The position numbers were made by a program, and so were the translations under genes. A stretch of DNA of 64,000 nt from Microbispora bryophytorum (GTDB taxonomy: Bacteria; Actinomycetota; Actinomycetes; Streptosporangiales; Streptosporangiaceae): contig NZ_VIRL01000010.1 in the NCBI RefSeq assembly GCF_006874465.1, positions 124,001 to 188,000 of the forward strand. The letters run 5' to 3'. Shown piece after piece: positions 1-64,000 of this stretch. The notes beneath the pieces were generated by a model. It was not told the origin of the DNA and ran no database searches. It saw nothing but the letters and a program-made list of their open reading frames with translations. Numbering within the stretch: position 1 is the first letter of the stretch; each line of letters begins with the position of its first letter.

Positions 1-206
1 AAAACGGGGAGCTTCTCGGACGGGAGGGTTCCGGGCCGGTAGATGGTGTGATTGGGCAAGCTGGTCGAGGTCTCGTAATCAGCCGGGTAGGGGCCCGAGC
101 CACCGACCGCCGCGGCGGCCGGGGTCGTGGTGAGCGCCACTACTCCGGCGCAGACCGGGGCGATCGCGGCCGCCAGCACTGCGCTGATGATCGAGCGTTT
201 TCTCAT
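1..206 (-). CDS. Secreted alpha/beta-hydrolase-like protein, N-terminal part only
   Basis: The gene starts at an ATG preceded by GGAGGGCGAA and runs off the left edge, so about 68 residues are visible. They begin MRKRSIISAVLAAAIAPV, a basic n-region and hydrophobic core, with a likely signal-peptidase site after TTTPAAA. The mature start carries SGPYPADYETSTSLPNHTIY followed by an R-P-G-T-L-P stretch. I recognise this from secreted actinobacterial alpha/beta hydrolases of the dienelactone-hydrolase/lipase type, where a catalytic domain normally follows. No catalytic residue lies inside the window, so the enzyme class is inferred from the N-terminus only. Confidence 0.6.
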   Translation of the reverse strand, partial: MRKRSIISAVLAAAIAPVCAGVVALTTTPAAAAVGGSGPYPADYETSTSLPNHTIYRPGTLPSEKLPV

Positions 207-726
207 TTCGCCCTCCGAGGGGGTCACGACGGCGCTCTGTGTCGGATCTGGATCACGCGGCTACACGCCGAAGGAGCGCGGCAACGGCACATGACTGCCA
301 CCGCGGCCAGGTGGTCGGCGCCGACCGGATCTGGGGATATGGCGGGCCATCGACGGCGAGTCGCGCCCCGCGCCAGGCGAAACAAGCCGATGAGAGCAGC
401 GTGCAGTTAATATCACTACGGTCACCAAAAGTGTCAAGCGACCGTGACCCGGCACGTGGAGCGGCGCCTTCGCGGACAGGACCGGCCCCTGACGCATTCG
501 GGTGCGGGGTGCAGGCCGATCCTCGGGATGGTGTAGCCACTCCCCTGCCCGGCGCCAGGAGGACGGACCGGGGTGGAGGCGGCTCCGGCGCAGGTCACCA
601 TGACCGGTCTGCCGGAGACGCCGGGGAAACCTCGGTGGGCGGCGGCCGGCCGAAAGTGGACGCGTCGCGACGGTCGCGAGAGGCGTTCCGGGAGCCGGGC
701 CGGCGGCCGAGCGCGTGAAAGTTTCT
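207..726. other. Intergenic region without a supportable gene
   Basis: About 520 bases lie between the divergently placed hydrolase start and the 3' end of the PaaX-type regulator. Open frames exist on both strands but are Arg/Pro/Gly-rich with no family signature, as expected for out-of-frame reading of GC-rich DNA. The only AT-rich patch, about 405-440, probably holds the hydrolase promoter. Within it GGTCAC (420-425) and GTGACC (444-449) form a short dyad that could bind a regulator. Confidence 0.5.
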
Positions 727-1734
727 TCAGCCGTCCCCGCCCGCCCGGGCCGAGACGAAGTTCTCCGCTGCGTGGAAGTGGGTGATCCATGACGCGGCGT
801 CCGGCCAGTACGGCGTCGCTACCTGGATGAGCCGCGCCTCGGCGAGCGAACCCAGAGCCGAATGGATCTCCAGCATGAGGTCCCTGGCGGTTTGGCGGGG
901 CCACGGTGCCGGCAGGAGGTGCTCGGGCAGGTTCGGGTCGATGTCCGGAAACCTCCGCCAGGAATCCATGACGGAGGTCCGGGCCACCAGCGCCCGGCTC
1001 GCGTCGATCTCCCCGTCGCGGACGGCCACCCGCAGGTCCGAATACTGCGCGATGAATGCCTCGTAGGCCGCGGCGAGGCCGGCCAGGTCGTAGGCGGCGG
1101 CCGGTCCATGCGGGCCGGTCTCCTCGTCGAACCGGGTGTGCATCACCGACCATCGACCACCGTCGACCTCGTCCAGAATGTCGTGCAGCGCCTGAGTCAC
1201 CGGCCCGGCGTCGGATCCGGGCCGGATCCACACGCTGTCGTACAGCCGCGCGAACCCCAGCGACCCCAGAGCCTTGCGGACCGCGTGCCGTGGGGCCTGA
1301 CCGGACCACGCCTGGCCTGACCGCGCCTGGCTGGACTGTCCCTTGCCCGACTGTGCCTGGCCGGATTGGGGGATCGAGAACGAGACGGTCACCCAGTCGC
1401 CGGTCCACTGCGGCGGGTGTGCGCCGAAGCCGAGGAAATGATCCATCCGGGACCGATGCCGGGCGATCGCCTGAGGCGTGAGGTGATACACGGGTGGCCG
1501 TCCGGATCCCCGCACGGCGATCAGGCCACGCTTGGTCAGCCGGGACAGCGCGGCCCGCGCGCTGGACTCGCTGATGCCGAACTCCCCGAGCATCGCGACC
1601 ACCGCCGTCGACGGGAGGCCCGCCTCCGAGGAGTCGAGGTACTCACCGAGCAAGGTCGCCAGCAGGTGCTGCGGGTTGGGGCCGGCCTGCGCACGTGGGG
1701 CTCCGGCATCGTCCGGAGGCACATGGACACTCAC
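727..1734 (-). CDS. PaaX-family transcriptional regulator
   Basis: About 335 residues. The N-terminal winged helix (roughly residues 20-90, with GEFGISESSARAALSRLTKR as recognition helix) is followed by the PaaX central and C-terminal domains (SVWIRPGSDAG, later FPDIDPNLPEHLLP). PaaX proteins repress catabolic operons and respond to CoA-thioesters or other intermediates. The gene is divergent from the sulfur operon beginning at 2115, so it is the natural candidate regulator of that operon. The start is uncertain: GTG at 1734 is used, GTG at 1752 is possible, and neither has a strong ribosome site. An odd Ser-Gly-Gln-Ala repeat tract sits between the DNA-binding and central domains and is not typical of the family. 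Confidence 0.8.
   Translation of the reverse strand: MSVHVPPDDAGAPRAQAGPNPQHLLATLLGEYLDSSEAGLPSTAVVAMLGEFGISESSARAALSRLTKRGLIAVRGSGRPPVYHLTPQAIARHRSRMDHFLGFGAHPPQWTGDWVTVSFSIPQSGQAQSGKGQSSQARSGQAWSGQAPRHAVRKALGSLGFARLYDSVWIRPGSDAGPVTQALHDILDEVDGGRWSVMHTRFDEETGPHGPAAAYDLAGLAAAYEAFIAQYSDLRVAVRDGEIDASRALVARTSVMDSWRRFPDIDPNLPEHLLPAPWPRQTARDLMLEIHSALGSLAEARLIQVATPYWPDAASWITHFHAAENFVSARAGGDG
1295..1369 (-). repeat. 15-bp degenerate tandem repeat inside the PaaX-type gene
   Basis: Five imperfect 15-bp units, in coding phase, give a low-complexity SGQAQSGKGQSSQARSGQ tract in the regulator. The unit length is a multiple of three, so the frame is kept. The tract behaves like a linker insertion between the winged helix and the PaaX core. 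Confidence 0.6.
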
Positions 1735-2114
1735 GTCATCAGCTTGCCTCACGACAACGTCCCTGCCGGACGACTCCGGCCCCGCACCGTCGCCCTGGAA
1801 CGGCGAAGAGCCCCGCAGGAGCGACGTCACGGGATCGGCAGACGGCGATCGGGCACTCCTCGGTATGCACGGTGATCGGCTCGGGCTCCTGCGTCCCGAC
1901 CTCGACGCGGACGTCCTCAACCGCGCGACCGGCTCGCGAAGCCACTCCTCCTCCCACGCCGCCGGAGTCGCCGGCTTGAGCCGTACCTACCGGTCGTGAC
2001 GCCCATCCAGGACCGAAGGCCCACTTGCCACCGACACGGACGTATCCTACTATTTCTACAGAATAACTAGGAATAAGCCCGCCTCGCCCGAGACGGTGCG
2101 GAAAGGGGCGAATC
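1735..2114. promoter_or_regulatory. Divergent promoter region of the PaaX-type gene and the sulfur operon
   Basis: About 380 bases without a supportable gene. The only AT-rich stretch is 2040-2075. It contains an imperfect dyad from CTAC (2047-2050) to CTAG (2067-2070) around TATTTCTACAGAATA, a plausible operator for the divergent regulator and a plausible -10 region for the rightward operon. The first gene of that operon has AAAGGGG seven bases before its ATG. Operator assignment is inference from symmetry and position. Confidence 0.4.
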
Positions 2115-3149
2115 ATGCCCGCGACGGCCGAGTCCGTGGACACCGTCTGGTTCACCCGCTGTCCGGTCCCGACGGCCAGTGGGCTCGCCTACGCGCTCGG
2201 CCGACTGGCCACGCGGTACGCGGACCTGGGCGTCGACGTCGGGATCCTTCAGGACGCACCACTGGAGATCGCCCGGCACCACTACGACCACGACCTCGTC
2301 GGCCTGATTCGCGAAGGAGGCAACGTGCCCGCCATCGCGGCGCGGGCCGAGGGGGCCAGGACCCGCCTGGTCGGGCTCACCTGGATCGACGAAGGACAGT
2401 CGATCATGGTCCGTCCGGACTCGGCGATCACCTCCCCGGCCGCCCTGCGGGGCGCGCGGATCGCCGTTCCCGGCTGGGCCGCCACGAGGGACACCAGTCA
2501 TGCGCGCGCCATGGCCCTCCACGGGTTCAAGGGCGCGCTCGGGCTCGCCGGCCTGACGCTCGACGACGTGGAGTTCGTCGAGCTGCCGCTCGACCCCGTC
2601 CTCCCCCCGGGCCGCATCCGCGCCGAACGCGCCGCGCCCCGGTTCCGCGAGCTGGACGAGCTGACGTCCGGACGGGTCGACGCGGTCTACGTCAAGGGCG
2701 CCGCGTCGCTGGAGGCCGCCCGCGTCCGCGGCGCGGTGGTCGGCATCGACCTCGACGCGGTGCCGTCGCGGCGGTCCAGGGTCAACAACGGAACCCCGCG
2801 GCCGATCACGGTGCACGAGGAGCTGCTGCAGTCGCACTCCGAGCTGGTGGTCGAGTTCCTGGTCGAGACGCTGCGCGCGGCCGACTGGGCGGCCGGCGAC
2901 CTGAACGGCGTACGCGAGGTGCTGGCGGCCGAGACCGGGTCCGGCGCGGAGGGCGTCCTCCTGGCCTACCGGGAGGGCTTCCACCGCACGCTCCACCCCA
3001 CGCTCGACGAGGAGCGGGTGGACCTGCTGCGGGTCCAGAAGGCGCTCCTGTTGCGTCACGGCTTCCTACGCGCCGACTTCGACCTCGACTCCTGGATCGA
3101 CCCCCGGCCCCTGCGGCTCGCGTACGAGCGGCTGGCCTCGCGAGACTGA
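2115..3149 (+). CDS. DszB-like aromatic sulfinate desulfinase (SsuA/TauA fold)
   Basis: 344 residues, no signal peptide or lipobox, so cytoplasmic although it has the fold of a sulfonate-binding protein. It resembles DszB, the 2-(2-hydroxyphenyl)benzenesulfinate desulfinase of dibenzothiophene desulfurisation. FTRCPVP places Cys16 where DszB has its catalytic Cys27, HHYD (55-58) supplies a His near the catalytic His60, and Arg66 before the Gly-Gly-x-x-P turn matches Arg70. Further matches are a TRLVGLTW-like strand and VRPDSAIT before a GARIAVPG strand. DszB-type enzymes cleave the C-S bond of aryl sulfinates and release sulfite. As first gene of an operon with an Ssu-type importer and an SsuD-type monooxygenase, it probably acts in sulfur release from an imported organosulfur compound. 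The substrate is unknown; a binding-only role is the alternative. Confidence 0.72.
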   Translation: MPATAESVDTVWFTRCPVPTASGLAYALGRLATRYADLGVDVGILQDAPLEIARHHYDHDLVGLIREGGNVPAIAARAEGARTRLVGLTWIDEGQSIMVRPDSAITSPAALRGARIAVPGWAATRDTSHARAMALHGFKGALGLAGLTLDDVEFVELPLDPVLPPGRIRAERAAPRFRELDELTSGRVDAVYVKGAASLEAARVRGAVVGIDLDAVPSRRSRVNNGTPRPITVHEELLQSHSELVVEFLVETLRAADWAAGDLNGVREVLAAETGSGAEGVLLAYREGFHRTLHPTLDEERVDLLRVQKALLLRHGFLRADFDLDSWIDPRPLRLAYERLASRD

Positions 3150-3321
3150 CCGCGGTCGTCGTTTCACGGACTCCGACGCCGGACGGTCACCGTCGGTCGC
3201 CCGCGCGCGGGCATCCCTTCTCCCCATGCCCCGGCCGGGTGCGATCAGCGGCGGGCGCAGACGCCGGTCATCAGCCGCGCCTCGCCCGCCGGCCCCCCTT
3301 GCCATCTTGAAAGGCCATGAG

Positions 3322-4404
3322 TTGATCAGCACATCCACCTCCGGCGACCGCGGCCCCTCGGCCCGGCCCGCCGGTCGTGCACACGTCCGCCGTCCGTTGT
3401 TCCTGACGGCGGTCGCCGCCGTCGGCGTGCTGCTGGCCGCCTGCGGCACGTCGGCGGCGTCGTCGAAGGACGGGTCCGGCGCGCAGGGCGTGAGCACCGT
3501 CCGCGTGGGCGTCATCGCCGGCTCGCCCCCGGGCGTCTACTCCGCCATCGAGAACGGGTTCTTCGACAGGGAGCGCATCAAGGTCGAACTCGTGACGCTC
3601 AGCGGCGGCCCGGCTCTCGTCGCGGCCACCGAGGGCGGCTCCATCGACATCGCGTGGGCCGACATCTTCGCCTGGGCGGCCGCGATCGAGCAGGGCTTCA
3701 AGCTGACGATCATCAACCCGGCCAACGCGCTGAAGCCCGGACAGCAGGTCAACGTCATCGTGACGAAGCCGGGCAGCGGCATCACCTCGGCGAAGGACCT
3801 CACCGGCAAGAAGCTCGGAGTGCCGGCTCAGGCGCTCACCACCGTGCAGATCAAGAAGTGGCTCGCGGACCAGGGCCTCGACCCGGACGGCCCGACGTAC
3901 ACCACCGTGCAGGACCGAACCACCTCGGGTGGCCTTGCGGCCCAGGGCACGCTCGACGCCGCGGCCACCAGCGGCGCGTACGTCACCGCATGGGAGGCGC
4001 AGTACGGCCTCACGGTGGCCGGCACCTTCGACTCCGGCGTGCCCAAGGGCGCGGCGACGTCCGGCTACGGCGCGCTGCGCAGCTACGCGGAGGCGCATCC
4101 CGACCTGATCAAACGCTTCGTGCGGGCCGTGCGGCAGGGCGTGACCGCGTTCCAGTCCTCGGCGCCGCTCGCGCAGAACACGCTGCTGGTGAAGTACGGC
4201 GGCGCGGACGTCTCGAAGCTGGAGGCCAAGTATCCCGGCGCGCTGGACAAGGCGTCGGCGGCGACCAGCGGAGAGCTCAGCGGCCCGTTCGACGTCGCCG
4301 CCGAGAACACCTGGATCGAGACGGGCGCGCGGTTCGGCGCGCTGAAGAAGGCCTTCGACCTCACGCCCCACCTGTGGCCCACCGCCACGTCCGCCAACCC
4401 CTGA
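3322..4404 (+). CDS. Sulfonate/aliphatic-sulfur ABC transporter substrate-binding lipoprotein
   Basis: 360 residues from a TTG start at 3322 that has GAAAGG about eight bases upstream; the longer open frame to 3226 is unlikely to be translated. The N-terminus has twin Arg, a hydrophobic segment and the lipobox LLAAC, so it is an exported lipoprotein. The mature part has the SsuA/NMT1-like fold: VGVIAGSPPGVYSAIENGFF, then SGGPALVAATEGGSIDIAWA and later KDLTGKKLGVPAQA. It captures a sulfonate- or taurine-like ligand for the ATPase and permease immediately downstream. It lies 172 bases behind the DszB-like gene, far enough for an internal promoter, though none is obvious. Confidence 0.85.
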   Translation: MISTSTSGDRGPSARPAGRAHVRRPLFLTAVAAVGVLLAACGTSAASSKDGSGAQGVSTVRVGVIAGSPPGVYSAIENGFFDRERIKVELVTLSGGPALVAATEGGSIDIAWADIFAWAAAIEQGFKLTIINPANALKPGQQVNVIVTKPGSGITSAKDLTGKKLGVPAQALTTVQIKKWLADQGLDPDGPTYTTVQDRTTSGGLAAQGTLDAAATSGAYVTAWEAQYGLTVAGTFDSGVPKGAATSGYGALRSYAEAHPDLIKRFVRAVRQGVTAFQSSAPLAQNTLLVKYGGADVSKLEAKYPGALDKASAATSGELSGPFDVAAENTWIETGARFGALKKAFDLTPHLWPTATSANP

Positions 4405-4432
4405 CCGTCCGCGACGAACGCCGGGAGCCCCG

Positions 4433-5287
4433 ATGGCGACATCAGCAGCACCCCCCGCGGCCGCGACCGAACGCACCGCACCCGCGAACCCCACACCCGC
4501 GAACACCGCACCCGCAAGCAGCGCGCCCCTGCTGGCTGTGGAGGACGTCGCGAAGACGTACCGCACCCGCCGGCGGGAGGTGACCGCCCTGCGGGAGCTG
4601 TCCCTGGACATCGGCGCCGGGGAGTTCGTCACCGTCGTCGGACGGTCCGGATGTGGGAAGTCCACGCTGCTGCGGCTGCTCAGCGGCCTGCTCCCCGTCT
4701 CGGCGGGAGAGATCAGGGTGGCCGGGCAGCGGATCGACGGGCCACCGCGGCAGGCGCGCTGCGTCTTCCAGGACTACGCCCAGTCGCTGCTGCCGTGGAA
4801 GACGGTGGCGGGCAACGTCCGGTTCGGGCTGCGGCACGCGTACGAGCCGGCCGAGGGCGGCCATGACGAGCTGGTGGCGCACTACCTCGACCTGGTGGGC
4901 CTCGGCCACGCGGCCGACCGGTACCCCTGGGAGCTGTCCGGCGGCATGCAGCAGCGGGCGGCCATCGCCCGCGCGCTGGCCGCGCGGCCCCAGTTGCTGC
5001 TCATGGACGAGGCGTTCAGCGGCGTGGACGCCCTGAGCCGCGCCAAGCTGCAGGACGTCCTCCTGCACGCCTGGGCCGAGGAGGGGCTGACGGTGGTGTT
5101 CGTGACCCACGACATCGACGAGGCGGTCTACCTGGCCGACCGTGTCGTGGTGCTGCATCCCGAAGGACACGGCCTGCTGGCGGACGTGCGGACCGGCCTG
5201 CCCCGCCCGCGCGGCCAGGTGGTCACACGGGAGCTGCCGGAGTTCCTGCACCACCGGCGCGAACTGCTGCACATGGTCCTGGACTGA
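4433..5287 (+). CDS. Sulfonate-type ABC transporter ATP-binding protein (SsuB-like)
   Basis: 284 residues. It carries Walker A GRSGCGKSTLL (about 74-84), a Q-loop in FQDYAQSLLPWKTV, the signature LSGGMQQRAAIARAL, Walker B LLLMDEAF and the H-loop VTHDIDEAVYLADRV. This set is typical of the SsuB/TauB/NrtD group. The first 35 residues are an Ala-Thr-Pro-Asn repeat tract (APANPTPANTAPASS) that family members usually lack; it comes from short direct repeats in the DNA. A GGGAG ribosome site precedes the ATG. The gene sits 28 bases behind the binding protein and 14 before the permease, so the three form one importer unit. Confidence 0.93.
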   Translation: MATSAAPPAAATERTAPANPTPANTAPASSAPLLAVEDVAKTYRTRRREVTALRELSLDIGAGEFVTVVGRSGCGKSTLLRLLSGLLPVSAGEIRVAGQRIDGPPRQARCVFQDYAQSLLPWKTVAGNVRFGLRHAYEPAEGGHDELVAHYLDLVGLGHAADRYPWELSGGMQQRAAIARALAARPQLLLMDEAFSGVDALSRAKLQDVLLHAWAEEGLTVVFVTHDIDEAVYLADRVVVLHPEGHGLLADVRTGLPRPRGQVVTRELPEFLHHRRELLHMVLD

Positions 5288-5301
5288 GAGGACTCCGCCG
5301 A

Positions 5302-6186
5302 ATGACCAGCAACCCCACAGCGACCAGAACCCCCGGCGCCGTGCCGCTCCCGGCGGCCCTCGGCCCCACCTCCGCGACCACCTCCGCGACGGGGACGCCG
5401 AGGCGCCGCCCCTGGTTCCTGCGCGCTCTGCGCAGCAGGCTCTTCGGCTGGCTCGTGTTCGCCGCGGCCCTGCTCGCCTGGCAGCGCTACGCCACGGCGA
5501 ACCCCTCGCCCAGATACGCCACCGTGAGCGACGTCGCCGTCCAGTGGTGGGACCAGATCCTCGGCGGGCGGCTGCTGACCGCGACCCTGCAGACCCTGCG
5601 CACGATGCTGATCGGGTACGGTTTGGCCGCCGTGCTGGCCGTGGTGATCGGGGTGCTCATGGCCCGCGTACGGCTCGTCTACGTGCTGCTCGAACCGCCG
5701 CTCGAACTGCTGCGGCCGATGCCGATCTCTGCGGTCATCCCCCTGCTGATCCTCTACCTCGGCATCGACGACGCGATGAAGATCAGTGTGGTCGCGGTGG
5801 CGGCGTTCTTCCACATCCTGTTGAACGCCTATTCGGGCGCGGGCTCCACGCACCGCACGATGATGGACACCGCGCGCACCTTCGGACTGACCTGGCGGCA
5901 GACGATGGCCGAGGTCGTGATCCCGGCCGCCGCGCCCTCGATCTTCGTGGGGCTCCGCTCGGCGCTCGCCGCCTCGCTGGTGATCTCGGTCGTCGTCGGC
6001 ATGATCGCCGGCAACGACGGCCTCGGGCACCTGCTCATGATCCAGCAGCAGAGCTTCCAGGTGACCGACCTGATCGTCGGCGCTGTCACCATCGCGCTGC
6101 TCGGCTACGCCCTCAACGCCGCGTTCCTGTTCGTCGAGAGACGGGTCCTGCACTGGCACTTCGGCGCGACCCGCACCCACGACTGA
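5302..6186 (+). CDS. Sulfonate-type ABC transporter permease (SsuC-like)
   Basis: 294 residues with about six membrane segments. The first is LFGWLVFAAALLAWQRY and others lie around GYGLAAVLAVVIGVLMAR, SAVIPLLILYLGI and SLVISVVVGMIAG. The cytoplasmic coupling loop is RTFGLTWRQTMAEVVIPAAA, the EAA-type motif of BPD transporter permeases. It forms the channel for the importer encoded by the two preceding genes. The stop codon is followed directly by codon-phase repeats that contain further stop codons. Confidence 0.92.
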   Translation: MTSNPTATRTPGAVPLPAALGPTSATTSATGTPRRRPWFLRALRSRLFGWLVFAAALLAWQRYATANPSPRYATVSDVAVQWWDQILGGRLLTATLQTLRTMLIGYGLAAVLAVVIGVLMARVRLVYVLLEPPLELLRPMPISAVIPLLILYLGIDDAMKISVVAVAAFFHILLNAYSGAGSTHRTMMDTARTFGLTWRQTMAEVVIPAAAPSIFVGLRSALAASLVISVVVGMIAGNDGLGHLLMIQQQSFQVTDLIVGAVTIALLGYALNAAFLFVERRVLHWHFGATRTHD

Positions 6187-6249
6187 CCACAGGCCTGACC
6201 ACGGGCCTGACCACACGCCTGACCTGCGACACGCCTGACCTGCGACACG
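6184..6249 (+). repeat. Tandem repeats beginning at the permease stop codon
   Basis: Starting with the stop itself there are three copies of a 12-bp unit, TGACCACNNGCC (6184-6219), then a fourth TGA, then two perfect 16-bp copies of CCTGACCTGCGACACG (6218-6249). The 12-bp units are in the permease reading frame, so every copy offers another in-frame TGA. The repeats fill nearly the whole gap before the aldolase gene, whose GGAAG ribosome site follows them. Confidence 0.85.
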
Positions 6250-6260
6250 AAGGAAGACCG

Positions 6261-6944
6261 ATGACCTCGACCCTGACCACCCCCGCCCGCGAGGGCGAGT
6301 GGCTGAAGGCCGGTGAGCTGCTGCTGACCCCGGCGGACGCGGCCGTGCGCACCGAACTCGTCCAGGCGGTGCGCGTGCTACACCAACTGGGCGCGCTGCA
6401 GAACCCGTACTCGGCGAACGCGAGCGTCCGGCTGCCGGACTCCCCCGGCCACCTGCTGATCAACGCGAAGGGGCTGCCCGCCGACATCGGCGAGCAGGAC
6501 TTCGGCGTCATCACGCTGGACGGCGACCTGGTCGCTGGCAGGCTCGGCCCCGGGGTGCGGCAGGTGCTCCAGATGCACACCCTCGCCTACACGCGTCCGG
6601 AGGTGAACGCCGTCATCCACACGCACTCGACGCACGCGACCGCGTTCGCCCTGGCCCACCGGCCGATCCCACCGAACTACGAGCCTCTGGTCAACCGCGG
6701 GCAGACCCGCGAGATCCCCTGCGCGCCGTACCGCACGCGCAACAACGGCGATCTCGGCGCCTCGATCGCCGGCCTGCTCGCCGAGCACCCCGGCACCAAG
6801 GCCGTCCTGCTGGCCAACCACGGACTGCTCGCCTTCGACGACAGCCCGCTGAGCGCCGCCCGCCTCGTCGCCACGATCGAGGAGGCCGCCACTTTGGAGA
6901 TCCACGCCGCCGCCCTGGGCGGATCGAAGCCGATCGCCCCATGA
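6261..6944 (+). CDS. Class II aldolase/adducin-family protein
   Basis: 227 residues, a full-length class II aldolase N-domain. The metal site is visible as VIHTHSTHATAF (two His) and a third His in LLANHGLLAF; the catalytic acid region lies after GLPADIG. Relatives include fuculose-phosphate aldolase, ribulose-phosphate epimerases and decarboxylases. In this operon it may cleave or rearrange the carbon product left after sulfonate oxidation, but the substrate cannot be read from sequence. The start is ATG 6261, with GGAAG about six bases upstream. Confidence 0.85.
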   Translation: MTSTLTTPAREGEWLKAGELLLTPADAAVRTELVQAVRVLHQLGALQNPYSANASVRLPDSPGHLLINAKGLPADIGEQDFGVITLDGDLVAGRLGPGVRQVLQMHTLAYTRPEVNAVIHTHSTHATAFALAHRPIPPNYEPLVNRGQTREIPCAPYRTRNNGDLGASIAGLLAEHPGTKAVLLANHGLLAFDDSPLSAARLVATIEEAATLEIHAAALGGSKPIAP

Positions 6945-6990
6945 ACAACAGCACGAGCAACAGCACGAGCACGACCGACGGAGCGCGCCG

Positions 6991-8196
6991 ATGACCGAGA
7001 CCGACCTTCTCCCGCCGCTCCCCGAGCGCAGGCTGGAGATCCTGTGGTACCTGATCGCCAATGACGGCAGGTATCCGTGGGACCCGAGATGGAAGCGGCC
7101 GGTCGACTTCGAGTACGTCCAGGCGTGGGCGAAGTCGATCGACGTCAACGGCTTCTACGGCGCGCTGCTGGCCACTCAGCCGACCGGCGGCATGGACCCC
7201 TGGATCACGGCGGCCTCGCTGGTGCCCACCACCCGGCGGATGAAGTTCGTGATCGCGGTGCACCCATCGGTGTACACGCCGACGTCGCTGGTGAAGCTCG
7301 CGACGACGCTCGACCAGAACTCCGGCGGCCGGGTCATCCTGAACGTCGTGAGCGGGCACATCGGGCTCGATGCCGCCGGGGTGCACCTCAAGCACGAGGA
7401 GCGTTACGAGCACACCGACGAGTTCCTCACCGTCTACCGGGCGCTGATGCGCGGGGAACGCGTCGACTTCGACGGCAAGCATCTCAAGATCAGGGGGGCG
7501 GAGGCCGCGTTCCTGTCCCTTCAGGATCCGTACCCCCCGCTGTGGTTCGGCGGCGCATCGCCGATCGCCCGCGACGTGGCGGCCAAGCACATCGACAACT
7601 ACCTCACGTGGGGCGAGCCGCCCGCCGAGACCGCGGAGCTCATCGCCGACGTACGTGCCCGGGCCGCGAGACACGGCCGCTCCATCCGTTTCGGAATCCG
7701 GCTGAACCTGATCGTCCGGGACACCGACGAGCAGGCCTGGGCGGCGGCGCAGGACATGCTGGACCACGTGGACGACGGCGTCGTCGCGCGGGTGCAGACC
7801 GAGTCGGCGAAGCAGGAGTCCGTGGGGCAGGCGCGGCAGCTCGCCTTCCACAAGGGGGTCAAGCCGCGCTTCGCCCAGGAGCTCGAGGTCTACCCGAACG
7901 TGTGGTCGGGCTTCGGCCTGATCCGCGGCGGCCCCGGCATCGCGCTGGTCGGCAGCCCCGAGTCGGTCGCCGCACGCATCCGCGAGTATCACTCCTTGGG
8001 AATCGACTCGTTCATCGTCTCGGGCAATCCACTGCTGGAGGAGACGTACCGGTTCGGCGAGCAGGTGATGCCGCTGCTGCCGGTGACGCACGACGACCCC
8101 GGCCCGCTGCGTCCCGCCGGTTACACCCCGCCGCGGACCTCCGCGCCCGCACCGACCGGCGCCTCCTCACTCGTCGCCGCCGGCAGGCGCCGGTGA
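6991..8196 (+). CDS. SsuD-type flavin-dependent alkanesulfonate monooxygenase
   Basis: 401 residues, luciferase-like TIM barrel. Long stretches match FMNH2-dependent SsuD: YPPLWFGGASPIARDVAAKH, YLTWGEPPAETAELIADVRA, RHGRSIRFGIRLN and the C-terminal GIDSFIVSGNPLLEE. SsuD oxidises alkanesulfonates to aldehyde and sulfite using reduced flavin from a partner reductase; no flavin reductase gene is present here. The Cys that lies near the SsuD active site is absent: the equivalent loop reads ATQPTGGMDPW, so the substrate range may differ. It ends the sulfur operon and is preceded by a short AAC-AGC-ACG-AGC repeat between the aldolase stop and its own ATG. The C-terminal 30 residues are a Pro/Ala-rich tail. 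Confidence 0.85.
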   Translation: MTETDLLPPLPERRLEILWYLIANDGRYPWDPRWKRPVDFEYVQAWAKSIDVNGFYGALLATQPTGGMDPWITAASLVPTTRRMKFVIAVHPSVYTPTSLVKLATTLDQNSGGRVILNVVSGHIGLDAAGVHLKHEERYEHTDEFLTVYRALMRGERVDFDGKHLKIRGAEAAFLSLQDPYPPLWFGGASPIARDVAAKHIDNYLTWGEPPAETAELIADVRARAARHGRSIRFGIRLNLIVRDTDEQAWAAAQDMLDHVDDGVVARVQTESAKQESVGQARQLAFHKGVKPRFAQELEVYPNVWSGFGLIRGGPGIALVGSPESVAARIREYHSLGIDSFIVSGNPLLEETYRFGEQVMPLLPVTHDDPGPLRPAGYTPPRTSAPAPTGASSLVAAGRRR

Positions 8197-8368
8197 GCGC
8201 GGGAGACGCCCCGCTTATGACGAAACGGCGACTTCTGCGAAAAGCAGCTCGCCGGCCTCCGGAGCCGTCGCAATCCCGCCTTTCAGAATTTCACCGATCA
8301 GTTCATCGTCCCTGCTGCGAACCAAATGCCGTGTGGGGCTGAGATAGGTGCGCACAAAAGCGCAGACA

Positions 8369-8389
8369 TATCGCGCGATTGCCGCGATA
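8369..8389. promoter_or_regulatory. Inverted repeat TATCGCG-N7-CGCGATA
   Basis: Two perfect 7-bp arms flank a 7-base spacer just upstream of the small membrane-protein gene at 8400. The position and AT-rich ends suit an operator or promoter element. No regulator can be assigned. Confidence 0.4.
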
Positions 8390-8399
8390 CAGTGCGGAC

Positions 8400-8792
8400 A
8401 TGCCCCTCGCTCCGCTGACGAAACCAGTTCCGCTGAGCCGAGCGTGGCTTGCCGTTGTCGTTGTCGTCGCCCTCTTCGCCGGCGGTTTCATCGCGACCCG
8501 GCTGCCTTTCGGCACCGTGCCGCTCCGCGTGGCCGAGGGTCATGCGTTCCTCACGTCGGAGGGTAAGAAGGGGGCTTTCCAGGCGGACAACGGAGTCAGC
8601 TCAAGCTTTTACGGCAACGTGGTGTGGACGGATGCCGGTCAGCCCACGGTCGGCGGTCGCCCCTCCTGTCTCTGGGACAAACAGACGAACAGCCCACGAC
8701 CTGCGGGCGCCAGAGTCGAGGCGGGATACCGATGGGTCAGGACACCGGACGGAGTGAGCCTGCCCATCGTGGCCTGGCTGAAGTGCCTATAG
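8400..8792 (+). CDS. Small single-pass membrane or secreted protein, unknown function
   Basis: 130 residues from ATG 8400; an in-frame TTG at 8379 would add seven. One hydrophobic helix near the N-terminus (WLAVVVVVALFAGGFIAT) is followed by about 100 polar residues. Two Cys lie in the C-terminal half (RPSCLWD and the penultimate residue), which could form a disulfide outside the membrane. I recognise no family. The gene ends 34 bases before the first NmrA-like gene and lacks a strong ribosome site. Confidence 0.55.
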   Translation: MPLAPLTKPVPLSRAWLAVVVVVALFAGGFIATRLPFGTVPLRVAEGHAFLTSEGKKGAFQADNGVSSSFYGNVVWTDAGQPTVGGRPSCLWDKQTNSPRPAGARVEAGYRWVRTPDGVSLPIVAWLKCL

Positions 8793-8826
8793 CGTTTCGT
8801 CGTGTCCGACGACGGGAGGCCAGGAG

Positions 8827-9561
8827 ATGAAGATCGCTGTCATCGGCGGGACCGGCCTCATCGGATCCCGGGTGGTCGAGATCCTGAACACCCGCGGGCA
8901 CGAGGCGGTGCCACACTCGACGTCCACCGGAGTGGACCTGCTCAGTGGGCGGGGCCTGCCCGAGGCGCTGGCGGGCGCCGACGTCGTCGTCAACCTGACG
9001 AAGCCGCGGACCTTCGACGACGCCTCGCCCGCCTTCTTCCGGAAGACGATGGACAACCTGCTGGCCGGCGCCGAGGCGGCCGGCGTCGGCCACGCGGTCA
9101 TCCTGTCGATCGTGGGCGCCGAGCTGGTGCCCGGTTCGGTCTACTACCGTGCGAAGGTGCTGCAGGAGGACCTGCTCAAGGCGGGCCCCGTGCCGTACTC
9201 GATCGTGCGTTCCACGCAGTTCTTCGAGTTCATCGGCACGGTGCTGTCCTGGACCTCCGACGAGCACACGGTCCGCCTGCCCGCCACCCTCATGCAGCCC
9301 ATCGCCGCCGACGAGGTCGCCCGGGCCGTGGCCGACGTCAGCGGGGGCGTCCCGCTGCGCGGCACTCTGGACATCGCAGGCCCCGAGGTCCTCGCGCTCG
9401 ACGAGCTGGGCAGGATCACCCTCGCCGCCCGTGGCGACCACCGCACGGTCGTCACCGACGACAGCGCCGGCATGTACGCCGCCGTCTCGGGCCACGCCCT
9501 CGTCGCCAAGGACGGCGCCGTCATCGCCGGGACCACCTATCGGGAGTGGCTCACGCGCTGA
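8827..9561 (+). CDS. NmrA-like NAD(P)-binding atypical SDR (copy 1)
   Basis: 244 residues. It opens with the nucleotide-binding strand-loop MKIAVIGGTGLIGSRVVEIL, then has DVVVNLT and SIVGAELVPGSVYYRAKVLQ, the region of the reduced Tyr/Lys motif in atypical SDRs. RSTQFFEFIGTVLSW is typical of the NmrA/YwnB-type group in actinobacteria. Such proteins are NADPH-binding oxidoreductases or redox sensors, usually of unknown substrate. A close paralogue lies at 11092. GGGAGGCCAGGAG is the ribosome site. Unlike the paralogue, its upstream DNA shows no convincing (T/C)GTCACA-N16-NGTC promoter. Confidence 0.88.
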   Translation: MKIAVIGGTGLIGSRVVEILNTRGHEAVPHSTSTGVDLLSGRGLPEALAGADVVVNLTKPRTFDDASPAFFRKTMDNLLAGAEAAGVGHAVILSIVGAELVPGSVYYRAKVLQEDLLKAGPVPYSIVRSTQFFEFIGTVLSWTSDEHTVRLPATLMQPIAADEVARAVADVSGGVPLRGTLDIAGPEVLALDELGRITLAARGDHRTVVTDDSAGMYAAVSGHALVAKDGAVIAGTTYREWLTR

Positions 9562-9568
9562 CCGGACC

Positions 9569-9628
9569 GCACCCCACCCCCACCCCACCCCAGCCCACCC
9601 ACGCCCCCACCCACCCGCGCCCCACCGG
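9569..9628. repeat. Pyrimidine-only CCCCACCC-type tract
   Basis: About 60 bases on the + strand consist almost solely of C and A in CCCCACCC/CCCACC words, just behind the first NmrA-like gene. Its strand asymmetry is extreme even for this genome. It may act as a replication or transcription pause element, or be a degenerate minisatellite; nothing specific is visible. Confidence 0.4.
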
Positions 9629-9680
9629 CGCCCGTTCCGCGCATTCCCGCAGCCGGAAGCGCGCGATCCCGGCGCCGCCT

Positions 9681-9711
9681 TGTCACAGATCGAAACTCTG
9701 CTCTGTCTTCG
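9681..9711 (+). promoter_or_regulatory. ECF41-type promoter of the ltrA-like gene
   Basis: TGTCACA (9681-9687), a 16-base spacer and TGTC (9704-9707) followed by TTCG. The spacing is identical to three other sites in the window. The known ECF41 promoter signature, from memory, is TGTCACA-N16-CGTC. The -10 element lies about 43 bases before the preferred start codon at 9750. Confidence 0.6.
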
Positions 9712-9749
9712 GGGCGGACCGTACGTTGCACAGCGACAGGAGCAGGACC

Positions 9750-10997
9750 TTGCCCCCAGCAGGCACCACGATCCGGATCCGGGTCCGGATGAGCGCCCGT
9801 GCCATCGATGAGCCGCACCGCGTTTCGAGTCAGCTCGAGCTGCTGTTCGATCTCACCTTCGTGGTCGCGGTCGCGGCCGTCACCGCGCAGTTCGCGCACG
9901 ACATCGCCGGCGGTCACGGCCTGGCCGGGCTGGTGCCGTTCCTTCAGGTGTTCTTCGCGATCTGGTGGGCGTGGATGAACTTCACGTGGTTCGCCTCGTC
10001 CTACGACACCGACGACGTCGCCTACCGGCTGCTGACCATGGTGCAGATGGCCGGCGTGCTGGTCCTCGCCGCCGGCGTGCCCGCCGCCGCGAGCCACTCC
10101 GCCTACGGGGTCATCACGCTGGGCTACCTCGTCATGAGAGTCGGGCTCGTCGCCCAATGGCTGCGGGCCGGTCTCGAAGACCCGGCGCGGCGCCGCACCG
10201 CGTTTCGCTACGCCGGCGGCATCGCCTTCCTGCAATTGGGCTGGCTGTCGCGGCTCGTCCTCGTGGAGACGGGAGTCCTGCCCGCGTCCTTCGGCCTGCC
10301 GTTCTTCGTCTGCCTGGCCGCCCTGGAGCTCGCGGTGCCGTGGTGGGCGGAGCGGGCCAGGGCCACCAACTGGCACCCGTACCACATCGCCGAGCGCTAC
10401 GGCCTGTTCACGATCATCCTGCTCGGTGAGAGCGTGCTGGCCGCGAGCAGAGGGGTCGGAAGAGCGCTGGAGGCGGACGCGGTCGGCGGTCCCTTCGTCG
10501 TGATCGCGGTCGCCGGCCTCATCCTGCTGTTCGCTCTTTGGTGGCTGTATTTCCTCGGGCCTGCGGGGGACGGTCTCAGTGATCGTCGTCATCGGTCCTA
10601 TTTGTGGGGATATGGCCACTATGGAATTTTCGCGGCTCTGGCAGCCCTCGGCGCCGGGCTCGAGGTGACGGTGGAGAAGAGCGGGCACGGCGTCGCGGCG
10701 TCGCCGGCGCTCGGCTACGCGGTCGCCGTCCCGGTAGGGGTGTGTCTCGCCCTGCTGTGGGCCGTACACGTGATTGTCGTCGCAGAGCCCATCATGTACC
10801 CGGCCGCCGTGTTGGGGTGCGTCGTCATCGTCCTGTCGCTGCCACTCGCGACGCCCTGGATCGGCGTGGCCGGCATGGTCGCGGCGATCGCGGCCGTCTG
10901 CGTTCTGCTGGTCGCCGTCACGATCTGGACGGCGGCCGCCGGGTCCCGCACCGGAGCACGCCGTCATGACCACGTGACCGATGACGAGTTGACGTGA
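9750..10997 (+). CDS. LtrA-family (low temperature requirement A) multipass membrane protein
   Basis: 415 residues from TTG 9750, which has CAGGAG about seven bases upstream; ATG 9789 is the alternative. Eleven or so hydrophobic segments are evident. The family-defining motifs are LELLFDLTFVVAVAAVTAQF near the N-terminus, IWWAWMNFTWFASSYDTDD, and the central HIAERYGLFTIILLGESVL. LtrA proteins are widespread in actinobacteria; their transported or sensed molecule is unknown. The gene stands between the two NmrA-like paralogues and has its own ECF41-type promoter, so it probably belongs to that stress regulon. The C-terminal tail is short and charged. Confidence 0.88.
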   Translation: MPPAGTTIRIRVRMSARAIDEPHRVSSQLELLFDLTFVVAVAAVTAQFAHDIAGGHGLAGLVPFLQVFFAIWWAWMNFTWFASSYDTDDVAYRLLTMVQMAGVLVLAAGVPAAASHSAYGVITLGYLVMRVGLVAQWLRAGLEDPARRRTAFRYAGGIAFLQLGWLSRLVLVETGVLPASFGLPFFVCLAALELAVPWWAERARATNWHPYHIAERYGLFTIILLGESVLAASRGVGRALEADAVGGPFVVIAVAGLILLFALWWLYFLGPAGDGLSDRRHRSYLWGYGHYGIFAALAALGAGLEVTVEKSGHGVAASPALGYAVAVPVGVCLALLWAVHVIVVAEPIMYPAAVLGCVVIVLSLPLATPWIGVAGMVAAIAAVCVLLVAVTIWTAAAGSRTGARRHDHVTDDELT

Positions 10998-11010
10998 ACC
11001 TGCCGGTCGC

Positions 11011-11041
11011 CGTCACAACCCCGAGGGCTGTCCGGTCTTAG
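11011..11041 (+). promoter_or_regulatory. ECF41-type promoter of the second NmrA-like gene
   Basis: CGTCACA (11011-11017), 16 bases, GGTC (11034-11037) then TTAG. The 17-base string GGCTGTCCGGTCTTAGC covering the -10 side also occurs at the ferritin-like gene promoter near 17760, and GCGACCGG follows it closely at both places. The distance to the ATG at 11092 is about 55 bases. Confidence 0.6.
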
Positions 11042-11091
11042 CTGGCGACCGGGTGACGACGAAGTGACCCGGCGGACAGAAGGAGAGCGCA

Positions 11092-11853
11092 GTGAAGATC
11101 GTGGTAATCGGCGGCACCGGCCTGATCGGGTCCAAGCTGGTGAAGAAGCTGGGCGAGCATGGCCACGAGGCGGTCGCGGCATCGCCGAACACCGGCGTCA
11201 ACACGCTGACCGGCGAGGGGCTCGCCGAGGTGCTGACGGGCGCGAAGGTCGTGGTCGACGTGTCGAACTCACCGTCGTTCGAGAGGGCCGCGGTGCTGAA
11301 GTTCTTCGAGACCTCCACGGGCAACCTGCTCGCCGCGGAGGCGGAGGCCGGCGTAGGTCACCATGTCGCGGTCTCGATCGTGGGAACGGAGCGGATGCCG
11401 GAGAACGGCTACTTCGCAGCGAAGATCGCCCAGGAGCAGCTGATCGAGAAGTCGGGGATCCCGTTCTCGCTCGTGCACTCGACCCAGTTCTTCGAGTTCG
11501 CCCGGGGCATCGCGGACGACGCCACGGTGGACGGCAAGGTGCACATGGCGCCGGTGCTCTTCCAGCCCATCGCGGGCGACGATGTCGCCCAGGCGGTCGG
11601 CCGGACCGCGGTGGGGTCGCCGCTGAACGGCAAGATCGAGATCGCCGGGCCCGAGCAGTCCCTCATGGACGAGTTCTTCCGGCAGGCGCTGATCGCCTGG
11701 GGTGACCCGCGCGAGGTGGTCACCGACCCGCACGCGCGTTACTTCGGCAGCGAGCTGACCGAGCGGTCGCTCGTTCCGCTCAACGACGACGACGCGGCCC
11801 TCGGCACGATCCGCTACCACGACTGGCTCGGCCGCACCTCCACCGGCAAGTAA
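11092..11853 (+). CDS. NmrA-like NAD(P)-binding atypical SDR (copy 2)
   Basis: 253 residues, clearly paralogous to the 8827 gene: MKIVVIGGTGLIGSKLVKKL, then VVVDVSNSPSFERAAVLKFF and HSTQFFEFARGIADDATVDG. The Rossmann fingerprint GGTGLIG is intact and a Tyr-x-x-x-Lys-like YFAAKIAQEQ is present. ECF41 sigma factor genes are commonly accompanied by oxidoreductase, epimerase or carboxymuconolactone decarboxylase genes, and this is the best candidate partner here. It has a good ribosome site (AAGGAGAG) and a promoter identical in layout to three others in the window. Confidence 0.88.
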   Translation: MKIVVIGGTGLIGSKLVKKLGEHGHEAVAASPNTGVNTLTGEGLAEVLTGAKVVVDVSNSPSFERAAVLKFFETSTGNLLAAEAEAGVGHHVAVSIVGTERMPENGYFAAKIAQEQLIEKSGIPFSLVHSTQFFEFARGIADDATVDGKVHMAPVLFQPIAGDDVAQAVGRTAVGSPLNGKIEIAGPEQSLMDEFFRQALIAWGDPREVVTDPHARYFGSELTERSLVPLNDDDAALGTIRYHDWLGRTSTGK

Positions 11854-11940
11854 GCCGACCAGGCGGTTCATCCCCCCGAGGGCGAACGCGATGACCGCGA
11901 TCACTTGCCACACCGCCGCTCCGGCCGCGCCGCAGTACCG

Positions 11941-12031
11941 GCTGCGCCGCGGTCTCGGCTCCGCTGCTGTCCCGGCTGCGCTGCGGGCTCGGCTGCGTTG
12001 CTGTCCCGGCTGCGCTGCTGTCCCGGCTACG
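11941..12031. repeat. Degenerate GCTGTCCCGGCTGCG repeats between genes
   Basis: The gap behind the second NmrA-like gene contains at least four copies of a CTGCTGTCCCGGCTGCG-like word, partly fused with CTCGGCTGCG words. There is no fixed unit length. It could form strong RNA secondary structure after the NmrA-like stop codon, but no clean terminator hairpin is visible. Confidence 0.5.
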
Positions 12032-12103
12032 CAGTGCAGGTCGCCGCGGTCATCGCGTCCCGCCCCTGCCGAGCCATCCGCACAAGACACGGAGAGAGGA
12101 ACG

Positions 12104-12334
12104 ATGGCCGTTCCGAGCGACGAGAACGAATTCCTGCACGAGCTCGAAATCGAGGTCGAGGCGGAGGTGATCCAGGTCGAGTCCAGCCGTCCGGAGGACG
12201 CCGCCGCCCTGCCGGTCACCGACTGGCTCTTCGACCCGGCGGACGCCGAACGCGAGGAGATCGGCCTGCGGGGTCTGCTCGCCGCGGTGGAGGTGCTGGA
12301 AGACGACCTCCGGCCCGGCGATCCCGCCGAGTAG
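12104..12334 (+). CDS. Small acidic protein of unknown function
   Basis: 76 residues from ATG 12104, with GGAGAGAGGA just upstream. The product is strongly acidic (NEFLHELEIEVEAEVIQVES, later FDPADAEREE and EVLEDDLRPGD) with no Cys and no membrane segment. I recognise no family. It converges on the ECF sigma gene, with only six bases between the two stop codons. It occupies the place where the missing C-terminal part of an ECF41 gene would be expected on the other strand. The strong ribosome site and acidic composition favour a real gene. Confidence 0.6.
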   Translation: MAVPSDENEFLHELEIEVEAEVIQVESSRPEDAAALPVTDWLFDPADAEREEIGLRGLLAAVEVLEDDLRPGDPAE

Positions 12335-12340
12335 AGCGGT

Positions 12341-13081
12341 CTAGCAGCGGGCGACACCGACGGCGAGCAGCTCTTCCAGCTCGTCCAGGTCGCCGGTCTG
12401 CGCGGCCGACAGGAACGACCGTACGAGGCGCCGGTGCCCGGTGGTGCTCACCGGGGTGTGCCTGCCGGTGGCGAGGTGGTGGCGGGCGCGCCGCAGGAGT
12501 TGCCGCGCGTGGTCCTCGCTCAGATGGAGGATCTCGGAGATCCTGCGGTAGGGGTAGTCGAAGGCCATGCGCAGCAGATAAACCGCTCGTTCGGCGGAGG
12601 TCAGTCTCTCCAGCAGCAGCCGGATCGCGGCCTCGACCGCCTCATGCCGTTCCGCCGCCGTCTCGGGGCCGACGGAGCGGTCCGTCGTCTCGGGCAGCCA
12701 GGCGCCGGCAGTGGTCTCCCGGCGCCTGCGCGCGGACTGGGCGACGTTGAGGGCGAGCCTGGTGGTGGTCAGCGCGAGGAACGCGGGCGGATCGACGACG
12801 ATCGAGCGGTCGGCGCGGGCCCAGCGCAGCCACGTCTCCTGCACCACGTCCTCGGCCTCGCCCACGTCGTGCAGGACACGCAGGCCGATCGCGAAGAGCC
12901 GGGGTGCGACGCCGGCGAACGCCGAGGCGGCTCCGTCCCGTCTTCCGATCGATCCTTGGCCGGTCCGGTCCGCGTGGTCCCCGTGGTCCCCGTGGTCCCC
13001 GTGGTCCCCGTGGTCCCCGTGGTCCCCGTGGTCCGCGTGGTCCGCGTGGTCCGCGTGCGGGCCCGACAGGTTCATCGTCAC
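12341..13081 (-). CDS. ECF41-type RNA polymerase sigma factor, C-terminally truncated
   Basis: 246 residues from GTG 13081, which has GGAG eight bases upstream; ATG 13108 and ATG 13075 are alternatives. Region sigma2 is seen in FAIGLRVLHDVGEAEDVVQE followed by TWLRWAR, and sigma4 in LTSAERAVYLLRMAFDYPYR followed by RISEILHLSEDHARQLLRRA. Between them stands AGAWLPE, the WLPEP-type linker motif of ECF41 proteins. ECF41 factors normally continue into a SnoaL-like regulatory domain with a DGGG(K/R) motif. Here the protein stops after DLDELEELLAVGVARC, right where that domain begins, and no remnant follows in other frames. The N-terminus has a His-(Ala/Gly)-Asp triplet repeat of about ten units. 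It probably drives the four matching promoters nearby. Confidence 0.85.
   Translation of the reverse strand: MTMNLSGPHADHADHADHGDHGDHGDHGDHGDHGDHADRTGQGSIGRRDGAASAFAGVAPRLFAIGLRVLHDVGEAEDVVQETWLRWARADRSIVVDPPAFLALTTTRLALNVAQSARRRRETTAGAWLPETTDRSVGPETAAERHEAVEAAIRLLLERLTSAERAVYLLRMAFDYPYRRISEILHLSEDHARQLLRRARHHLATGRHTPVSTTGHRRLVRSFLSAAQTGDLDELEELLAVGVARC
12973..13053 (-). repeat. Nine tandem 9-bp units encoding an HGD/HAD repeat
   Basis: Nine near-perfect copies of CGTGGTCC(C/G) in the reading frame of the sigma factor give a His-Gly-Asp/His-Ala-Asp tract at its N-terminus. A perfect 9-bp array is expected to change copy number by slippage without breaking the frame. His and Asp at every third position could bind metal ions. 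Confidence 0.85.
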
Positions 13082-13445
13082 GATCTCGGCTCCGTTCACA
13101 CCCGGCATCCGGCGGTTGCCGCTGTGCTCACGGTCGCGCCCGGAGCCCTCTCATCGCGCCCTGGAGAGCACGTGGTCGACACCCTGGCCCGCATGCCGCG
13201 GGTCCCCAGTGGACCCGGGGCGAACGCCGGGGGCGCGGCAGGGGGCGCGGCCTGGGCCGCTTCGCACCGAGGTCGTCGCGCTGGTCGTTATAGGCAGAGT
13301 CACCCTGACCGCCGATAATGACCAGGCTGATGGTGATTGCCGGGTTGACAGCGGAAAGGTGGCTGCGCGCCGATCCGAGAGGGAGCGCGGGTAGCCTCCT
13401 ACGTCCGGCGGTCGACGGTCAACGGGTGAAGGGTCGGCGGGGGCG
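13082..13445. other. Divergent intergenic region between sigma factor and LuxR regulator
   Basis: 364 bases without a supportable gene. The most promoter-like patch is TTGACA at 13345-13350, facing the LuxR-type gene, without a clear -10. I looked for an ECF41-type promoter facing the sigma gene and found none, so autoregulation is not supported by this region. Confidence 0.45.
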
Positions 13446-14909
13446 GTGCCCATGACAGGCGGAGGTTCCGAGTCGCGGCTTCGTGGGCGGCAGATCGAGT
13501 GCGAGACGCTGGACCGGCTCGTGGCGGCCGTGCAGGCCGGCAACAGCTCGGTCCTGGTCCTGTGCGGCGAGGCCGGCATCGGCAAGACGGCACTGCTGGA
13601 ATACGCGCGAAGCAGCGCGTCCAGCTGCCGGACGGCCAGGGTGGCGGGCGTCGAGTCCGAGATGGAGCTGGCCTTCGGCGGCCTGCATCAGCTGTGCGCC
13701 CCGTTCTTGGATCACCTCGGTCACCTGCCGGGCCCGCAACGCGACGCGCTCGGTACGGCGTTCGGCCTGAGCGCCGGACCTCCGCCCGACCGCTTCCTGG
13801 TCGGGCTCGCGGTGCTCAACCTGCTGGCCGACGTGGCCGGGAAAGGGCCGCTGGTCTGCCTCGTCGACGATGCCCAGTGGCTCGACGAGGTCTCCGCGCA
13901 GACCCTCGCCTTCGTCGCGCGACGCCTGCTCGCGGAGCCGATCGGGCTGGTGCTCGCAGTGCGCGAGCCCCACCTCGAACACGAGCTGACGGGGCTGCCG
14001 CGACTCGACGTGGGGCGGTTGAGCGACGGCGACGCCCGCGCGCTGCTGGACACCGTGATCCTTGGGCGGCTCGACGAGCGGGTCCGTGACCGGATCGTCG
14101 CCGAGGCCCAGGGAAACCCGCTGGCCCTGCTTGAGCTGCCGAAGGGGTTGACGGCCACCGAACCGGCGGGCGCGCTCGGGCGGCCCGGCGTGCGGGCGCC
14201 CGTGGGCCGGATCGAGCAGAGCTTCCTGCGGCGGGTCCGGTCGCTGCCGTCCGAGACACAGCGGCTGCTGCTCGTCGCGGCGGCCGAGCCGGTGGGCGAC
14301 GTGACGTTGGTGACGCGGGCGGCGGAGCTGCTCGAAATCCAGTGGGCCGCGGCCGCCCCGGCCGAAGCGGCGGGGCTGATCACCATCGGTGCCCGGGTGC
14401 GTTTCCGCCATCCCCTCCTGCGCTCGGCGGCCTACCGCGTGGCAGCCCCGCAGGACCGGCAGGACGTCCACCGCGCGCTGGCCGACGCGACCGACGCCCG
14501 GTCGGATCCCGACCGCTGGGCATGGCACCTGGCCAACGCCACGGCCGGCCCCGACGAGACGGTGGCCACCGAGCTGGAGCGCTCCGCCGATCGGGCGCAG
14601 GCGCGCGGAGGCGTCGCGGCGGCGGCGGCGTTCCTGGAGCGAGCGGCCGAACTGACCCCCGATCCCGCCCGCCGAGGCGCCAGGGCGCTGGCGGCTGCAC
14701 GGGCCAAATACCAGGCCCGGCGGCTACGACGCCGCGCTCGAACTGCTGGACGCGGCCGAGCGCGGCTCCCTCGACGATCACCAACTCGCCCAGTCCAGCC
14801 TGCTGCGCGGTCAGATCGTGTTCGCGTCCAGAAGTGCCGGCGCGGCCCTGCCACTGCTGCTCAGAGCCGGGAAGCACCTGGAGCCGCTGGACGCCGGGCT
14901 GGCCCGTGA
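13446..14909 (+). CDS. LAL-type LuxR regulator, N-terminal ATPase part (frameshifted gene)
   Basis: This and the next entry are one gene split by a single extra base. The first 425 or so residues are a STAND/AAA-type ATPase: LRGRQIECETLDRLV, P-loop LCGEAGIGKTALLEYAR (about 39-55), and the Walker B-like PLVCLVDDAQWLDE. Helical repeats typical of large ATP-binding LuxR regulators follow. After LAAARAKYQA (to about 14717) the frame turns into Arg-rich nonsense ending at 14909. Removing one C from the run at 14716-14718 restores GGYDAALELLDAAERG, a conserved LAL stretch. The translation start is GTG 13446 or ATG 13452. It faces away from the ECF sigma gene. Confidence 0.75.
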   Translation: MPMTGGGSESRLRGRQIECETLDRLVAAVQAGNSSVLVLCGEAGIGKTALLEYARSSASSCRTARVAGVESEMELAFGGLHQLCAPFLDHLGHLPGPQRDALGTAFGLSAGPPPDRFLVGLAVLNLLADVAGKGPLVCLVDDAQWLDEVSAQTLAFVARRLLAEPIGLVLAVREPHLEHELTGLPRLDVGRLSDGDARALLDTVILGRLDERVRDRIVAEAQGNPLALLELPKGLTATEPAGALGRPGVRAPVGRIEQSFLRRVRSLPSETQRLLLVAAAEPVGDVTLVTRAAELLEIQWAAAAPAEAAGLITIGARVRFRHPLLRSAAYRVAAPQDRQDVHRALADATDARSDPDRWAWHLANATAGPDETVATELERSADRAQARGGVAAAAAFLERAAELTPDPARRGARALAAARAKYQARRLRRRARTAGRGRARLPRRSPTRPVQPAARSDRVRVQKCRRGPATAAQSREAPGAAGRRAGP

Positions 14910-16221
14910 GACCTACCGTGACGCGCTGTACGCGGCTCTCACCGCAGGCCGTCTGCCGAGCGGCGCCCAGTTGCCGGATGTCGCGGAGGCGGTGCTCGGC
15001 GCGCCGCCGGGGCCTCGGCCGGGGCGTGACGACCTGCTCCTGAACGGCCTGGCCGTGGTGGCCACCGAGGGCTACCCGGCGGGCGCGCCGATGTTGCTGC
15101 AGGCCCTGAGCGCCTTCCGGGCCGAAGCCGTCTCCGCGGAAGAAGGCCTCGGCTGGCTCCCGCTCGCATGCCGCATGGCCCATAACGTCTGGGACTTCGA
15201 CAACTGGTCCGTGCTCTCGGCGAGGCTGGTCGATTTAGCCCGCGAGACGGGAGCTTTGTCGGTGCTGCCGTCGGCTCTGCTGCTGCGCCTGTCGAATCGG
15301 GTCTTCGCCGGCGAGCTCGACGTCGCCGGCACTCTGGCCGCCGAGGCGATGACGATCGGTGAGGTGACGGGCAGCCGCTTCCTCGCCCAGTACGGCGCCC
15401 TGGTGCTCCACCCGTGGAGGGGCCGGGAGGCCGCGACACGTCAGGTGATCGAAGCGATCACCCGGGACAGGGCCCTCGAAGGAGAAGGGAAGGTGTTGAC
15501 CGCCACCCAGTGGGCGAGCGCCGTGCTCTACAACGGCCTCGGCCGCTATGAGGAGGCCTACGTCGCGGCCGAGCGGGGCTGCGAGCACCCGCAGGAGCTG
15601 GGGCTGGCCTCCTCGTCCATGGTCGAGCTCGTCGAGGCGGCCGCCCGGAGCGGACGGCCGGCCCGTGCCGCGGAAACCGCCCGGCGACTCGACGAGATGG
15701 CCCGGGCCGGCGGCACCGACTGGGCTCTGGGCACCTCGGCGAGCGCGCGCGCCCTGGTGAGCGACGGACCGGCCGCAGATGCTCTGTATCGCGAGGCGGT
15801 CGAGCGGCTCGGCCGCACCGAGGTCCGGACGGCGCTCGCCCGCACCCGGCTGCTCTACGGCGAGTGGCTGCGCCGGGAGAACCGCCGCGCCGACGCACGC
15901 GAGCAACTGGGCATCGCGTACGAGATGCTCAGCGACATGGGGGCCGAGGCGTTCGCGGAACGTGCCCGGCGCGAGCTCCAGGCCACCGGCGAGACGGTAC
16001 GCAAACGCACCGTCGAGACGCACACCGCTCTCACCGCCCAGGAAGCGCAGATCGCGCGCCTGGCCGGTGACGGGCTGACGAACCCCGAGATCGGCGCTCA
16101 GCTCTTCATCAGCCCGCACACCGTCGAATGGCACCTGCGCAAGGTCTTCGCGAAGCTCGGCATCGCGTCCCGCAGGCAGATCAGCACCGCGCTGCTCGAA
16201 GGGACCGGGGCCACGGCCTGA
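14818..16221 (+). CDS. LAL-type LuxR regulator, C-terminal TPR and HTH part (frameshifted gene)
   Basis: The downstream half of the broken LAL regulator. Its frame is open from 14719 onward; 14818 is only the first possible internal start (GTG) and has no good ribosome site. The product has TPR-like helical repeats (AAERGCEHPQELGLASSSMV and others). It ends with an intact GerE/LuxR helix-turn-helix: LTAQEAQIARLAGDGLTNPE, then IGAQLFISPHTVEWHLRKVF and AKLGIASRRQ. With the N-terminal part it would make about 925 residues, normal for the family. Whether the one-base insertion is a sequencing error, a recent inactivation or a slippage switch cannot be decided here. A homologous HTH fragment lies at 18944. 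Confidence 0.75.
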   Translation: MFASRSAGAALPLLLRAGKHLEPLDAGLARETYRDALYAALTAGRLPSGAQLPDVAEAVLGAPPGPRPGRDDLLLNGLAVVATEGYPAGAPMLLQALSAFRAEAVSAEEGLGWLPLACRMAHNVWDFDNWSVLSARLVDLARETGALSVLPSALLLRLSNRVFAGELDVAGTLAAEAMTIGEVTGSRFLAQYGALVLHPWRGREAATRQVIEAITRDRALEGEGKVLTATQWASAVLYNGLGRYEEAYVAAERGCEHPQELGLASSSMVELVEAAARSGRPARAAETARRLDEMARAGGTDWALGTSASARALVSDGPAADALYREAVERLGRTEVRTALARTRLLYGEWLRRENRRADAREQLGIAYEMLSDMGAEAFAERARRELQATGETVRKRTVETHTALTAQEAQIARLAGDGLTNPEIGAQLFISPHTVEWHLRKVFAKLGIASRRQISTALLEGTGATA

Positions 16222-16284
16222 GGCCCGGCGGCCGCCGCCGGCCGCCGCCAGCCGCCAGCCGCCGGACGCGCCCGGCCCCGCCTC

Positions 16285-16392
16285 AGTCAGGAACCCGCCG
16301 CTGCCGAGGTGACGTGCATGGCTCAGGAACCCCCGGCCGCCGAGGTGACGTGCACGGCTCAGGAACCCCCTACCGCCGAGGTGACGTGCATG
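16285..16392 (-). repeat. Three 36-bp tandem repeats carrying the P450 C-terminus and stop codon
   Basis: Three units (16285-16320, 16321-16356, 16357-16392) in the P450 reading frame. Each unit encodes (M/V)HVTSA-x-x-GS, a TGA stop and one more codon. The real gene stops in the unit nearest to it (16359-16361); the next two TGAs lie at 16323-16325 and 16287-16289, all in phase. Mismatches between units are few. Confidence 0.9.
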
Positions 16393-17618
16393 GCGACCGG
16401 CCGAAGGGCCAGGCCGTCGGTCCATGCCACCGACTCGGGCGAGTCGGTCAGGCGGAGAGCGGGTCGCCGGGTGACCAGGGCTCTGATCGCCTCGGTGAGC
16501 TCGACCCTGGCGAGACTGGCGGCGAGGCAGCGGTGCGGACCATAACCGAAGGCCACGTGGGGGTTGGGAGGGTGGTCGGTGAAACGGTGGATGTCGAACC
16601 GGCCCGGCTCGGGGAACGCCTGCGGGTCGTGGTTGGCCGCGTTCAGGTTCGGCATGACGACCGTCCCCGCGCTCAGCGAGCCGCCGGGCAGGTCGGTGTC
16701 CGCCGTGATGCGGCGCATGAAGGCGTTGGCGGGCGGCCCGTCGAAGCGCAGGATCTCCTCGACGGCGGTGGCCGTCAGGCCCGGGTCCGCGACCAGCTCG
16801 TCCCACTGGCTCGGGTGGAGGAACAACCGGAAGACGCCTCGGGCGATCATCGAGGCGGTCGTCTCGTAACCGGCCGTGATCAGGGAGAAGACGGTGTTGA
16901 CGAGTTCGCCCTCCGACAGCCGGTCTCCGGAGTCCCTGGCCTGGATGAGCAGGTCGATGAGGTCCTCGCCAGGCGAGAGGCGATGCTGGGCGACCAGCTC
17001 GGTGGCATAGGCCATGAAGTCGCTGTAGCCCTCGTAACGCGCCTGCTCGGTGGCCGTGGAGGTGGTCAGGAACATGTCCGTCCAATGGACGAACTGCTCG
17101 TAGTGGTCCATCGGCACGCCGAGCATCGCGCAGATGACATGGGCGGGCAGCCGCAGCGCGTATCCCTGGACCAGCTCGAAGCGGTCGCCCAGGCCGTCGA
17201 GGAGCTCTTGGGCGATCGCCGCGACGCGGGGACGCCACGGTTCGATTTGGCGCGGGGTGAAGGTGCCCTGCATGATCCTCCGGTAGCGCGTGTGCTCCGG
17301 CGGATCCTGATTGATCAGCGCGTCCGGGTCGTCGTCGATGCCGACGCCGCTCACGAACCGCGGCAACCCGGGGATGCGTAGATTGCGGCTGGATGTGGGC
17401 GAGGCCAGCAGCGCGCGAACGTCCTCGTACCGGACGGCCATCGGGACGCGGTCGCCGCTGGGCATGGTCGCCGGCTCCAACGGCCCCGACTCGCGCCTGC
17501 GGGCGAACTCCGGTGGTGGCGTGGCAAGCGGCCCCGGCACGATATCCGGCCCGACGCCGGTCTCGATGGTGGGCCCGATGGTGGGCTCAGTCCCGTGCGG
17601 ATCCAGCTCGGCGGTCAT
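16359..17618 (-). CDS. Cytochrome P450
   Basis: 419 residues, normal length for a bacterial class I P450. The I-helix oxygen-binding motif is AGYETT, the K-helix ExxR is EEILR, and the heme loop FGYGPHRCLAASLAR supplies the Cys thiolate. Upstream QDPPEHTRYRRIMQGTFTPR is the usual C-helix region. It resembles the CYP105/107 type found in actinomycete secondary metabolism and xenobiotic turnover. No ferredoxin or reductase gene is adjacent. The gene is divergent from the ferritin-like gene at 17878, with 259 bases between starts. Its last ten codons and stop are tandemly repeated downstream. Confidence 0.92.
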   Translation of the reverse strand: MTAELDPHGTEPTIGPTIETGVGPDIVPGPLATPPPEFARRRESGPLEPATMPSGDRVPMAVRYEDVRALLASPTSSRNLRIPGLPRFVSGVGIDDDPDALINQDPPEHTRYRRIMQGTFTPRQIEPWRPRVAAIAQELLDGLGDRFELVQGYALRLPAHVICAMLGVPMDHYEQFVHWTDMFLTTSTATEQARYEGYSDFMAYATELVAQHRLSPGEDLIDLLIQARDSGDRLSEGELVNTVFSLITAGYETTASMIARGVFRLFLHPSQWDELVADPGLTATAVEEILRFDGPPANAFMRRITADTDLPGGSLSAGTVVMPNLNAANHDPQAFPEPGRFDIHRFTDHPPNPHVAFGYGPHRCLAASLARVELTEAIRALVTRRPALRLTDSPESVAWTDGLALRPVAMHVTSAVGGS

Positions 17619-17743
17619 TGCAACCCCTTCCGGTCCGGGTCGCCCGGGGTGCGGCCTACGCGGAACGTACGAAATGCCGCACCATCCGTCAACGGACGGA
17701 TTCCGAGGAGGAGCTCATAGACCGCGAAGACGTTCGCGGCGGC

Positions 17744-17774
17744 TGTCACAAGTCCGGCGGCTGTCCGGTCTTAG
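17744..17774 (+). promoter_or_regulatory. ECF41-type promoter of the ferritin-like gene
   Basis: TGTCACA (17744-17750), 16 bases, GGTC (17767-17770) and TTAG. The region repeats 17 bases of the promoter at 11011 exactly (GGCTGTCCGGTCTTAGC). It lies about 105 bases before the ATG, giving a fairly long untranslated leader. Confidence 0.6.
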
Positions 17775-17877
17775 CCTGCGACCGGCCGGCACCCCAAGGT
17801 CCGGCACCCCCTGAGACCCATGCCGCCGGGCGGTCATCTCGCACAACGACCCCTTCTGCCAGTGAGGTAGGACTTCG

Positions 17878-18939
17878 ATGAAGGATCTGACACCCCAGAG
17901 GACTGTGGCTACCGGGCCGGCGCCGATCACCACTCTCGACGATCTGCGTGAGCACCTTCAGTGGGCGGTCGAGCTGGAACACGCGACGTTGCCGCCGTAC
18001 CTGTGCGCGCTCTACTCCCTGGAACCGGAGCACAATCCGGAGGCCGCGGAGGTGGTGGGCAGCGTCTTCGCCGAGGAGATGCTGCACCTGGCGCTGGCCG
18101 CGAACCTGCTCAACGCGGTGGGCGGCCGGCCGCGCCTCGACATGCCGGAGATGTTGCCGCCGTATCCCCGGCGGCTGCCCCACAGCGACCTGGAGCTGTC
18201 GTTGCTCCCGTTCGGCCCGCAGGCCCTGGAGATGTTCCTGCGACTGGAACGGCCGGCCCCGCCCGGCGCGCCTGCGGAGGCCGACGGCTACGAGACGATC
18301 GGGCAGTTCTACGCCGCGATCGAACAGGGTCTGCGCCACCTGTGCGAGCGGCTGGGCGAGCGGGAGGTCTTCTGCGGCGACCCCGCGCGCCAGGTGAGCG
18401 GCGGCCGTTTCCGGCACACCGCGGGGGGCTTGTTCGCGGTGGAGGATCTGGAGTCGGCGCTGGGCGCGCTGAGGGAGATCGTCGAACAGGGCGAGGGCAC
18501 GGCCCGGGGTGAGGTCTGGGACGGGGACCAGGACATCTTCCACCCCGATCGGGACGAGGTCGCCCACTACTACCGCTTCCGGGAGCTCCAGCTCGGCCGG
18601 CGCTACCGGCGTGGCGACACCCCGCAGTCCGGGCCGACCGGCGAGACGATCTCGGTGGACCCTGCCGCCGTGCGTCCGATGCGGCCCAATCCGCGACTGT
18701 CCGACCACGCCCCGGGCAGCGCGATCCGCACCGCCCAGGACGGGTTCAACCGCGTCTACTGCACGCTGTTGAACCAGCTGGAGCAGGCCTTCAATGGCGA
18801 CCCGAAACTGCTCGGGGCCGCCGTCGGCACGATGTACGCGCTCAAGGCCCAGGCCGACGCCCTGATGCTGATGCCCGACGTCGACGGCACCACGGCCAGC
18901 CCCACCTTCGGCTACGTGCCGCCGGAGTCCCGCTCATGA
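17878..18939 (+). CDS. Ferritin-like domain protein (VioB/iminophenylpyruvate-dimer-synthase-like fold)
   Basis: 353 residues. The N-terminal half has the four-helix di-metal signature LDDLREHLQWAVELEHATLP (Glu ligands) followed by VVGSVFAEEMLHLALAANLL with a second Glu and ExxH. This matches the ferritin-like domain found in VioB, RebD and StaD relatives and in many stand-alone actinobacterial proteins. A further helical half contains WDGDQDIFHPDRDEVAHYYR and ends with LGAAVGTMYALKAQADALML. The family is usually annotated without a known reaction. Location beside a divergent P450 suggests an oxidative role, and its promoter matches the ECF41 type. The start is ATG 17878, with a weak AGGTAGGA ribosome site. 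Confidence 0.82.
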   Translation: MKDLTPQRTVATGPAPITTLDDLREHLQWAVELEHATLPPYLCALYSLEPEHNPEAAEVVGSVFAEEMLHLALAANLLNAVGGRPRLDMPEMLPPYPRRLPHSDLELSLLPFGPQALEMFLRLERPAPPGAPAEADGYETIGQFYAAIEQGLRHLCERLGEREVFCGDPARQVSGGRFRHTAGGLFAVEDLESALGALREIVEQGEGTARGEVWDGDQDIFHPDRDEVAHYYRFRELQLGRRYRRGDTPQSGPTGETISVDPAAVRPMRPNPRLSDHAPGSAIRTAQDGFNRVYCTLLNQLEQAFNGDPKLLGAAVGTMYALKAQADALMLMPDVDGTTASPTFGYVPPESRS

Positions 18940-18943
18940 GCGT

Positions 18944-19156
18944 CTACCGCGCTTCGGAGTCGAGCTCGGCGAGCGCGGTCTTCAGCTCCGCACGCCCTCT
19001 GATGCCGAGCTTCGTGAAGACCTTGCGCAGGTGGTATTCGGCGGTGCGCGCGCTGATGAACAGCCGCGCGCCGATGTCCCGGTTGGTGAGTCCCTCACGC
19101 GCGAGGCGCGCCACGTTGAGCTCCTGCTCGGTGAGCCGCGCCGACGACCCCTGCAC
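18944..19156 (-). CDS. LuxR-type helix-turn-helix fragment
   Basis: 70 residues from GTG 19156, consisting of little more than a GerE helix-turn-helix: LTEQELNVARLAREGLTNRD, then IGARLFISARTAEYHLRKVF and TKLGIRGRAELKTAL. It closely matches the HTH of the LAL regulator ending at 16221. In-frame sequence upstream still reads SASGETPRVRVQG, which looks like the linker that precedes the HTH in a LAL protein, then loses similarity. I read it as the surviving 3' end of a second LAL gene, though a free-standing HTH protein cannot be excluded. It begins only five bases beyond the ferritin-like gene stop, on the opposite strand. Confidence 0.55.
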   Translation of the reverse strand: MQGSSARLTEQELNVARLAREGLTNRDIGARLFISARTAEYHLRKVFTKLGIRGRAELKTALAELDSEAR

Positions 19157-19202
19157 GCGTACGCGCGGGGTCTCGCCGCTCGCGCTCAGCCCGCCAAAGC
19201 CG

Positions 19203-19232
19203 AAGGCGGGAACCCGATCCGGTTCCCGCCTT
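19203..19232. terminator. Perfect 12-bp-stem hairpin, likely bidirectional terminator
   Basis: AAGGCGGGAACC (19203-19214), loop CGATCC, GGTTCCCGCCTT (19221-19232). The stem is perfect and lacks a long T-run, as usual for actinobacterial terminators. It sits between the LuxR fragment and the 3' end of the cupin gene, so it would stop leftward transcripts from the cupin promoter. Confidence 0.65.
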
Positions 19233-19334
19233 CTCCGCTCCCGCTTCCCCTGCTCCCGCTTTCCCTGCTCTCAAGGGTCCGCCGTGCGGGCGAGTGCGAG
19301 CAGATCACGGACGAGCGCGGTCAGTGCGACCTGG

Positions 19335-19769
19335 TCATGAACGCGGCGCCCGACGGTCCCGCCGAGCTTCCAGCTCCTCCGGGCCGACCACGGTCAGCAT
19401 CGGCTGCCCGGGCGCGCAGAACATCGTCACCACGAACGCCGACTCCTCGTCGGCGAGGTGGTTGCCGTCCTGGTAGTGGATCACGTCGCCGCCGGGCTCC
19501 CAGAACGTCTCACCGGCCCGGACGACCCGCGCGGGCTCGCCTTCGAGCTCGAAGTCCATCGCCCCCTTGACCACGAATCCGTACACCGGCCCGGAGTGGC
19601 GGTGAGGCGGCGTGCCGGCGCTGTCCGGCGGCAACGTCACCAGGATCGTCATCGCCTCGGCCCCCTCCGGCACTTGCGGGGCCTCCGGAACGTTGCCGAC
19701 CATGTCGATCTCCGGCGGCGGACCGCTCTTGCCGTAGTTCTCATAGTGGTGAGCGTGATCGGTGCTCAT
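19335..19769 (-). CDS. Cupin-domain protein
   Basis: 144 residues from ATG 19769, behind AAGGAGG. A single cupin barrel is evident: TPPHRHSGPVYGFVVKGAMD holds the GxxxxHxH-type metal His pair and the conserved turn, and GETFWEPGGDVIHYQD holds the second motif. It ends TMFCAPGQPMLTVVGPEE. Small mono-cupins of this type include quercetinase-like dioxygenases and ligand sensors, so the reaction is open. A clean ECF41-type promoter lies 54 bases upstream, which places it in the same putative regulon as the LtrA-like, NmrA-like and ferritin-like genes. It is divergent from the FAD hydroxylase at 20052. Confidence 0.85.
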   Translation of the reverse strand: MSTDHAHHYENYGKSGPPPEIDMVGNVPEAPQVPEGAEAMTILVTLPPDSAGTPPHRHSGPVYGFVVKGAMDFELEGEPARVVRAGETFWEPGGDVIHYQDGNHLADEESAFVVTMFCAPGQPMLTVVGPEELEARRDRRAPRS

Positions 19770-19818
19770 CGGGCCTCCTTCGCGACACGGTGGCCGACTG
19801 GTTCCGGCCGTACACCAG

Positions 19819-19849
19819 CTCAGACAAGGCAGCTTCCCGATGTGTGACA
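19819..19849 (-). promoter_or_regulatory. ECF41-type promoter of the cupin gene
   Basis: On the minus strand: TGTCACA (19849 down to 19843), 16 bases, TGTC (19826-19823) then TGAG. The layout is identical to the three plus-strand sites at 9681, 11011 and 17744. The -10 element is about 54 bases before the start codon at 19769. Confidence 0.6.
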
Positions 19850-20051
19850 CGTGCCCACGACCGAGGCCGTCACCCGCGAGGCGCCCACCATCCGCGGCCT
19901 GAGCCCTGCCTGCCACGCTGCGACCTGAGCTGACGCTCCTCGTCCGCGCGGGCTCGGCAGGCGACCAGATCACCGCGCTCCGCGACGCCCAGGAGGACAG
20001 ACTGGTCGTGACCGCGAAGGTCGGCGGTGAACCCGACAGGAGTGTGTGCCG

Positions 20052-21353
20052 ATGCCGCGAGTGCCACAGGTCGTCGTCATCGGAGGCGGCCTCGGCGGGC
20101 TCTGCCTGGCCCACGGCCTGCGGATGGCCGGGATCGGCGTGACGGTCCACGAGCGCGATCCCTCACCCGGCCACCGGCCGCAGGGATACCGCCTCCACCT
20201 CGACTCACGCGGCGCGGGCGCGCTGCACCGGTGCCTGCCGCCCCGCCTGTACGACCTGTTCACCGCCACGGCCGGGCTGCCCAGCAGGCGGGTCACCGTC
20301 CTCGACGAACGCCTGCGGGAAGTGCACGCCGTGACGTTCGACAGCGTCTCCGCTGGGGGCGTGCCGGCAGAGGGTGGGTCGGCAGGGGGTGTGTCGGCGG
20401 AGGGTGGATCTGCAGGGGGTGGGTCTGCAGGGGGCGACCCCGCGACCTTCAGCGCTCCGGTCGACCGGATGGTGCTGCGCCAGGTTCTCCTGGCCGGGCT
20501 GGACGACGTGGTCAGTTACGGCACCGAGTTCACGCACTACGAGCACGAGGGCGAGCGGGTGCGCGCCTGGTTCGCCGACGGCGACAGCGTCACGGGGGAC
20601 GTGCTGGTGGGCGCCGACGGCGTCGGCTCACGCGTACGCGGGCAGCTCCTGCCACATGCGCGGATCAAGGATCTGGGCACCAGATGCGTCTACGGCAGGA
20701 CGCTGCTCGACGAGCGGGTGGCCGCCCTGCTCCCTCCTCGGCTGCACGAGGGCTTCGTGTCGGTGCACGCGCGCCGGGCCGGCCTGGCGCTGGGTCTGGT
20801 GCGGCTGCGCGAGGATCCGGCAGAGGCGGCCGCCAGGCTCTGGCCGGGGCTGCGTCCACAGTGGCCGGGCGACTACGTGATGTGGGCGCTGACGGTGGAC
20901 GCGCGCGAGCTGCCGGGCGCCGGCGCCGAACTGCCGGCCGCCGGAGGGCTGCACGAGTTCGTGAAGCGGCGCATCTCCACCTGGCACCCCGACCTGGTGT
21001 CCCTGGTGGCCGCCGCCGAAGTGGATCAGACGGCCTGTGTGGCGATCAGGAGCTCCGTCCCCGTCGGGCCCTGGAGACCTTCCAACGTCACCGTGCTGGG
21101 CGACGCCGTTCACGCGATGAGCCCGGCCCAGGGCTCGGGGGCCAACTGCGCGTTGCTCGACGCGGCCGTCCTGTGCCGTGCGCTGTCCGGCGCCGTCGCC
21201 GCGGGCCTGCCACTCGACGGCGCGATCGGCGACTACGAACGGCGGATGACCGGCTACGGATTCGCCGCGGTCCGGGCGTCGGAGCGGGCGGCGACGGCGG
21301 GGAGCGGCCCTCTGGCCAGGGCGATGTTCCGGCTCGGGCGAATGCTCCACTAG
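20052..21353 (+). CDS. FAD-dependent aromatic-hydroxylase-type monooxygenase
   Basis: 433 residues from ATG 20052, with AGGAG nine bases upstream. FAD-binding motifs are all present: VVIGGGLGGLCLAHGLRMAG with a following acidic residue in HERD, the DG motif in VGADGVGSRVRGQLLP, and the GD motif in VLGDAVHAMSPAQGSGANCA. This is the p-hydroxybenzoate-hydroxylase-like single-component class that uses NAD(P)H and oxygen. A glycine-serine-rich repeat tract interrupts the domain around residues 100-130 and is not part of the family fold. Its 3' end overlaps the convergent glycosylase gene by four bases. Confidence 0.88.
   Translation: MPRVPQVVVIGGGLGGLCLAHGLRMAGIGVTVHERDPSPGHRPQGYRLHLDSRGAGALHRCLPPRLYDLFTATAGLPSRRVTVLDERLREVHAVTFDSVSAGGVPAEGGSAGGVSAEGGSAGGGSAGGDPATFSAPVDRMVLRQVLLAGLDDVVSYGTEFTHYEHEGERVRAWFADGDSVTGDVLVGADGVGSRVRGQLLPHARIKDLGTRCVYGRTLLDERVAALLPPRLHEGFVSVHARRAGLALGLVRLREDPAEAAARLWPGLRPQWPGDYVMWALTVDARELPGAGAELPAAGGLHEFVKRRISTWHPDLVSLVAAAEVDQTACVAIRSSVPVGPWRPSNVTVLGDAVHAMSPAQGSGANCALLDAAVLCRALSGAVAAGLPLDGAIGDYERRMTGYGFAAVRASERAATAGSGPLARAMFRLGRMLH
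20352..20435 (+). repeat. Gly-Ser-rich in-frame repeat inside the FAD hydroxylase gene
   Basis: Degenerate 15-bp units of the type GTCGGCAGGGGGTGG encode a GGSAGGVSAEGGSAGGGSAG tract. The frame is kept throughout. It is a third case in this window of a low-complexity insertion in an otherwise ordinary enzyme or regulator gene. Confidence 0.6.
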
Positions 21354-22234
21354 GACCTTTCCAAGACTCCGTAGCCGGACGCGCGGAAGAGGAAGGAGGC
21401 CCAGGAGCGGTAGGGCCGCCATGCCTCGGCCGCCTTCCGGTACGCGGCGGGCGGGGCGTCCTCCGGCAGGCCGTACGCCTCGCGCAGGATCGCGAACAGC
21501 CGTGGTTCGTCTCCCGGGAACGCGTCCGGCGCGCCCGCGCCGCGGATCAGGATCAGACCGGCGGAGAACGGCCCCACGCCGGGCAGGGCACGCAGCTCCG
21601 CCAGCGCCTCCTGGGGGTCGAGCGCGCGCAGATGCTCGGAGGTGAGCACGCCGTCGAGCGCCGCCCGGGCCAGCCCGCGCAGCCACTCCTCCTTCTGCGC
21701 CGGCAGGCCGAGACCGCCGGCCTGCAACAGCGTCATGGGCGGAGGAAAGGCGGTGTAGGTCGCCCCGTCCACCACGACCTTCGCGCCGTATCGCTCCGCG
21801 ATGCGCTGTTTGAGCCGGGCGGCGATGAGCATCGACGAACGCTGCACGATCACCGCCCAGCAGGCCGCCTCCCAGGGGCTCCAGAAGCCCAGCGGGCGCA
21901 GCCCGGGGCTCTTGCGCTGCAGGTCGCCGAGCACCGGGTCGGCCTCGCCGGCCGCGGCGAAGCCGGAGCCGTCCACGTCGAGGGACAGGATGCGCGCCAC
22001 CTCGCCCCGGATCGGTGGCCCGGCGGCCCGCGTCGTGGCGACGGCGACCCCGTCCGGCGCGGCGGTCACGGTCACGCCGAGCGGCAGCCAGTCGGACTCC
22101 GCGCAGTAGGCGAAGCGCAGCGCGTGCCCGTCGGAGGGGAGCCCGCTGGTGGCGGGCCAGTCCTCGACGAAGCGCAACGTCGCGCCGAAGTCGAACGGGC
22201 CCTGCGCCGTGAGCGTGAAACCGTGCCTGGTCAT
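21350..22234 (-). CDS. AlkA-like DNA-3-methyladenine glycosylase
   Basis: 294 residues, no membrane segment. The helix-hairpin-helix of the endonuclease III superfamily is LRALPGVGPFSAGLILIRG (around residues 210-230). It is followed by DAFPGDEPRLFAILREAYGL, where an acidic residue takes the place of the catalytic Asp of AlkA. The N-terminal half has the TBP-like beta domain (GFTLTAQGPFDFGATLRFVE). Such enzymes excise alkylated purines in base-excision repair. The gene converges on the FAD hydroxylase and overlaps its stop codon. Confidence 0.82.
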   Translation of the reverse strand: MTRHGFTLTAQGPFDFGATLRFVEDWPATSGLPSDGHALRFAYCAESDWLPLGVTVTAAPDGVAVATTRAAGPPIRGEVARILSLDVDGSGFAAAGEADPVLGDLQRKSPGLRPLGFWSPWEAACWAVIVQRSSMLIAARLKQRIAERYGAKVVVDGATYTAFPPPMTLLQAGGLGLPAQKEEWLRGLARAALDGVLTSEHLRALDPQEALAELRALPGVGPFSAGLILIRGAGAPDAFPGDEPRLFAILREAYGLPEDAPPAAYRKAAEAWRPYRSWASFLFRASGYGVLERS

Positions 22235-22302
22235 GCGCGCATCGTACGAGGCCCGACCGACAGACGATCATGCCGGGCGGCGTGGGCACGACCGCCCGCG
22301 GG

Positions 22303-22358
22303 CCGTACCGGATCCGCCGTACCGGATCCGCCGTACCGGATCCGCCGTACCGGATCCG
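22303..22358. repeat. Four perfect 14-bp tandem repeats CCGTACCGGATCCG
   Basis: Copies start at 22303, 22317, 22331 and 22345 and are identical; degenerate GATCCG/CGATCC words follow to about 22430. The unit contains the palindrome CGGATCCG. It lies in the 443-base gap (22235-22677) between the glycosylase start and the small ORF before the condensation gene. That gap shows no supportable coding sequence otherwise. Confidence 0.9.
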
Positions 22359-22677
22359 CCCCGCAAGACGCCCTGCGATCCCCCATGCGATCCGCCCCGC
22401 AATCCGCCCCATCGGATCCTCGGGAACGAGGACCCCGGCGAGAGCGGGGAAGTACCATGTCGGCAACCGTCCGCAGGATGATCACGTTCGGCGTATCGGA
22501 AAAGAGGTGGCCCCGCGCCTCGGAAACGCCTTCCTTCGAAAGCTTTCGGCAGGAGACTTGCGACTTTCACTGTCGCCTCTCCGCTCCTGTTGCCTATTCT
22601 TCCGTTGCACGGCGACGTCCGGCGTGACCAAAACCCGGACTAACTGGCATGTCCGTGTCGATCATGGAGTGGGCATC

Positions 22678-22758
22678 GTGTCGAAACTTTTCGGTGACAG
22701 CATAGAGACCGGCCGCGGCGGCGAGCCGGCCTTCCAGGGGATGACGGGCTCATGGTGA
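22678..22758 (+). CDS. Putative 26-residue peptide translationally coupled to the condensation gene
   Basis: GTG 22678 has GGAG eight bases upstream and opens a 26-codon frame beginning MSKLFGDSIETGRGGEP and ending MTGSW. Its TGA lies inside the start of the next gene (ATGGTGA; the next ATG is at 22752). Stop/start overlap of this kind is typical of real coupled gene pairs. No known family. It may be a genuine peptide, for instance a substrate for the condensation-domain protein, or only a leader that sets translation. Confidence 0.4.
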   Translation: MSKLFGDSIETGRGGEPAFQGMTGSW

Positions 22759-24164
22759 CGGTGGCGTTCAGCGGCACGCGGGAGGGCCAGGCACCGCTGA
22801 CCTGGGGACAGCGGCTGATGTGGCGGGCGGTCCACCTGATGGGCGACAGCCAGACCTTCCTGAGCTGTCCATGGGTGCTCCCGGTGTACGGCAGGCGTGA
22901 CCTCGGCAGCGTCCTGGACGCGCTGCGCGTGCTGCTCGAACGCCACGAGAGCCTGCGTACGACCTTCGCTCTCACCCCGGAGGGGCCGGTGCAGCGGGTC
23001 GGCCGCGGCGGCGAGCTCACCGTCGAGCTGGTCGACGCGGGACAGGACCGGGCGCTGCGGGTCGCCGAGCGGCTCGCGGGCGAGCTGGGCCGGACGCCCT
23101 TCGCCCACGACCGGGACCTGCCCCTGCGCTGCGCCGTCGTCGTCAAGAACGGCCGCCCGATGGCGCTGGCGATCGCCTTCTCCCACCTGGCGGTGGACTT
23201 CCAGGCGCTGAACACGCTGTCGGAGGAGTGGAAGGTCCTGCTGCGGGGCGAGGGACTGCCGCCCGCCGAGTGGCAGCCGATGGACCAGGCGGCCGCGGAG
23301 CGCGAGGAGCCGTACCCCGCCCGTTCGGCCAAGTCCGTCCGATACTGGCACTCCGTGCTGGCGGAGGGGCCGCTCGACGTGTTCGACCATCCGCCGCGTG
23401 AGGCGGACGACCCCCGGTTCATCGAGGTCGGCATGGAGTCGGTGGCGCTCGCCATCGCGGCGCAACGGCTGGCCGAGCGCTGGACGATGAGCACGACCAG
23501 CGTGCTGCTCGCCGCCTGCGCCACGGTGCTGACCGTCGTGAGCGGCCGTCCGCGTGCGGTCATGCAGCTCGTGCACAGCAACCGCCGCGACGCGCGCGTC
23601 CGCGCGATGGTCGCCACCGTAGAGCAGGACGGCCTGTTCGTGCTCGACCTGCCCGCCACGGACTTCGCCGCCGTCTGCCGGGCCGCGCAACGCGGGGCGC
23701 TCAGGGCATACCGCAACGCGCACTACGACCCCTTCGAGATGCAGGCGATGCGGGAGGAGATCGGCCGCCGCCGCGGCCGGGAACCGGATCTCGACGCGTT
23801 CTTCAACGACAGGCGGACCGTCGGCACCTGGCCCGGCCTGCCTCCCGTCGGCCCCGACGAGGACGTGGCCCGCCTCACCGAAAACACCACGACGTACGTC
23901 ACGAACGCCTGGCCGGGTGTCCGGTTCAAGGCGTTCTTCACGGTCGTCTCGGCCCCCGACACCGGGAAGCTCAGCCTCATCGTGGACACCGCCTACCTGC
24001 CCCCCGGCACCGCCGAGGCGATGCTGCGCGGCGTCGAGAACCTGCTGGTCCGCGCCCTCACCGAGGAGGTGCCGATCGCCGCCGTCCCCGAGGTGTGCGG
24101 GATCGGCCCCTACGATGAGCGGCTCAGGACTGCTGGATCGCCAGGCGCAGACCGAAGCCGATGA
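22752..24164 (+). CDS. Stand-alone condensation-domain protein
   Basis: 470 residues covering one complete NRPS-type condensation fold and no carrier or adenylation domain. It starts PLTWGQRLMWRAVHLMGDSQ (core C1), followed by LLERHESLRTTFAL. The catalytic motif reads FSHLAVDF, so the second His and the Asp of HHxxxD remain while the first His is Ser. The C-terminal half has FFTVVSAPDTGKLSLIVDTA and PPGTAEAMLRGVE. Such proteins join amino or hydroxy groups to acyl donors, or act as acyltransferases. No NRPS genes are nearby, so the partner is unknown; the small ORF overlapping its start is a candidate. Its end overlaps the convergent LysE gene by 41 bases. Confidence 0.8.
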   Translation: MVTVAFSGTREGQAPLTWGQRLMWRAVHLMGDSQTFLSCPWVLPVYGRRDLGSVLDALRVLLERHESLRTTFALTPEGPVQRVGRGGELTVELVDAGQDRALRVAERLAGELGRTPFAHDRDLPLRCAVVVKNGRPMALAIAFSHLAVDFQALNTLSEEWKVLLRGEGLPPAEWQPMDQAAAEREEPYPARSAKSVRYWHSVLAEGPLDVFDHPPREADDPRFIEVGMESVALAIAAQRLAERWTMSTTSVLLAACATVLTVVSGRPRAVMQLVHSNRRDARVRAMVATVEQDGLFVLDLPATDFAAVCRAAQRGALRAYRNAHYDPFEMQAMREEIGRRRGREPDLDAFFNDRRTVGTWPGLPPVGPDEDVARLTENTTTYVTNAWPGVRFKAFFTVVSAPDTGKLSLIVDTAYLPPGTAEAMLRGVENLLVRALTEEVPIAAVPEVCGIGPYDERLRTAGSPGADRSR

Positions 24165-24756
24165 CGACGAGGCCGGTCAGCCGGTCCAGGGCGCGCCCGA
24201 CCGGCGGCCTGCGCAGCCACCCGCGCACCATCCCGGTGAACCCGATGAGCACGGCGCTCCAGACCAGCGCCTCGCACACGTGGACGCCCGCCAGCAGCAC
24301 GCCCATCACCGCGTGCGGCACGCCCCGGGGCATGAACTGCGGCAGCACCGCGACGTAGAACGCGCCCACCTTCGGATTGAGCAGGTTGGTCAGCAGGCCC
24401 CGCCGGAACGCCCGTCCCCATCCGGCCTCCGGCGGGCCGGGCGGCGCCGCGTCGTCCCCCTGGCTCGTGCGGCTGTGCCAGAGCATTCTGGCGCCCATCC
24501 AGATCAGGTACGCGACGCCCGCCCACCGCAACACCTCGTACGCCACCTGGGAGGCGGTGAGGAGAGCGGACAGACCGGCGGCCGTGAGCATCCCCCACGA
24601 CAGGGTGCCGCCCTGGATGCCGAGCACCACGGCCCAGGCCGATCTCCGGCCGGCGAGCAGCGACGTACGCAGGATCAGCGCCGTGTCCAGGCCCGGCGTG
24701 AGCGTGAGCAGCGCCACGATGGCGGCGAACGAGGCGAGCGCACCATAGACGTCCAC
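24124..24756 (-). CDS. LysE-family amino-acid/metabolite exporter
   Basis: 210 residues, about six membrane segments. Family motifs are the N-terminal ALLTLTPGLDTALILRTSLL, GIQGGTLSWGMLTAAGLSAL, and the central RRGLLTNLLNPKVGAFYVAV with the conserved Asn-Pro-Lys. LysE/RhtB proteins export basic or neutral amino acids or related metabolites, and the substrate here is unknown. The open frame has a Pro/Gly-rich cytoplasmic loop (DDAAPPGPPEAGWG) before the Asn-Pro-Lys region. It converges on the condensation gene. Confidence 0.9.
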   Translation of the reverse strand: MDVYGALASFAAIVALLTLTPGLDTALILRTSLLAGRRSAWAVVLGIQGGTLSWGMLTAAGLSALLTASQVAYEVLRWAGVAYLIWMGARMLWHSRTSQGDDAAPPGPPEAGWGRAFRRGLLTNLLNPKVGAFYVAVLPQFMPRGVPHAVMGVLLAGVHVCEALVWSAVLIGFTGMVRGWLRRPPVGRALDRLTGLVVIGFGLRLAIQQS

Positions 24757-24860
24757 GGGCGGTCACGGTAGCCCACACCCCTGCACAACCGACACCCACC
24801 CGATCGCCGCGGATTATCGCGGCAGGCCAGGAAAGCCATCGGCGGCTTAGCATCGAAGGC

Positions 24861-25058
24861 ATGGACGAACCGCAGCCGGTCACGCTCCCCAACGGCCGCA
24901 ATCTGAAATGCGACACGTGCGAGAACGAGCTGTTCGAGCCGCGCCGGTGGAAACTCCAGACCACGGGCATGACGTTCATGAACCTCGACTGGGCCAACCG
25001 CGACGCCACCTGCTTCGTGTGCAGCAGTTGCCGCCGTATTCACTGGTTCCACTGGTGA
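24861..25058 (+). CDS. Small CxxC zinc-ribbon-like protein
   Basis: 65 residues from ATG 24861. Two CxxC pairs (KCDTCENELF and CFVCSSCRRIHWF) are spaced as in a small zinc ribbon, with conserved Trp and His at the end. I recognise it as an uncharacterised actinobacterial mini-protein type. Function unknown: nucleic-acid or protein binding would suit the fold. It stands alone between the LysE gene and the sulfotransferase gene. Confidence 0.7.
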   Translation: MDEPQPVTLPNGRNLKCDTCENELFEPRRWKLQTTGMTFMNLDWANRDATCFVCSSCRRIHWFHW

Positions 25059-25065
25059 TCGGAGA

Positions 25066-25920
25066 TCAGAGGTAGCCCCAGGCGGCGGCGATCTCTCGCA
25101 GGGCCCCGGGCACCTCCTCGGGGGCGGGGAGCGGACGGCCCGGCTGGACCCGCCCGCTGCGGATCTTGTCGCGCCAGTCGCCGATGCCCTTCACGAAGTC
25201 GCCGTGGTCCTTGTCGCCGTACCGGACCATCCCGGGCTCGTACTCCACGCCCAGCCAGGCGCACAGCCGGCGCAGCTCGCCTTCCGTGTCGTCGACGAGC
25301 CGCTCGTATCGGACGTCGATCCCGTCGTGACGGCGCCTGGCATCCTCCAGGTGGCGCATGTACTGCAGCGTGTGCCGCACGGCCTCGTCCATGGGCCGGG
25401 CTCGCGGGTCGGCCTCGTGCCACGACCGGGCGATCGACGCGGGGTGGCGCAGGAGGAAGACGAATCGGGCATCCGGCCAGCACGTCGTGATGCGGCGGCA
25501 GGCGAAGACGTTGCTGGGCGTCTTGTCCACGATGACCTCCTTTCCGCTCCTGACCAGCTCCCGATGCAGCAGTCGGTCCCACAGGATGTGCTCGATGTCG
25601 CTCGTGCGGTGACCGGCCGCCTCCATGGCCTGCCGTACGGGATCGGTGGTGAGGGTGACGGCGATTCGCCGGACGTGCAGTTCGTGCGGCGCGTGGATCC
25701 TGCTGTGGCTGTTCAGCAGCACACGCAGGAGCGTGGAGCCGGACCTCACCGGGGAGAGCACGAAAACGGGCGCGCGCAGCAGGCGGTCGGCGGCGGGATC
25801 GGCGGGCGGGCGCGGCTCGTCTCGCGGCTCCGCGGCCGGTACGGCCCGTGGCCTGGCTCGTGTGATGACGTAACCGGTCATCCCCTCGACGGCGGCGTTG
25901 ACCCTGCTCTTCCATGCCAT
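25066..25920 (-). CDS. PAPS-dependent sulfotransferase-family protein
   Basis: 284 residues from the ATG at 25920. The 5'-phosphosulfate loop is FVLSPVRSGSTLLRVLLNSH and the 3'-phosphate motif is FLLRHPASIARS; the partly conserved IVDKTPSN also fits the bacterial sulfotransferase family. It would move a sulfo group from PAPS to a hydroxyl or amine acceptor that cannot be predicted. It starts before a repeat-rich gap and ends eight bases from the zinc-ribbon gene on the other strand. Confidence 0.88.
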   Translation of the reverse strand: MAWKSRVNAAVEGMTGYVITRARPRAVPAAEPRDEPRPPADPAADRLLRAPVFVLSPVRSGSTLLRVLLNSHSRIHAPHELHVRRIAVTLTTDPVRQAMEAAGHRTSDIEHILWDRLLHRELVRSGKEVIVDKTPSNVFACRRITTCWPDARFVFLLRHPASIARSWHEADPRARPMDEAVRHTLQYMRHLEDARRRHDGIDVRYERLVDDTEGELRRLCAWLGVEYEPGMVRYGDKDHGDFVKGIGDWRDKIRSGRVQPGRPLPAPEEVPGALREIAAAWGYL

Positions 25921-26007
25921 GGCCGCGACCGTAGGCAGGCGTGGTGGCCTCGCGGTTAACGGAGGCTGGGGATTTCCGAAGTCGACGCGGCCGAACCGGA
26001 TGCGCAG

Positions 26008-26155
26008 GTCACGCACGCCCGTCACGCACGCCCGTCATGCCCGCAGATCACGCACGCCGGTCACGCGCCGGTCGTGCACGCGGGTCATGCGGGCCGGTCC
26101 GGTCATGCGCCGGTCATGCGGGCCGGTCCCGTCATGCGCGGGTCATGCTCACGCG
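26008..26155. repeat. Degenerate GTCATGCGGGCCGG minisatellite
   Basis: About 150 bases between the sulfotransferase start and the lipoprotein stop are built of GGTCATGCGCC, GGTCATGCGGGCCGGTCC and CACGCACGCCCGTC words. Read on the minus strand the array follows the lipoprotein stop directly and is rich in further TGA codons, though the phase is not kept. The array covers almost the entire gap. Confidence 0.75.
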
Positions 26156-26706
26156 GGCGACAGGACCAGGACCGCATAGCCGGGCGCCACGCTCGCCAGC
26201 CGCAGGCGGATGTCGCCGATCCTGCCGGGCCGTCCCGGGGCCAGCGTCAGCCCGCCCTCCGTCCGGCAGCGGCCGTTGACGCAGCTCTGGCTGACGCCGG
26301 TGTTCATGCCCTCGACGCGGAAGGCACCCGCGCCCGCCTTGAAGCGCAGCCGCAGCTCGCCCTGGTCGAGCGAGACGATCGTGATCGCGTCGAGGCCGGT
26401 CTTCCGGTCGAGCCGCAACCGATCCCCCGGGCGCACCGCCACCTCGCAGGCGGCGTTCCGGCACGCCTCCGGATGGTCCGCGGCCGAGACGGCCGACGGG
26501 CCGGGCGAGGGTGAGGCGGGAACCGCGGTGGACACGGGATCGCCCGTGGACACCAGACCGCCCGGGGACGCCGAGCCGTCCGTGGCCACGGGCCGCGGCC
26601 GCATCTGCGGCTCCGGGGTTCCGCACGCCGCGAGCAGCACGATCACCGGTAGGGCGACGAGGCCGACCCAGCCGATCAAGCGGGACGCGTACTGTCCTCG
26701 ACGCAT
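26149..26706 (-). CDS. Secreted lipoprotein of unknown function
   Basis: 185 residues. MRRGQYASRLIGWVGLVALP leads to the lipobox LLAAC, so it should be exported and lipid-anchored. A Pro/Ser/Thr-rich linker follows to about residue 75. The compact C-terminal part has four Cys in two close pairs (EACRNAACEV and SQSCVNGRCR), which suggests two disulfides, plus beta-rich sequence (LDAITIVSLDQGELRLRF). I do not recognise a family. It lies just downstream of the IclR-type gene on the same strand. Confidence 0.75.
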   Translation of the reverse strand: MRRGQYASRLIGWVGLVALPVIVLLAACGTPEPQMRPRPVATDGSASPGGLVSTGDPVSTAVPASPSPGPSAVSAADHPEACRNAACEVAVRPGDRLRLDRKTGLDAITIVSLDQGELRLRFKAGAGAFRVEGMNTGVSQSCVNGRCRTEGGLTLAPGRPGRIGDIRLRLASVAPGYAVLVLSPA

Positions 26707-26832
26707 GACTCTCCCCGAGACCACGACGGCTCCGCCGGTTCCTGACACCGGCGGGCGGAGCGCCCCAGACCCGGCCGCTCGACGCGTTCGAGCCTTCCCC
26801 GAACCCGGCGGCCCCAATCCCCGAAACGGGGA

Positions 26833-27651
26833 TCACATGAGGAGGGCGCCGGTGATCTGGTGGGCGGTCCTGCGCACGGCCGCGCCCATACGCGGCAGCG
26901 CCGCCGCCCCCACCGGCGCGGCGACCGCGACGGCCATGCACACACCGCCGTCCGGGCCGAAGACGGGCGCGGCGGCGCAGCACACCCCCTCGGCGAACTC
27001 CTGCCGCGCGTACCCCACGCCCTCGCCGCGGATGGCCGCGAGCTCGCGTTCCAGCGCGGCCGGTCTGGTCACCGTACGGCCGGTCATCCGCCGCAGGGCC
27101 GGGGCGGCGAGGAACGCGGCGCGCAGGCCCGCGTCGTAGGCGAGCAGCACCTTGCCCGTGGCCGTGCAGTGCAGCGGCGCCCGGTCGACGCCGTCCGACG
27201 GCGACGTGACCCGGTTGTGGCCGTACAGCCGCTCGACGTACGCGACCTCGAACTCGTCCCGCACGGCCAGATTGACCGTCTGCCGGGTGGCCTCGTACAG
27301 CTGGAGCAGATGCGGCAGGACCACCCTGCGGGAGCCCGGCAGACGACGGCCCTGGACCGCCCAGCCGCGCGGAGGCACGAGGTCGGCGAGGCGTCCGCCG
27401 ACCGTGTAGTCGCCGCCAGTACGCGTGACCAGGCCCCGTCGCTGGAGGCTCCCGAGCAGGCGATGCGTGGTGGTCTTGGAGAACCCGGTGGACCGGTGCA
27501 CCTGGGTCAGGTTCATCGGCCTCATGCCGGCGGCGAGACACAGGAGGATTTCCATCCCGCGTTCCAGGCTGCCCAGGGCGGAGGCCGCCTCCGCCCGGCG
27601 GGCGCGATCCAACGGTACGAACAACCTCACCCCGCGACGCTCGTGAATCAC
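26833..27651 (-). CDS. IclR-family transcriptional regulator
   Basis: 272 residues with the standard two-domain layout: winged HTH (SLERGMEILLCLAAGMRPMN, then VHRSTGFSKTTTHRLLGSLQ) and a GAF-like effector domain starting at LPHLLQLYEATRQTVNLAVR. LHCTATGKVLLAYD and GVGYARQEFAEGVCCAAAPV are the usual IclR effector-site segments. IclR proteins control catabolic or efflux genes in response to small organic acids; the target here is unknown. The gene follows the ArsR-type gene with a 63-base gap on the same strand. Confidence 0.9.
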   Translation of the reverse strand: MIHERRGVRLFVPLDRARRAEAASALGSLERGMEILLCLAAGMRPMNLTQVHRSTGFSKTTTHRLLGSLQRRGLVTRTGGDYTVGGRLADLVPPRGWAVQGRRLPGSRRVVLPHLLQLYEATRQTVNLAVRDEFEVAYVERLYGHNRVTSPSDGVDRAPLHCTATGKVLLAYDAGLRAAFLAAPALRRMTGRTVTRPAALERELAAIRGEGVGYARQEFAEGVCCAAAPVFGPDGGVCMAVAVAAPVGAAALPRMGAAVRRTAHQITGALLM

Positions 27652-27714
27652 ATCTTGATCGGCCAGCGGTCACCTTAGCCGCGCCGCGCCGCGCATGAGG
27701 GGAGAACGCGTTTG

Positions 27715-28059
27715 CTACGCCGAGGCCGCGAGCCCGACCTGGCGGCCCACCCCGTCGCACTCCGCCGCGGCCAGCACGGGAGCGAGCAGCCCGGGGAACC
27801 GGGTCTCCAGGTCGTCGCGGCGCAGCACGACGAAGCAGCGGGTGCCCTCCTGACGCGTGCGGGTGATCCCGGCGTCGCGCAGAACCTTGAGGTGATGACT
27901 GAGCGTCGACTTGGCGACCGGGGCCCGCAGCTCTCCCCATCCGTGCTCCCGCCCGTCGGCCAGCAACCGGACCAGACCCACCCGGATCGGGTCACTGAGC
28001 GCCGCCATGACCGCGGTGAGGGAAATCTCGTCCAGTTGGGGGTGGTGCGCCCGCTTCAT
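27715..28059 (-). CDS. ArsR/SmtB-fold transcriptional regulator
   Basis: 114 residues. A winged helix reads TAVMAALSDPIRVGLVRLLA, then KSTLSHHLKVLRDAGITRTR, then the wing QEGTRCFVVLRRDDLETRFP. There is no Cys-based metal site, so it likely senses an organic ligand or belongs to the HTH_20 group that controls drug or SDR genes. It is divergent from an SDR gene, and a perfect palindrome between the two starts is the likely operator for both. Confidence 0.88.
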   Translation of the reverse strand: MKRAHHPQLDEISLTAVMAALSDPIRVGLVRLLADGREHGWGELRAPVAKSTLSHHLKVLRDAGITRTRQEGTRCFVVLRRDDLETRFPGLLAPVLAAAECDGVGRQVGLAASA

Positions 28060-28073
28060 ACACCGATGGTAGC

Positions 28074-28102
28074 TTGTTCGATGTTTGGCGAACATCGAAC
28101 AA
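28074..28102. promoter_or_regulatory. Operator palindrome TTGTTCGATGTT-N5-AACATCGAACAA
   Basis: Perfect 12-bp arms (28074-28085 and 28091-28102) around TGGCG, placed between the divergent ArsR-type and SDR starts. The right arm touches the SDR start codon. ArsR-fold repressors bind such 12-2-12-like dyads, so this is a strong candidate for shared auto- and target-repression. Transcripts to the right would be nearly leaderless. Confidence 0.75.
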
Positions 28103-28878
28103 TGGGAGTCGCGTTGACCGGACAGCCAACCGGCCGCTTCGCCGGCCGGATCGTCGTCGTCACCGGTGCGGGCTCGGGCATCGGGCGCGCCACCGCCCTC
28201 GCCTTCGCGCAGGCCGGCGCCCAGGTCCTCGGGGTCGGCCGCCGCGCCCAGGCCCTTGAGGAGACCGCCCGGCAGCACCCGCGCATCGCCGCACTCGCCG
28301 CCGACGTCCGTGTCGCGGGCTCGCCCGAGACGATCGTGCGTACGGCCGTCGACCGCTGGGGCCGGTTGGACGTGCTGGTCAACAACGCCGGCGCGACCAC
28401 GGTCATGCCGCTGGCCGAGACGACGGCGGCACGCGTCACCGACCTGTTCGACCTCAACGTCACCGCGCCCAGCCTGCTCGCCCGGGCGGCGCTGCCCCAC
28501 CTGCGCGAAACGGGCGGATCGATCGTCAACGTATCGAGCACCTTCGGCCACCGGCCGCTGCCCGGCGCGGCGCACTACGCCGCGTCGAAAGCCGCGATCG
28601 AGCAGCTCACCCGCAGCTGGGCGGTGGAACTCGCCGGAGACGGGATCCGGGTCAACGCCCTGGCCCCCGGGCCGACCGAGAGTGAGGCGCTCACCGCCGC
28701 CGGTCTTCCCGAGGCCGTCGTCGAGCAGACCAAGCAGGACGAGGCCCGCCGCATCCCCCTCGGCAGACGTGGCGAGCCCCGAGAGGTGGCCGAGTGGATC
28801 CTCCACCTCGCCGATCCCGCCGCGACCTGGCTCACCGGCCAGGTCCTCACCCTCGACGGCGGTCTTGAGCTCACCTGA
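28102..28878 (+). CDS. Short-chain dehydrogenase/reductase
   Basis: 258 residues from ATG 28102; TTG 28114, which has GGGAG close upstream, is an equally good start. Classical SDR motifs are complete: VVVTGAGSGIGRATALAFAQ, VLVNNAG, catalytic Ser in SIVNVSSTFG, and Y-x-x-x-K in HYAASKAAIEQLTRSW. The C-terminus ends PAATWLTGQVLTLDGGLEL, typical of 3-oxoacyl-reductase-like SDRs. The substrate is unknown. Expression is probably controlled by the divergent ArsR-type repressor. A strong hairpin follows its stop codon. Confidence 0.92.
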   Translation: MGVALTGQPTGRFAGRIVVVTGAGSGIGRATALAFAQAGAQVLGVGRRAQALEETARQHPRIAALAADVRVAGSPETIVRTAVDRWGRLDVLVNNAGATTVMPLAETTAARVTDLFDLNVTAPSLLARAALPHLRETGGSIVNVSSTFGHRPLPGAAHYAASKAAIEQLTRSWAVELAGDGIRVNALAPGPTESEALTAAGLPEAVVEQTKQDEARRIPLGRRGEPREVAEWILHLADPAATWLTGQVLTLDGGLELT

Positions 28879-28888
28879 TCCGAGGAAC

Positions 28889-28931
28889 CGCCTCCGGCCG
28901 GTGCGCTCGAAGAGTACCCCGGCCGGAGGCG
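28889..28931. terminator. 13-bp-stem hairpin between convergent genes
   Basis: CGCCTCCGGCCGG (28889-28901) and CCGGCCGGAGGCG (28919-28931) form a perfect stem with a 17-base loop. It lies between the SDR stop and the last gene of the geosmin/encapsulin operon, so it can end transcription from both sides. Confidence 0.75.
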
Positions 28932-28935
28932 CACC

Positions 28936-33853
<4,918 letters not shown>

Positions 33854-34140
33854 GGCACATCACCCCATCTGTGATCGGCACGGCGGCCGGTTGTTCGGTG
33901 ACTGGACACGCTCGTCGCCGAGCGGCGGAGGGGGAAGGAAAGATCAGAGTCGTACCGGCCCGGACAGGGCCGCGCCGCGTGCACCGGCGGCATCGCCCGC
34001 GCTGCCTGCGCCACAGGCACGGGCTGCGCCGCATGCCCCAGGCGCCCGTACGGCGAATGCCCGAACGGCCGCGTGCGGAGGCCGCCGGAGCGTTCCGGTG
34101 GCGGGCGTGAGGAGACAGGCGGGCGTACCGATCGCGCGCC

Positions 34141-35253
34141 TCACCGGACGCGGCGGGTGAGCCGCTCCGTGAGCACCGCGAGCGCCCGCGCCGCCTCCGG
34201 GGCGATCGCGCAGTCGCGCAGCGCGTCGAGCGCCTGCACGGCCCGCAGGGCGATGAGGCCCTCGACCTCGCCGAGGGCTCCGGTGTCCACGATGATCTGC
34301 CTGAGCTCGGCCGCCCGCCGTTCGTCCAGGTCGGGGGCACCGTGCCAGGTCCGCAGCCGGTCCCGTTCCGGTCCTCGCGCCCGCGCGAACGCGTACGCCA
34401 TGAGCACGGTCCGCTTTCCCTCACGCAGGTCGTCGAGGACCGGTTTGCCGGTGACGGCGGGGTCGCCGAAGACACCGAGGACGTCGTCGCGCAGCTGGAA
34501 CGCCTCCCCGAGCGGCAGGCCGAACCGGGAGTACGCATCCAGCAGGGCGGGCGGGGCCCCGGCGAGCGCCGCGCCGATCTGCAGCGGGCGCTCCACCGTG
34601 TATCGGGCCGTCTTGTAGCGGATCACCGTCAGTGCCCGTTCGACGTCCGCGTCCGCGCGGGCGTGCGCCAGGATGTCGAGATACTGCCCGGTGACGACCT
34701 CCGTGCGCATCCGGTTGAACAGCTCGCGCGCCGCCCGCCCCCGCGAGTCGGCGGCGACGGCGTCCGCGAGCAGCTCGTCCGCCCACGCCTGCGCGAGCAC
34801 TCCGAGCAGGATGGCGGCGGACTGGCCGAAGGTCTCCGCGCCCGTCCAGCGCGGGGCCCCGGCGAGCCCCCGGTGGATGGTGGGGCGCCCGCGGCGCAGC
34901 TCGCTGCCGTCCATGACGTCGTCGTGGATCAGCAGACCGGCGTGGTAGAGCTCCAGCGCCGCGCCGGTGATGACGGCCCGCTCCTCGTGCGGCTCCTCGC
35001 CGCCCGCGCCCCGCCAGCCCCAGTAGCACAGCAGCGGCCGGATGCGCTTGCCCCCCTCGACGACAAACTCGCGCAGCAGCCGGTAGCCCTCGGCGACGTC
35101 CGGATCCCCGACCGGGGGGCGCCGGGCGTCGAGGAAGCCGGCCAGCAGCTCGTCGACCCGTCCCCGGACGGCGCTCGTGACGGCGGCGATGCCGCCGTCG
35201 TCACCGATGCCGGTGGTCCCCTTGATGGACGTGTCCACGGTGTCCGCGGTCAT
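34141..35253 (-). CDS. Polyprenyl (farnesyl/geranylgeranyl) diphosphate synthase
   Basis: 370 residues from ATG 35253. First Asp-rich motif: LLIHDDVMDGSELRRGRPTI; second: AFQLRDDVLGVFGDPAVTGK; the GGKRIRPLL substrate motif is also present. The residues before the first DDxxD (LELYHAGLL) are those that set chain length; I cannot decide between C15 and C20 from them. Upstream of a geosmin/encapsulin operon it most likely supplies farnesyl diphosphate. A 287-base gap separates it from the shell gene, with no supportable gene inside; the gap may hold the shell operon promoter. Confidence 0.92.
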   Translation of the reverse strand: MTADTVDTSIKGTTGIGDDGGIAAVTSAVRGRVDELLAGFLDARRPPVGDPDVAEGYRLLREFVVEGGKRIRPLLCYWGWRGAGGEEPHEERAVITGAALELYHAGLLIHDDVMDGSELRRGRPTIHRGLAGAPRWTGAETFGQSAAILLGVLAQAWADELLADAVAADSRGRAARELFNRMRTEVVTGQYLDILAHARADADVERALTVIRYKTARYTVERPLQIGAALAGAPPALLDAYSRFGLPLGEAFQLRDDVLGVFGDPAVTGKPVLDDLREGKRTVLMAYAFARARGPERDRLRTWHGAPDLDERRAAELRQIIVDTGALGEVEGLIALRAVQALDALRDCAIAPEAARALAVLTERLTRRVR

Positions 35254-35328
35254 GCTCGGCCTCCTCGCTCGGCGAGCCGGTATCCCTTGCGGAAAGTTAC
35301 TTAATGAACACGCAAAGTAGAACCGGCC

Positions 35329-35345
35329 GTTCCGATAGTCGGAAC
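35329..35345. promoter_or_regulatory. 17-bp palindrome GTTCCGA-TAG-TCGGAAC
   Basis: Perfect 7-bp arms with a three-base centre, in an AT-richer patch (about 35290-35345) between the prenyl synthase start and the exporter stop. It may be an operator for the prenyl synthase promoter or part of the exporter terminator. No regulator can be named. Confidence 0.45.
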
Positions 35346-35365
35346 TTCTCGCCGACAGACGCGGC

Positions 35366-36577
35366 TTAGTTCGGTTCGGTCCGCTGCTCCGCGCCGCGTT
35401 CACGAGGGCCGTGGCGCCGGACAACCCCGGAGGGGAGGCCGATCAGCAGTGCGATCGCGACGAGAAGCGCGCTCACCCACAGTGGGCCGAGGTCCGCGGC
35501 CCCTTTGCCCAGGGCGGCGGTGCCGAGGGTGGCCGCCGCGAGGAGCGGCCCGGCGGCGGCGCCGACGTTGAGCGCCGCCGTCGCGTACGAGCCGGCCATG
35601 GTCGGCGCTCCCGCCGCCTCGTAGAGCACCCGCGTGATCAAGGTGCTGCCCAGGGCGAACGACAGCGCGCCCTGAACGAACACCAGGATGAGCAGAACGA
35701 CCGGCTCTCCGGCCGTGACGGCCAGCGCGGGCCAGCCGATGAGGAGCAGCGGACCGCCGATCGCGAGAACCAGTCCGGGGTGCCGGTCGGACAGCCGTCC
35801 CGCGATGGCGACGCCCACGAACGAGCCCACGCCGAAGAGCACCAGGACGACCGGGATCCACAGCGGATCCAGCCCCGCGGTGCCGGTCACGATGGGGGCG
35901 AGGAAGGTGAAGCTCGCGAAGGTCGCCGCGTTCACCAGTGCGCCGAGCAGCATGACCAGGATCAGGCGCCGGTTCCCGAGCTGTGCGAGTTCCGATCGCA
36001 GGACCCGCCCGTCGGCCTCGCCCGCCTGCGCGGAACGCGCCGGGATCCCGCGCAGGATGCCGACGGCCGCGGGCACGCAGAGGACGGCGACGGCCCAGAA
36101 CGTGACCCGCCATCCGAGCAGCGTGCCGAGGACCGCCCCTCCCGGGACCCCCGCGACGGTCGCCACCGTCGTTCCGGACAGCAGCACGGCGACAGCCCGC
36201 CCCTTCCGGTTCTCGGGGACGAGAGCGGCGGCCGTCGAAACGGCCACGGCGAGGAACCCCGCGTTCGCGAGCGCGGCGACGATCCGGGCCGCGAACAGGA
36301 CGGGGAAGCCGGAGGCGGCGGCGCCCGCGACGTGGGCCGCCACGAAGACGAGGACGAAGCCGAGAAGGCCGGACCGGGGAGACCGGTCGCGGGCGAGCCC
36401 GGCCATGAGCGGGGCGCCGACGATCATTCCGATCGCGAAGGCCGAGGTGAGCGTGCCGGCCGTTCCGACGGTCACGCCGAGGTCTGAGGCGATGTCCGGC
36501 AGGAGGCCGGCGAGCATGAACTCCGAGGTGCCCATGGCGAAGACCGCCAGGGCGAGCGAATACAGCGGAAGAGGCAT
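35366..36577 (-). CDS. cml: Cml/Cmx-type chloramphenicol-efflux MFS transporter
   Basis: 403 residues, twelve membrane segments. The N-terminus AMGTSEFMLAGLLPDIASDL and the motifs VAVLLSGTTVATVAGVPGGA, LLGALVNAATFASFTFLAP and GSTLITRVLYEAAGAPTMAG match the actinobacterial chloramphenicol exporters (Cml of Streptomyces, Cmx of Corynebacterium) very closely. It exports chloramphenicol by proton antiport. A short leader ORF with a hairpin lies 115 bases upstream, which suggests translation- or transcription-attenuation control by the drug. The region between leader and gene contains no other supportable reading frame. Confidence 0.92.
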   Translation of the reverse strand: MPLPLYSLALAVFAMGTSEFMLAGLLPDIASDLGVTVGTAGTLTSAFAIGMIVGAPLMAGLARDRSPRSGLLGFVLVFVAAHVAGAAASGFPVLFAARIVAALANAGFLAVAVSTAAALVPENRKGRAVAVLLSGTTVATVAGVPGGAVLGTLLGWRVTFWAVAVLCVPAAVGILRGIPARSAQAGEADGRVLRSELAQLGNRRLILVMLLGALVNAATFASFTFLAPIVTGTAGLDPLWIPVVLVLFGVGSFVGVAIAGRLSDRHPGLVLAIGGPLLLIGWPALAVTAGEPVVLLILVFVQGALSFALGSTLITRVLYEAAGAPTMAGSYATAALNVGAAAGPLLAAATLGTAALGKGAADLGPLWVSALLVAIALLIGLPSGVVRRHGPRERGAEQRTEPN

Positions 36578-36691
36578 CGAATGGCTCCGAGGCGATGAGA
36601 AGCACGAGAAGGAGACGTCTCGTCACCGCGGTCAGCACCCGGGAGCGCGTTCGTCCGGCCGCGGACGCGGCGGGACGACGGATTCACGAAC

Positions 36692-36757
36692 TCAGTGGTG
36701 CAGGGGGCTGACGGCGTGACCGAAAGCCCCCTTCTTGGATGCCTCAGGGCTCGACAT
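36692..36757 (-). CDS. 21-residue leader peptide upstream of the chloramphenicol exporter
   Basis: ATG 36757 opens a 21-codon frame beginning MSSPEASKKGAFGHAV and ending PLHH. A TATGGT box starts about ten bases before the ATG, so the leader may be translated from a leaderless transcript. Codons in the middle of the leader form one arm of a hairpin. Small upstream ORFs of this kind control ribosome-targeting-drug resistance genes by stalling. I recall a similar Ser-Lys-Lys-Gly-Ala-Phe-Gly peptide before other actinomycete efflux genes, but cannot verify that here. Confidence 0.55.
   Translation of the reverse strand: MSSPEASKKGAFGHAVSPLHH
36703..36731 (-). promoter_or_regulatory. Attenuator-like hairpin inside the leader ORF
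   Basis: GGGGGCT (36703-36709) and AGCCCCC (36725-36731) form a 7-bp GC stem with a 15-base loop within the leader codons. A ribosome stalled on the leader would open or shift this stem. No T-run follows, so a translational rather than terminator mechanism is more likely. Confidence 0.45.
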
Positions 36758-36832
36758 GGCCCACACCATAGCGAACCGGCGCCCGTCGGCGTCCATCGGC
36801 TTCACACACCCCGGCCCGTGCCGTCGGACGCT

Positions 36833-36940
36833 CAGTCGGCTCTGCCGAACTGTGCTGATCAGTCGGCTCTGCCGAACCGCGCTGTCCAGTCGGCTCTGCC
36901 TAATTGTGCCGATCAGTCGGCTCTGCCGAATTGTGCGATC
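36833..36940 (-). repeat. Four 27-bp tandem repeats carrying the permease C-terminus and stop codon
   Basis: CAGTCGGCTCTGCC begins at 36833, 36860, 36887 and 36914, exactly 27 bases apart. Read on the minus strand each unit encodes AQFGRAD-like residues, a stop and two or so codons. The permease ends at the first TGA (36913-36915). The next in-phase position is TGG (36886-36888), then TGA (36859-36861) and TGA (36832-36834). Confidence 0.92.
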
Positions 36941-37767
36941 GCGGTCGCCAGCAGGGCGAGCCCGAGGACCGCGAGGACGGCCACCTCGACGAGGATGGGC
37001 ACGTGCCACCCGCCCCACGTCAGCCCGGGCGCGAGCCGGGCCCGTACGGCGGGCGTCAGGTTCAGGTGCGCGAAGACCAGCCGCCTGATGGGATCCACGG
37101 CGTACGAGAGCGGATCGATCCGGTTGAGCGCGGTCAGCCACGCGGGCAGGTTCGACGCGGGGAACATCGCGCCCGACATGAAGTACAGCGGCATGATCAG
37201 CAGCTGGTTGAGCGCCATGAACGACTGCATCTGCTTGACCCGCACGGACATCGCGACTCCGAAGGCCGTGATGGTGAAGGCCAGCAGCACCTGGATGCCG
37301 AACACGCCGAGCATCAGGCCCGGCGCGTACGGCACGCCCACGGGACCGGCGATGCAGATGACCACGAGGCCCTGGAAGGACGCGACGGTGGCCCCGCCCA
37401 GGCATTTGCCGAGGACGATGGACCCTCGGGACACCGGCGCGACCAGCATCTCGCGCAGGAAGCCGAACTCCCGGTCCCAGACGATCGAGGCGGCCGAGGA
37501 CATCGCGGTGAACAGGACGGCCATGGCGAGGATGCCCGGGTAGAGGAAGGTCCGCAGGCCGAGCCCGCCGGTGCCGCCCGAGGTGAGCTGGGACAGGCCG
37601 GTGCCGAGGACGAACAGGAACAGGAACGGCTGCACGAGAGAGGTGAGGATGCGCAGCGGGCCGTTGAAGAACCGGATGATCTCGCGCTGCCAGACCACCT
37701 TGACGGCACGCAGCTCGCTCGTCGCGCTGCGCCCGGGCACCCGGACCGCCGTGATGGGCAACGTCAT
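36913..37767 (-). CDS. DrrB-type ABC-2 exporter permease
   Basis: 284 residues with six membrane segments. ABC-2 features are WQREIIRFFNGPLRILTSLV, then QPFLFLFVLGTGLS, and SAASIVWDREFGFLREMLVA, the coupling region of daunorubicin-type exporters. PLYFMSGAMFPASNLPAWLT is typical of the C-terminal half. It pairs with the ATPase gene directly upstream, whose stop overlaps this start (ATGA). The last seven codons with the stop are tandemly repeated downstream. The cargo is unknown; DrrAB relatives export anthracyclines and other hydrophobic drugs. Confidence 0.92.
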   Translation of the reverse strand: MTLPITAVRVPGRSATSELRAVKVVWQREIIRFFNGPLRILTSLVQPFLFLFVLGTGLSQLTSGGTGGLGLRTFLYPGILAMAVLFTAMSSAASIVWDREFGFLREMLVAPVSRGSIVLGKCLGGATVASFQGLVVICIAGPVGVPYAPGLMLGVFGIQVLLAFTITAFGVAMSVRVKQMQSFMALNQLLIMPLYFMSGAMFPASNLPAWLTALNRIDPLSYAVDPIRRLVFAHLNLTPAVRARLAPGLTWGGWHVPILVEVAVLAVLGLALLATAIAQFGRAD

Positions 37768-38750
37768 CGCCGGCCTCCTCGCGCCGCGGCGAGCGCGGCC
37801 GGGCCGCGTGCGCCGCCGGTCGACTCCGCGTCGCGGATCGACCGGCCGGTGTAGGACATGAACACGTCGTCGAGGCTGGGCCTGGCCACGCTGACGGACC
37901 GGATCGGCAGCCCCGACCGCGAGAACAGCTCCGGGACGAACCGCTCCCCCTCGTCCACGTGGAAGACGACCACGCCCCCGGACGCGACGGCCTGGATGCC
38001 GAACCGATCGTCCAGGGCGGCGACGGCCGCCGCGCCGTCATCGGTCTCAATCTGGACGCGGTCCTTACCGACACCGGCCTTCAGCGCCGCGGGGGTGTCG
38101 AGCGCGATGATCTGGCCGCCGTCCATGATGGCGATGCGGTCGCAGTGCTCGGCCTCGTCCATGTAGTGGGTGGTCAGGAAGACCGTGATGTCCTCGGCGT
38201 CCTTGAGCTCCCGGATGTAGGACCAGATGGAGCTCCTGGTCTGCGGGTCCAGGCCCACCGTGGGCTCGTCGAGGAACAGCACCCGCGGCGAGTGCAGCAG
38301 GCCGCGGGCGATCTCCAGTCTTCGTCTCATGCCGCCCGAGAACGTCGCGACCCTGGCGTCGCGCCTGTCCCACAGCCCCACCATCTCCAGCACTCCGCGC
38401 AGCCGTGGACCGACGTCCGCGCGGGGCACGCCGTACAGCTCGGCGTGGAAACGCAGGTTGCGCTCGGCCGTCAGATAGCCGTCCAGCGTCGGGTCCTGGA
38501 ACACCAGCCCGATCGAGCGCCGCACGCTGTCGCGTTCGCGCACCACGTCGTGTCCGGCCACCCGCGCCTCGCCGGACGTGGGCGTGGTCAGCGTGCAGAG
38601 CATGCTGATCGTCGTGGACTTCCCGGCCCCGTTCGGGCCGAGGAAGCCGAAGATCTCCCCTTTGCGCACGGTCAGGTCGATGCCGCGCACGGCCTCGACG
38701 TCGCCGTAGTGCTTGGCCAGGCCGGTGGTGTGCACCGCCGGATGCGTCAT
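37764..38750 (-). CDS. DrrA-type ABC exporter ATP-binding protein
   Basis: 328 residues from ATG 38750, behind GGGAGGCAGG. It has Walker A GPNGAGKSTTISMLC, signature FSGGMRRRLEIARGL, Walker B RVLFLDEPTVGLDPQTR and H-loop LTTHYMDEAEH. The C-terminal 100 residues include ASGGVVVFHVDEGERFVPEL followed by a PSLDDVFMSYTGR tail, as in DrrA-like drug ATPases. It is transcribed away from a TetR gene, with the likely operator in between, so the pump is probably induced by a ligand of that repressor. Confidence 0.93.
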   Translation of the reverse strand: MTHPAVHTTGLAKHYGDVEAVRGIDLTVRKGEIFGFLGPNGAGKSTTISMLCTLTTPTSGEARVAGHDVVRERDSVRRSIGLVFQDPTLDGYLTAERNLRFHAELYGVPRADVGPRLRGVLEMVGLWDRRDARVATFSGGMRRRLEIARGLLHSPRVLFLDEPTVGLDPQTRSSIWSYIRELKDAEDITVFLTTHYMDEAEHCDRIAIMDGGQIIALDTPAALKAGVGKDRVQIETDDGAAAVAALDDRFGIQAVASGGVVVFHVDEGERFVPELFSRSGLPIRSVSVARPSLDDVFMSYTGRSIRDAESTGGARGPAALAAARGGRR

Positions 38751-38765
38751 CCTGCCTCCCCATTT

Positions 38766-38799
38766 GTTACACTTGGTGCAACAGTACACCAGGTGTAAC
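38766..38799. promoter_or_regulatory. TetR-type operator between exporter and regulator genes
   Basis: GTTACACTTGGTG (38766-38778) and CACCAGGTGTAAC (38787-38799) are 13-bp arms with one mismatch around an 8-base spacer. It is the only AT-rich patch in the 74-base divergent gap, so it must overlap both promoters. The adjacent TetR protein is the expected binder. Confidence 0.75.
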
Positions 38800-38824
38800 C
38801 AACGGAGGCCGATACGCTGTGCCC

Positions 38825-39460
38825 ATGAGTGCGGGCGGGCTGCGGGAGCTGAAGAAGAACCGGACCCGGCAGCTCATCGCCGACACCGCGAACGCGCTCT
38901 TCCGGGCCCGGGGGTTCGACGAGGTCACCGTGGACGAGATCGCGGCGGCCGCGCAGGTGTCGAAGAAGACGGTGTTCAACCACTTCCCGACCAAGGAGGA
39001 CCTGGTCTTCTACCGGGCCGAGGACCGGGAGGCCATGTCGCTGGCGGCGGTCACCGACCGCCCGGCCGGGTTCTCCATCCTCGACTCCTTCCGCGCGCTG
39101 TGCCTGGCGCAGACCAGGTTCATCCCGGGCATGCGGCGCGACCTCGTCCATCCGCGCAGCTTCTTCGACCTCGTGAGCGGCAACCCGTCACTTGAGCGGA
39201 AGATGCACGAGGTCAACGAGCGGATCATCCGGGTGCTCGCCGACGCGCTGGCGGCCGAGGCGGGCGCGGAGCCCGGCGACCCGCTGCCCCGCATCGTCGC
39301 CTCGACGCTGGTCGGCGCGCAGCGGGCGCTCTACCGGCGGCTGCGGCAGCGGGTGCGGGAGGGCGGGTCCGACGAGGAGATCGGGCGCGCCCACCGCGCG
39401 GACGTCGAACGGGTCTTCGGCCTGCTCGGCAACGGCCTCGGCGGCTACCCGCCGGTCTGA
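38825..39460 (+). CDS. TetR-family repressor of the DrrAB-type exporter
   Basis: 211 residues from ATG 38825; GTG 38819 is an alternative. The HTH is clear: KKNRTRQLIADTANALFRAR, then TVDEIAAAAQVSKKTVFNHF followed by PTKEDLVFYR. The ligand domain is all-helical, with PGMRRDLVHPRSFFDLVSGN and a C-terminal MftR-like helix pair. It is divergent from the exporter genes, with a 13-bp-arm palindrome in between, so repression of the pump and itself is the simplest reading. Confidence 0.9.
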   Translation: MSAGGLRELKKNRTRQLIADTANALFRARGFDEVTVDEIAAAAQVSKKTVFNHFPTKEDLVFYRAEDREAMSLAAVTDRPAGFSILDSFRALCLAQTRFIPGMRRDLVHPRSFFDLVSGNPSLERKMHEVNERIIRVLADALAAEAGAEPGDPLPRIVASTLVGAQRALYRRLRQRVREGGSDEEIGRAHRADVERVFGLLGNGLGGYPPV

Positions 39461-39476
39461 TTCGTCCGGGCAGGCC

Positions 39477-40799
39477 TCATTCGGCCACCGCGACCCTGGC
39501 CTCCTGGTCCTCGGCGGTCACAGCGTGCTCGCGCCGCCAGGGGCCGTGGAACAGGAAGACGGCGGGGGCGAACAGCGCCAGGCACACCAGGGAGACCACC
39601 AGCCAGGTCTGCCAGCTCGTGGCCTCGACCACGTGCGGGATGACCAGCAGGCCGACCACGGCGATCGCCTTGGTGAGGAAGCCGAACAGGCCCCATGCCG
39701 TGCCCTGCAGCCGGGGGTCGACGTCCTCGGCGTCCTCGGAGTAGTTGGCCATCCAGGGGGCGTACGCCACGCCGAGCGAGCCGCCGAGCAGCGCGCCGAC
39801 GATCATGAGCATGCCGCTGGAGACGCCTTCGCCGCCGAGGATGTACGCCAGGTAGGCGGTGACCACCACGGCCGCGACGGTGCCGACGAGCGTGATCGGC
39901 TTGCGCAGCTGGGTGCGGTCGGAGACGCGGCCGGCGACGATCAGCGTGATCAGGTTGAGGCTCCAGAAGCACGCCATGATCGTGGACGCCTCTGCGGTCG
40001 TGATGCCCAGGGCGCCGACCAGCATGGTCTGCCCGAAGAGCGTGAGCGTGATGTAGAGCACCAGCCACAGCGAGATGCCGACCACGTGGGCCCAGATGTT
40101 GGGCCGTACGAACAGCGAGGAGACCCTGGCCGGCCTGGTCAGGTCGACGACGTCGGCGGCCTTGCGCTCGGTGTGCTGGATCTGCGCGCGCAGCTCGGGC
40201 GACAGGTCGGCGATGTTGAAGGCGATGACGATCGAGATGACCAGCGAGAAGCAGCCCATGATGACGAACTGCGACCGCCAGGAGTCGTCGAAGATCGGCA
40301 ACGTCCAGCCCGCGACGGCGGCGGCGAGGAAGTTGGCTCCCACCGGGCCCCAGGTCCAGAAGCCGAACGCCTGAGCCCGGCCGAGGCGCGGTGAGAAGTC
40401 GCGGACCAGCGGCGCCGTGCTCGCCATCGCCACCCCGTCGACGAAGGCCAGCGCGATCCTGGCGATCAGCAGGTCCCGTGGACTGTGCACGAGCGTCATG
40501 CCGAAGCAGCACACGGCGGTCAGCAGCATCAGCGGGACCAGCAGGCGCACCCTGCCGATCCGATCGGTTAGCCTGCCGCCGAGCGCCGACGCGAGCGCCC
40601 CCGCGACCGCCGCCGCCCCGGACACCGCGCCGTACGTCGCGAGGGACATGTCGAGGTCCTTGAGGAGCAGCGGGACCACGGGGGCGATCTGCGCCTCGTA
40701 GGAACCGATGAGGACGGCCAGCACGGCCATCGTGAGGATCTTCATGCGGCGGGCACCCGTTGGGTACTCGTCGAGCTCGCGTACGTAGGACAGGCCCAT
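39477..40799 (-). CDS. MFS transporter of the CTAG regulon (metabolite:H+ symporter type)
   Basis: 440 residues from ATG 40799 (GTG 40805 possible), twelve membrane segments. The loop 2-3 motif reads GGRLTDRIGRVRLLVPLMLL; later segments include GFWTWGPVGANFLAAAVAGW and GVAYAPWMANYSEDAEDVDP. It resembles sugar- or aromatic-acid-type importers more than drug pumps. Its promoter region holds two sites with the 13-bp CTAG spacing, shared with the divergent VOC gene. It probably imports the substrate of the acyl-CoA/aldol pathway encoded between 41 and 53 kb. Confidence 0.88.
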   Translation of the reverse strand: MGLSYVRELDEYPTGARRMKILTMAVLAVLIGSYEAQIAPVVPLLLKDLDMSLATYGAVSGAAAVAGALASALGGRLTDRIGRVRLLVPLMLLTAVCCFGMTLVHSPRDLLIARIALAFVDGVAMASTAPLVRDFSPRLGRAQAFGFWTWGPVGANFLAAAVAGWTLPIFDDSWRSQFVIMGCFSLVISIVIAFNIADLSPELRAQIQHTERKAADVVDLTRPARVSSLFVRPNIWAHVVGISLWLVLYITLTLFGQTMLVGALGITTAEASTIMACFWSLNLITLIVAGRVSDRTQLRKPITLVGTVAAVVVTAYLAYILGGEGVSSGMLMIVGALLGGSLGVAYAPWMANYSEDAEDVDPRLQGTAWGLFGFLTKAIAVVGLLVIPHVVEATSWQTWLVVSLVCLALFAPAVFLFHGPWRREHAVTAEDQEARVAVAE

Positions 40800-40837
40800 T
40801 GACACGCCTTTCTCGTCAGCCCCCGTCCCTGAGATGA

Positions 40838-40859
40838 GTTCTAGAAGCAAGCTCTAGAA
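40838..40859. promoter_or_regulatory. CTAG-N9-CTAG operator, site A
   Basis: CTAGAA cores at 40841 and 40854, 13 bases apart (GTTCTAGAAGCAAGCTCTAG). It lies just upstream of the MFS start on the minus strand. CTAG is rare in this GC-rich DNA, and the same spacing returns at five other promoters. Confidence 0.65.
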
Positions 40860-40936
40860 TTCATTTCCACGAATGCTCCGCCTCCTCACGGCTGGAGTCA
40901 AGGGTTGTGAGCACGTGTTTCCTGGGGATCGACTGA

Positions 40937-40953
40937 CTAGAATGAGATTCTAG
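40937..40953. promoter_or_regulatory. CTAG-N9-CTAG operator, site B
   Basis: CTAGAAT-GAG-ATTCTAG, a perfect inverted repeat with 7-bp arms. It sits 23 bases before the VOC start codon and is the cleanest copy of the motif in the window. Confidence 0.7.
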
Positions 40954-40975
40954 GATTTCGATCGAAGGAGGACGG

Positions 40976-41488
40976 GTGGACATCGCCGAGGAACTGGCCG
41001 GACTGGACGCGGCCTTCGACCACACCGCCGTCGCCGCGCCGCGCATCAGGGACCTGCTGCCGCTCTATCGAGGCCTGCTGGGAGGCGCCTACCTCGGCGG
41101 GGGCGACAACGTGGTGAACGGCTACCGGACGCTCCAGCTCAGGTACGCCAACGGCAGCAAGATCGAGCTGATGGAGCCGCTGGCCGGATCCTCGTTCTTC
41201 GACAGCTTCTTCGACCTCACCCGCGGCAGAGGCGGGGTCCACCACCTCAACTTCCACGTCACCGACATCGAGGCGGCCGTGGATGCGCTGCGCGGGCGCG
41301 GCTACCGGCTGTTCGGCCTCAACCTCGCCGAACCCCGCTGGCGCGAGGTCTTCCTCCACCCGAAGGAGGCGCACGGCGTTCTGGTCCAGCTCGCCCAGCC
41401 GGGGCCGCGCGCCACCGAGCCGGTGCCGTCCCTCGACGACCTGCTGGCCGGTCGCGGCCGGCGCGGCAACGGCGTCCCGAGCCCCTGA
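40976..41488 (+). CDS. VOC (glyoxalase/bleomycin-resistance fold) protein
   Basis: 170 residues from GTG 40976, with AAGGAGGA just upstream. The paired beta-alpha-beta-beta-beta modules are visible: AFDHTAVAAPRIRDLLPLYR with a metal His, YRTLQLRYANGSKIELMEPL with Glu, and GVHHLNFHVTDIEAAVDALR, later VFLHPKEAHGVLVQL. The layout fits methylmalonyl-CoA-epimerase-like members of the superfamily. It may epimerise or isomerise an acyl-CoA or ring-cleavage intermediate of the adjacent pathway. Its promoter carries operator B. Confidence 0.82.
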   Translation: MDIAEELAGLDAAFDHTAVAAPRIRDLLPLYRGLLGGAYLGGGDNVVNGYRTLQLRYANGSKIELMEPLAGSSFFDSFFDLTRGRGGVHHLNFHVTDIEAAVDALRGRGYRLFGLNLAEPRWREVFLHPKEAHGVLVQLAQPGPRATEPVPSLDDLLAGRGRRGNGVPSP

Positions 41489-41508
41489 CGACAAGACCCT
41501 CGCCAACT

Positions 41509-41538
41509 CTAGACCGGAGTTCTAGAATCCGACTCTAA
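41509..41538. promoter_or_regulatory. CTAG operator with three cores, site C
   Basis: CTAG at 41509, CTAG at 41522 and CTAA at 41535, each 13 bases from the last. It lies in the 76-base gap before the DUF35 gene. Three evenly spaced cores suggest cooperative binding of more than one repressor dimer. Confidence 0.65.
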
Positions 41539-41564
41539 GACTTCCTCCGCCTCCGAGGAGAACG

Positions 41565-42008
41565 ATGACCGCATCGCACAAACCCGTCCCGAAGCCGACG
41601 CCGGAGACCCAGCCGTTCTGGGACGGCACGGCGGAGGGGCGGCTGCGGATCCAGCGCTGCGACGCCTGCTCGCGGCACTTCTTCTATCCACGGCCCGCCT
41701 GCCCGCACTGCGGCTCCGACGACGTCACATGGGTGACGGCCGGCGGCAGGGCCACCCTCTACTCGTATGTGATCAGCCATCGCCCGGCTCCCGGCTTCGA
41801 GCAGGACGGGCCGTACGCGATCGCGGTCGTGGAGCTGGAGGAGGGCGTGCGGATGATGACGAACATCGTCGGCGTCGAGATCACGCCGGAGAACCTGCCC
41901 CTCGACATGGAGCTGCGCGTGGTGTTCGAACAGCGCGGCGACGTGCACGTCCCCCTCTTCACCCCCGCTTCCGCCGTCGACGACGCCCCCACCGGAGCCG
42001 CCGCGTGA
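41565..42008 (+). CDS. DUF35 OB-fold/zinc-ribbon acyl-CoA-binding protein
   Basis: 147 residues. The rubredoxin-like zinc ribbon is RIQRCDACSRHFFYPRPACP followed by HCG (four Cys), then an OB-fold (TLYSYVISHRPAPGFEQDGP and IAVVELEEGVRMMTNIVGVE). DUF35 proteins pair with thiolase-fold enzymes: ChsH2-type with the aldolase Ltp2 in steroid side-chain breakdown, and related pairs in other acyl-CoA pathways. Its stop overlaps the start of the thiolase-fold gene (GTGA), which supports a two-protein complex. Confidence 0.9.
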   Translation: MTASHKPVPKPTPETQPFWDGTAEGRLRIQRCDACSRHFFYPRPACPHCGSDDVTWVTAGGRATLYSYVISHRPAPGFEQDGPYAIAVVELEEGVRMMTNIVGVEITPENLPLDMELRVVFEQRGDVHVPLFTPASAVDDAPTGAAA

Positions 42009-43132
42009 ACATCGTCATCGCGGGCGCGGCCGAGACCGACGAGCTCGGCAAGCTGCCCCACATGTCCACCGCGCAGCTCCACCTCCAGGCCGCGCGCAAC
42101 GCTCTCGCCGACGCCGGAATGACCAAGGACGACATCGACGGGGTCGCCACCGTCGGCGTGCCCGGCCCGATCCAGATCGCCCACGCGCTCGGGATCGCTC
42201 CGGCCTGGCTCGACGGCACGGGGGTGGGCGGCTCGTCCTTCCTCTTCCACGTACGGCACGCCGCCGCGGCCATCCGGGCCGGGCTGTGCACGACCGTGCT
42301 CATCACGCACGGCGAGTCCGGGCGGTCGCGGGTCGGCGCGCCCCGGCCCGCCCTCGGCCCCGACTCGCTGATCGGCCAGTTCGAGATGCCGTACGGCGTG
42401 CTCGGCCCGCCCACCATGTTCACGCTGACGGCGCTGCGCTACATGAAGGAGACCGGGCTCACGCACGAGCAGCTCGCGGAGGTCGCGGTCGCGCAGCGCC
42501 GGTGGGCGCACCGCAACCCCCGGGCCATGTTCCAGGACCTGATCACCGTCGAGGACGTGCTCGCCTCCCGGATGGTCGCCTACCCCTTCCACCTGCTGGA
42601 GTGCTGCCTCGTCACCGACGGCGGCGGGGCGCTGATCGTGACGACCGAAGAGCGCGCCCGCAGGTCGCCGGTCCATCTGCTCGGCTCCGGCGAGTCCGCC
42701 GAGTCGCCGATCATCTCCCAGATGGAGGACTTCACCACCTCCGCCGCCTTCCGCCGCTCCGGCGAGGCCGCCTTCGCCGAGGCGGGCATCTCCCACGACG
42801 ACGTGGACCATCTCATGATCTACGACGCCTTCGCGCACGTGCCCATCTACGGGCTGGAGGACCTCGGCTTCGTCAAGCGCGGCGAGGCCGGGCCGTTCAT
42901 CGCCGAGGGCCACACCTCCCCCGGCGGCCGGCTGCCGCTCAACACCAACGGCGGCGGCCTCTCCTACACCCACACCGGCATGTACGGGATGTTCGCCATC
43001 CAGGAGTCCGTACGGCAGTTGCGCGGCGAGGCGGCCGCCCAGGTGCCCGGCGTCGAGGTCGGCGTGGTCCTCGGCAACGGCGGCATGTTCGCCTCCGCCG
43101 CCACGCTCGTCCTGTCCAACCGCCGCCCCTGA
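42005..43132 (+). CDS. Thiolase-fold protein, Ltp2-like aldolase type
   Basis: 375 residues from GTG 42005. The thiolase fold is clear (AAETDELGKLPHMSTAQLHL, then ALADAGMTKDDIDGVATVGV, and later NTNGGGLSYTHTGMYGMFAI). The nucleophilic Cys of true thiolases is missing: the equivalent loop reads TGVGGSSFLFHVRHAAAAIR. The other active-site segment reads MIYDAFAHVPIYGLEDLGFV, with Tyr where thiolases have the His of HDAF. This resembles Ltp2-type retro-aldolases that work with a DUF35 partner, here encoded immediately upstream. A retro-aldol step on a beta-hydroxyacyl-CoA is therefore more likely than thiolysis. Confidence 0.85.
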   Translation: MNIVIAGAAETDELGKLPHMSTAQLHLQAARNALADAGMTKDDIDGVATVGVPGPIQIAHALGIAPAWLDGTGVGGSSFLFHVRHAAAAIRAGLCTTVLITHGESGRSRVGAPRPALGPDSLIGQFEMPYGVLGPPTMFTLTALRYMKETGLTHEQLAEVAVAQRRWAHRNPRAMFQDLITVEDVLASRMVAYPFHLLECCLVTDGGGALIVTTEERARRSPVHLLGSGESAESPIISQMEDFTTSAAFRRSGEAAFAEAGISHDDVDHLMIYDAFAHVPIYGLEDLGFVKRGEAGPFIAEGHTSPGGRLPLNTNGGGLSYTHTGMYGMFAIQESVRQLRGEAAAQVPGVEVGVVLGNGGMFASAATLVLSNRRP

Positions 43133-43160
43133 CCCGCCCCGGCCGCCCTCTGGCCCTCGC

Positions 43161-43185
43161 ACCCTCCGGCCGGCCGCCGGAGGGT
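43161..43185 (+). terminator. 10-bp-stem hairpin behind the thiolase-fold gene
   Basis: ACCCTCCGGC, loop CGGCC, GCCGGAGGGT: a perfect stem 29 bases after the stop codon. GGCGGCGGC-type repeats follow it to about 43212 and no gene is visible until the CBM2 gene on the other strand. Confidence 0.65.
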
Positions 43186-43303
43186 CGACGGCGGCGGCGA
43201 CGGCGGCGGCGGGAAGGTCTCCCCTCGTCCACACCGGCACAGCGTCGCACCGGCTCCGTGAAGGAGACCGGCCGTCCGCCGCAGGCATCGGACCGCGCTG
43301 CGA

Positions 43304-43732
43304 TCAGTAAGGCCCGTAGGTCACCGCGCAGGGGACGCCGTTGAGCGTGAAACCGGTGGGGTGTTCGTCGGCCCCGTTGGCGTTGAAGCCGATCCAGAAA
43401 CTCGTGCCGGGATCGATGCTCGGCTGCCAGATCGGATTGGCGGCCTGGACGCTGGGCGGGGTTTCGGAGAAGGTCGCGTTCCACCCTTGCATGAGCGTCT
43501 GCCCTCCGGGGAAGACGAACTGCAGGATCCAGGGGCCGAACACCAGGGTCCCGGTGTTGGTGATCGTCAACCTGGTCGTGAACCCGGTGGTCCACCCCAC
43601 GCTGGCATAGGTCACCGCGCAGTCGTAACCGGCTGGCACGTCCACGGGCGCCGCCTGGGCGGGCCCCGTGAACGACGCGGCCAGGAGAATCGCGGCAATG
43701 CCGATCCCCAACGAAGCCCGCAGAAAACGCAT
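43304..43732 (-). CDS. Secreted stand-alone CBM2 (cellulose-binding) protein
   Basis: 142 residues. MRFLRASLGIGIAAILLAAS is a Sec signal peptide with likely cleavage after PAQA. The remainder is a single family 2 carbohydrate-binding module: GYDCAVTYASVGWTTGFTTR, then GPWILQFVFPGGQTLMQGWN, then PGTSFWIGFNANGADEHPTG, and a closing Cys in VPCAVTYGPY. The two Cys form the usual terminal disulfide, and Trp residues lie at the cellulose-contact positions. No catalytic domain is attached, so it is a free binding protein. It stands apart from the CTAG regulon genes around it. Confidence 0.88.
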   Translation of the reverse strand: MRFLRASLGIGIAAILLAASFTGPAQAAPVDVPAGYDCAVTYASVGWTTGFTTRLTITNTGTLVFGPWILQFVFPGGQTLMQGWNATFSETPPSVQAANPIWQPSIDPGTSFWIGFNANGADEHPTGFTLNGVPCAVTYGPY

Positions 43733-43935
43733 CGATCCCCCTCAGGGCGCCGTTCCGTGAAACCGATTTCGATGTGATCGTGATCCACTCGAAATGCGCT
43801 GTCAAACAATTCCCCGGGCATATCTCGCGGCTTCCCGGCCCTGTCGCGCGTACGTTCGCCGCTTCGGCGAGCCGAGCTGGGAGTTTCACCGCCGGCCACA
43901 TGGCGGTCACGTGACGGAGGCCGGCGGGAACGCCC

Positions 43936-44778
43936 CTACTCGACGTCGCGAATCATGCTTTTCAGGCGCGCTGGAATGGTGGTCTCGCGACCGGTGCGGT
44001 AGCGGCCCGGGGTCGTTCCGATGATGTCGGTGAACGCCGTGATGAAGCTGCTCGGGTTGGCCCATCCACAGGCGTAGGCGGTCCGGGTGGTGTCGTGGCC
44101 GTCGGCGAGGAGCACGAGCGCGTGGTGGACGCGTAGCTGGGTGCGCCACTCGTAGAAGGTCATGCCGAGTTCGTCGCGGAACAATCGGCTGAGCGTGCGG
44201 GTGCTGGCTCCGATCGTCTTCCCGAGCTCGGCCAGCGAGGCGTTGTCCGCCGGATTCTCGTACAGCAACCGGGCGACGGCCCGCAGCCGGTCGTCCCGTG
44301 GCTCCGGCAGGTGCAGTGGCTGTTCGTGTGCCTCGCGTAGCTCGTCGACGAGGACGCGAAGGAGACGAAGGCGCGCGGAGCGGCTGTAGACGAGCGCGTC
44401 GTCGTAGTTGCGGGGGCCGGTCAGGGCGAGCAGGACCTCGCGGGCGAGGTTGGAGGCCAGGAACACGACGGGATGCTCGGGTACGAGCCGGGCGAGGGAC
44501 GGCGGGAGAAAGACGATCCGCATGTCGGTGTCGCCGTGGGCGCGGTGGTAGTGCGTGAACCCGGCCGGGGTCCAGGCGACCCGGTTGGCGGGAACGATCG
44601 ACGTGCCGCGCTCGGTGCAGACTGCCAGGACGCCGCTGGCCGCGTACACCAGATGTCCCCGTGCGTGCGACTGCACTGCACTTGTCTCACCGGACGGCCA
44701 CAGGTGGCGCCCGCCGGACGGCCAGATATGCGACGTCACACCGGCCGTCAGGCGAGGTTGGCGGCGAACAGGCATCAT
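43936..44778 (-). CDS. AraC-family regulator with cupin-type sensor domain
   Basis: 280 residues. The N-terminal half is a cupin-like sensor (HARGHLVYAASGVLAVCTER, then RVAWTPAGFTHYHRAHGDTD). The C-terminal half has the double AraC HTH: NASLAELGKTIGASTRTLSR with LFRDELGMTFYEWRTQLRVH, then TAYACGWANPSSFITAFTDI and GTTPGRYR. The divergent alpha/beta-hydrolase gene is the most likely target, with 147 bases between starts. ATG 44778 directly followed by ATG 44775 gives the start. Confidence 0.9.
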   Translation of the reverse strand: MMPVRRQPRLTAGVTSHIWPSGGRHLWPSGETSAVQSHARGHLVYAASGVLAVCTERGTSIVPANRVAWTPAGFTHYHRAHGDTDMRIVFLPPSLARLVPEHPVVFLASNLAREVLLALTGPRNYDDALVYSRSARLRLLRVLVDELREAHEQPLHLPEPRDDRLRAVARLLYENPADNASLAELGKTIGASTRTLSRLFRDELGMTFYEWRTQLRVHHALVLLADGHDTTRTAYACGWANPSSFITAFTDIIGTTPGRYRTGRETTIPARLKSMIRDVE

Positions 44779-44925
44779 TTGGCATCCTATCGGTGGCCCG
44801 CCACGGCTTGATCTCATGACACTTCCTCCATGCGGAGTGGTTCCCGGTCGCGCGAAGCGCCCGGCCGGACCACACGGCGTCGCGGCGCACCTCGACGCCG
44901 CGACGTGAGAGAGAAGGAGAAACGT

Positions 44926-45657
44926 ATGGCGACGTTCGTTCTCGTGCCCGGCGGCTGGCACGGCGCCTGGTCGTTCGAGGCGGTGGTCCCGCTGCTGGAG
45001 CGCGCCGGTCATGCGGTGCACGCCCTGACCCTGACCGGTCTGCGGCCGGACGACGACAACGCGACGGTCGCGACCGCCAACCTCGACACGCACGCCGGCG
45101 ACGTGGTGCGGCTCCTCGACCGCGCCCGCATCACGAGCGCGACGCTCGTCGGCCACAGCTACGGGGGGATGGTGATCGCCGCCGCCGCCGATCGCGCCGG
45201 CGGCCGGGTCTCACGACTGGTGCATCTCGACGCCTACGTGCCGCGCGACGGAGAGTCCTGCTGGTCGTCGACGACCGAGCGCTACCGGGAGGCGTTCGCC
45301 GCCGGCGCTGCGAGCACCGGCTACGCCGTCCGGCCGCCGGACGGCGGCGATCCCCGCCGCCGTCCCCATCCCCTCGCCTCGTTCCTGCAGACGATCCGGC
45401 TCACAGGCGCGCTCGCCCAGGTCCCGCGCCGGGAGTTCGTCTACTGCTCGGGATGGGAGGACCGGACGCCGTTCGCCGAACTCCGCACCCGGCTCCACGC
45501 CGATCCCGAATGGCAGGTCCACGACCTCCCCACGGGACACGACGCGATGCACGAGGCCCCAGAGGCGGTCGCCGCGCTACTGCTCGGCGACGCGGGCCAC
45601 GACCGCCGCGACGGCGCCGAGATCGGCGGGCTCGGTGCCACGAGCGCCCCGCGGTAG
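44926..45657 (+). CDS. Alpha/beta-hydrolase (esterase/AB-hydrolase_6 type)
   Basis: 243 residues from ATG 44926, behind AGAAGGAGA. Oxyanion-hole segment FVLVPGGWHGAWSFEAVVPL, nucleophile elbow VGHSYGGMV (Ser), and a C-terminal HDLPTGHDAMHEAPEAVAAL with the catalytic His are typical of salicylate-esterase-like hydrolases. The acidic member lies in HLDAYVPRDGESCW or nearby. The last 20 or so residues (GHDRRDGAEIGGLGATSAP) are not family sequence: they are the antisense translation of a duplicated piece of the acyl-CoA synthetase gene found at 47.4 kb. Confidence 0.88.
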   Translation: MATFVLVPGGWHGAWSFEAVVPLLERAGHAVHALTLTGLRPDDDNATVATANLDTHAGDVVRLLDRARITSATLVGHSYGGMVIAAAADRAGGRVSRLVHLDAYVPRDGESCWSSTTERYREAFAAGAASTGYAVRPPDGGDPRRRPHPLASFLQTIRLTGALAQVPRREFVYCSGWEDRTPFAELRTRLHADPEWQVHDLPTGHDAMHEAPEAVAALLLGDAGHDRRDGAEIGGLGATSAPR

Positions 45658-45720
45658 CGCGGTGCCGCGCAGCTCGTCCAGCACCCACCGCACTTCGGCC
45701 GCGTCCACCGGCAGGGCGAT
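45590..45720 (-). pseudogene. Fragment duplicated from the acyl-CoA synthetase gene
   Basis: About 131 bases match 47441-47571 at roughly 85 percent by eye. Read on the minus strand it still encodes ALPVDAAEVRWVLDELRGTA followed by LPRGARGTEPADL, nearly the same as in the intact gene. There is no start, stop or rest of the gene around it. It overlaps the 3' end of the alpha/beta-hydrolase gene, which uses the opposite strand for its final codons and stop. Confidence 0.75.
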
Positions 45721-45879
45721 CGCCCGGCGCCCGTGACGCCGGTCCGGGCGGCTGATCCCGCGGAATCGACCGCCACAACTGGCACGGCCTGTTCGGTCTC
45801 GACATCCACGGCCCTGTCCGAGGATGCCCGCTTCATGGATTCCGGGGACATCTCGCCGCGATGCCCCGATCATTGGGCG

Positions 45880-47058
45880 ATGCGACCGGAAATCAGCGCG
45901 ATCGGACGGCTCGCCGTGATCGGTGCGCTGGGCGCCGCCGCGATCGGATGCTCGGGCGGCGCCAGCGGCGGCGTCGACGCACGCGACTCCCCCGCCTCCA
46001 CGGCGGGCACACCGGCGGCGGTCACCCGGCCCGAGGCGGTTCCGTCTCTGTCCGGCGGAACCTGGACGGAGATGAGAACGGCCGGAAACGGCGCGGTGAT
46101 GCTGAGTGTCGCCGCGACCGGGCGCGGCGAGGCCTGGGCGGTGGGCAGCCCCGGCGAGAGCAGACAGAGCGGCCCTATCCTGCGCTGGGACGGCCGCACC
46201 TGGCAGTCCGTGGCACTGCCGCCGGGCCTGCGCTATCCGCAGGTGGTGTCCGGGACGTCCCCCGGCAATGTATGGATTTTCGACACGGACGCGAACGCGT
46301 GGCAGTGGAACGGCCGGCAGTGGTCGCCCCGGGGACGACCACCCTGGAAGCTCCCGGTCCTTCTGGAGGACGCCGTGGTCACCGGGCCCGAGGAGGTGTG
46401 GGTCGCCGGAGGTCAGGACGAGGGCGCCGCCCGAGATCCGCACTGGCGGCCCCGGCTCGCCCGCTGGTCCCCCTCCGGCTGGTCCGACGCGTCGTCCCCT
46501 CGATCCGCCTGGCCGGGCATCCGTCACTTCGGGACCGACGCCTCCGGGGACCTGTGGGCGCTCGCCGGTGACGGGGACACCGGATCCACGGTCGTGCACT
46601 GGGACGGGCGCCGCTGGAGGGAGGTGCCCGCACCCCCCTTGCCCGCAGGCGCCAGGGTCGATCTCAGGGAGCTGGCGGTGGTGTCGGAACGGGAGGTCTG
46701 GGTCGCCGGTTCGATCCTGCCGCCCGGCTCACGCCAGGCCGCGCTGCTGATGCGCTGGGACGGCGACCGATGGAACCCGGCTCCCGACCTTCCAGCCGGG
46801 GCGATCTCGTTCAACGCCGTCACGCCCGACGGCCGCGGCGGCGTATGGCTGGGCGCCTCCAACTACTCCTACGACAACCATCGCATTCTGCTGCACTTCG
46901 ACGGCCGATCCTGGACGTACGAGAAAGCCCCGAGGGTCCACAACGACCCGGAGGTGTTCGACCTTGCCACCATCCCCGGAGAGGATCGGGTGTTCGCGGT
47001 CGGCGGCAACCCCTCGTTCGACGAGGACAGCCAGGGGTGGATCTGGACGAGATCCTGA
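45880..47058 (+). CDS. Secreted lipoprotein with beta-propeller-like repeats
   Basis: 392 residues from ATG 45880; longer in-frame starts back to 45733 lack support. MRPEISAIGRLAVIGALGAA leads to a lipobox AIGC, so it is a lipid-anchored exported protein. The mature part has five to six repeats of the form EAWAVGSPGES - ILRWDGRTW, EVWVAGGQDEG - LARWSPSGW, DLWALAGDGDT - VVHWDGRRW and VWLGASN - LHFDGRSWTY. This matches propeller or galactose-oxidase-like repeat proteins of actinobacteria. Binding rather than catalysis is likely; no target is visible. Confidence 0.78.
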   Translation: MRPEISAIGRLAVIGALGAAAIGCSGGASGGVDARDSPASTAGTPAAVTRPEAVPSLSGGTWTEMRTAGNGAVMLSVAATGRGEAWAVGSPGESRQSGPILRWDGRTWQSVALPPGLRYPQVVSGTSPGNVWIFDTDANAWQWNGRQWSPRGRPPWKLPVLLEDAVVTGPEEVWVAGGQDEGAARDPHWRPRLARWSPSGWSDASSPRSAWPGIRHFGTDASGDLWALAGDGDTGSTVVHWDGRRWREVPAPPLPAGARVDLRELAVVSEREVWVAGSILPPGSRQAALLMRWDGDRWNPAPDLPAGAISFNAVTPDGRGGVWLGASNYSYDNHRILLHFDGRSWTYEKAPRVHNDPEVFDLATIPGEDRVFAVGGNPSFDEDSQGWIWTRS

Positions 47059-47323
47059 ATCGCGTCCACAGCGGTCGCGCCGGGGCCGGCGTGCAGGTGA
47101 CGAAGGTGCGCTGCTTCGTGAACGCGCCGCTCGTCAGTACTCGATGGGCTCGCCTCAGGCCGGTTATTTGTCGAGGCCGGTGAAGCGCCGCTGTCCGGCG
47201 CCGCCGACCGCACTTTTCAGTCGCGCCGGAATCTGCCGGATGCCTTGCCGTCCGTCCCTCCGTCCGCCCGCCTGCCCGTCCGCGCGCGGCGGCGGGCGCC
47301 GGACGCGGACGGACGACCAGGCG

Positions 47324-49474
47324 TCACCCCCGCCAGGTGATGAGCGCGTCGAGCGCCTCCACATGCGAGCCGCGCACGAGCAGAGGGTTGATCTCCAGCG
47401 ACTCCAGGTCGTCGCCGAGGCTCTCGGCGAAGGCGGCGACTCGGGCCACGACCTCGGCGACGGCGTCGAGATCGGCGGGCTCGGTGCCGCGTGCGCCCCG
47501 CAGCAGCGCGGTGCCGCGCAGCTCGTCCAGCGCCCGCCGCACCTCGGCCGCGTCCACCGGCAGGACGCGCAGCGCCGTGTCGCGCAGCGCCTCCACCCAG
47601 ATCCCGCCCAGGCCGACGGCCAGGGTGAGCCCCCACGCCGGGTCCCGTACGACGCCGGCCAGCAGCTCCACGCCGCCGCCGCGCTGCGGCTGGACGAGCG
47701 CGCCCACCCGGCCCGCGCCGGGCACCGCCGCGGCGGCGGCCACGACCTCGCGGTAGGCCCGCTCGACGTCCCGCGCGTCGGACAGGCCCAGCCGGACCCC
47801 GCCGATGTCGCTCTTGTGCCCCAGCCCTTCGGCGGCGGCCTTGAGGACGACCGGGTAGCCGAAACCGACCGCCGCCGCCACCGCCGACTCCTCGTCGTGC
47901 ACCAGCTCACCGGGCACGACCGGGATCCCGGCGGACGACAGCAGGGCGGCGGCGCGGTGCTCGGCCCACACGCCGGTCCCCGCCTCGACCGCCGGCTCGA
48001 CCGTCGGGGCGCTCGCCGCCTCGACAGCCGGGGTGATCGTCGCGGCCTTCGCCGGGACGGCTCCGTTCGCCGCCTCGACGGCGGCGCGGTAGGCCCGGGA
48101 CCACCGCACCGCGGCCCCGATGGCGTGCATGCCGTGCTCGATGCCGCCCGCGACGTACGGGAACCCGGCCTCCCGCTGGACGCTGCGGCCGAACTCGGTG
48201 ACGTCGGTCAGCACGTTGCTCACGACGACGACCGGCATCGGGGCCTCGGCCATGCGCTTGGCGCTGGCCGCGAACGTGGCGTACACGGGCGCGGGGTCGG
48301 GCGGGGCGAGGCGCGGAAGGTCGGAGAGCAGCATGACCGCGTCCACGCCGGGGTCGGCGGTGACGGCCTCCAGCGCGCGGCCGAGCAGCGTGCGGTCGAT
48401 GAGCACGTAGCCGGTGACGTCGAGAGGGTTCTGCACGGTCCCGAAGGCGGGCACGATCTCCCGCAGCCGGGCGACGGTCTGCGGGGCGAAGGCCGGCAGT
48501 TCCAGCCCCTCGTCCTCGGCCCGGTCGGCGATGATCTCCGACGCGCCGCCCGAGGGCGTGACGACGCCGATCCGCGGGCCCGGCAGCGGGCCCACCTCGG
48601 CGAGCAGCCCCGCGGTGATGATGAGGTCCTCAAGCGACCGCACCCGCACCACCCCGAGCTGCCGGAACGCCGCGTCGATCACGTTGTCGTCGCCGACGAG
48701 CGCGCCGGTGTGGGCCTGGGCGGTGCGGGAGGCGAGCCGGCTTCGCCCGATCTTGAGCGCGACGATCGGTTTGCCCGCCAGCAGCGCCCGGCGCGCCGCC
48801 CGGGAGAAGGCGGCCGGGTCGCGGACCGACTCCAGGAACAGCGCGATGGCCCTGGTCGCCGGGTCGTCCACCAGATAGTCGATCACGTCGGTGACCGTGA
48901 CGAGCGATTCGTTGCCCATCGAGGTGAGCAGGCTGATCCCGACGTTGCGGGCCTGGGCGAAGCCGAGCACCGAGCTGGCCAGCGCACCGCTCTGCAGCAC
49001 CACGCCGACCGACCCGCGCAGCAGAGGGGACGGGATCGGCAGGCCGTACGGCGTGACGTCCGCGGCGGCGTTGATGAAGCCGTTGCCGTTGGGGCCGAGC
49101 ACGGTGAGGTCGTTCTCGCGGGCGAAGCCGACGATCTCCGCCTCCAGGGCGGCCCCCTCCGGGCCGGTCTCGCCGAAACCCGCGGTGAGGATCACGTAGT
49201 GACGGATGCCGAGCTTGGCCCCCTCGCGCAGCACGGACAGCACGGCCGTGGTCGGCACCATCACGTACGCGAGGTCGACCTGGCCGGGGATGTCGGACAG
49301 GCCGCGGAATGCCTGCTCGCCGTGCACCACGCCGCCGCGCGGGTTGACCAGGTGCACCGGTCCGCGGAAGCCGTGCGTACGGAGGTTGGTCAGCGTGCTG
49401 ATCGACCAGCCGGACTTGTCCGTCGCCCCGACCAGGGCGATCGACCGGGGGTTGAACAGCTCTCCTACCGGCAT
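47324..49474 (-). CDS. NDP-forming acyl-CoA synthetase (acetate-CoA ligase family)
   Basis: 716 residues. The N-terminal CoA-binding Rossmann domain starts LFNPRSIALVGATDKSGWSI. The succinyl-CoA-synthetase-like domains follow (SVGVVLQSGALASSVLGFAQ, MGNESLVTVTDVIDYLVDDP, RTAQAHTGALVGDDNVIDAA with the swinging-loop His). The C-terminal ATP-grasp part reads GFGYPVVLKAAAEGLGHKSD and VGALVQPQRGGGVELLAGVV. It activates a carboxylic acid to its CoA thioester with ATP. Its gene lies two bases behind the acyl-CoA dehydrogenase stop, so both share the promoter with operator D. A run of repeated Val-Glu-Ala codons lies before the ATP-grasp part. A fragment of this gene is duplicated at 45590. Confidence 0.9.
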   Translation of the reverse strand: MPVGELFNPRSIALVGATDKSGWSISTLTNLRTHGFRGPVHLVNPRGGVVHGEQAFRGLSDIPGQVDLAYVMVPTTAVLSVLREGAKLGIRHYVILTAGFGETGPEGAALEAEIVGFARENDLTVLGPNGNGFINAAADVTPYGLPIPSPLLRGSVGVVLQSGALASSVLGFAQARNVGISLLTSMGNESLVTVTDVIDYLVDDPATRAIALFLESVRDPAAFSRAARRALLAGKPIVALKIGRSRLASRTAQAHTGALVGDDNVIDAAFRQLGVVRVRSLEDLIITAGLLAEVGPLPGPRIGVVTPSGGASEIIADRAEDEGLELPAFAPQTVARLREIVPAFGTVQNPLDVTGYVLIDRTLLGRALEAVTADPGVDAVMLLSDLPRLAPPDPAPVYATFAASAKRMAEAPMPVVVVSNVLTDVTEFGRSVQREAGFPYVAGGIEHGMHAIGAAVRWSRAYRAAVEAANGAVPAKAATITPAVEAASAPTVEPAVEAGTGVWAEHRAAALLSSAGIPVVPGELVHDEESAVAAAVGFGYPVVLKAAAEGLGHKSDIGGVRLGLSDARDVERAYREVVAAAAAVPGAGRVGALVQPQRGGGVELLAGVVRDPAWGLTLAVGLGGIWVEALRDTALRVLPVDAAEVRRALDELRGTALLRGARGTEPADLDAVAEVVARVAAFAESLGDDLESLEINPLLVRGSHVEALDALITWRG

Positions 49475-49476
49475 CC

Positions 49477-50646
49477 TCACTCCCCGATCGTGCCGAGGCG
49501 GGCGTGGCCCCTGAGCAGGTTGCGGGCGATCGTCCGGCGCTGGATCTCGTCGGTGCCCTCGAAGATCCGCAACAGGCGCAGCTCGCGATACCACCGCTCG
49601 ATGGGCAGTTCCTTGGTGTAGCCCATGCCCCCGTGGATCTGCAGCACGCGGTCGACGACCTGGTTGGCCATGACCGCGCCGTTCAGCTTCGCGATCGAGG
49701 AGGCGTGCCGGGCGTCCATGCCCTCCCGCACCCGCCAGGCGGCGTGGAGGGTGAGCCACTTGGCCGCCTCGATCTCCACCTGCGAGTCGGCGATCATCCA
49801 CTGGATCGCCTGGTATTCGGCGATCGGCTTGCCCATCGACATGCGGATGTTGGCGTAGTCGATCGCCATCTGGAGCATGCGCTCGGCCGAGCCGACGGCC
49901 CGCGCGGGGATCATGTAGCGGCCCTGGCCGATCCACTGCATCGCCAGCTCGAAGCCCCTGCCGAGCTCGCCGAGGATGTTGTCCTCCGGCACCCTGACGT
50001 CCTCGAACACCAGCGAGGCCGGACCCCACTGCCCCATCGTCGGGATCGGCTCGGACTTCCAGCCCATGTCGCGGTCGGCCAGGAAGCAGGTGACCCCGCC
50101 GTTCGCGCCCTTGTCCGGGTCGGTCACGGCGAACACCATCACGAAGTCGGCCTCGTTGCCGCCGGTGATGAAGGTCTTCTCGCCGTTGATGACCCAGTCC
50201 CCGCCGTCCTTGACGGCACGCGTACGGATGCTGCGGGCGTCCGAGCCCGCGCCCGGCTCGGTGATGGCGAAGCAGGAACGGCGCTCGCCCTCGATGGTGG
50301 GGATCAGGTAGCGCCGCTTCTGCTCCTCGGTGCCGGCGTAGAGGATGTTGTCGGCCGACCCGCCGAAGCTGAAGGGGACGAACGTCCGCCCCATCTCCAT
50401 GGCGATGATCGCGGACATGACCGGGCCGAGGGCGGCTCCGCCGTACTCCTCGGGGGTGTTGATGCCCCAGAAGCCCATCTTCTTCGCCTTGAGCCGCAGG
50501 TCCCTCAGGACCTCGGGATCGAGCCCGGGGCCGCCGGTGCGCTCGCTGCGCAGCACCTCGGGTTCGAGCGGCATGACCTCCCGCTCCACGAACGCGCGGA
50601 TGGTGTCACGGATCTGCAGTTCCTCTGGGCTCAGGGAGAAGTCCAT
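49477..50646 (-). CDS. Acyl-CoA dehydrogenase
   Basis: 389 residues, the full ACAD fold: N-terminal LSPEELQIRDTIRAFVEREV, FAD/substrate motifs CFAITEPGAGSDARSIRTRA and WVINGEKTFITGGNEADFVM, and the C-terminal LLRIFEGTDEIQRRTIARNL with the catalytic Glu in FEGT. It oxidises an acyl-CoA to the 2-enoyl-CoA, passing electrons to ETF. It is the first gene of a two-gene operon with the acyl-CoA synthetase, under operator D. With the MaoC-type hydratase and the SDR it supplies a complete beta-oxidation-like sequence. Confidence 0.95.
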   Translation of the reverse strand: MDFSLSPEELQIRDTIRAFVEREVMPLEPEVLRSERTGGPGLDPEVLRDLRLKAKKMGFWGINTPEEYGGAALGPVMSAIIAMEMGRTFVPFSFGGSADNILYAGTEEQKRRYLIPTIEGERRSCFAITEPGAGSDARSIRTRAVKDGGDWVINGEKTFITGGNEADFVMVFAVTDPDKGANGGVTCFLADRDMGWKSEPIPTMGQWGPASLVFEDVRVPEDNILGELGRGFELAMQWIGQGRYMIPARAVGSAERMLQMAIDYANIRMSMGKPIAEYQAIQWMIADSQVEIEAAKWLTLHAAWRVREGMDARHASSIAKLNGAVMANQVVDRVLQIHGGMGYTKELPIERWYRELRLLRIFEGTDEIQRRTIARNLLRGHARLGTIGE

Positions 50647-50661
50647 CGACGCGACTCTTTT

Positions 50662-50678
50662 CTAGAATTGCTCTCTAG
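50662..50678. promoter_or_regulatory. CTAG-N9-CTAG operator, site D
   Basis: CTAG at 50662 and 50675 (TCTAGAATTGCTCTCTAGG), 13 bases apart, 16 bases from the acyl-CoA dehydrogenase start. It belongs to the divergent gap shared with the TetR gene. Confidence 0.65.
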
Positions 50679-50723
50679 GAATCGATTCAAGCCTGGTTCC
50701 CCGCCGAAGGAGTGTCAAGAGGT

Positions 50724-50740
50724 CTGGAATCAGTTTCTAG
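50724..50740. promoter_or_regulatory. CTAG-type operator, site E, upstream of the TetR gene
   Basis: CTGGAAT-CAG-TTTCTAG: the same 7-3-7 layout as site B with one core changed to CTGG, 13 bases apart. It lies about 130 bases before the TetR start, which suits autoregulation from a promoter with a long leader. Confidence 0.6.
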
Positions 50741-50778
50741 AATTTCACCGGCTACGATGGCATCGTCCCTGGACAGAC

Positions 50779-50816
50779 GCGGTCTCCGGAAACACACAGT
50801 TGTTTCCGGAGACCGC
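50779..50816 (+). promoter_or_regulatory. 16-bp perfect hairpin and GGAAAC repeats in the TetR leader
   Basis: GCGGTCTCCGGAAACA (50779-50794), loop CACAGT, TGTTTCCGGAGACCGC (50801-50816): a perfect 16-bp stem. Directly after it come three copies of GTCCC(C)TGGAAAC (starting 50818, 50834 and 50851), ending at the ribosome site AAGGAG. It could be a terminator-like attenuator or an RNA regulatory element of the regulator gene. Confidence 0.6.
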
Positions 50817-50873
50817 CGTCCCCTGGAAACGCGGTCCCCTGGAAACCGCGGTCCCTGGAAACAAGGAGCCCAG

Positions 50874-51527
50874 ATGGCACGCAAGCCCGGCGGCAGGAGC
50901 GGCTCGTGGGAGTGGAGCCGCACCGCCCAGACGCGTAAGAGCATGCTGCAGGCCGCCCGCGAGATCTTCTCCGAGCACGGCTTCGCCGACGCCAACGTCG
51001 CGGACGTCGTCGAGCGCGCGGGCTCCAGCGTGGGCAGCCTCTACCACCACTTCGGCGGCAAGACCGAGCTGTTCCTCGCGCTGTGGGAGGAGCACCAGGC
51101 CGCCCACGAGGAGGCCGCCGCGTCCAGCGTCGCCGCGGCGAAGCAGGCGGGGGTGAAGGACCCCGTCGAGCTGTTCATCGCGGGGGCCAGGGCGTTCCTC
51201 GAAGGGTCCTGGCAGCGGCGCGACCTCGCCCGGCTGTTCATGGACGGCGACGGCCCGCCGGGGTTCGAGCTGATGCGGCGCACCCGCGGCCGGGAGTGGG
51301 TCCGGCAGAACGCCGTCCTGCTCGGCGCGGCGAACACGCCGACCGACCGCCTCACCGTCTCGGTCCTCACCAGCGTGATCGGCGAGGCCGGACGCGAGGT
51401 CGCGACGAGCGAGACCGAGGAGGAGGCCGGGGAGGTCGTCGATGCGGCGATCGCGCTCATCCGCCGCTTCGGCGACCCCCTGGCCACCCACGCCGACACC
51501 GACACCGACACCGACACCGCAGGCTGA
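50874..51527 (+). CDS. TetR-family regulator, probable master of the CTAG regulon
   Basis: 217 residues from ATG 50874, behind AAGGAG. HTH: RTAQTRKSMLQAAREIFSEH, then NVADVVERAGSSVGSLYHHF and GGKTELFLALWE. The ligand domain resembles TetR proteins of fatty-acid or steroid catabolism. Location in the middle of genes that all carry CTAG-N9-CTAG sites, and one such site at its own promoter, make it the best candidate binder. The motif CTAGAAT-N3-ATTCTAG resembles the KstR-type box known from cholesterol catabolism, which I quote from memory. The C-terminus has an Asp-Thr repeat (HADTDTDTDTAG) from six-base DNA repeats. Confidence 0.88.
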   Translation: MARKPGGRSGSWEWSRTAQTRKSMLQAAREIFSEHGFADANVADVVERAGSSVGSLYHHFGGKTELFLALWEEHQAAHEEAAASSVAAAKQAGVKDPVELFIAGARAFLEGSWQRRDLARLFMDGDGPPGFELMRRTRGREWVRQNAVLLGAANTPTDRLTVSVLTSVIGEAGREVATSETEEEAGEVVDAAIALIRRFGDPLATHADTDTDTDTAG

Positions 51528-51549
51528 CCCCGCGCGCCGTTCCTCCGGG

Positions 51550-52431
51550 TCAGGCGGGGCGGAAGGCGGCCCTGCCTCGGTCGATCACGACGGTGCCGTC
51601 CTCCTTCGCCGTACGGAACAGGGCCGTCGCACCGCCGTCGGACGTCCTGGTGGACACCCAGATCGACACGGTCAGCGTCTCGCCCGGGAACACCGGCTTG
51701 CTGAACCGCCCCGACATGGCCGCGAAACGGGCCGGGTCGGACCCCGCCACCGCGTGCAGCAGTGCCCGCCCGGTGATCCCGTACGTGCACAGCCCGTGCA
51801 GGATCGGCCGGGGGAAGCCGGCGCGGGCGGCGAAGGCGGGGTCGGAGTGCAGCGGGTTGCGGTCGCCGGACAGGCGATACAGCAGCGCCTGGTCCGGGCG
51901 GGTCTCGTAGGTCACCGTGTGGTCCGGCGGCCTTCCGGGCTCGGCCCACTCGTCGCGGGGGCCGCGCTCGCCGCCGAAGCCGCCCTCGCCCCGGATGAAC
52001 ACCGAGCTGCGGCTCGTGATCAGCGACTCGCCGCTTTCGGCGTCCGCCGCCCTGGCCTCGGTCGTCACCAGCGCCCCCGAGCCCTTGTCGTAGATGCCGG
52101 TCACCGTCGAGGTGGTCCGCACGCGACCGGCGGGCGGGAGCTCGCGGTGCAGTTCGAAGGCCTGCTCGGCGTGCACGAGCATGGCCGGGTCGAAGTCGCC
52201 GAGCCGCCGCCCTTGTCGCTGCCCGTGTCTCTGCCCTGTGGGTGCCTGGGCGGCCAGGACCGCGAAGGTCGGCAGCACCCGCTGCCGGACATCCGCCGAG
52301 TTCTCCGTGGTGAAGGCGAGCTCCTCGGTGCCCGCCCCGACGCCCAGCGCGTACAGCAGGGTGTCGGCGGACGTCCACGACCGCTCGTGCGGCGCGCTCT
52401 CCACCCCGATCAGACTGTGGTCGAGCGGCAT
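51550..52431 (-). CDS. MaoC-type (R)-specific enoyl-CoA hydratase, double hot-dog
   Basis: 293 residues. The N-terminal half is a degenerate hot-dog domain (SWTSADTLLYALGVGAGTEE). The C-terminal half has the hydratase-2 motif LLYRLSGDRNPLHSDPAFAA followed by RAGFPRPILHGLCTYG, with catalytic Asp and His. This architecture is that of peroxisomal hydratase 2 and actinobacterial ChsH/HsdB-like enzymes. It hydrates 2-enoyl-CoA made by the dehydrogenase. The gene follows the SDR gene with one base between stop and start. Confidence 0.92.
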   Translation of the reverse strand: MPLDHSLIGVESAPHERSWTSADTLLYALGVGAGTEELAFTTENSADVRQRVLPTFAVLAAQAPTGQRHGQRQGRRLGDFDPAMLVHAEQAFELHRELPPAGRVRTTSTVTGIYDKGSGALVTTEARAADAESGESLITSRSSVFIRGEGGFGGERGPRDEWAEPGRPPDHTVTYETRPDQALLYRLSGDRNPLHSDPAFAARAGFPRPILHGLCTYGITGRALLHAVAGSDPARFAAMSGRFSKPVFPGETLTVSIWVSTRTSDGGATALFRTAKEDGTVVIDRGRAAFRPA

Positions 52432-52432
52432 G

Positions 52433-53356
52433 TCAGTCCTCTCCCTCCGGGATGCGCCCGCTGGTGAGGGCGTTCGGCGCGGCCTTGTCCACCAGGGCGG
52501 GGATCACCTCGCCCAGCTCGGCCGGATCCCACCGGGTGTCCTTGTCCACCCCCGGCCCGGCGTGCCAGCCCTCGGCCACGCTGATATGCCCGCCGCGCAC
52601 GTTGAAGACGCGGCCCGTGATCCCCCGCGACTGGGCGCTCGCCAGCCACACCACCAGCGGCGCGATGTTGTCCGGCGCCGCCGCGTCGAAACCGCCCTCG
52701 GCGGGCCGCCTCCCGCCCGGGATGAGGTTCTCGGTCATCCGGGTGAGCGCGGCGGGGGCGACCGCGTTGACCGTCACGCCGTAACGCGCCAGTTCCTTGG
52801 CCGCGATGATCGTCAGTGACGCGATTCCCGCCTTGGCCGCGCCGTAGTTGCCCTGGCCCGCGTTGCCGTAGATGCCGGACGACGACGTGGTGTTGATCAC
52901 CCGGGCGTCCACCGGCTCCCCGGCCTTGGCCCTGGACCTCCAGTAGGCGGCGGCGTGCCGCAGCGGGGCGAAGGTGCCGCGCAGGTGCACCCGGATGACC
53001 GCGTCCCACTCGTCGGCGGTCATGTTGACGAGCATCCGGTCGCGCAGGATGCCCGCGTTGTTGACCAGGACGTGCAGGTCACCGAAGGTCTCCACGGCCC
53101 TGCTGATCATCCGTTGCGCGCCGTCGAAGTCGGAGACGTCCTCGCCGTCGACCACGGCCTCGCCGCCCATGGCCCTGATCTCCTCGACCACTTCGCCCGC
53201 GGCGCCGGTGGACCACCCGGTGCCGTCGACCTCGGCGCCCAGGTCGTTGACGACGACCCTGGCGCCCTGGCGCGCGAACTCCAGCGCGTGTCCCCGCCCG
53301 ATGCCCCGTGCGGCACCGGTGACGACCACGACACGGCCTTCCATGATTCCGCCCAT
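52433..53356 (-). CDS. HSD17B4-type short-chain (3R)-hydroxyacyl-CoA dehydrogenase
   Basis: 307 residues from ATG 53356, behind GAGGAG. SDR motifs: VVVTGAARGIGRGHALEFAR, VVVNDLGAEVDGTG typical of multifunctional-enzyme-2-type SDRs, LVNNAGILRDRMLVNM, Ser in INTTSSSGIYGNAGQGNYGA and the Tyr-x-x-x-Lys in the same stretch (NYGAAKAGI). With the MaoC protein encoded next to it, it performs the hydratase/dehydrogenase pair that MFE-2 carries in one chain. Operator F lies in its promoter. Confidence 0.93.
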   Translation of the reverse strand: MGGIMEGRVVVVTGAARGIGRGHALEFARQGARVVVNDLGAEVDGTGWSTGAAGEVVEEIRAMGGEAVVDGEDVSDFDGAQRMISRAVETFGDLHVLVNNAGILRDRMLVNMTADEWDAVIRVHLRGTFAPLRHAAAYWRSRAKAGEPVDARVINTTSSSGIYGNAGQGNYGAAKAGIASLTIIAAKELARYGVTVNAVAPAALTRMTENLIPGGRRPAEGGFDAAAPDNIAPLVVWLASAQSRGITGRVFNVRGGHISVAEGWHAGPGVDKDTRWDPAELGEVIPALVDKAAPNALTSGRIPEGED

Positions 53357-53405
53357 GCGCAGCTCCTCTGACTCGACCTTGACCCGACCGCGTATGAACG
53401 TGATT

Positions 53406-53422
53406 CTAGTAATGGAATCTAG
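53406..53422. promoter_or_regulatory. CTAG-N9-CTAG operator, site F
   Basis: CTAG at 53406 and 53419 (ATTCTAGTAATGGAATCTAG), 13 bases apart. It lies midway between the SDR start and the divergent MFS gene, so it can act on both promoters. Confidence 0.65.
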
Positions 53423-53445
53423 AATTCGGTAGGGAGGAGCCGGTC

Positions 53446-53469
53446 ATGATCCAGCTCGCCGTACGATGA
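53446..53469 (+). CDS. 7-residue upstream ORF coupled to the DHA2-type MFS gene
   Basis: ATG 53446 has the best ribosome site in the region (GGGAGGAG, six bases upstream) and encodes MIQLAVR before a TGA that overlaps the MFS start (ATGA). The MFS gene itself has no separate ribosome site. The mini-ORF may therefore load ribosomes for coupled translation of the transporter. Confidence 0.4.
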   Translation: MIQLAVR

Positions 53470-54938
53470 CGGCCGTGCCGCAGACCGTCGCGGCGGACCC
53501 CGGCGAGCGGGAGCGGCTGCGCCGTGCCTGGCGGACGCTGTCGGTCGTGAGCATGGCCAGCGTCCTGACCGCGCTCGGCGGCAGCGCGCTCAACGTGGCG
53601 CTCCCCCAGGTCGTACGGCAGACGCACGCGAGTGCGGACGCCGCGAGCTGGATCCTGCTCGCCTTCCAGCTCACGACGACCGTGCTCATGGTCGTGTTCG
53701 GCCGCCTCGCCGACCTGTTCGGGCGGCGGGCGATGTATCTCGGCGGCCTGGCCACCTACACCGTCGCCAGCCTGCTGGCCGGGCTCGCGCCGGACGCGTG
53801 GATCATCGTGGCGCTGCGGGTGGTGCAGGCGGCGGGCGGGGCCATGCTGCTGACCAACAGCGCCGCCCTGGTGACCGCCGCCTTCCCCAAGTCGCGGCTC
53901 GGCGAGGGGATGGGCGTCTACACCGCGTCGTTCTCCATCGCCCAGCTCGCCGGCCCTGCCCTCGGCGGCCTGTTCACCGAGCACCTGGGCTGGCGCTGGG
54001 TGTTCTGGTACAACGTGCCCCTCGGCATCGCGTGCCTGGTCTGGGGCGCGGTGGCCCTCCGTCCCGGACCGCCGCAGGGCCGCGACCAGGGGCTCGACCT
54101 GTCCGGCAACGCGCTCGTGCTCGCCTGTCTCGGCGGCCTGCTGCTCGCGCTGTCGGAGGTGACCAGGCTCGGCTGGGGGCATCCGATGGTGGTGTCCGGG
54201 CTCGTCGTGTTCGCGGTGACGCTGCCACTGTTCGTCGTGCGGGAGCTGCGGGCCCGTCATCCCGTGGTGGACATCCGGATGTTCCGCGACCTCACGTTCG
54301 CCCTCGGCACGCTGGCGTCGTTCCTCAACTCGACCGCCCGGGTCGGGGTGGTGCTCCTCGTGTCGCTGTTCTACCAGGCCGTCCGCGGGGAGGACCCGGT
54401 GAGCGCGGCGGTGAAGGTGCTGCCGCTCTCGATCGCGGCGATGGGGGCGTCGGTCGCGTCGGGCTTCCTGCTGCGCCGCCTCGGCCCGCGCACGGTGGCG
54501 TTCGCCGCGACCTCGCTGACGACGGCGGGCCTGGCCGTCCTGCTGTGCCTGATCTCCCCCGACCTGTCGCTGGCGGCGCTCACCACCGCCCTGGTGCTCA
54601 TCGGTGTCGGCTCGGGCATGTTCCTGCCCTCCAACACCACCGCGATCCTGGACGGGGTGCCGTCGCACCGGCTGGGGATCGTCAACGCCATGCGCCTGAT
54701 GCTGCAGAACACCGGGGTGGTGGTCGGCACCGCGCTGGTCCTGTCGATCATCACGGTGCCGTTGCCGGCCGGGCTGCACGACGCCGTCTTCGCGGGAACG
54801 CTGTCCCACGTCTCGACCACGGCGGTCGAGCAGCTCGTGACCGGCTACCGCTGGGCGCTGGCCTGCATGACCGCCGTCTCCGCGCTGGCCGTGCTGACCT
54901 GCTTCACCAGAAGGCGGACGGGCTCGACCGTCAGCTGA
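53466..54938 (+). CDS. MFS transporter, DHA2 (14-TM drug:H+ antiporter) family
   Basis: 490 residues with about fourteen membrane segments. DHA2 motifs: LTALGGSALNVALPQVVRQT, the loop motif GRLADLFGRRAMYLGGLATY and motif C-like YTASFSIAQLAGPALGGLFT. It most likely exports a hydrophobic drug or metabolite. It shares its upstream gap, including operator F, with the SDR gene and may thus be co-controlled with the acyl-CoA pathway. Its start is coupled to a 7-codon upstream ORF. Confidence 0.9.
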   Translation: MTAVPQTVAADPGERERLRRAWRTLSVVSMASVLTALGGSALNVALPQVVRQTHASADAASWILLAFQLTTTVLMVVFGRLADLFGRRAMYLGGLATYTVASLLAGLAPDAWIIVALRVVQAAGGAMLLTNSAALVTAAFPKSRLGEGMGVYTASFSIAQLAGPALGGLFTEHLGWRWVFWYNVPLGIACLVWGAVALRPGPPQGRDQGLDLSGNALVLACLGGLLLALSEVTRLGWGHPMVVSGLVVFAVTLPLFVVRELRARHPVVDIRMFRDLTFALGTLASFLNSTARVGVVLLVSLFYQAVRGEDPVSAAVKVLPLSIAAMGASVASGFLLRRLGPRTVAFAATSLTTAGLAVLLCLISPDLSLAALTTALVLIGVGSGMFLPSNTTAILDGVPSHRLGIVNAMRLMLQNTGVVVGTALVLSIITVPLPAGLHDAVFAGTLSHVSTTAVEQLVTGYRWALACMTAVSALAVLTCFTRRRTGSTVS

Positions 54939-55923
54939 GGACGTGGCCGTGCCGGTCGCGGGCCTTCAGCCGCACGGTGGGCATCTCGGGGGCCGGGAGC
55001 GGCTCCTGCCCTCCCGGCACGACGCCGAAGCGGCCGCCCCGCATCCAGTCGTCGCGCGCCCGCGCGATCTCCTCGTGCGAACGGCCGACGAAGTTCCACC
55101 ACATCACCAGGGGTTCCTCGAACGGCGTGCCGCCCAGCACGAACAGCCGGGCCGGACCGGCGGCCTCCATCGGAACCTCCGTACGGCCCTGCCCGAGATA
55201 GAGCAGCGAGCCCGGCGCCAGCGCGACCCCGGCCACATCGGCCGTGCCCGACATGACCAGCACCGCCGTCTCGAAGGCCGGGTCCACCGGCAGCCGGTGC
55301 TCTCCAGGCCCCGAAAACAGCACCTCGGCCCCGAGCAGCGGGGTGTGCACGAGAGCGGGCGAGCGCAGCGGCCCGGACTCGCCCACCACGACGGTCACCG
55401 TGACGTCCCCGTCGCGCAGCACGGGGAGCGCGTCGTGGTGCTCGAAGCGCGCCTCGCCGTGCCGTGCCTCCTCCGGCAGCGCGACCCACAACTGCAGCCC
55501 GTGCATGCCCGGCGGGTGCTCCGCCGGCGACTGCTCCGAATGGGCGATCCCGTGGGCGGCCGTCATCAGGTTGAGCTGGCCGGGCACGATGGCCTGGACG
55601 TTGCCGAGGCTGTCGCGGTGGAGGATCTCGCCCTCGGCGAGCCAGGTGACGGTCTGCAGGCCGGTGTGCGGATGCGGCGGCACCTGCATGCCCGGCCGGT
55701 CGCTCACGTCGTCGGGCCCGAAGTGGTCGACGAAGCACCATGCGCCGACCATCCGGCGCGGACGTTGCGGGAGCAGCCGGCGCACGACCGTGTACCGGCC
55801 GAGCGGCACGTCGTGGCCGGGCAGGAGCACGCTCTCCGGCCCCGCCTCGGCGGCGCCCGTGCCGCCGTGCAACACGGTGCAGCCGTACACCGTGGCCGTC
55901 CCGGCGGGCTCCCCCTGGCTCAC
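54931..55923 (-). CDS. Pirin-family protein (larger copy)
   Basis: 330 residues from GTG 55923, whose GTGA overlaps the stop of the GNAT gene. The pirin bicupin signature is PHPHTGLQTVTWLAEGEILH followed by RDSLG, and HGIAHSEQSPAEHPPGMHGL. Three His and a Glu for the metal are present. Pirins have quercetinase or redox-sensor roles. The C-terminal cupin has EEPLVMWWNFVGRSHEEIAR, a usual pirin end. It converges on the MFS gene with an 8-base overlap. Confidence 0.9.
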   Translation of the reverse strand: MSQGEPAGTATVYGCTVLHGGTGAAEAGPESVLLPGHDVPLGRYTVVRRLLPQRPRRMVGAWCFVDHFGPDDVSDRPGMQVPPHPHTGLQTVTWLAEGEILHRDSLGNVQAIVPGQLNLMTAAHGIAHSEQSPAEHPPGMHGLQLWVALPEEARHGEARFEHHDALPVLRDGDVTVTVVVGESGPLRSPALVHTPLLGAEVLFSGPGEHRLPVDPAFETAVLVMSGTADVAGVALAPGSLLYLGQGRTEVPMEAAGPARLFVLGGTPFEEPLVMWWNFVGRSHEEIARARDDWMRGGRFGVVPGGQEPLPAPEMPTVRLKARDRHGHVLS

Positions 55924-56255
55924 TCCGATCCCTCCCCGCCGTCGAGGGAGAACCTGGCCCGCTGGTCGGCGGGCACCAGGTCGAGGTAGTCGGCGTGCCG
56001 CTGGATGAACCGCTGCACGAACGGGCAGAACGGCAGGACCGACAGCCCGGCGTCGCGGGCGGCGTCGAGCGCCGCCCGGACCAGCGTCGAGCCGAGACCC
56101 CGGCCCTCGAAGGCCGGGTCGATCTCGGTGTGGGTGAAGGAGATCCTCGGCCCGGCGAGCCGATAGTCGGCGAAGCCGGCGAGCGCGCCGTCCACGGTGA
56201 TCTCGAAGCGGCGCGCCTCCTGGTTGTCGGCGACCTGCGGTTCTGACTGCTGCAT
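55920..56255 (-). CDS. Small GNAT-type N-acetyltransferase (YjdJ/Gtn group)
   Basis: 111 residues from ATG 56255. It carries the compact GNAT core used by this group: ITVDGALAGFADYRLAGPRI, FTHTEIDPAFEGRGLGSTLV with the acetyl-CoA loop GRGLGS, and FCPFVQRFIQRHADYLDLVP. It lies between two pirin genes, overlapping the start of the second, so the three are one operon controlled with the divergent MarR gene. The acceptor is unknown. Confidence 0.9.
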   Translation of the reverse strand: MQQSEPQVADNQEARRFEITVDGALAGFADYRLAGPRISFTHTEIDPAFEGRGLGSTLVRAALDAARDAGLSVLPFCPFVQRFIQRHADYLDLVPADQRARFSLDGGEGSE

Positions 56256-56278
56256 CGGGATACCTTCCAAGATTGTCG

Positions 56279-57049
56279 TCAGGCGGCGATCGTCGCGTGC
56301 ATCTCCCACACGAGGATCTCTGCGGGCTCCGTCGCGGTGACCTTCTGCCCGCCGGTGGCGGTGAAGCGTACGGCGTCGCCGGTCTCCAGGATGCCCGCAC
56401 CCTCCAGGGTGACCTTCCCCCGGGGTACGAACAGGTGCAGGAACGGCGCCTCCGGCAGCTCCACGCTCTGGCCCGGCTGGAGGCGGGCGGCGTACAGCGC
56501 GGCGTACCGGTTCTTGATGCGGATGGCCGCCTCGCCGGCGTGCTTGTCCATGCCGCTGGCGACCGGCACCAGGCCGCCGGCCAGCAGCTCGTTCTCGATC
56601 TCCAGCTGCTCGTAGCCGGGAGTGATGCCGGGCTCGTCGGGGACCACCCACATCTGAACGAAGTGCACCGGCTTGTCGTGGGTGTCGCCGCCGGTCAGCC
56701 GCCAGGAGTCGTTCTTCTCCGAGTGCAGGATGCCGGTGCCGGCGCTCATGCGCTGGGCCAGGCCCGGGTAGATGACGCCGGAGTGGCCCTCGGAGTCCTG
56801 GTGGACCAGGGAGCCCTGGAGCACCCAGGTGACGATCTCCATGTCGCGGTGCGGGTGGGTCTCGAAGCCGGTGCCCGGGTGGACGACGTCGTCGTTGTTG
56901 ACCAGCAGCAGCCCGTGGTGGGTGTTGTCGGCGTCGTAGTGTCCGCCGAACGAGAACGAGTGCTTGGAATCCAGCCAGGAGATGCGGGTGGCGAAACGCT
57001 CGCCCGCCCGGCGGACGTCCACGCGAGGGGTCGGCCTGGTGATGGTCAT
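56279..57049 (-). CDS. Pirin-family protein (smaller copy)
   Basis: 256 residues from ATG 57049. Pirin motifs: FETHPHRDMEIVTWVLQGSL followed by VHQDSEG, and MSAGTGILHSEKNDSWRLTG. Metal His residues are conserved. It belongs to the YhhW-like group, in which quercetin 2,3-dioxygenase activity has been shown. As first gene after the divergent MarR operator it heads the pirin-GNAT-pirin operon. The promoter region contains a perfect palindrome. Confidence 0.92.
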   Translation of the reverse strand: MTITRPTPRVDVRRAGERFATRISWLDSKHSFSFGGHYDADNTHHGLLLVNNDDVVHPGTGFETHPHRDMEIVTWVLQGSLVHQDSEGHSGVIYPGLAQRMSAGTGILHSEKNDSWRLTGGDTHDKPVHFVQMWVVPDEPGITPGYEQLEIENELLAGGLVPVASGMDKHAGEAAIRIKNRYAALYAARLQPGQSVELPEAPFLHLFVPRGKVTLEGAGILETGDAVRFTATGGQKVTATEPAEILVWEMHATIAA

Positions 57050-57073
57050 GGGGTGCCCTTTCCTCGTCGCCAT

Positions 57074-57123
57074 GTAGATGATGTGTCATCTACTGGTGCC
57101 TGACAACATACATGACGAGTCAT
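57074..57123. promoter_or_regulatory. MarR-type operators between pirin and MarR genes
   Basis: GTAGATGA-TGTG-TCATCTAC (57074-57093, perfect 8-bp arms) and ATGAC-GA-GTCAT (57112-57123) lie in the 96-base divergent gap. Both share the ATGA/TCAT half-site. Two sites suit control of both promoters by the adjacent MarR protein. Confidence 0.65.
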
Positions 57124-57145
57124 TCATTCCGGCTAGCCTGGGACC

Positions 57146-57598
57146 ATGAACAGCCCTCGGTGGCTCGACGCGGACGAGCAGCGCGCGTGGCGGGCCTACC
57201 TGCGCATGCAGGGCCGCCTGACGGCGCGGCTCAACCGGCAGCTGCAGGCGGACTCGGGTCTGTCCCTGGCGGACTACGACGTCCTCGTGCACCTCACCGA
57301 CCGGGAGGAAGGACGGCTGCGGCCGTACGAGCTGCAGCGCGACCTCCAATGGGAGCAGAGCCGGCTGTCCCACCACCTGACCCGGATGCAGCACCGGGGG
57401 CTCGTCACGCGGGAGGAGTGCGCGGACGACGGCCGCGGCGCGTACGTCGTGATCACCGAGGAGGGCCGCCGGGCCATCGCCGCCGCGGCCCCCGGGCACG
57501 TGGAGACCGTGCGCCGGCTGTTCTTCGACGGCCTCACCCGCGAACAGGTCACCGCGCTCGAACGACTCGCCGCGGACGTGCTCGACCGGCTCGACTAG
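57146..57598 (+). CDS. MarR-family regulator
   Basis: 150 residues. Winged helix: SLADYDVLVHLTDREEGRLR, then LQRDLQWEQSRLSHHLTRMQ, and wing RGLVTREECADDGRGAYVVI. There are no Cys pairs, so ligand rather than disulfide sensing is likely. It is divergent from the pirin operon and probably represses it through the palindromes in between. MarR-pirin pairs are common in actinobacteria and respond to phenolics or oxidants. Confidence 0.92.
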   Translation: MNSPRWLDADEQRAWRAYLRMQGRLTARLNRQLQADSGLSLADYDVLVHLTDREEGRLRPYELQRDLQWEQSRLSHHLTRMQHRGLVTREECADDGRGAYVVITEEGRRAIAAAAPGHVETVRRLFFDGLTREQVTALERLAADVLDRLD

Positions 57599-57721
57599 GT
57601 TGATCAGCCATCCGGCCGGAGGGGGTACGTGCGCACGACCAGCCTCGTCGCCAACGCGAGACGGGACGGAATGGCAACCATCGCTCGTGCGCCGGCCGTG
57701 CCGCCTGGGTAGCGTCGGAAC

Positions 57722-58852
57722 ATGCTTCGCAGTGGCGGCTGGGCGGCGGTCAGCCGGCCCCATGTGGTCGACGCAGGGCTCATGGTCTCAGCCGTCGTGA
57801 TCACTGCTCTGACGCTCCGGGAGCCGGCGTATGTGCCGGCGGGACTCGCGGTCGCCGCGCCGGCCCTGCTCGTGCGGAGAGCCCGGCCTGCGCTGGTCGC
57901 CGCGATCACCATGGGGGCGGATCTGGCGGCCATGTCCGCGCTCGTCGCCGAGGGCGCGGCCGCACCGCTGCTGGTCGGGGCCGCGGCCACGATCGCGCTG
58001 TACAGTCTGGGCCGCCACGGCGAGAGGGTGTGGCTGACGGGTACGGCGCTCACGGTCGGCTACGTCACGGTCGTCATGATGGTCGATCCGGTGAACCTGG
58101 TGGGCAAGGTCATGCAGATCCTCGCAGCCGTCCTGCTCGGCAGACTGCTGCTGTTGCGGCACCGGCTGCTGGAGCGCCGGAAGCGGCGAGCGGCCGAAAC
58201 CGCCGTGTCGACCGAGCGGCGCCGCATCGCCAGGGAACTGCACGACGTGGTCGGTCACCACATCACCGTGATCAACGTACTGGTCGGGGCGGGGCGCACG
58301 ACGATGGCGAGCGATCGGGCCGCGGCGGAGGAGGCGTTCGTGACGGCCGAGCACACCGCCCGGCAGGCCATGGCCGAGATGCGGCAGCTGCTGCATGTGC
58401 TGAGGGCCGATGACACGGCAGAACCTACGGATCACACCGGGATCGGTGCCGCGGGCGTACCCGCCCTGGTCGAGCAGGCCCGGCTGCCCGCCGAGCTGGA
58501 CGTCATCGGCAAGGCCGTGCCCCTCCCCGCGGCCGTCGACCACGCGGTGTACCGGATCGTCCAGGAGGCGCTGACCAACGTACGCAAGCATGCTCCGGCG
58601 GCGCGTGCGCGTGTCCGGCTCTCGTACCTGCCGGGCTCCGTCGAGGTGGAGGTCACCGATGAAGGGACGGGAACGCCCGTGCGAAGCCGTGGTGGTTTCG
58701 GGCTGCGCGGGATGGCCGAGCGGGTGGCGCTGGTCGAGGGGGTTCTGACGGCCGGTCCTCGATCTGAGGGAGGCTTCCGGGTGCATGCCACATTGCCCCT
58801 CGCCATGCCGGAGAGGAGGCCGGACGTTGATCACAGTGCTCCTCGTGGATGA
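57722..58852 (+). CDS. Two-component histidine kinase, NarL/DesK type
   Basis: 376 residues. Four to five membrane segments fill the first 150 residues, with very short loops, so the sensor is membrane-embedded. The HisKA_3 box is STERRRIARELHDVVGHHIT with the phospho-acceptor His. The ATPase part has YRIVQEALTNVRKHAPAARA (N-box) and a G-box in RGGFGLRGMAERVALVEG. The response-regulator gene overlaps its 3' end, so the two are coupled. The ABC exporter genes just downstream are the likely target. Confidence 0.92.
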   Translation: MLRSGGWAAVSRPHVVDAGLMVSAVVITALTLREPAYVPAGLAVAAPALLVRRARPALVAAITMGADLAAMSALVAEGAAAPLLVGAAATIALYSLGRHGERVWLTGTALTVGYVTVVMMVDPVNLVGKVMQILAAVLLGRLLLLRHRLLERRKRRAAETAVSTERRRIARELHDVVGHHITVINVLVGAGRTTMASDRAAAEEAFVTAEHTARQAMAEMRQLLHVLRADDTAEPTDHTGIGAAGVPALVEQARLPAELDVIGKAVPLPAAVDHAVYRIVQEALTNVRKHAPAARARVRLSYLPGSVEVEVTDEGTGTPVRSRGGFGLRGMAERVALVEGVLTAGPRSEGGFRVHATLPLAMPERRPDVDHSAPRG

Positions 58853-59486
58853 TCAGGTGTTGGTCCGCAAGGGATTCGGGATGATCGTGAACGCGCAGGG
58901 CGACATGCGCGTCGCGGGCGAGGCGGGTGAGGGTGAGCAGGCGGTGCGTCTGTGCGCCGAACTGCGCCCTGACGTGGTGCTGATGGATGTGCACATGCCG
59001 GGCCTGGACGGAATCGCCGCCACCGAACAGATCACGGCGGCGCTGCCGGGGGTCCGGGTGCTGGCGCTGAGCATGTACGACCTGGACGAGCACGTCGTGA
59101 ACATGTTGCGCGCGGGCGCGTCCGGATTCCTGCCCAAGGACATCTCGCCCGAGGACCTGGTCGAGAGCGTGCGAATCGTTCACCGCGGCGAGTCCGCGGT
59201 GGCGCCGCGTCTGCTGACCCGGCTGATCGGCGCGTTCGTCCGGGCCGGCAGGCCGCGCAGGTTCGGCGGCGACGGCGCGGTGGGCACGCTGAGCGAGCGC
59301 GAACGCGAGGTGCTTCTGCTCATCGGCAGGGGGTTGTCCAACTCCGAGATCGCCAGGGCTCTCTCCCTGGCGCCCTCCACGGTGAAGAACCACGTCACCA
59401 ACGTCTTCGCGAAGATCGGAGCGCGCGACCGGGCGCAGGCCGTGATCGCCGCCTACGAGGCCGGCCTCATCACCCCGGGCGACTAG
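58827..59486 (+). CDS. NarL/FixJ-type response regulator
   Basis: 219 residues from TTG 58827, with GAGGAGG seven bases upstream. Receiver: VLLVDDQVLVRKGFGMIVNA, phosphorylated Asp in VVLMDVHMPGLDG, Lys in GFLPKD. The GerE HTH is LSEREREVLLLIGRGLSNSE, then IARALSLAPSTVKNHVTNVF and AKIGARDR. It overlaps the kinase gene by 26 bases. After its stop the 12-base word AGGGCCTGTATC occurs twice (59485 and 59501), a possible recognition site or short duplication. Confidence 0.94.
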   Translation: MITVLLVDDQVLVRKGFGMIVNAQGDMRVAGEAGEGEQAVRLCAELRPDVVLMDVHMPGLDGIAATEQITAALPGVRVLALSMYDLDEHVVNMLRAGASGFLPKDISPEDLVESVRIVHRGESAVAPRLLTRLIGAFVRAGRPRRFGGDGAVGTLSEREREVLLLIGRGLSNSEIARALSLAPSTVKNHVTNVFAKIGARDRAQAVIAAYEAGLITPGD

Positions 59487-59626
59487 GGCCTGTATCAGCT
59501 AGGGCCTGTATCGAATGGGGAGCCGGGACCACGCTCCCAGCGGCTCCGGTCGCGATACCGGGCTCCCAGCGCGAGACCGTGCCGCCGGAGGACGATTTCC
59601 GCACGCCCGGCCGAGAGGCTGGACGG

Positions 59627-60526
59627 GTGATAACCGCAGCGAATCTCACCAAGCGCTACGGCCGGACCTTCGCCGTGAACGGGCTGTCCTTCACGGTGAA
59701 GAGCAGCCGGGTCACCGGCTTCCTGGGTCCGAACGGAGCGGGTAAATCAACCACGATGCGCATGATCCTCGGGCTGGACCGGCCCACCGCGGGCGGCGCG
59801 CACATCGACGGCAGGCCCTACCGGGAGTATGAGCAGCCGCTGCGCAAGGCGGGGGCGCTGCTCGACGCCAAGTCCGTGCATGGCGGCCGCTCGGCCCGTA
59901 ACCACCTGCTGTACCTCGCCTACAGCAACGGGCTGCCCGCCTCCAGGGTCGGCGAGGTGCTTGAGGAGGTCGGGCTGGCCTCGGTGGCCGACCGCAGGCT
60001 CGGCGGGTTCTCCCTGGGCATGTTCCAGCGGCTGGGCATCGCAGGAGCGCTGCTCGGCGATCCGGAGGTGCTGCTGTTCGACGAGCCGGTCAACGGGCTC
60101 GACCCCGAGGGGATCTTGTGGGTACGCACGCTCCTGCGCCGCCTGGCCGCGGAGGGGCGGACCGTGCTGGTCTCCAGCCACCTGATGAGCGAGATGGCGC
60201 AGACCGCCGATCACCTGATCGTCATCGGCAAGGGCCGGCTCCTCGCGGACGCGGGCGTCTCCGACTTCATCGGGCGCGGTTCCCAGGGGTACGTACGGGT
60301 GCGCTGCGCCGATACGGCCCTGCTGGCGTCGCACCTGCCCGAGGGGAACACCACCGCGCACGGCGACCATGTGCGGATCACCGGCATCGGCGCCAGGGCG
60401 GTCGGCGAGGCCGCGGCGGCGGCCGGGATCGCATTGCACGAGCTCGTTGAGGTGCAGCCCACCCTGGAGGCCGCCTACATGGAGCTGACCCAGGCCAGCG
60501 CCGAGTTCACGACGGGGCGGTCATGA
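59627..60526 (+). CDS. ABC exporter ATP-binding protein (bacitracin/antibiotic-type)
   Basis: 299 residues from GTG 59627; a longer frame back to 59579 is possible but lacks support. Walker A FLGPNGAGKSTTMRMILGLD, Walker B VLLFDEPVNGLDPEGILWVR and H-loop VSSHLMSEMAQ are present. The signature is degenerate: GGFSLGMFQRLGIAGALL instead of LSGGQ, which is common in this BcrA-like subgroup. The C-terminal regulatory part has VRITGIGARAVGEAAAAAG. It overlaps the permease start by four bases (ATGA) and follows a two-component pair, which suggests signal-dependent export or peptide-antibiotic defence. Confidence 0.92.
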   Translation: MITAANLTKRYGRTFAVNGLSFTVKSSRVTGFLGPNGAGKSTTMRMILGLDRPTAGGAHIDGRPYREYEQPLRKAGALLDAKSVHGGRSARNHLLYLAYSNGLPASRVGEVLEEVGLASVADRRLGGFSLGMFQRLGIAGALLGDPEVLLFDEPVNGLDPEGILWVRTLLRRLAAEGRTVLVSSHLMSEMAQTADHLIVIGKGRLLADAGVSDFIGRGSQGYVRVRCADTALLASHLPEGNTTAHGDHVRITGIGARAVGEAAAAAGIALHELVEVQPTLEAAYMELTQASAEFTTGRS

Positions 60527-61263
60527 TCGGCCTCCTGCGCTCCGAATGGATCAAGCTCCGCTCCATCCGCTCCACCATGTGGACGATGGCCGGCCTCGTC
60601 GTCGTCATGATCTCCTTCGCCTACCTCAACAGCGCCATCGCCTCCCGCCAAGCGGAGCGGCTGCAGGCGGGCGAGGTGACGCAGATGGCCCTCGGCGCGG
60701 CGCCGTTCGCGTCCCTCATCGTGGCCTCGCTGGGCGTCCTCGCGATCAGCTCGGAGTACCGCACCGGCATGATCCGCACCACCCTGCTTGCGGTGCCGCG
60801 CAGAGGGCGCATGCTGGCGGCCAAGGCGACCACGTTCGCCGCGTTCACCTTGGTCGTCAACCTGCTCTCGTGCCTGGCGGCGTTCCTGGTGGGGCAGGCC
60901 GTGCTCGGCTCCCGCGGCGCGTCCCTGGAGGAGCCCGGCGTCCTGCGCATGGTCGCCGGATGCGCCCTCTACCTCACCGGAGCCGGACTGTTCGGGCTCG
61001 CCCTCGGCACCCTGGTCAGGCACACCGCGGGCGGCGTCGTCGCCGTCATCGTGACGCTCTTCGTGCTGCCGCAGCTCGTCGGGATGCTCCCGAACGGGGC
61101 CGGCGCGCGGCTCATGCCCTACGTCACGAGCGTGGCGGGGATGCGGATCATGTCCTCGGCCCCGGGCGTGCTGACCCCGTGGGCCGGGTTCGGTGTCTTC
61201 TGCCTGTGGATCGCTGCCGCCGCGCTCGCCGCCCTCGTCCTGCTCAGAGGGCGTGACGCCTGA
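60523..61263 (+). CDS. ABC exporter permease (ABC-2 / BcrB-like)
   Basis: 246 residues with six membrane segments. It starts MIGLLRSEWIKLRSIRSTMW, the usual first helix of this group, then ISSEYRTGMIRTTLLAVPRR (coupling loop) and GLALGTLVRHTAGGVVAVIV. Its start overlaps the ATPase stop. It forms the membrane half of the exporter whose expression is probably set by the upstream kinase/regulator pair. Confidence 0.9.
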   Translation: MIGLLRSEWIKLRSIRSTMWTMAGLVVVMISFAYLNSAIASRQAERLQAGEVTQMALGAAPFASLIVASLGVLAISSEYRTGMIRTTLLAVPRRGRMLAAKATTFAAFTLVVNLLSCLAAFLVGQAVLGSRGASLEEPGVLRMVAGCALYLTGAGLFGLALGTLVRHTAGGVVAVIVTLFVLPQLVGMLPNGAGARLMPYVTSVAGMRIMSSAPGVLTPWAGFGVFCLWIAAAALAALVLLRGRDA

Positions 61264-61315
61264 CGTCGGCGCCGGACGGTACGGCGGGACAGCGGGACGG
61301 CGTGCACCCGGCGAC

Positions 61316-61921
61316 CTAGCTGACGAGGCCCTCGGGGAAGACGACGTCGGCCACGCCGGGGACGGTCCTGGCGACGAGCCCGGCGATGCGTGCCGACCGT
61401 TCGTCGCCGGAGCCGTACAGCTCGACGACGCCGTCCCGCACGGCCGCGCCGAACGACGCCGTGTCGGCGCAGTCGCGCAGCGCCGCCAGGACGTCCTCGC
61501 GGATCCGCTCGTCCCCCTGGGCCAGCAGGCCCATCAGGTCGCGGCGGCTGACGATCCCCACGAGCTCGTCGTCGCGCAGGACGGGGACGCTCTTCACCCC
61601 GGTCGTGATCATCAGTTCGACCAGGTCCAAGGTGTCGGCGCCGTCCCCGACGGTGGCGACGCGCGGCGTCATGACCTCCTCGACGAGCGCCGGCGGCCCG
61701 CCGGTGGGCAGCGCCTCGGGACGCAGGAAGGCCCGGGGGTTGGCCCCGAACTCGCCGCGCAGCAGGTCCATCTCGCTGACGATCCCGACCATCCGCCCGG
61801 CCGTGTCCACCACCGGCGCGGCCGTGATGTCCTGCTCGTACAGCAGTCGGACGGCCTGCTTGATCGTGGCCGTGCGCCGGACCGTCACCACCGGCGTCGT
61901 CATGATCTCGCGGACCAGCAT
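61316..61921 (-). CDS. CBS-pair protein with C-terminal BON domain
   Basis: 201 residues from ATG 61921, with GGAGGT seven bases upstream. Two CBS motifs (VREIMTTPVVTVRRTATIKQ with VGIVSEMDLL, and VEEVMTPRVATVGDGADTLD with VGIVSRRDLM) form a Bateman module that binds adenosyl nucleotides. The end (AAVRDGVVELYGSGDERSAR to VFPEGLVS) is a BON domain. Such CBS-BON proteins are common in actinobacteria and probably sense energy state or regulate a partner. It lies 12 bases behind the CapA-like gene in the same direction. Confidence 0.92.
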   Translation of the reverse strand: MLVREIMTTPVVTVRRTATIKQAVRLLYEQDITAAPVVDTAGRMVGIVSEMDLLRGEFGANPRAFLRPEALPTGGPPALVEEVMTPRVATVGDGADTLDLVELMITTGVKSVPVLRDDELVGIVSRRDLMGLLAQGDERIREDVLAALRDCADTASFGAAVRDGVVELYGSGDERSARIAGLVARTVPGVADVVFPEGLVS

Positions 61922-61933
61922 CGTGACCACCTC

Positions 61934-63058
61934 CTACGCGGCCGGTGCGAGGGCGAGCGTGCCGCCGGGCGCCGGTGCGACCCGCGCGCCGAACTCCCGG
62001 CAGAGACCGTCGAGCGTCGCCCGCAGCCACTCGCGGTCCTCGCCGCGGGCGTGCCGCAGCCGCATCCGCACGGCCCGCATCGGCGCCATCCGCAGCTCCA
62101 GCAGCCGCCCCGACGCCGCCTCGGCGGTCGCGAAGTACAGCAGCCGCAGGTCGTCGCGGTACTTCTCGTAACCGGCGATGCCCTCGTAATCGTCGATGAA
62201 GTCGCCGCAGCCGTAGAGGATCAGCCGGTCCCGGTACACCTCGGCCGGGCGGGGATGGTGAGAGGAGTGGCCGTGGACGAGATCGACGCCGCCCTCGACC
62301 AGCGCGTGCGCGAACTCGACCTGGTCGTCCTCGACCTCATAGCCCCAGTTGGAACCCCAATGGATGGAGACGACCACGATGTCCCCCGGCCGCCTGGCCT
62401 GCCGGACACGGTGGACCGTCGCCGCCGCGGCGTCGCGGGACGGCCCCGGCAGGAAGGCCACCCCCGGCCGGTCGCGGGCCGCCGCCCACTCGCCGGGGAC
62501 GCCGCTGGACGGCATCGCGACCGCGAACACCAGGACCCGCCCGCCGCCGGGGAGCGCCACAACAGCGGGCCGCCGCGCCTCGTCCTCGTCCCGTCCCGCG
62601 CCCGCCTGGTCGAGTCCCGCCCCCGCCAGCGCGTCCAGCGTCTCGGTGAGCCCCTGGACGCCGAAGTCGAGCACGTGGTTGTTGGCCAGCACGCACACGT
62701 CGGGCCGGGCCACGGCCAGGGCGGGGAGGTTGGCCGGGTTCATCCGGTAGTGCACCTGCTTGCCCGGAGCGAAGTCGCGGCCACGGGTGACGCTCGTCTC
62801 CAGGTTCAGCACGCGTACGTCGGGGGCGGCCTCGTCCAGCACCTCCAGGGCGTCGCCCCAGGGCCAGGAGTAGCCGACCGGCCGCGGGATCGGGCCGTTC
62901 GCCTCCTCCGCCAGCTCGACGTACGCGCGGGCGTCCTGGACGGCCGACTCCTCAAGCGCGGGATCGCCGGGGTGCGGGAGGATCTGGTCGACGCCCCGGC
63001 CCAGCATGACGTCGCCGCACAGGAACAACGTCACCGGGTCCCCGGCGGCCGACCGCAT
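61934..63058 (-). CDS. CapA/PgsA-family metallophosphoesterase-like protein
   Basis: 374 residues without a signal peptide. The PGA_cap fold is shown by TLFLCGDVMLGRGVDQILPH, VLNLETSVT, CVLANNHVLDFGVQGLTETL, IHWGSNWGYEVEDDQVEFAH and VHGHSSHHPRPAEVYRDRLI. These supply the Asp, Asn and His residues of a metal site. Relatives take part in poly-gamma-glutamate synthesis or act as phosphodiesterases; many actinobacterial members are cytoplasmic and uncharacterised. The gene lies between the methyltransferase and the CBS protein on the same strand. Confidence 0.9.
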   Translation of the reverse strand: MRSAAGDPVTLFLCGDVMLGRGVDQILPHPGDPALEESAVQDARAYVELAEEANGPIPRPVGYSWPWGDALEVLDEAAPDVRVLNLETSVTRGRDFAPGKQVHYRMNPANLPALAVARPDVCVLANNHVLDFGVQGLTETLDALAGAGLDQAGAGRDEDEARRPAVVALPGGGRVLVFAVAMPSSGVPGEWAAARDRPGVAFLPGPSRDAAAATVHRVRQARRPGDIVVVSIHWGSNWGYEVEDDQVEFAHALVEGGVDLVHGHSSHHPRPAEVYRDRLILYGCGDFIDDYEGIAGYEKYRDDLRLLYFATAEAASGRLLELRMAPMRAVRMRLRHARGEDREWLRATLDGLCREFGARVAPAPGGTLALAPAA

Positions 63059-63136
63059 CTCACCCCTCCTCGGGCAGCGCGCGGCAGCCAGTCACACCTC
63101 CATCCTGCCCCCTGGCTTCCGGCGGGCGCGGCCGGG

Positions 63137-63949
63137 TCAGGTCACGCGGCAGAGGATCTCGCCGTGCGGGACGCTGAACCAGGCGTCCTCGCTCGCGGCC
63201 CACTCCCGCCAGCCGCCGGCGATCCGCCGCAGGTCGTCCTGCGTGGCGTGGCCCCCTTCGACCGCACGGTCCGCGTAGGAGGACTGGACCGTCCGGTCGG
63301 CCCACAGCCCGCCCCACCAGTCCCGCTCCTCCGGGGCGGCGTAGCACCAGGTGGACGACGACGAGGTGATGTCGGTGAATCCGGCCTCCCTCGCCCAGGC
63401 CCGCAGGCGGCGCCCGGCGTCGGGCTCGCCGCCGTTGGCGCGGGCCACCCGGCGATAGAGGTCGAGCCAGTCGTCCAGGGCCGGGATCTGCGGATACCAC
63501 ACGAAGCCGGCGTAGTCGGAGTCGCGGACCGCGACGATCCCGCCCGGCTTGGTCACCCGCCGCATCTCGCGCAGCGCGCCCACCGGGTCGCCGACGTGCT
63601 GCAGGACCTGGTGGGCGTGCACCACGCAGAAGGAGGCGTCGGGGTAGCCGAGCGCGTTGACGTCGCCCGTCGTGAAGCTCACATTGCCCAGGCCGCGCGC
63701 CTGCGCCTCCCGGCGCGCCTGCTCCAGGATGCCCGGCTCGCTGTCGAGTCCGATCACCTCGCCCTGCGGGACCAGTCCGGCCAGGTCGGCGGTGATCGTG
63801 CCAGGACCGCAGCCGACGTCCAGGATCCGCATGTGGGGCTTCAGCTCGCCCAGCAGGTACGCCGCCGAGTTGGCGGCCGTACGCCAGCGGTGGGAGCGCA
63901 GCACGGACTCGTGGTGGCCGTGGGTGTACACGGCCGTTTCGTTCGCCAT
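63137..63949 (-). CDS. Class I SAM-dependent methyltransferase
   Basis: 270 residues from ATG 63949; in-frame codons extend to 63997 at the window edge. Motif I is RILDVGCGPGTITADLAGLV, followed by VIGLDSEPGILEQARREA (SAM ribose acid), VSFTTGDVNALGYPDASFCV, and motif IV region VHAHQVLQHVGDPVGALREM. This is a UbiE/Methyltransf_11-type small-molecule enzyme; the acceptor is unknown. The rest of its operon, if any, lies to the right of the window. Confidence 0.88.
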   Translation of the reverse strand: MANETAVYTHGHHESVLRSHRWRTAANSAAYLLGELKPHMRILDVGCGPGTITADLAGLVPQGEVIGLDSEPGILEQARREAQARGLGNVSFTTGDVNALGYPDASFCVVHAHQVLQHVGDPVGALREMRRVTKPGGIVAVRDSDYAGFVWYPQIPALDDWLDLYRRVARANGGEPDAGRRLRAWAREAGFTDITSSSSTWCYAAPEERDWWGGLWADRTVQSSYADRAVEGGHATQDDLRRIAGGWREWAASEDAWFSVPHGEILCRVT

Positions 63950-64000
63950 GTCGTCCACGATCCCATGTGTCTCGCCATTCGAGCAATTATGTTTCAATAA

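What the first reader, a model, noticed from the sequence alone, without database searches (positions are those of the whole stretch)
9681..19849. Four promoters with identical (T/C)GTCACA-N16-NGTC layout around an ECF41-type sigma gene
Seen: sites at 9681 (LtrA-like), 11011 (NmrA-like), 17744 (ferritin-like) and 19849 on the minus strand (cupin), each with exactly 16 bases between the two elements. Two of them share a further 17-base string. Each sits 43-110 bases before a start codon. Known: ECF41 factors use TGTCACA-N16-CGTC (from memory). Inferred: the sigma factor at 12341-13081 drives a local regulon of oxidoreductase, LtrA, di-iron ferritin-like and cupin genes, wider than the usual single target gene.
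Basis: partly seen in the sequence, partly recalled or inferred. Interest (0 to 1): 0.78.

Follow-up and report, generated by a model that had tools for sequence, protein, structure and literature searches.

The report
Conserved promoters near stripped sigma factor
Four matching gene switches in an actinobacterium are real and conserved in related species; they seem to be shared by a normal sigma factor elsewhere in the genome and a local copy that has lost its built-in brake, and this can be tested directly.

Summary
The four (T/C)GTCACA-N16-NGTC sites are at the stated positions and beyond chance (4 found, 0.39 expected). Footprinting supports them as promoters: relatives carry the site before the same genes (NmrA 30 of 30, LtrA 22 of 30; cupin 15 of 15, ferritin-like 7 of 22).

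The sigma gene at 12341-13075(-) lacks the SnoaL extension that marks ECF41. It belongs to a clade of 33 SnoaL-less ECF41 offshoots (100/96.9) that also lost linker residues said to contact that domain: the Tyr is kept in 1 of 33, the last Pro in 0 of 33, against 46 and 47 of 49 full-length rows.

Two natural experiments bear on who uses the promoters. Five same-genus genomes have lost or decayed this sigma yet keep three or four sites in slightly relaxed form. Six other genomes have the short form without a detected full-length sister and still hold 8-16 such sites. Best reading: one multi-promoter ECF41 regulon served by a full-length sigma in trans (contig C47) and this brake-less local paralogue. 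There are no expression data.

The parts
9681..9707 (+). ECF41-class promoter site before LtrA gene (TGTCACA-N16-TGTC)
   Evidence: site before 22 of the 30 best LtrA genes, own included, and 7 of 7 in the sigma-ortholog loci
11011..11037 (+). ECF41-class promoter site before NmrA-like gene (CGTCACA-N16-GGTC)
   Evidence: 30 of the 30 best NmrA genes, own included, have it 79-104 bp before the start
17744..17770 (+). ECF41-class promoter site before ferritin-like gene
   Evidence: 7 of 22 distinct upstreams, own included
19823..19849 (-). ECF41-class promoter site before cupin gene
   Evidence: 15 of 15 distinct upstreams, own included, 14 of them at 78-81 bp
12341..13075 (-). SnoaL-less ECF41 offshoot sigma factor (ORF opens at 13108; favoured ATG 13075)
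   Evidence: NF007214 positions 6-200 of 293 only; short clade; start
9792..10997 (+). LtrA-family membrane protein, likely target gene
   Evidence: Pfam LtrA 6e-91
11092..11853 (+). NmrA-like NAD(P)-binding protein, likely target gene (the 'COE' type of ECF41 target)
   Evidence: Pfam; footprint
12104..12334 (+). 76-aa acidic conserved protein, no Pfam match; in relatives often next to NmrA or the ferritin-like gene
17878..18939 (+). ferritin-like protein (PF12902), likely target gene
19335..19769 (-). cupin, likely target gene
13446..16221 (+). LuxR-type (LAL) regulator divergent from the sigma gene; reading frame broken near 14720 in this assembly
   Evidence: two ORFs; one open frame of 929-947 codons in 6 relatives against 504 here
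8827..9561 (+). second NmrA-like gene, without a site
   Evidence: 1 of 9 upstreams has a site
16359..17618 (-). cytochrome P450, neighbour without a site

Best explanation
The four sites are promoters of one small ECF41-subgroup regulon (LtrA; NmrA, perhaps read on into the 76-aa gene; ferritin-like; cupin) that is old in the family. Two sigma factors of the same subgroup can use them: a full-length, SnoaL-bearing ECF41 encoded elsewhere (G000:C47:90762-91610) and the local gene, a paralogue whose SnoaL brake is gone. Shown: the sites, their conservation, the domain loss, purifying selection, and retention of sites in genomes with only one or the other sigma. Inferred: that both sigmas bind these sites, that the short one is active without the signal that the SnoaL domain senses, and that its activity is set by its expression, possibly through the divergent LAL regulator, which is missing or a remnant where the sigma is.
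For: Sites and footprints: (a site in 696 of 20000 random 320-bp stretches of such loci, 3.5%). Short clade of 33 rows, support 100/96.9, inside a 75-row clade (SH-aLRT 99) that holds the full-length sister and none of 14 other own paralogues. Linker Tyr in 1 of 33 (a gappy row) vs 46 of 49; last Pro 0 of 33 vs 47 of 49 (which corrects one search's cut-off list). dN/dS about 0.25-0.41 in 7 comparisons. Full-length only: G187 and G206 keep four sites with no local sigma found, G097 four with a decayed sigma, G155 and G200 three (A or G at base 7, spacer 15-17 allowed); each has the sister at 84-93% identity. Short form only: in G169, G201, G230, G245, G268, G280 the best full-length matches are 46-50% and lie outside the clade; they hold 14, 14, 8, 10, 11, 16 subgroup matches, with sites before at least one named target gene at each locus. 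Mean matches per genome 10.5 with the short sigma (n 21), 5.9 with the full-length only (36), 3.1 with neither (31), control about 0.8. Laboratory parallel: ECF41 of B. licheniformis cut to aa 1-204 is about 20-fold, of R. sphaeroides to 1-206 about 120-fold more active (PMC3426412, passages).
Against: No transcript, binding or reporter data. Site counts follow gene clusters that travel with the sigma, so they are not independent proof of action, and within the window's own genus the means barely differ (6.0 vs 5.4). A seventh short-only genome, G119, keeps the sigma but only 2 matches. No site of this type was found before the short sigma gene in the rows tested, apart from one 17-spaced site in L111, so no sign of autoregulation. 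Of 120 NmrA genomes 31 showed neither sigma at the cut-offs used. In the short-only genomes only the best few full-length matches were placed in a tree. The natural stop could not be mapped exactly onto laboratory truncation 204 (reference sequence not held); version 192 was less active and 167 dead. The LAL link rests on direct divergence in 7 of 26 loci, one of them a fragment, and joint loss in 5 genomes.
Confidence: 0.57

Rival explanations
1. The full-length ECF41 in trans (C47) is the only driver; the local short sigma is vestigial, on its way to loss, or has other targets.
For: Sites survive after loss or decay of the local sigma in five same-genus genomes; LAL neighbour broken here; NmrA presence goes with the full-length sister (84 of 120 NmrA genomes have it; 8 of 92 sister genomes lack NmrA).
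Against: The short sigma is under purifying selection, its clade spans several families, and six genomes with the short form and no detected sister keep 8-16 matches.
Confidence: 0.25
2. One reading: the local sigma alone drives a local regulon.
For: Proximity; more sites in genomes that carry it.
Against: G187 and G206 have four sites with no local sigma found, G097 with a decayed copy.
Confidence: 0.09
3. One or more of the other ECF41 paralogues of this genome use the sites.
For: 14 further loci besides the window gene and C47 match the SigJ family profile at 218 bits or more; 48 genome sites of the loose pattern against 9 for the reversed control.
Against: Canonical ECF41 -10 is CGTC (PMC3426412) whereas these are TGTC/GGTC; of the own paralogues placed in the tree only C47 and the window gene fall in the subgroup clade.
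Confidence: 0.07
4. The sites bind a conventional transcription factor rather than a sigma factor.
For: No promoter has been mapped here.
Against: Two-part layout, 16-17 spacing, steady distance to starts and match to the mapped ECF41 -35 element.
Confidence: 0.02

Closest known systems
ECF41 sigma factors (SigJ of M. tuberculosis, Ecf41Bli, Ecf41Rsp; Wecke 2012, PMC3426412)
   Same: sigma2-sigma4 core, WLPE in the linker, NmrA-type neighbour, TGTCACA -35 with 16-base spacing; a cupin neighbour is also on record in four of their cases
   Different: most of the SnoaL domain missing, linker Tyr and last Pro lost, -10 is (T/G)GTC, four promoters in one locus; LtrA and ferritin-like targets not named in the sections read
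Laboratory truncations Ecf41Bli 1-204 and Ecf41Rsp 1-206 (passages)
   Same: core plus the first part of the extension; rest of the SnoaL domain absent
   Different: natural, conserved in many species, with matching changes in the linker; activity untested; exact end point not aligned
Full-length sister in this genome, G000:C47:90762-91610
   Same: same subgroup clade; same promoter type at C47:89701 before an SDR gene
   Different: keeps YVGPWLPEP, DGGG and NPAKI motifs and a complete extension

Membership tests
ECF41 sigma factor | sigma2 and sigma4 domains | tested here: met
   Pfam Sigma70_r2 and r4_2; SigJ 5xe7 E 3.5e-26 over its residues 10-201
ECF41 sigma factor | C-terminal extension of about 100 aa (SnoaL-like) with conserved motifs | tested here: not met
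   stops before DGGG; profile match ends at 200 of 293; model ends after two helices of the extension, mean pLDDT 79.3, pTM 0.55
ECF41 sigma factor | complete linker motif (WLPEP; YVGPWLPEP) | tested here: not met
   TAGAWLPET here; in the 33-row clade Tyr kept in 1, last Pro in 0
ECF41 sigma factor | phylogenetic place among ECF41 cores | tested here: met
   groups with the full-length sisters, apart from 14 other own paralogues; the tree holds no non-ECF41 outgroup
ECF41 sigma factor | neighbouring COE gene (NmrA/epimerase, oxidoreductase, decarboxylase) | tested here: met
   NmrA-like 11092-11853
ECF41 sigma factor | starts transcription at TGTCACA-N16-CGTC | not testable with these tools
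   needs transcription assays
ECF41 target promoter | -35 TGTCACA, spacer 16 +/- 1 | tested here: met
   one of the four has C at the first base; some relatives have TGTCACG and 17
ECF41 target promoter | -10 CGTC | tested here: not met
   TGTC or GGTC in 4 of 4; the two mapped ECF41 promoters have TGTT and CGTC, so the base varies

The most novel reading that the evidence does not exclude
A lineage of ECF41 sigma factors has shed its fused SnoaL regulator and the matching linker contacts, in effect fixing in nature something like the hyperactive laboratory truncation, and works as an expression-controlled (perhaps LAL-controlled) twin on the regulon of its full-length sister, letting the regulon grow to several or many promoters; the tree needs at least four changes between long and short forms, so similar losses probably recurred in actinobacteria.
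Probability: 0.42. Interest if true: 0.68.

Novelty: new variant of a known kind. Interest (0 to 1): 0.56.

Why it matters
How a one-component sigma factor is held in check by a fused domain is not settled. A conserved clade that lost most of the domain and its contact residues, beside genomes that hold the full-length form only, the short form only, or both on the same promoters, gives a ready comparison. It also questions the view that ECF41 factors have one target each.

Tried and rejected
Considered and rejected: sites as chance; CGTC-type generic ECF41 sites as the same class (-10 differs); C82:319048 as a further target (it lies on the minus strand just before a plus-strand transporter-like ORF and at the end of a plus-strand ORF; not counted); the cupin as ChrR-like anti-sigma (Cupin_7 hit 2e-4, below its cut-off; nothing further tested); the short sigma as a sequencing artefact (orthologues in many genomes end at or near the same place); all short forms as one clade (rejected, p-AU 0.0015).

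Led nowhere: paper searches for a natural SnoaL-less ECF41 listed no title or abstract start that reports one; one held papers name ECF41. I saw passages of five (PMC3426412, with sections 20, 21 and 25 in full; PMC8999054; PMC7730460; PMC8103513; PMC9205884), none whole. Goutam 2017, Wu 2019 and Casas-Pastor 2021 are not held, so prior description there cannot be excluded. Mapping of the stop onto Ecf41Bli numbering failed for want of its sequence. The structure model (pTM 0.55) was not searched against fold libraries.

Dropped rows: one search used 88 of 297 genomes (the six genera holding a short sigma). The trees left out five rows (four near-duplicates, one distant paralogue) and 15 of the 52 named loci translated (frameshifted, cut, repeats of rows already in, or distant); the other 28 loci were not in the trees. 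One search dropped hits of low identity, late start, identical upstreams or under 330 bp of upstream; one search had counted one such cupin (L126, 37 bp left) as a miss. One search looked at the 30 best of 120 NmrA and of 81 LtrA genomes. In one search a seventh LAL row (L125, at a locus end) gave no usable figure. On checking, one search had printed only the six commonest letters per column; one search shows one Tyr among the 33 where I had first read none.
Full report
Observation. Genome-wide the looser GTCACA-N17-GTC has 48 matches against 9 for the reversed control, so the class is common here: the genome (7.85 Mb, 137 contigs) has 15 loci that match the SigJ/ECF41 profile at 218 bits or more besides the window gene, 11 of them over the curated cut-off. 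A stricter subgroup pattern, GTCACR-N10/11-CYRYCYKGTC, gives 5 matches and 0 controls in the own genome. Reading the list, these are three of the window sites, C47:89701 and one that I did not follow up (C47:52486); the LtrA site misses the strict pattern by one base.

Are they promoters? In 25 loci around orthologues or near relatives of the window sigma, fetched from family members, plus the window, a slightly relaxed site stands before LtrA in 7 of 7 genes, NmrA in 9 of 9, and cupin in 7 of 8 with a full start (the eighth locus ends 37 bases upstream) (coordinates). It is absent before the sigma gene in all rows but one (a 17-spaced site in L111), present in 3 of 20 LAL rows, and absent before the P450 and the FAD enzyme of the window. 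A wider draw, the window's own gene included each time: NmrA 30 of the 30 best, 79-104 bp before the start; LtrA 22 of the 30 best; cupin 15 of 15 distinct upstreams, 14 at 78-81 bp and one at 182; ferritin-like 7 of 22 and the 76-aa gene 4 of 22, which fits their lying downstream of NmrA in one operon in many of these loci (inference); second NmrA 1 of 9. Random 320-bp stretches of such loci hold a site in 3.5%, real sites included. The -35 element is the one mapped for ECF41 promoters; the published -10 consensus is CGTC, and the two mapped promoters have TGTT and CGTC (PMC3426412, passages and section 25). In the window it is TGTC or GGTC after a CTG(T/C)-like run, and so in most orthologous sites; some relatives have TGTCACG and a 17-base spacer.

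The local sigma. Its core matches ECF41 (only solved relative at E under 0.001: SigJ, 5xe7), but the SigJ profile is matched only to position 200 of 293. Orthologues stop at or soon after the same place, just before the DGGG motif of full-length forms; some carry unrelated tails, in L125 an open frame of over 100 further residues. A maximum-likelihood tree of 88 cores puts 33 short forms (Streptosporangiaceae, Kribbella, Blastococcus, Paractinoplanes) into one clade, support 100/96.9; 39 short forms in all need at least four changes of state, and a single clade for all of them is rejected (p-AU 0.0015). The linker motif YVGPWLPEP, which a paper on ECF56 describes as linked to the distal NPDKL motif in ECF41 (PMC7730460, passage), has lost its Tyr (kept in 1 of 33, a gappy row; 46 of 49 full-length) and its last Pro (0 of 33; 47 of 49), whereas five of the six other short forms still have the Pro and two the Tyr. 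dN/dS against seven orthologues is about 0.25-0.41. A model of the 202-residue core (mean pLDDT 79.3, pTM 0.55) shows two helices left of the extension at block pLDDT of about 70-88 and a linker under 50. Pfam SnoaL_2 is weak even in the full-length sister (E 0.013, below its cut-off), so the domain call rests on the alignments and the SigJ profile.

Who uses the sites? In ten loci from other genomes (L194-L198 and L200-L204) a full-length sister with DGGG or DGNG lies in or beside the LtrA/NmrA/cupin/76-aa/ferritin-like cluster. Nine of the ten have a site before NmrA; L198 has no NmrA in the stretch fetched but has sites before LtrA and the 76-aa gene. LtrA lacks a site in three (L195, L197, L202). 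In the window's genome the sister lies on C47, convergent with an SDR gene that has the same type of site. In the same genus, G187 and G206 show no sigma or LAL match between the 76-aa gene and the P450 yet keep all four sites; G097 has sigma and LAL remnants and all four sites; G155 has a sigma remnant, no ferritin-like match and three sites; G200 has no short sigma at the locus, a LAL remnant, and three sites (cupin not seen in the 14 kb fetched). These counts allow A or G at the seventh base and a spacer of 15-17: several LtrA sites are 17-spaced and the cupin sites read GTCACG. All five have the C47-type sister at 84-93% identity. Conversely seven genomes with the short sigma show no such sister: their best full-length matches are 46-50% identical, and those placed in a tree fall outside the subgroup clade (the best one or two per genome, not every match). 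Six of these hold 8-16 subgroup matches, the seventh, G119, only 2; at their loci the site stands before LtrA (G169, G230, G245) or NmrA and cupin (G201, G268, G280). Over 88 genomes of the six genera concerned the mean number of matches is 10.5 with the short sigma (21), 5.9 with the sister only (36), 3.1 with neither (31), control about 0.8; shuffling within genera reaches the observed sum in 0 of 20000, and in 4 of 20000 among the 50 genomes with the sister. Relatedness within a genus is not removed by this test, and in the window's own genus the difference is small (6.0 vs 5.4). Full-length calls used a cut-off of 1e-54 on a search that scored ten candidates per genome; 31 of 120 NmrA genomes had neither sigma by that measure.

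Mechanism. I take the regulon to be served by both sigmas. In the laboratory, ECF41 proteins cut within the extension are far more active than whole ones, while complete removal kills them and an intermediate cut is less active (PMC3426412). The natural stop leaves the first part of the extension, so an active, unrestrained sigma is the likely result; this is inference. With the brake gone, control would fall to expression. The LAL regulator stands divergent from the sigma gene in 7 of 26 loci (one a fragment) and is missing or a remnant in the five genomes that lost the sigma. In this window its frame is broken near 14720 while six relatives have 929-947 open codons, which may be early decay or a sequencing error.

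Against known systems. The promoters are ECF41-class with a variant -10. The local sigma is an ECF41 descendant that fails the defining extension and the complete linker motif, so I do not file it as a standard member. NmrA and cupin neighbours of ECF41 are already on record (PMC3426412, section 20); the multi-promoter locus, the LtrA and ferritin-like targets and the conserved SnoaL-less clade are not mentioned in the passages I read, and my searches listed no report of them. Three key papers are not held, so earlier mention cannot be excluded.

Noticed in passing
12104-12334 (+): Conserved 76-aa acidic protein without any Pfam match; 24 distinct sequences from as many loci share a core FL.EL..E.E.E....WL.DP.D.ERE.I.LRGL..A.E.LE; often beside NmrA or just before the ferritin-like gene.
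   Followed up: partly
12967-13057: Ten copies of a 9-base tandem repeat inside the sigma ORF, coding for a His/Asp-rich (HGD)n stretch at its N-terminus; no such array in the six orthologue leaders printed, though L118 has a short His-rich stretch.
   Followed up: partly
13446-16221 (+): LAL regulator split into two overlapping frames near 14720; one long open frame in six relatives.
   Followed up: partly
18965-19189 (-): Remnant of the C-terminal LuxR part of a second LAL regulator between the ferritin-like and cupin genes.
   Followed up: no
L233, L238, L239, L191, L192, L193: Further short ECF41 forms outside the main short clade (three in Actinomadura), pointing to repeated loss of the domain.
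   Followed up: partly
L043 (G000:C43:1022-1684): Another ECF41 of this genome whose SigJ-profile match ends at 228 of 293 and whose tail no longer aligns, perhaps a frame break.
   Followed up: no
L119, L120, L121: In three genomes with only the short sigma the NmrA and cupin sites have drifted to (T/C)GTCACG with a 17-base spacer.
   Followed up: no
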